Source of the DNA: Melioribacteraceae bacterium
GTDB taxonomy: Bacteria > Bacteroidota > Ignavibacteria > Ignavibacteriales > Melioribacteraceae
DNA length: 6,405 bases
Assembly: GCA_026983755.1 (NCBI GenBank)
Contig: JALSTL010000210.1
Span: 1 to 6,405 of the forward strand
Reading direction: 5' to 3'
Below the pieces are notes generated by a model. The model worked only from the letters and a program-made list of their open reading frames with translations. It was not told the DNA's origin and made no database searches. The position numbers and the translations under genes were made by a program. Within the stretch, counting starts at the first letter, position 1, and each line of letters begins with the position of its first letter. Of the stretch, positions 1-6,405 are shown piece after piece.

Positions 1-150
1 GTTAATTTTTATTTATCGGGAATGCATTCTTATGCAACGGGTGATCCTGTTCCAATTCCAATGTGGATTTATTATGCCATAGCGTTTTTTATTTCGTTTG
101 CGATAGTTTCTTATACAAGATATTCGTCTTATAAAAAAAGTTCACATTAA
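1..150 (+). CDS. ccsA: Cytochrome c biogenesis protein CcsA (system II), C-terminal end only
   Basis: The gene enters from the left edge in frame 1 and stops at TAA 148-150, leaving 49 codons. The residues read V-N-F-Y-L-S-G-M-H-S-Y-A, then G-D-P-V-P-I-P, then one hydrophobic helix (about residues 21-37, MWIYYAIAFFISFAIVS) and a short basic tail ending in KKSSH. As I recall the family, the G-[LM]-H-S-Y-[AG] ending is typical of CcsA/ResC, the haem-handling and haem-ligating membrane protein of system II cytochrome c maturation. The extra GDPVPIP segment plus a terminal helix is seen in Bacteroidota members. CcsA acts in the inner membrane and attaches haem to CxxCH motifs of exported apocytochromes. 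In Bacteroidota it often sits beside nrfHA (nitrite ammonification), but that would lie outside this window. The gene converges with the chaperone gene at 183-740. Identification rests on a short fragment; another CcsA-like protein such as an NrfI-type fusion is possible. Confidence 0.75.
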   Translation, partial: VNFYLSGMHSYATGDPVPIPMWIYYAIAFFISFAIVSYTRYSSYKKSSH

Positions 151-157
151 AATATGC

Positions 158-176
158 AAAAAACCAAATTGGTTTT
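158..176 (-). terminator. Hairpin between convergent genes, likely terminator of the reductase operon
   Basis: The 32-base gap between the ccsA stop and the chaperone stop contains an inverted repeat with arms AAAACC (160-165) and GGTTTT (171-176) around AAATT. The symmetry extends inward by two A-T pairs. Read on the minus strand, the hairpin runs into six T residues (158-163 complement), which fits an intrinsic terminator for the four-gene operon. Read on the plus strand only four T residues follow, so it may terminate ccsA less well. The stem is short and AT-rich, so the call is moderate. Confidence 0.45.
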
Positions 177-182
177 GATAAA

Positions 183-740
183 CTACAAAATATTTGTTTT
201 TGGGGAAAAAGTATTTAGTAATACTTTTGCATATTGGAGATAGTAATTATTCTTAGTATTGTTTTGTAAAGTATAGGCAAAATCAAGAATCCAATTTAGA
301 ATATGATTGTTTAGAAAATAGGTAAAAGTCTGTTTTGCATCATTGGTATAATCGGATGTTTCTTTAACGGCACTTAAGAACGCAAGGAATTCAAACTCGG
401 TTGAAATATGATCTGCTAATGAAGGAATAACATCCATCTCCCAATCCGAATAAATTTTCCGAACAATTTCATTTGCTTTACCGAATAAAATTCCTTGAGT
501 AAAAAAAGATTCATAAGGTGGACAAGGGGTTTTTGGAAATCCGGAAATAAATAGACGTGTATATTCCGCCTGCTGTTCGGCTGATTTTTCTTTTTTTGCT
601 AAGTTAATAAGCGGATTAAAATAAATTATATTGTTATTTGCTATTTTTTTTAATTCCAAAAGTCCATTTAAAAATTTTTCATCAGGGTAAGCCATAGCCA
701 GACTTAGAAAACGGTACTCTACTGCAGAAATATCACTCAT
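183..740 (-). CDS. TorD/DmsD family chaperone for the molybdopterin enzyme
   Basis: This is a 185-residue, all-helical cytoplasmic protein of the usual TorD/DmsD length. Chaperones of this family bind the Tat signal peptide and the immature catalytic subunit of a molybdoenzyme, holding back export until the cofactor is loaded. Recognisable family features are EYTRLF (59-64) followed by a proline-rich PCPPYES (72-78), the central L-A-D-H-x-x-x-E-F-E-F-L-A-F-L block (108-122, matching the D-H-x-x-x-E-h-E-F-M pattern), and a C-terminal F-L-x-x-H-x-x-x-W segment (142-150). The ATG at 740 is six bases after the anchor gene's stop, so the two are probably translationally coupled; no strong Shine-Dalgarno sequence precedes it. 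It is the last gene of the operon. Its likely client is the Tat-signal-bearing subunit at 2303-5077, which is inference from context. The exact subfamily (TorD, DmsD, TtrD) cannot be set by eye. Confidence 0.85.
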   Translation of the reverse strand: MSDISAVEYRFLSLAMAYPDEKFLNGLLELKKIANNNIIYFNPLINLAKKEKSAEQQAEYTRLFISGFPKTPCPPYESFFTQGILFGKANEIVRKIYSDWEMDVIPSLADHISTEFEFLAFLSAVKETSDYTNDAKQTFTYFLNNHILNWILDFAYTLQNNTKNNYYLQYAKVLLNTFSPKTNIL

Positions 741-746
741 AAAAAC

Positions 747-1658
747 TTACCATGGAAATTGAAAAACGCCTACTTTCAGAACAAAATACCTTAATAAATA
801 ACCGCCGATTAAAACCAAAGTACTTGCGAAAATAATAATACCGCGGTTGTGCTTTTTACGTTTACTAAATATACTATAAGTTTCTATTCCCAAGGGAATA
901 AATAAACCGGCAATTAAAAAAAGAACCACGAAAACCCAAGAGCCGAACAATAAATTTGCCGAATATTTTGCTCCTGAAGGTAAAAAGAAAGCAAAATTAA
1001 AATATGCACCAAGTATTATTAATTCAATTATAATAAGAACCGCATCCAACCTTTCCAATCTGTTGGCAATATGCTTGGCTTCTTGAGTATTGGCAATAGC
1101 GGAAAGGAGTAGCAAATAAGCAGCTCCGGTAGAAAAAGCAGATACAACAAACAATAATGGCATTGCCGGTGTATTCCAAAATGAAATTCCGGGTGCTGCC
1201 GAAATTAATAAACCGGTATAAATAGCAACAAGAAAACCTGTTGATGCTCCGGCAACAGCTGCCGCACCATTTAATTTTTCTAAAAACAATAAAATCTTTT
1301 TAGGTACTAAATTTATTAGAGGTTTAAATATTTCCCATTCTTCCAATAATGGTATTATATAAAATGTTGCAATTGCAAAAAAACCGTTTATAAAAATAAC
1401 ACCCCAAAATATCCATGAAGAAGGATTTGTTAAAGCATAAAATGCTTTAAATGGCTGTAACATATCTGCCAATAAGAATATTGTTCCAAGCCCAAGAAAT
1501 ATCATAGAAGATAAAACTGCAATTGACAACATTTTTTTATTACAATTTTCAAAAAGATGTAAGATAGTTGCCAAAGCAAAAGTTGCTCCGCCTAATCCTC
1601 CAAGGAATAAATATACGGCTATTTTCCAATGCCAAACATGTTGTATTTCAAAACTCAT
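747..1658 (-). CDS. nrfD: NrfD/PsrC family quinone-reactive membrane anchor
   Basis: This 303-residue integral membrane protein has eight predicted helices at roughly 11-33, 45-66, 81-104, 130-155, 163-188, 204-226, 236-258 and 273-293, the normal count for compact NrfD/PsrC proteins. Family-like stretches are the N-terminal W-x-W-K-I-A-V-Y-L-F-L-G-G-L-G-G (9-24), D-x-x-Q-P-F (65-70), S-W-I-F-W-G (81-86), Y-T-G-L-L-I-S followed by P and F-W (147-161), S-A-F-S-T-G (173-178), and the closing G-G-Y-L-L-R-Y (285-291). NrfD proteins anchor the Fe-S and catalytic subunits and exchange electrons with menaquinone. The gene starts 23 bases after the Fe-S subunit stop, with an AAGGAT Shine-Dalgarno at good distance. 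Its position directly after a four-cluster ferredoxin supports a Psr/Phs/Ttr-type complex. The symbol denotes the protein family rather than a proven role in nitrite reduction. Confidence 0.9.
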   Translation of the reverse strand: MSFEIQHVWHWKIAVYLFLGGLGGATFALATILHLFENCNKKMLSIAVLSSMIFLGLGTIFLLADMLQPFKAFYALTNPSSWIFWGVIFINGFFAIATFYIIPLLEEWEIFKPLINLVPKKILLFLEKLNGAAAVAGASTGFLVAIYTGLLISAAPGISFWNTPAMPLLFVVSAFSTGAAYLLLLSAIANTQEAKHIANRLERLDAVLIIIELIILGAYFNFAFFLPSGAKYSANLLFGSWVFVVLFLIAGLFIPLGIETYSIFSKRKKHNRGIIIFASTLVLIGGYLLRYFVLKVGVFQFPW

Positions 1659-1666
1659 AATTAAAT

Positions 1667-1672
1667 ATCCTT
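1667..1672 (-). promoter_or_regulatory. Ribosome binding site of the NrfD-type gene
   Basis: AAGGAT on the minus strand ends eight bases before the ATG at 1658. It supports that start codon over internal alternatives. Confidence 0.6.
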
Positions 1673-1681
1673 ATGTCTTTA

Positions 1682-2284
1682 TCATTTTGTATTTATATAA
1701 AAAGTTCTTACATGTGTACCTAGTTCAGGTCGTAAAGATTTGGCTTTTTCAGAAGCTACTTTCTTATATACTTCACTCTCTTTATTTTCCAAATCTCCAA
1801 ATATTCTAGCTCCGGTAGGACATGTTTCCACACAAGCAGGTTCAAGACCTTCTTTAAGTCTGTGATCGCAATATGTACATTTATCAACATGCGGAACATT
1901 GTGGTAATTTTTATCAGGATGCAGAGTTTCGTTTTTCTCTATATCTTCACTTTCATAAGCATAACGTGCATCGTATGGGCAAGCAATAACACATGCAAAA
2001 CATCCAATGCATCTATCGTAGTTTACCTTAACAATACCGTCTTGGGTGATGTAAGTTGCTCCTGTGGGGCAAGCCGCCTCGCAAGGAGCGTTTTCGCAAT
2101 GCATACAAAGTCTTGGTAAAAATACCCTGTTCACATCAGGATATTTCCCTTCGGTTTTATCTTCAACGTGTGTTCTAAACTTATCGTCCCAAAAAGGAGT
2201 TTGGTTTTCCGTTGAACATGCAGCCATGCAAGCTTTACAACTTACACAAGCTTTTACATCTATTACCATTGAATATTTAGCCAT
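1682..2284 (-). CDS. Four-cluster [4Fe-4S] electron-transfer subunit (PsrB/PhsB/DmsB type)
   Basis: This 200-residue ferredoxin-like protein has 16 cysteines in four clusters: C13-C16-C19-C23, C60-C63-C68-C72, C92-C95-C98-C102 and C136-C139-C151-C155. The second, third and fourth motifs end in C-P, and two of these continue as C-P-T-G-A. This is the standard arrangement of the beta subunit of DMSO-reductase-family respiratory enzymes, which passes electrons between the membrane anchor and the molybdopterin subunit. It has no signal peptide of its own. As in relatives, it would be exported by piggybacking on the Tat signal of the large subunit. The start at 2284 has a strong AAGGAGA eight bases upstream and lies 18 bases after the large-subunit stop. 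All cluster ligands are intact, so the subunit looks functional. Confidence 0.93.
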   Translation of the reverse strand: MAKYSMVIDVKACVSCKACMAACSTENQTPFWDDKFRTHVEDKTEGKYPDVNRVFLPRLCMHCENAPCEAACPTGATYITQDGIVKVNYDRCIGCFACVIACPYDARYAYESEDIEKNETLHPDKNYHNVPHVDKCTYCDHRLKEGLEPACVETCPTGARIFGDLENKESEVYKKVASEKAKSLRPELGTHVRTFYINTK

Positions 2285-2292
2285 TCGTAAAA

Positions 2293-2299
2293 TCTCCTT
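2293..2299 (-). promoter_or_regulatory. Strong ribosome binding site of the Fe-S subunit gene
   Basis: AAGGAGA on the minus strand lies eight bases before the ATG at 2284. It is the clearest Shine-Dalgarno in the window and fixes the start of the ferredoxin gene. The large subunit, by contrast, has no visible Shine-Dalgarno. Confidence 0.7.
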
Positions 2300-2302
2300 C
2301 GA

Positions 2303-5077
2303 TTATTCTTTGTTAATTAATACGGTAAATGTTTGAGACATAAATGATGCGGCTAGCGGTTCTATTTTGTATGGTATTAAATCACTTAGCGGACTTCCTT
2401 TGCCGTATGCCGTTTTTAATTTGGGATTTTTACTCCCGAATGAAGAAGGTAAAAATACTGTGTCCGGTCTTATTCCTTCGGTAATATGAACATTCGCTTT
2501 TGTTTGCCTTTTGTAAGCACTGTTTTTAATAATAATTTTATCACCTTCGGATAGTTTTAATCTTTTTGCCCTTTCGGGATGCATCCATAAACCTGTGTAT
2601 TCGTTTTCTTTTGTTTTGGTAATAGCAGAAAGTAATTGATTGTTAGTATTTGTAGATGCATGTGATGCTACGGGTGTTTTTCCGTATGTAAAATAAAATT
2701 CATTTTCGTCTAACACTTTTTTATCATTTTCAATACCAGGTGGAAAATATTCTATTAATGGATTGAAAACCGGTTCTTTGTTTCCCATTTGGTTTAAGTT
2801 AAAAAGAAACGAACTATAAAATTCCAAACGTCCTGAAGTTGTTGGAGCAGGTATTTTCCAAGCAATTGCTTTTTCTTCCAGCATTTTTTCTTGTGTCTTT
2901 AATATTAAAACTCCTTTTTCATTAAGCTCTTTTATTACACTTCCTTTATTAGAAAATTTGGGATTGATTTCTTTTGCTTTTTCTTCCATAGTTTGAATGG
3001 AAACTTTTATGAAAGCTTTATTTATACTATTGCCGTTGTTTTCGGCTTTGAGAACTTCTTTTTTTAGTAATTCATAATTTAATTCCGCATATTCTGCTAC
3101 TGCGGCTAAATATTCATCAAAAAATCCTAAACGTTTTGCTAAATTAAAAAATATATCAACCGTATCGGCAGTATTATATAAAGGTTGTATTGTTTGAAAA
3201 CGTGTTGTAAAAGCCAAGTCGGGTGAAGGTCCTAACGGATACAATAAAGGTTCGTTCCTTTCAAGATAAGTATGATTCGGTAAAATTACATCGGCATAAG
3301 CTGTTGAATCTGCCGGTAATACATCAATAGCAACTACAAGGTTTACATTATCGGATGAAAATATTTTTTGCCATCTATCCGAAGGAAAATAATGTCTAAC
3401 AGGATTGGCAGCATTTAATATGAAAGCTTTAACATAATATGGGGCACCGTTATATTCCAAATTTCCGTTAACAGCTTCTAATAATCCGCTATCTGCCATA
3501 CTTGGTATGGCAGCACCTGGTTTTCCTTTTTTCTTTTGTTGTTCTGCCCATGCAAATGTAAAAGCAGGGTGTTTATGTTGCCACGCATTCGGATTTCCCG
3601 TTTGATTTATTAAGGCTTCGGCAAATTTAATGCCCGGTATTACGGCAACATTTTTTGGTTGTGGTTTGTTGTTTTTTTCATTGTACCAATAGTTTGCAGC
3701 ATTATATTTGTATTCGCCTCCCATTAGCCAACCGCCGGGTTTTTCAATACCGCCAATTAATGTTTGAATCATTGCTTGAACACGTCGTAAAGTAATTACA
3801 TTATCGTAACGTGCACCCATCCAGCCGGGATCAATAATTGCGGGTCTGGTTCTTCCGAAATCAATAGCTATTTCTTCAATTGTTTTAGCATCTATTCCTG
3901 TAATATCTTCCGCCCATTTACTACTGTATTGCTCAATTTGTTCCGTTAAAAATTCAAAAACGGTTTTTACTTTATGATTCTTCCATATCAATTTTTCGGG
4001 TACGGTGAGTGCCGGTATAATTAATTTGTTGTTAACTGACTTTTTGTTTGTATTTATAAAACCGGGCACGGCAACAATCTTTTTTGTAATGTTATCGAAT
4101 ATATAAAACTTTTTGATTTTACCTTTTTTATTTTCGTTTAATAATTTAATATTGCCTTGCTTGTCTTTGTAAGCTAAGAAAGGTGCATTTGTATATAATG
4201 AAACAAATTCTTTGTCGTACAAATTATTCTTTATAATTACATTCATCATTGAAAGAAAAAAAGCAAGATCGGTACCAGGTTTTATTGGCAACCATGTGTC
4301 TGCACGCGAGGCAAGTTCACTCATCCTCGGATCAAGTACAACAATATATGCACCGTTTTTAACAGCTTTGCCAAACCGTACTGCCCTGGCAACGGAAATT
4401 GCAGCTATGGATGCATTGTTTGCACTAAAAAGTAAATAACGTGCATTTTCAAAATCGGGTAATATTTCATCATGTACATTAAAATTACCGGTAACAAGAT
4501 CTGTTCCTAAATGCCCTGCAGTAACACAATGCTGAAGTGGTGAAGCAATAATATTCGGTATTTGATAAGCTGTAATAAACGGTAATGAAAAATGCATATA
4601 AGAAACACATGAAGTCCAACCGCCAACCATAGCAATTTCCCAAGGATTTACTTTCTTAAGTCGTTTGACAATATAATCATAAGCTTCGTCCCAAGTAGCT
4701 TTTCTGAACTTCCATTCACCGCGTTTACTTCCTTCTATTCTAATTAATGGTGTCTTCAATCTATCAGGATCGTATGTTTGTAACCAGCCTGATTGACCAC
4801 GTGCACAAATTTTACCTCTATTTAAAGGACTATTAGGATTGCCGTCTATTTTTGTTATTCGTTCCGTGTGTTTACTTGTTCTAACATTTATTTGAATATC
4901 GCAGAATGATGAACAAAAATTGCAAATGCTATAAAATTTAGTGTTCTTAAAAACTTCAGGTGTTGTTGAGGAAAAAAGATTGTTGGCGATAAAAGATGGT
5001 AATGGATTAAGTATTGATAAACCGCCTATAACACCGGTTGCTTTAATAAAATCTCTTCTGGAAATTTTTCTTTTCAT
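2303..5077 (-). CDS. Tat-exported molybdopterin oxidoreductase, catalytic subunit (polysulfide/thiosulfate/tetrathionate reductase type)
   Basis: This 924-residue DMSO-reductase-family enzyme opens with a twin-arginine signal, S-R-R-D-F-I-K at 6-12, followed by a hydrophobic stretch (about 13-32), so it should act in the periplasm. A [4Fe-4S] site follows, C52-x2-C55-x3-C59 and C91. The molybdopterin core includes Q-H-C-V-T-A-G-H, where C184 is the most likely molybdenum ligand; LDPR (248-251) and W-L-P-I-K-P-G-T-D (262-270) in the first dinucleotide-binding half; N-A-A-N-P (555-559); and Y-A-D-V-I-L-P-N-H-T-Y-L-E-R (594-607). The C-terminal MGD-binding domain runs from about 793 with H-A-S-T-N-T-N-N (806-813) and ends near 922. 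A segment at about 297-375 and a lysine/glutamate-rich one at about 670-740 make it longer than typical PsrA/PhsA (about 760) and nearer TtrA or SreA. It leads an operon with Fe-S subunit, anchor and chaperone. A cysteine ligand and the C-terminal motif favour sulfur-compound reduction; arsenate, selenate or sulfite chemistry cannot be excluded. Confidence 0.88.
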   Translation of the reverse strand: MKRKISRRDFIKATGVIGGLSILNPLPSFIANNLFSSTTPEVFKNTKFYSICNFCSSFCDIQINVRTSKHTERITKIDGNPNSPLNRGKICARGQSGWLQTYDPDRLKTPLIRIEGSKRGEWKFRKATWDEAYDYIVKRLKKVNPWEIAMVGGWTSCVSYMHFSLPFITAYQIPNIIASPLQHCVTAGHLGTDLVTGNFNVHDEILPDFENARYLLFSANNASIAAISVARAVRFGKAVKNGAYIVVLDPRMSELASRADTWLPIKPGTDLAFFLSMMNVIIKNNLYDKEFVSLYTNAPFLAYKDKQGNIKLLNENKKGKIKKFYIFDNITKKIVAVPGFINTNKKSVNNKLIIPALTVPEKLIWKNHKVKTVFEFLTEQIEQYSSKWAEDITGIDAKTIEEIAIDFGRTRPAIIDPGWMGARYDNVITLRRVQAMIQTLIGGIEKPGGWLMGGEYKYNAANYWYNEKNNKPQPKNVAVIPGIKFAEALINQTGNPNAWQHKHPAFTFAWAEQQKKKGKPGAAIPSMADSGLLEAVNGNLEYNGAPYYVKAFILNAANPVRHYFPSDRWQKIFSSDNVNLVVAIDVLPADSTAYADVILPNHTYLERNEPLLYPLGPSPDLAFTTRFQTIQPLYNTADTVDIFFNLAKRLGFFDEYLAAVAEYAELNYELLKKEVLKAENNGNSINKAFIKVSIQTMEEKAKEINPKFSNKGSVIKELNEKGVLILKTQEKMLEEKAIAWKIPAPTTSGRLEFYSSFLFNLNQMGNKEPVFNPLIEYFPPGIENDKKVLDENEFYFTYGKTPVASHASTNTNNQLLSAITKTKENEYTGLWMHPERAKRLKLSEGDKIIIKNSAYKRQTKANVHITEGIRPDTVFLPSSFGSKNPKLKTAYGKGSPLSDLIPYKIEPLAASFMSQTFTVLINKE

Positions 5078-5163
5078 ATTATTGCTTTGTATTTTTATAA
5101 ATGAAGTTTATATTTAAAATGTTTTATGCTTAAGAAAAAATATTTTTAAAAATAAATTTAGAG

Positions 5164-5180
5164 ATTCGGTATTCGGAATA
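5164..5180. promoter_or_regulatory. Candidate operator: TATTC-G-GAATA palindrome, copy 1
   Basis: A perfect 11-base palindrome TATTCGGAATA occupies 5170-5180 and is preceded by an extra ATTCGG (5164-5169), giving three half-sites in a row. It lies about 93 bases upstream of the large-subunit ATG. The identical 11-mer recurs at 5409-5419. No known regulator site is recognised; a role as operator is inference. Confidence 0.35.
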
Positions 5181-5253
5181 TTTTGAGAAATTATATATTA
5201 GCCCGCTTAAATGAAAGATTGTAAACGTTAAAATAAATTTTGTTTTTGTCTTC

Positions 5254-5261
5254 TATTCCGA
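5254..5261 (-). promoter_or_regulatory. Partial inverted copy of the TATTCGGAATA element
   Basis: TATTCCGA here is the exact reverse complement of the TCGGAATA half of the two full elements, and it lies between them. At eight bases it could be chance in AT-rich DNA. It is listed only because it shares the C-G core of the element. Confidence 0.2.
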
Positions 5262-5332
5262 CAATTGGAAACGTAGATTAACAAAAAATAACCTTTTTAT
5301 AAGGGACACATATATATAATTATGGTAATTTC

Positions 5333-5363
5333 GATATGATATCCTTAATTTAATAAAATTAAG
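5333..5363. repeat. Two abutting perfect dyads
   Basis: GATAT-G-ATATC (5333-5343) is followed with no gap by arms CTTAATTT (5344-5351) and AAATTAAG (5356-5363) around AATA. The second could form an eight-pair hairpin in RNA or serve as a protein site on DNA. Neither is followed by a T-tract on either strand, so an intrinsic terminator is unlikely. They sit near the middle of the divergent region. Confidence 0.4.
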
Positions 5364-5408
5364 AGAAGAACTCAAGTTTTCATTTGTTACAAAATTTTAA
5401 ATGTGTGA

Positions 5409-5426
5409 TATTCGGAATAATTATTC
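5409..5426. promoter_or_regulatory. Candidate operator: TATTC-G-GAATA palindrome, copy 2, with overlapping dyad
   Basis: The second exact copy of TATTCGGAATA (5409-5419) overlaps another perfect palindrome, GAATAATTATTC (5415-5426). Together they give three TATTC/GAATA half-sites in 18 bases. This lies about 163 bases before the NosZ-like ATG and upstream of the candidate promoter at 5479-5510, a position that would suit an activator. This is inference from repetition and symmetry only. Confidence 0.35.
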
Positions 5427-5478
5427 TTGTTAGCAATTATATAATTTTCTATATTTATAATACAGTTTGAAATGTTAA

Positions 5479-5510
5479 TTTGTTTTTATAACTTTAAAAA
5501 GATATCTGTG
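5479..5510 (+). promoter_or_regulatory. Possible Bacteroidota-type promoter of the NosZ-like gene
   Basis: TTTG (5479-5482), a 20-base spacer and TATCTGTG (5503-5510) resemble the Bacteroidota -33/-7 consensus TTTG / TAnnTTTG, with one mismatch in the -7 box. Transcription would start near 5516, leaving a leader of about 73 bases. A weaker alternative is TTTG at 5531 with TCAATTTA at 5552. Such short AT-rich motifs arise easily by chance. Confidence 0.3.
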
Positions 5511-5580
5511 TCTTACTTCTTAAATGAATGTTTGTAAAAATAGTATATAAATCAATTTATTTTTTTAACAAAACAGAACG

Positions 5581-5587
5581 AGGGAGG
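5581..5587 (+). promoter_or_regulatory. Purine-rich RBS-like sequence placed unusually close to the NosZ-like start
   Basis: AGGGAGG ends one base before the ATG at 5589, much closer than the normal five to nine bases. The next in-frame ATG (5613, Met9) is 25 bases away, too far for it. No in-frame start codon lies between the motif and 5571. The motif may be an imperfect Shine-Dalgarno, or start selection may not depend on one, as is common in Bacteroidota. Confidence 0.35.
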
Positions 5588-5588
5588 C

Positions 5589-6405
5589 ATGATACAAAAA
5601 GCTAAACGTACCATGTACCGCATAGCATTATTGTTAATGTTTGCTATGTTAGGTCAAATGTTTGCTCAACAAACTCTTGACGATGTAAAAAAAGCTCGTA
5701 ACTTAAACGACGATGATGTTTTGGCTGCCGTTAAAACATTTATGCCTCGTGGCGGGCGCGACGAGTATTTTGCATTTGCAGGAACGGGTAATTCCGGAAC
5801 AATGATTGTTTACGGTTTGCCTTCAATGCGTATTTACAAATACGTCGGTGTTTTCTCACCTGAACCATGGCAAGGTTATGGTTATGATGACGAAAGCTCT
5901 CTAATGCTTAAAAAAAGTTCTCTTGACGACCGTATTTATAATTACGGCGATATGAGATATCCTGCGTTATCGGAAACAAACGGGGAATATAACGGAAAAT
6001 ATTTATTCTATTCCGATGGTGCTAATTCAAGAATTGCGTTGCTTGGTTTGGATGATTTTGAAACCAAACAAGTTTTAACAAACCCGTTATTTGCTAACTG
6101 CTATCCAGGTGTTGCTGTTACTGAAAATACGGAATATGTTATTCAAACAAGTCAATATCCTTCTCCATGGGATAACAAAGTTGCCAGTACAGATAATTTT
6201 GATTCTCAATTTAAATCAGGAGTAACTTTCTGGAAATTTGAAGATCCTAAAGGTGCTACTAAATCCGGTCATCATATAGGTCGTATGCTTAAAGAAAAAT
6301 CTTTTACTTTGGAACTACCTCCGTTTTCATTAGATTATTTTGATACAGGTAGAAAAGGAAGTAAAAATTTTGTTGTTGGTTTAGCTTCCAAAGATGGGAA
6401 AAATT
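5589..6405 (+). CDS. nosZ: NosZ-like protein, Sec-exported (clade II-type nitrous oxide reductase homologue) lacking visible CuZ histidines; 3' truncated by window
   Basis: The first 272 codons are present; full NosZ is usually about 600-700 residues. A Sec signal peptide (basic start, hydrophobic 12-26, likely cleavage after A26 in QMFA-QQ) replaces the Tat signal of clade I enzymes. The rest follows the clade II NosZ beta-propeller: K-A-R-x-L-x-D-D-D-V (34-43), R-D-E-Y-x-x-F (57-63), V-Y-G-L-P-S-M-R (74-81), G-Y-G-Y-D (96-100), Y-P-A-L-S-E-T-N-G (124-132), F-E-T-K-Q (156-160), N-P-L-F (165-168) and T-E-N-T-E-Y-V-I (178-185). Known NosZ reduces N2O to N2 in the periplasm using the CuZ and CuA centres. 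Here the expected HH pair of CuZ is R123-Y124, the third histidine position is Y172 in C-Y-P-G, and the N-D-K-A-N motif reads S-D-G-A-N (143-147). The CuA domain and four other CuZ ligands lie beyond the edge. Membership of the NosZ family is secure; N2O reductase activity is doubtful. Met9 (5613) is an alternative start that also leaves a signal peptide. Confidence 0.87.
   Translation, partial: MIQKAKRTMYRIALLLMFAMLGQMFAQQTLDDVKKARNLNDDDVLAAVKTFMPRGGRDEYFAFAGTGNSGTMIVYGLPSMRIYKYVGVFSPEPWQGYGYDDESSLMLKKSSLDDRIYNYGDMRYPALSETNGEYNGKYLFYSDGANSRIALLGLDDFETKQVLTNPLFANCYPGVAVTENTEYVIQTSQYPSPWDNKVASTDNFDSQFKSGVTFWKFEDPKGATKSGHHIGRMLKEKSFTLELPPFSLDYFDTGRKGSKNFVVGLASKDGKN

Follow-up and report, generated by a model that had tools for sequence, protein, structure and literature searches.

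The window, by which we mean the whole 6,405-nucleotide stretch of contig JALSTL010000210.1, runs out inside a plus-strand ORF (5589..6404) for a NosZ homologue without ligands for the CuZ cluster; of its roughly 745 residues, the window encodes the first 272. We call this protein A; its start codon is provisional. Divergent to it, on the minus strand, lies a four-gene operon (183-5077) for a molybdopterin oxidoreductase, a 4Fe-4S protein, an NrfD-type membrane protein and a TorD-like chaperone. The best NCBIfam match of the oxidoreductase is PhsA at 352 bits, below the cut-off of 694, and the operon probably specifies a respiratory complex like the polysulfide/thiosulfate reductases. A scan of positions 5000-5700 for promoters and terminators gave nothing better than shuffled sequences, and the window contains 14 matches to an FNR-type box where 16.8 are expected.

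The N-terminus of A (5589..5666, plus strand) reads like a signal peptide, and protein A would be exported by Sec. In the model of its closest relative, from a Melioribacteraceae MAG (L001), residues 2-24 form a helix. This relative, the nearest of 80 kept from 122, shares 97% amino-acid identity with the window protein and 90.5% DNA identity with the window over 1003 alignment columns; its A gene has 745 codons and overlaps the next gene by one base. The NCBIfam model for Sec-type NosZ (TIGR04246) matches the window piece of A at E 1.4e-62 over model positions 1-203 (211.8 bits, cut-off 625). Clade I NosZ structures match it at E 4e-19, and a Pfam search with the cut piece returned no match.

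An earlier note on this DNA had claimed that the CuZ histidines are replaced at both sites visible in the window, and this is confirmed. The motifs read exactly D121-M-R-Y-P-A-L-S-E-T-N-G and, at the end of 5949-6110, N-P-L-F-A-N-C-Y-P-G. The codons for R123 and Y124 (5955..5960, plus strand; 5955-5957 and 5958-5960, respectively) and for Y172 (6102..6104, plus strand) align to the CuZ ligand columns H123, H124 and H172 of a canonical Azospirillum NosZ (L080). In an alignment of L080 with the Marinobacter nauticus enzyme, these columns correspond to H132, H133 and H181, which are named as CuZ ligands in the accessible text of PMC11573801; the columns were cross-checked against the residue numbers in that text and the PDB titles of histidine-to-alanine variants. 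Because the window ends inside A, the CuA domain and the partner gene of the window organism are deduced from relatives, and we expect the window gene to behave as theirs do.

The family of A and its partner gene

Scanning GTDB genomes turned up 122 encoded relatives; the 80 that were kept all come from draft genomes. By best match, 78 are of the A type and two (L079 and L080) are canonical clade II NosZ. The A relatives are labelled Melioribacteraceae, Bacteroidales, Saprospiraceae, Flavobacteriales, Lutibacter, 'Chlorobiota' and, once, 'Cloacimonetes', and some are named 'nitrous-oxide reductase' or 'cytochrome C' in the source databases. Uncut members are mostly about 720-770 amino acids long. 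One (L058, 2383-4854) has 823 residues, about 70 above the usual length, and another (L029, 7980-8951) ends after 323 residues, 92 bases before the end of its contig.

A TIGR04246 profile search of the genomes of L001-L040 revealed a second NosZ homologue, B, directly downstream of A. This gene and the operon that follows it were missed in the earlier note because they lie beyond the window end. B follows A on the same strand in all 68 testable loci (those with an uncut A and at least 300 bases downstream), with a gap of -50 to 100 bases (median 28); in the ten other loci of the 78, A is cut or lies less than 300 bases from the contig end.

B was also sought without A. A sample of 344 Bacteroidales genomes gave 22 matches, 13 of them canonical-like (900-951 bits) and nine with B. 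Eight of these nine genomes also have A; the ninth is G483, whose B match starts 697 bases into the contig. A sample of 395 genomes from the phylum gave 129 matches, including one A-B pair (G003), one protein in two pieces (G405) and one fragment (G272); the remaining 126 score 806-980 bits, and the ligands of 43 of these canonical-like proteins were checked. The nosZ in two pieces (G405:C144:4139-5957) gives two overlapping TIGR04246 matches in two frames, a frameshift that is either real or due to assembly.

The earlier note had also proposed looking for a second canonical nosZ. One with a canonical score is present besides A in four of the 76 distinct A genomes (G027, G034, G036 and G039), but only A, B or their pieces were found in the other 72, which are drafts and may be incomplete. 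In four of the 76 (G019, G020, G772 and G804) only a cut A was found. Matches to A and B occur on more than one contig of G030 (C219 and C28) and of G787 (C154, C176 and C47), so that some genomes carry two A-B pairs.

Complementary loss of the copper sites

Ligands were counted in the best 120 of 3615 A matches and the best 120 of 7921 B matches. Since only the best 120 of each were taken, these are the closest proteins, and all counts out of 120 refer to them. Full-length A retains none of the seven CuZ histidines in 81 proteins, one in 38 and two in a single case, while its CuA set H-C-C-H-M is intact in 119 of 120 (the exception reads HCWHM). B has all seven CuZ histidines in 120/120, none of the five CuA ligands in 115 and one of five in the other five. 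It also carries a C-terminal CxxCH motif in every case (120/120), which A lacks. A cysteine near the N-terminus of B (position 28 of P0242) is likewise invariant (120/120, including the L003 protein) and is lipoprotein-like; there is none at this point in A.

The loci themselves give the same picture. CuA ligands are present in all 69 rows, among the 78 A loci, that reach that region. The CuZ histidines are found in every B row with a letter at the position (63 to 66 of 68 rows, with one X at the third position), and in all 68 B loci the CuA ligands H, C, C, H and M are missing from their positions. All twelve ligands are present in each of 78 canonical controls (43/43 from Bacteroidota, 12/12 gammaproteobacterial clade II and 23/23 clade I), a set that leaves out canonical matches shorter than 560 amino acids (L185 and L186). 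The accessible part of PMC10936187 describes clade II CuZ sites as more variable, but no such variation was seen at the seven ligands in these controls.

The seven CuZ positions of A are mostly occupied by Arg, Tyr or Phe, Tyr or Phe, a variable residue, Asp, a variable residue and Tyr. The first is not histidine in 77 of 78 loci (74 R, 3 W), the second is Y or F in 78 of 78 and the third in 77 of 78; Asp at the fifth and Tyr at the seventh are invariant (120/120). Our guess is that R at the first and D at the fifth form a salt bridge in the old CuZ cavity. The earlier note had interpreted A as a conserved, diverged paralogue with either a rebuilt metal site, no CuZ, or a role outside N2O reduction such as electron transfer. 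The absence of CuZ is borne out by the histidine counts, and an electron-transfer role would fit because the CuA set is intact. The residues at the CuZ positions speak against a rebuilt metal site: among the His and Cys residues of the propeller, just H229, H436 and H464 (P0122 numbering) are shared by 90% or more of the 120 A proteins, and none of them lies at a CuZ position. Our sequence analyses gave no evidence of a role for A outside N2O reduction.

Measured against canonical NosZ, A retains 0-2 of the seven CuZ histidines and falls short of the TIGR04246 cut-off of 625 bits (469.8 for L003 A). B keeps the seven histidines and has lost the CuA set; L003 B passes the cut-off (664.6 bits) and some other full-length B proteins lie just below it (for example, 617.7-623.7).

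Known NosZ is a head-to-tail homodimer in which the CuA of one chain works with the CuZ of the other. We propose, with a probability of roughly three in four, that A forms a heterodimeric (split-site) nitrous oxide reductase with B, the product of the next gene. A would contribute the CuA electron-entry site kept in its cupredoxin domain, having lost the CuZ cluster from its propeller; B would contribute the seven CuZ histidines of its propeller, having lost CuA and carrying a C-terminal cytochrome c motif. The two would pair head to tail like NosZ homodimers, so that each dimer would have a single functional site, CuA(A)-CuZ(B), and a second interface that is dead. The electron donor to the CuA of A would be a periplasmic cytochrome c, the haem of B, or both; from there the electrons would move to the CuZ of B, where N2O would be reduced. 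Since A lacks CuZ ligands and B lacks CuA ligands, A alone should have no CuZ and B alone no CuA. The missing halves would face each other on the dead side, so that a head-to-tail A-B dimer would restore exactly one complete site. The core argument for the heterodimer is that one site has lost both of its halves and the other has kept both; complementary loss, strict pairing, purifying selection, linked history and a nos-type operon are established at the level of sequence.

Conservation is distributed in the same complementary manner. The column entropy of the CuA windows is 0.024 in A versus 0.835 in B, and that of the CuZ windows is 0.890 in A versus 0.245 in B. The rest of the propeller of A (0.976) is at least as variable as its CuZ windows, and the rest of the cupredoxin domain of B (1.014) at least as variable as its CuA windows, which indicates that these domains drift as wholes. 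In A, the CuA windows are the most conserved part tested (0.307 for the rest of the cupredoxin domain). This is as expected if CuA works, and argues against A being an assembly or stability partner, that is, a pseudo-enzyme that holds B dimeric or delivers copper and whose CuA takes no part in turnover. Such partners are known in other enzyme families and separate maturation genes are present in the A-B operon; we regard this alternative as quite improbable.

Selection, history and operon

Both proteins are under purifying selection. The dN/dS between the window gene and that of L001 is 0.041 over 271 codons, nearly all of them in the propeller. Across nine comparisons (this one and eight further pairs) A gives 0.03-0.08, and B gives 0.02-0.12 across the same eight pairs. 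Decay or sequencing error in A is rejected on these low ratios together with the recurrence of the second and third replacements in 78 and 77 of 78 loci, respectively; as the earlier note had argued, A is a conserved, diverged paralogue. AlphaFold2 models (pLDDT 85.4 and pTM 0.76 for A, 80.3 and 0.75 for B) both have the NosZ fold of a propeller and a cupredoxin domain. Each matches solved NosZ chains over about 600-640 columns, with TM scores by target length of 0.81-0.87 (50 matches listed for each). As the matches extend across both domains, A has kept its propeller despite losing the cluster, and B its cupredoxin domain despite losing the copper ligands.

These observations bear on the main rival to the heterodimer, in which CuZ receives its electrons directly from the haem of B and A works separately. 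B homodimers would then be self-sufficient N2O reductases, with the C-terminal cytochrome c in place of CuA as the donor to CuZ, and A homodimers would form a periplasmic CuA electron shuttle. The cytochrome c of B could, in principle, feed CuZ without A, as the CxxCH motif in 120/120 B proteins would allow, and the intact CuA of A would suit a shuttle. However, a mere shuttle would have no need of a propeller under purifying selection (dN/dS 0.041), B retains a copperless cupredoxin domain, and A stands beside B in 68 of 68 testable loci. We consider this rival unlikely, though less so than the other alternatives.

In a tree of 63 rows, A and B each form one clade with a support of 100, so that the homologues with the RY and CYPG motifs do form a clade of their own, which the earlier note had suggested examining. 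The rows comprise every third full-length pair (20 pairs), 14 clade II proteins from Proteobacteria, three of seven from clade I, and, from Bacteroidota, four of the 12 that passed a regular expression (which kept 31 canonical loci overall) plus L081 and L084; Campylobacterota cNosZ are not among them. A and B group with proteobacterial clade II (100), apart from canonical Bacteroidota NosZ, in a tree where long branches meet (B with canonical Bacteroidota). With the A and B rows halved for the test, a common A and B clade has a p-AU of 0.325; a single common origin is thus not rejected, nor is it shown.

The distances among A proteins correlate with those among B proteins (r 0.867 over 45 pairs, with 0/999 shuffles as high). 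This used the 45 of 60 pairs that have NosD, for which the corresponding values are 0.758 (A-NosD) and 0.744 (B-NosD); the partial A-B correlation given NosD is 0.694. As the distances of A, B and NosD share one genome history, the correlation supports linkage and not contact.

A and B stand at the head of what is, by its gene content, a nos-type operon. In G003 (locus L212) the pair is followed by genes for a small cytochrome c, a membrane-type protein that matches no family, NosD, a NapG-like protein, a NapH-type protein, an ABC ATPase, a NosL-like protein and an ABC permease. Scores exceed the cut-offs for NosD (366.5 bits, cut-off 300), the NapH type (245.9, 213), ABC_tran (83.7, 25) and ABC2_membrane_2 (64.4, 27.2), and fall below them for NosL (22.5, 24) and NapG (142.2, 269). 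The set of NosD, ABC ATPase and permease, NosL and NapG/NapH-type proteins found beside A-B is that of clade II-type nos operons, and from gene position and comparison with known clade II operons, we take the genes to be NosB, G, H, F, L and Y. The NosD cluster is present in 49 of 81 sources (the window and 80 loci, many of them short). At individual loci we also noted a gene like those of TonB copper receptors after NosD (L012; 120 bits, below 472) and a pentapeptide-repeat protein (Pfam PF00805, 122 bits) after the ABC permease (L212:7283-8251). Past the operon of L210 (11453-15812) lie genes for a 990-residue molybdopterin/4Fe-4S protein and a 456-residue NrfD-type protein. These presumably resemble parts of alternative complex III, and are a possible electron route to the A-B pair.

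The molybdopterin-enzyme operon of the polysulfide/thiosulfate reductase kind that diverges from A in the window could point to a substrate other than N2O, for example a sulfur compound. A Mo-enzyme that clusters with that of the window was found in only one other locus, however (cluster c40, two members). The A-B operon itself contains nos-type maturation genes, and in B the surroundings of CuZ are the part most like canonical NosZ (consensus identity to L080 of 0.727 versus 0.588 for the rest of the propeller). Another substrate is therefore very improbable, the least likely of the alternatives we considered.

Relation to known nitrous oxide reductases

The enzyme known to remove the greenhouse gas N2O is NosZ, whose chains have both copper sites. 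The A-B pair resembles the homodimeric, Sec-dependent clade II NosZ (TIGR04246) in fold, in its two domains and in operon type, B keeping the CuZ histidines and A the CuA site, and the gammaproteobacterial members of this group are its nearest neighbours in the tree. It differs in that each canonical chain has both sites (78/78 controls, including clade I) whereas A and B divide them between two genes. With cytochrome c-containing clade II NosZ (cNosZ), as in Wolinella, B shares its C-terminal CxxCH (120/120), but cNosZ also has CuA and B has none. A clade III lactonase-type L-NosZ (NF052460) was rejected as an identification of either protein: with 89 bits for A and 101.5 for B against a cut-off of 700, the homology is only distant.

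The nearest report that we found is that of CuA-only NosZ-like proteins in DPANN archaea (PMC10936187). According to the accessible text, these have CuA and lack CuZ, are 56-617 amino acids long and branch between Cox2 and clade II NosZ. In two MAGs, a short protein with five conserved histidines that groups with clade II NosZ is encoded directly upstream of the NosZ-like gene, a His-bearing neighbour reminiscent of B. The DPANN proteins are shorter, however, and most are without a CuZ partner, whereas here A and B are full-length, B has all seven histidines and a nos-type operon follows. A complementation test is discussed there as negative; with the general lack of partners, this indicates that CuA-only homologues need not act in N2O reduction. 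More than one nosZ has been recorded in 195 of 5,799 genomes (PMC10390337), and A-B-like pairs are not described in the accessible part of that paper. We found no split or heterodimeric NosZ in the literature searched, a body that takes in few subscription papers and no bioRxiv preprints.

We think it probable, if a little less so than the heterodimer itself, that A and B represent a new architectural class: an obligate heterodimer that arose by complementary copper-site loss in two NosZ paralogues, with a tethered haem and a single, asymmetric CuA(A)-CuZ(B) site, and that many uncultured Bacteroidota and Ignavibacteriota have no other enzyme for N2O reduction. With the sites divided between two natural partners, each copper site could be altered alone, which would be a direct test of whether electrons cross the dimer interface in turnover and whether a dimer can do with one active site. 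In gene surveys, A can pass for a working nosZ, although alone it should not bind CuZ, and N2O reduction by these uncultured bacteria would be detected only where the A-B pair is recognised.
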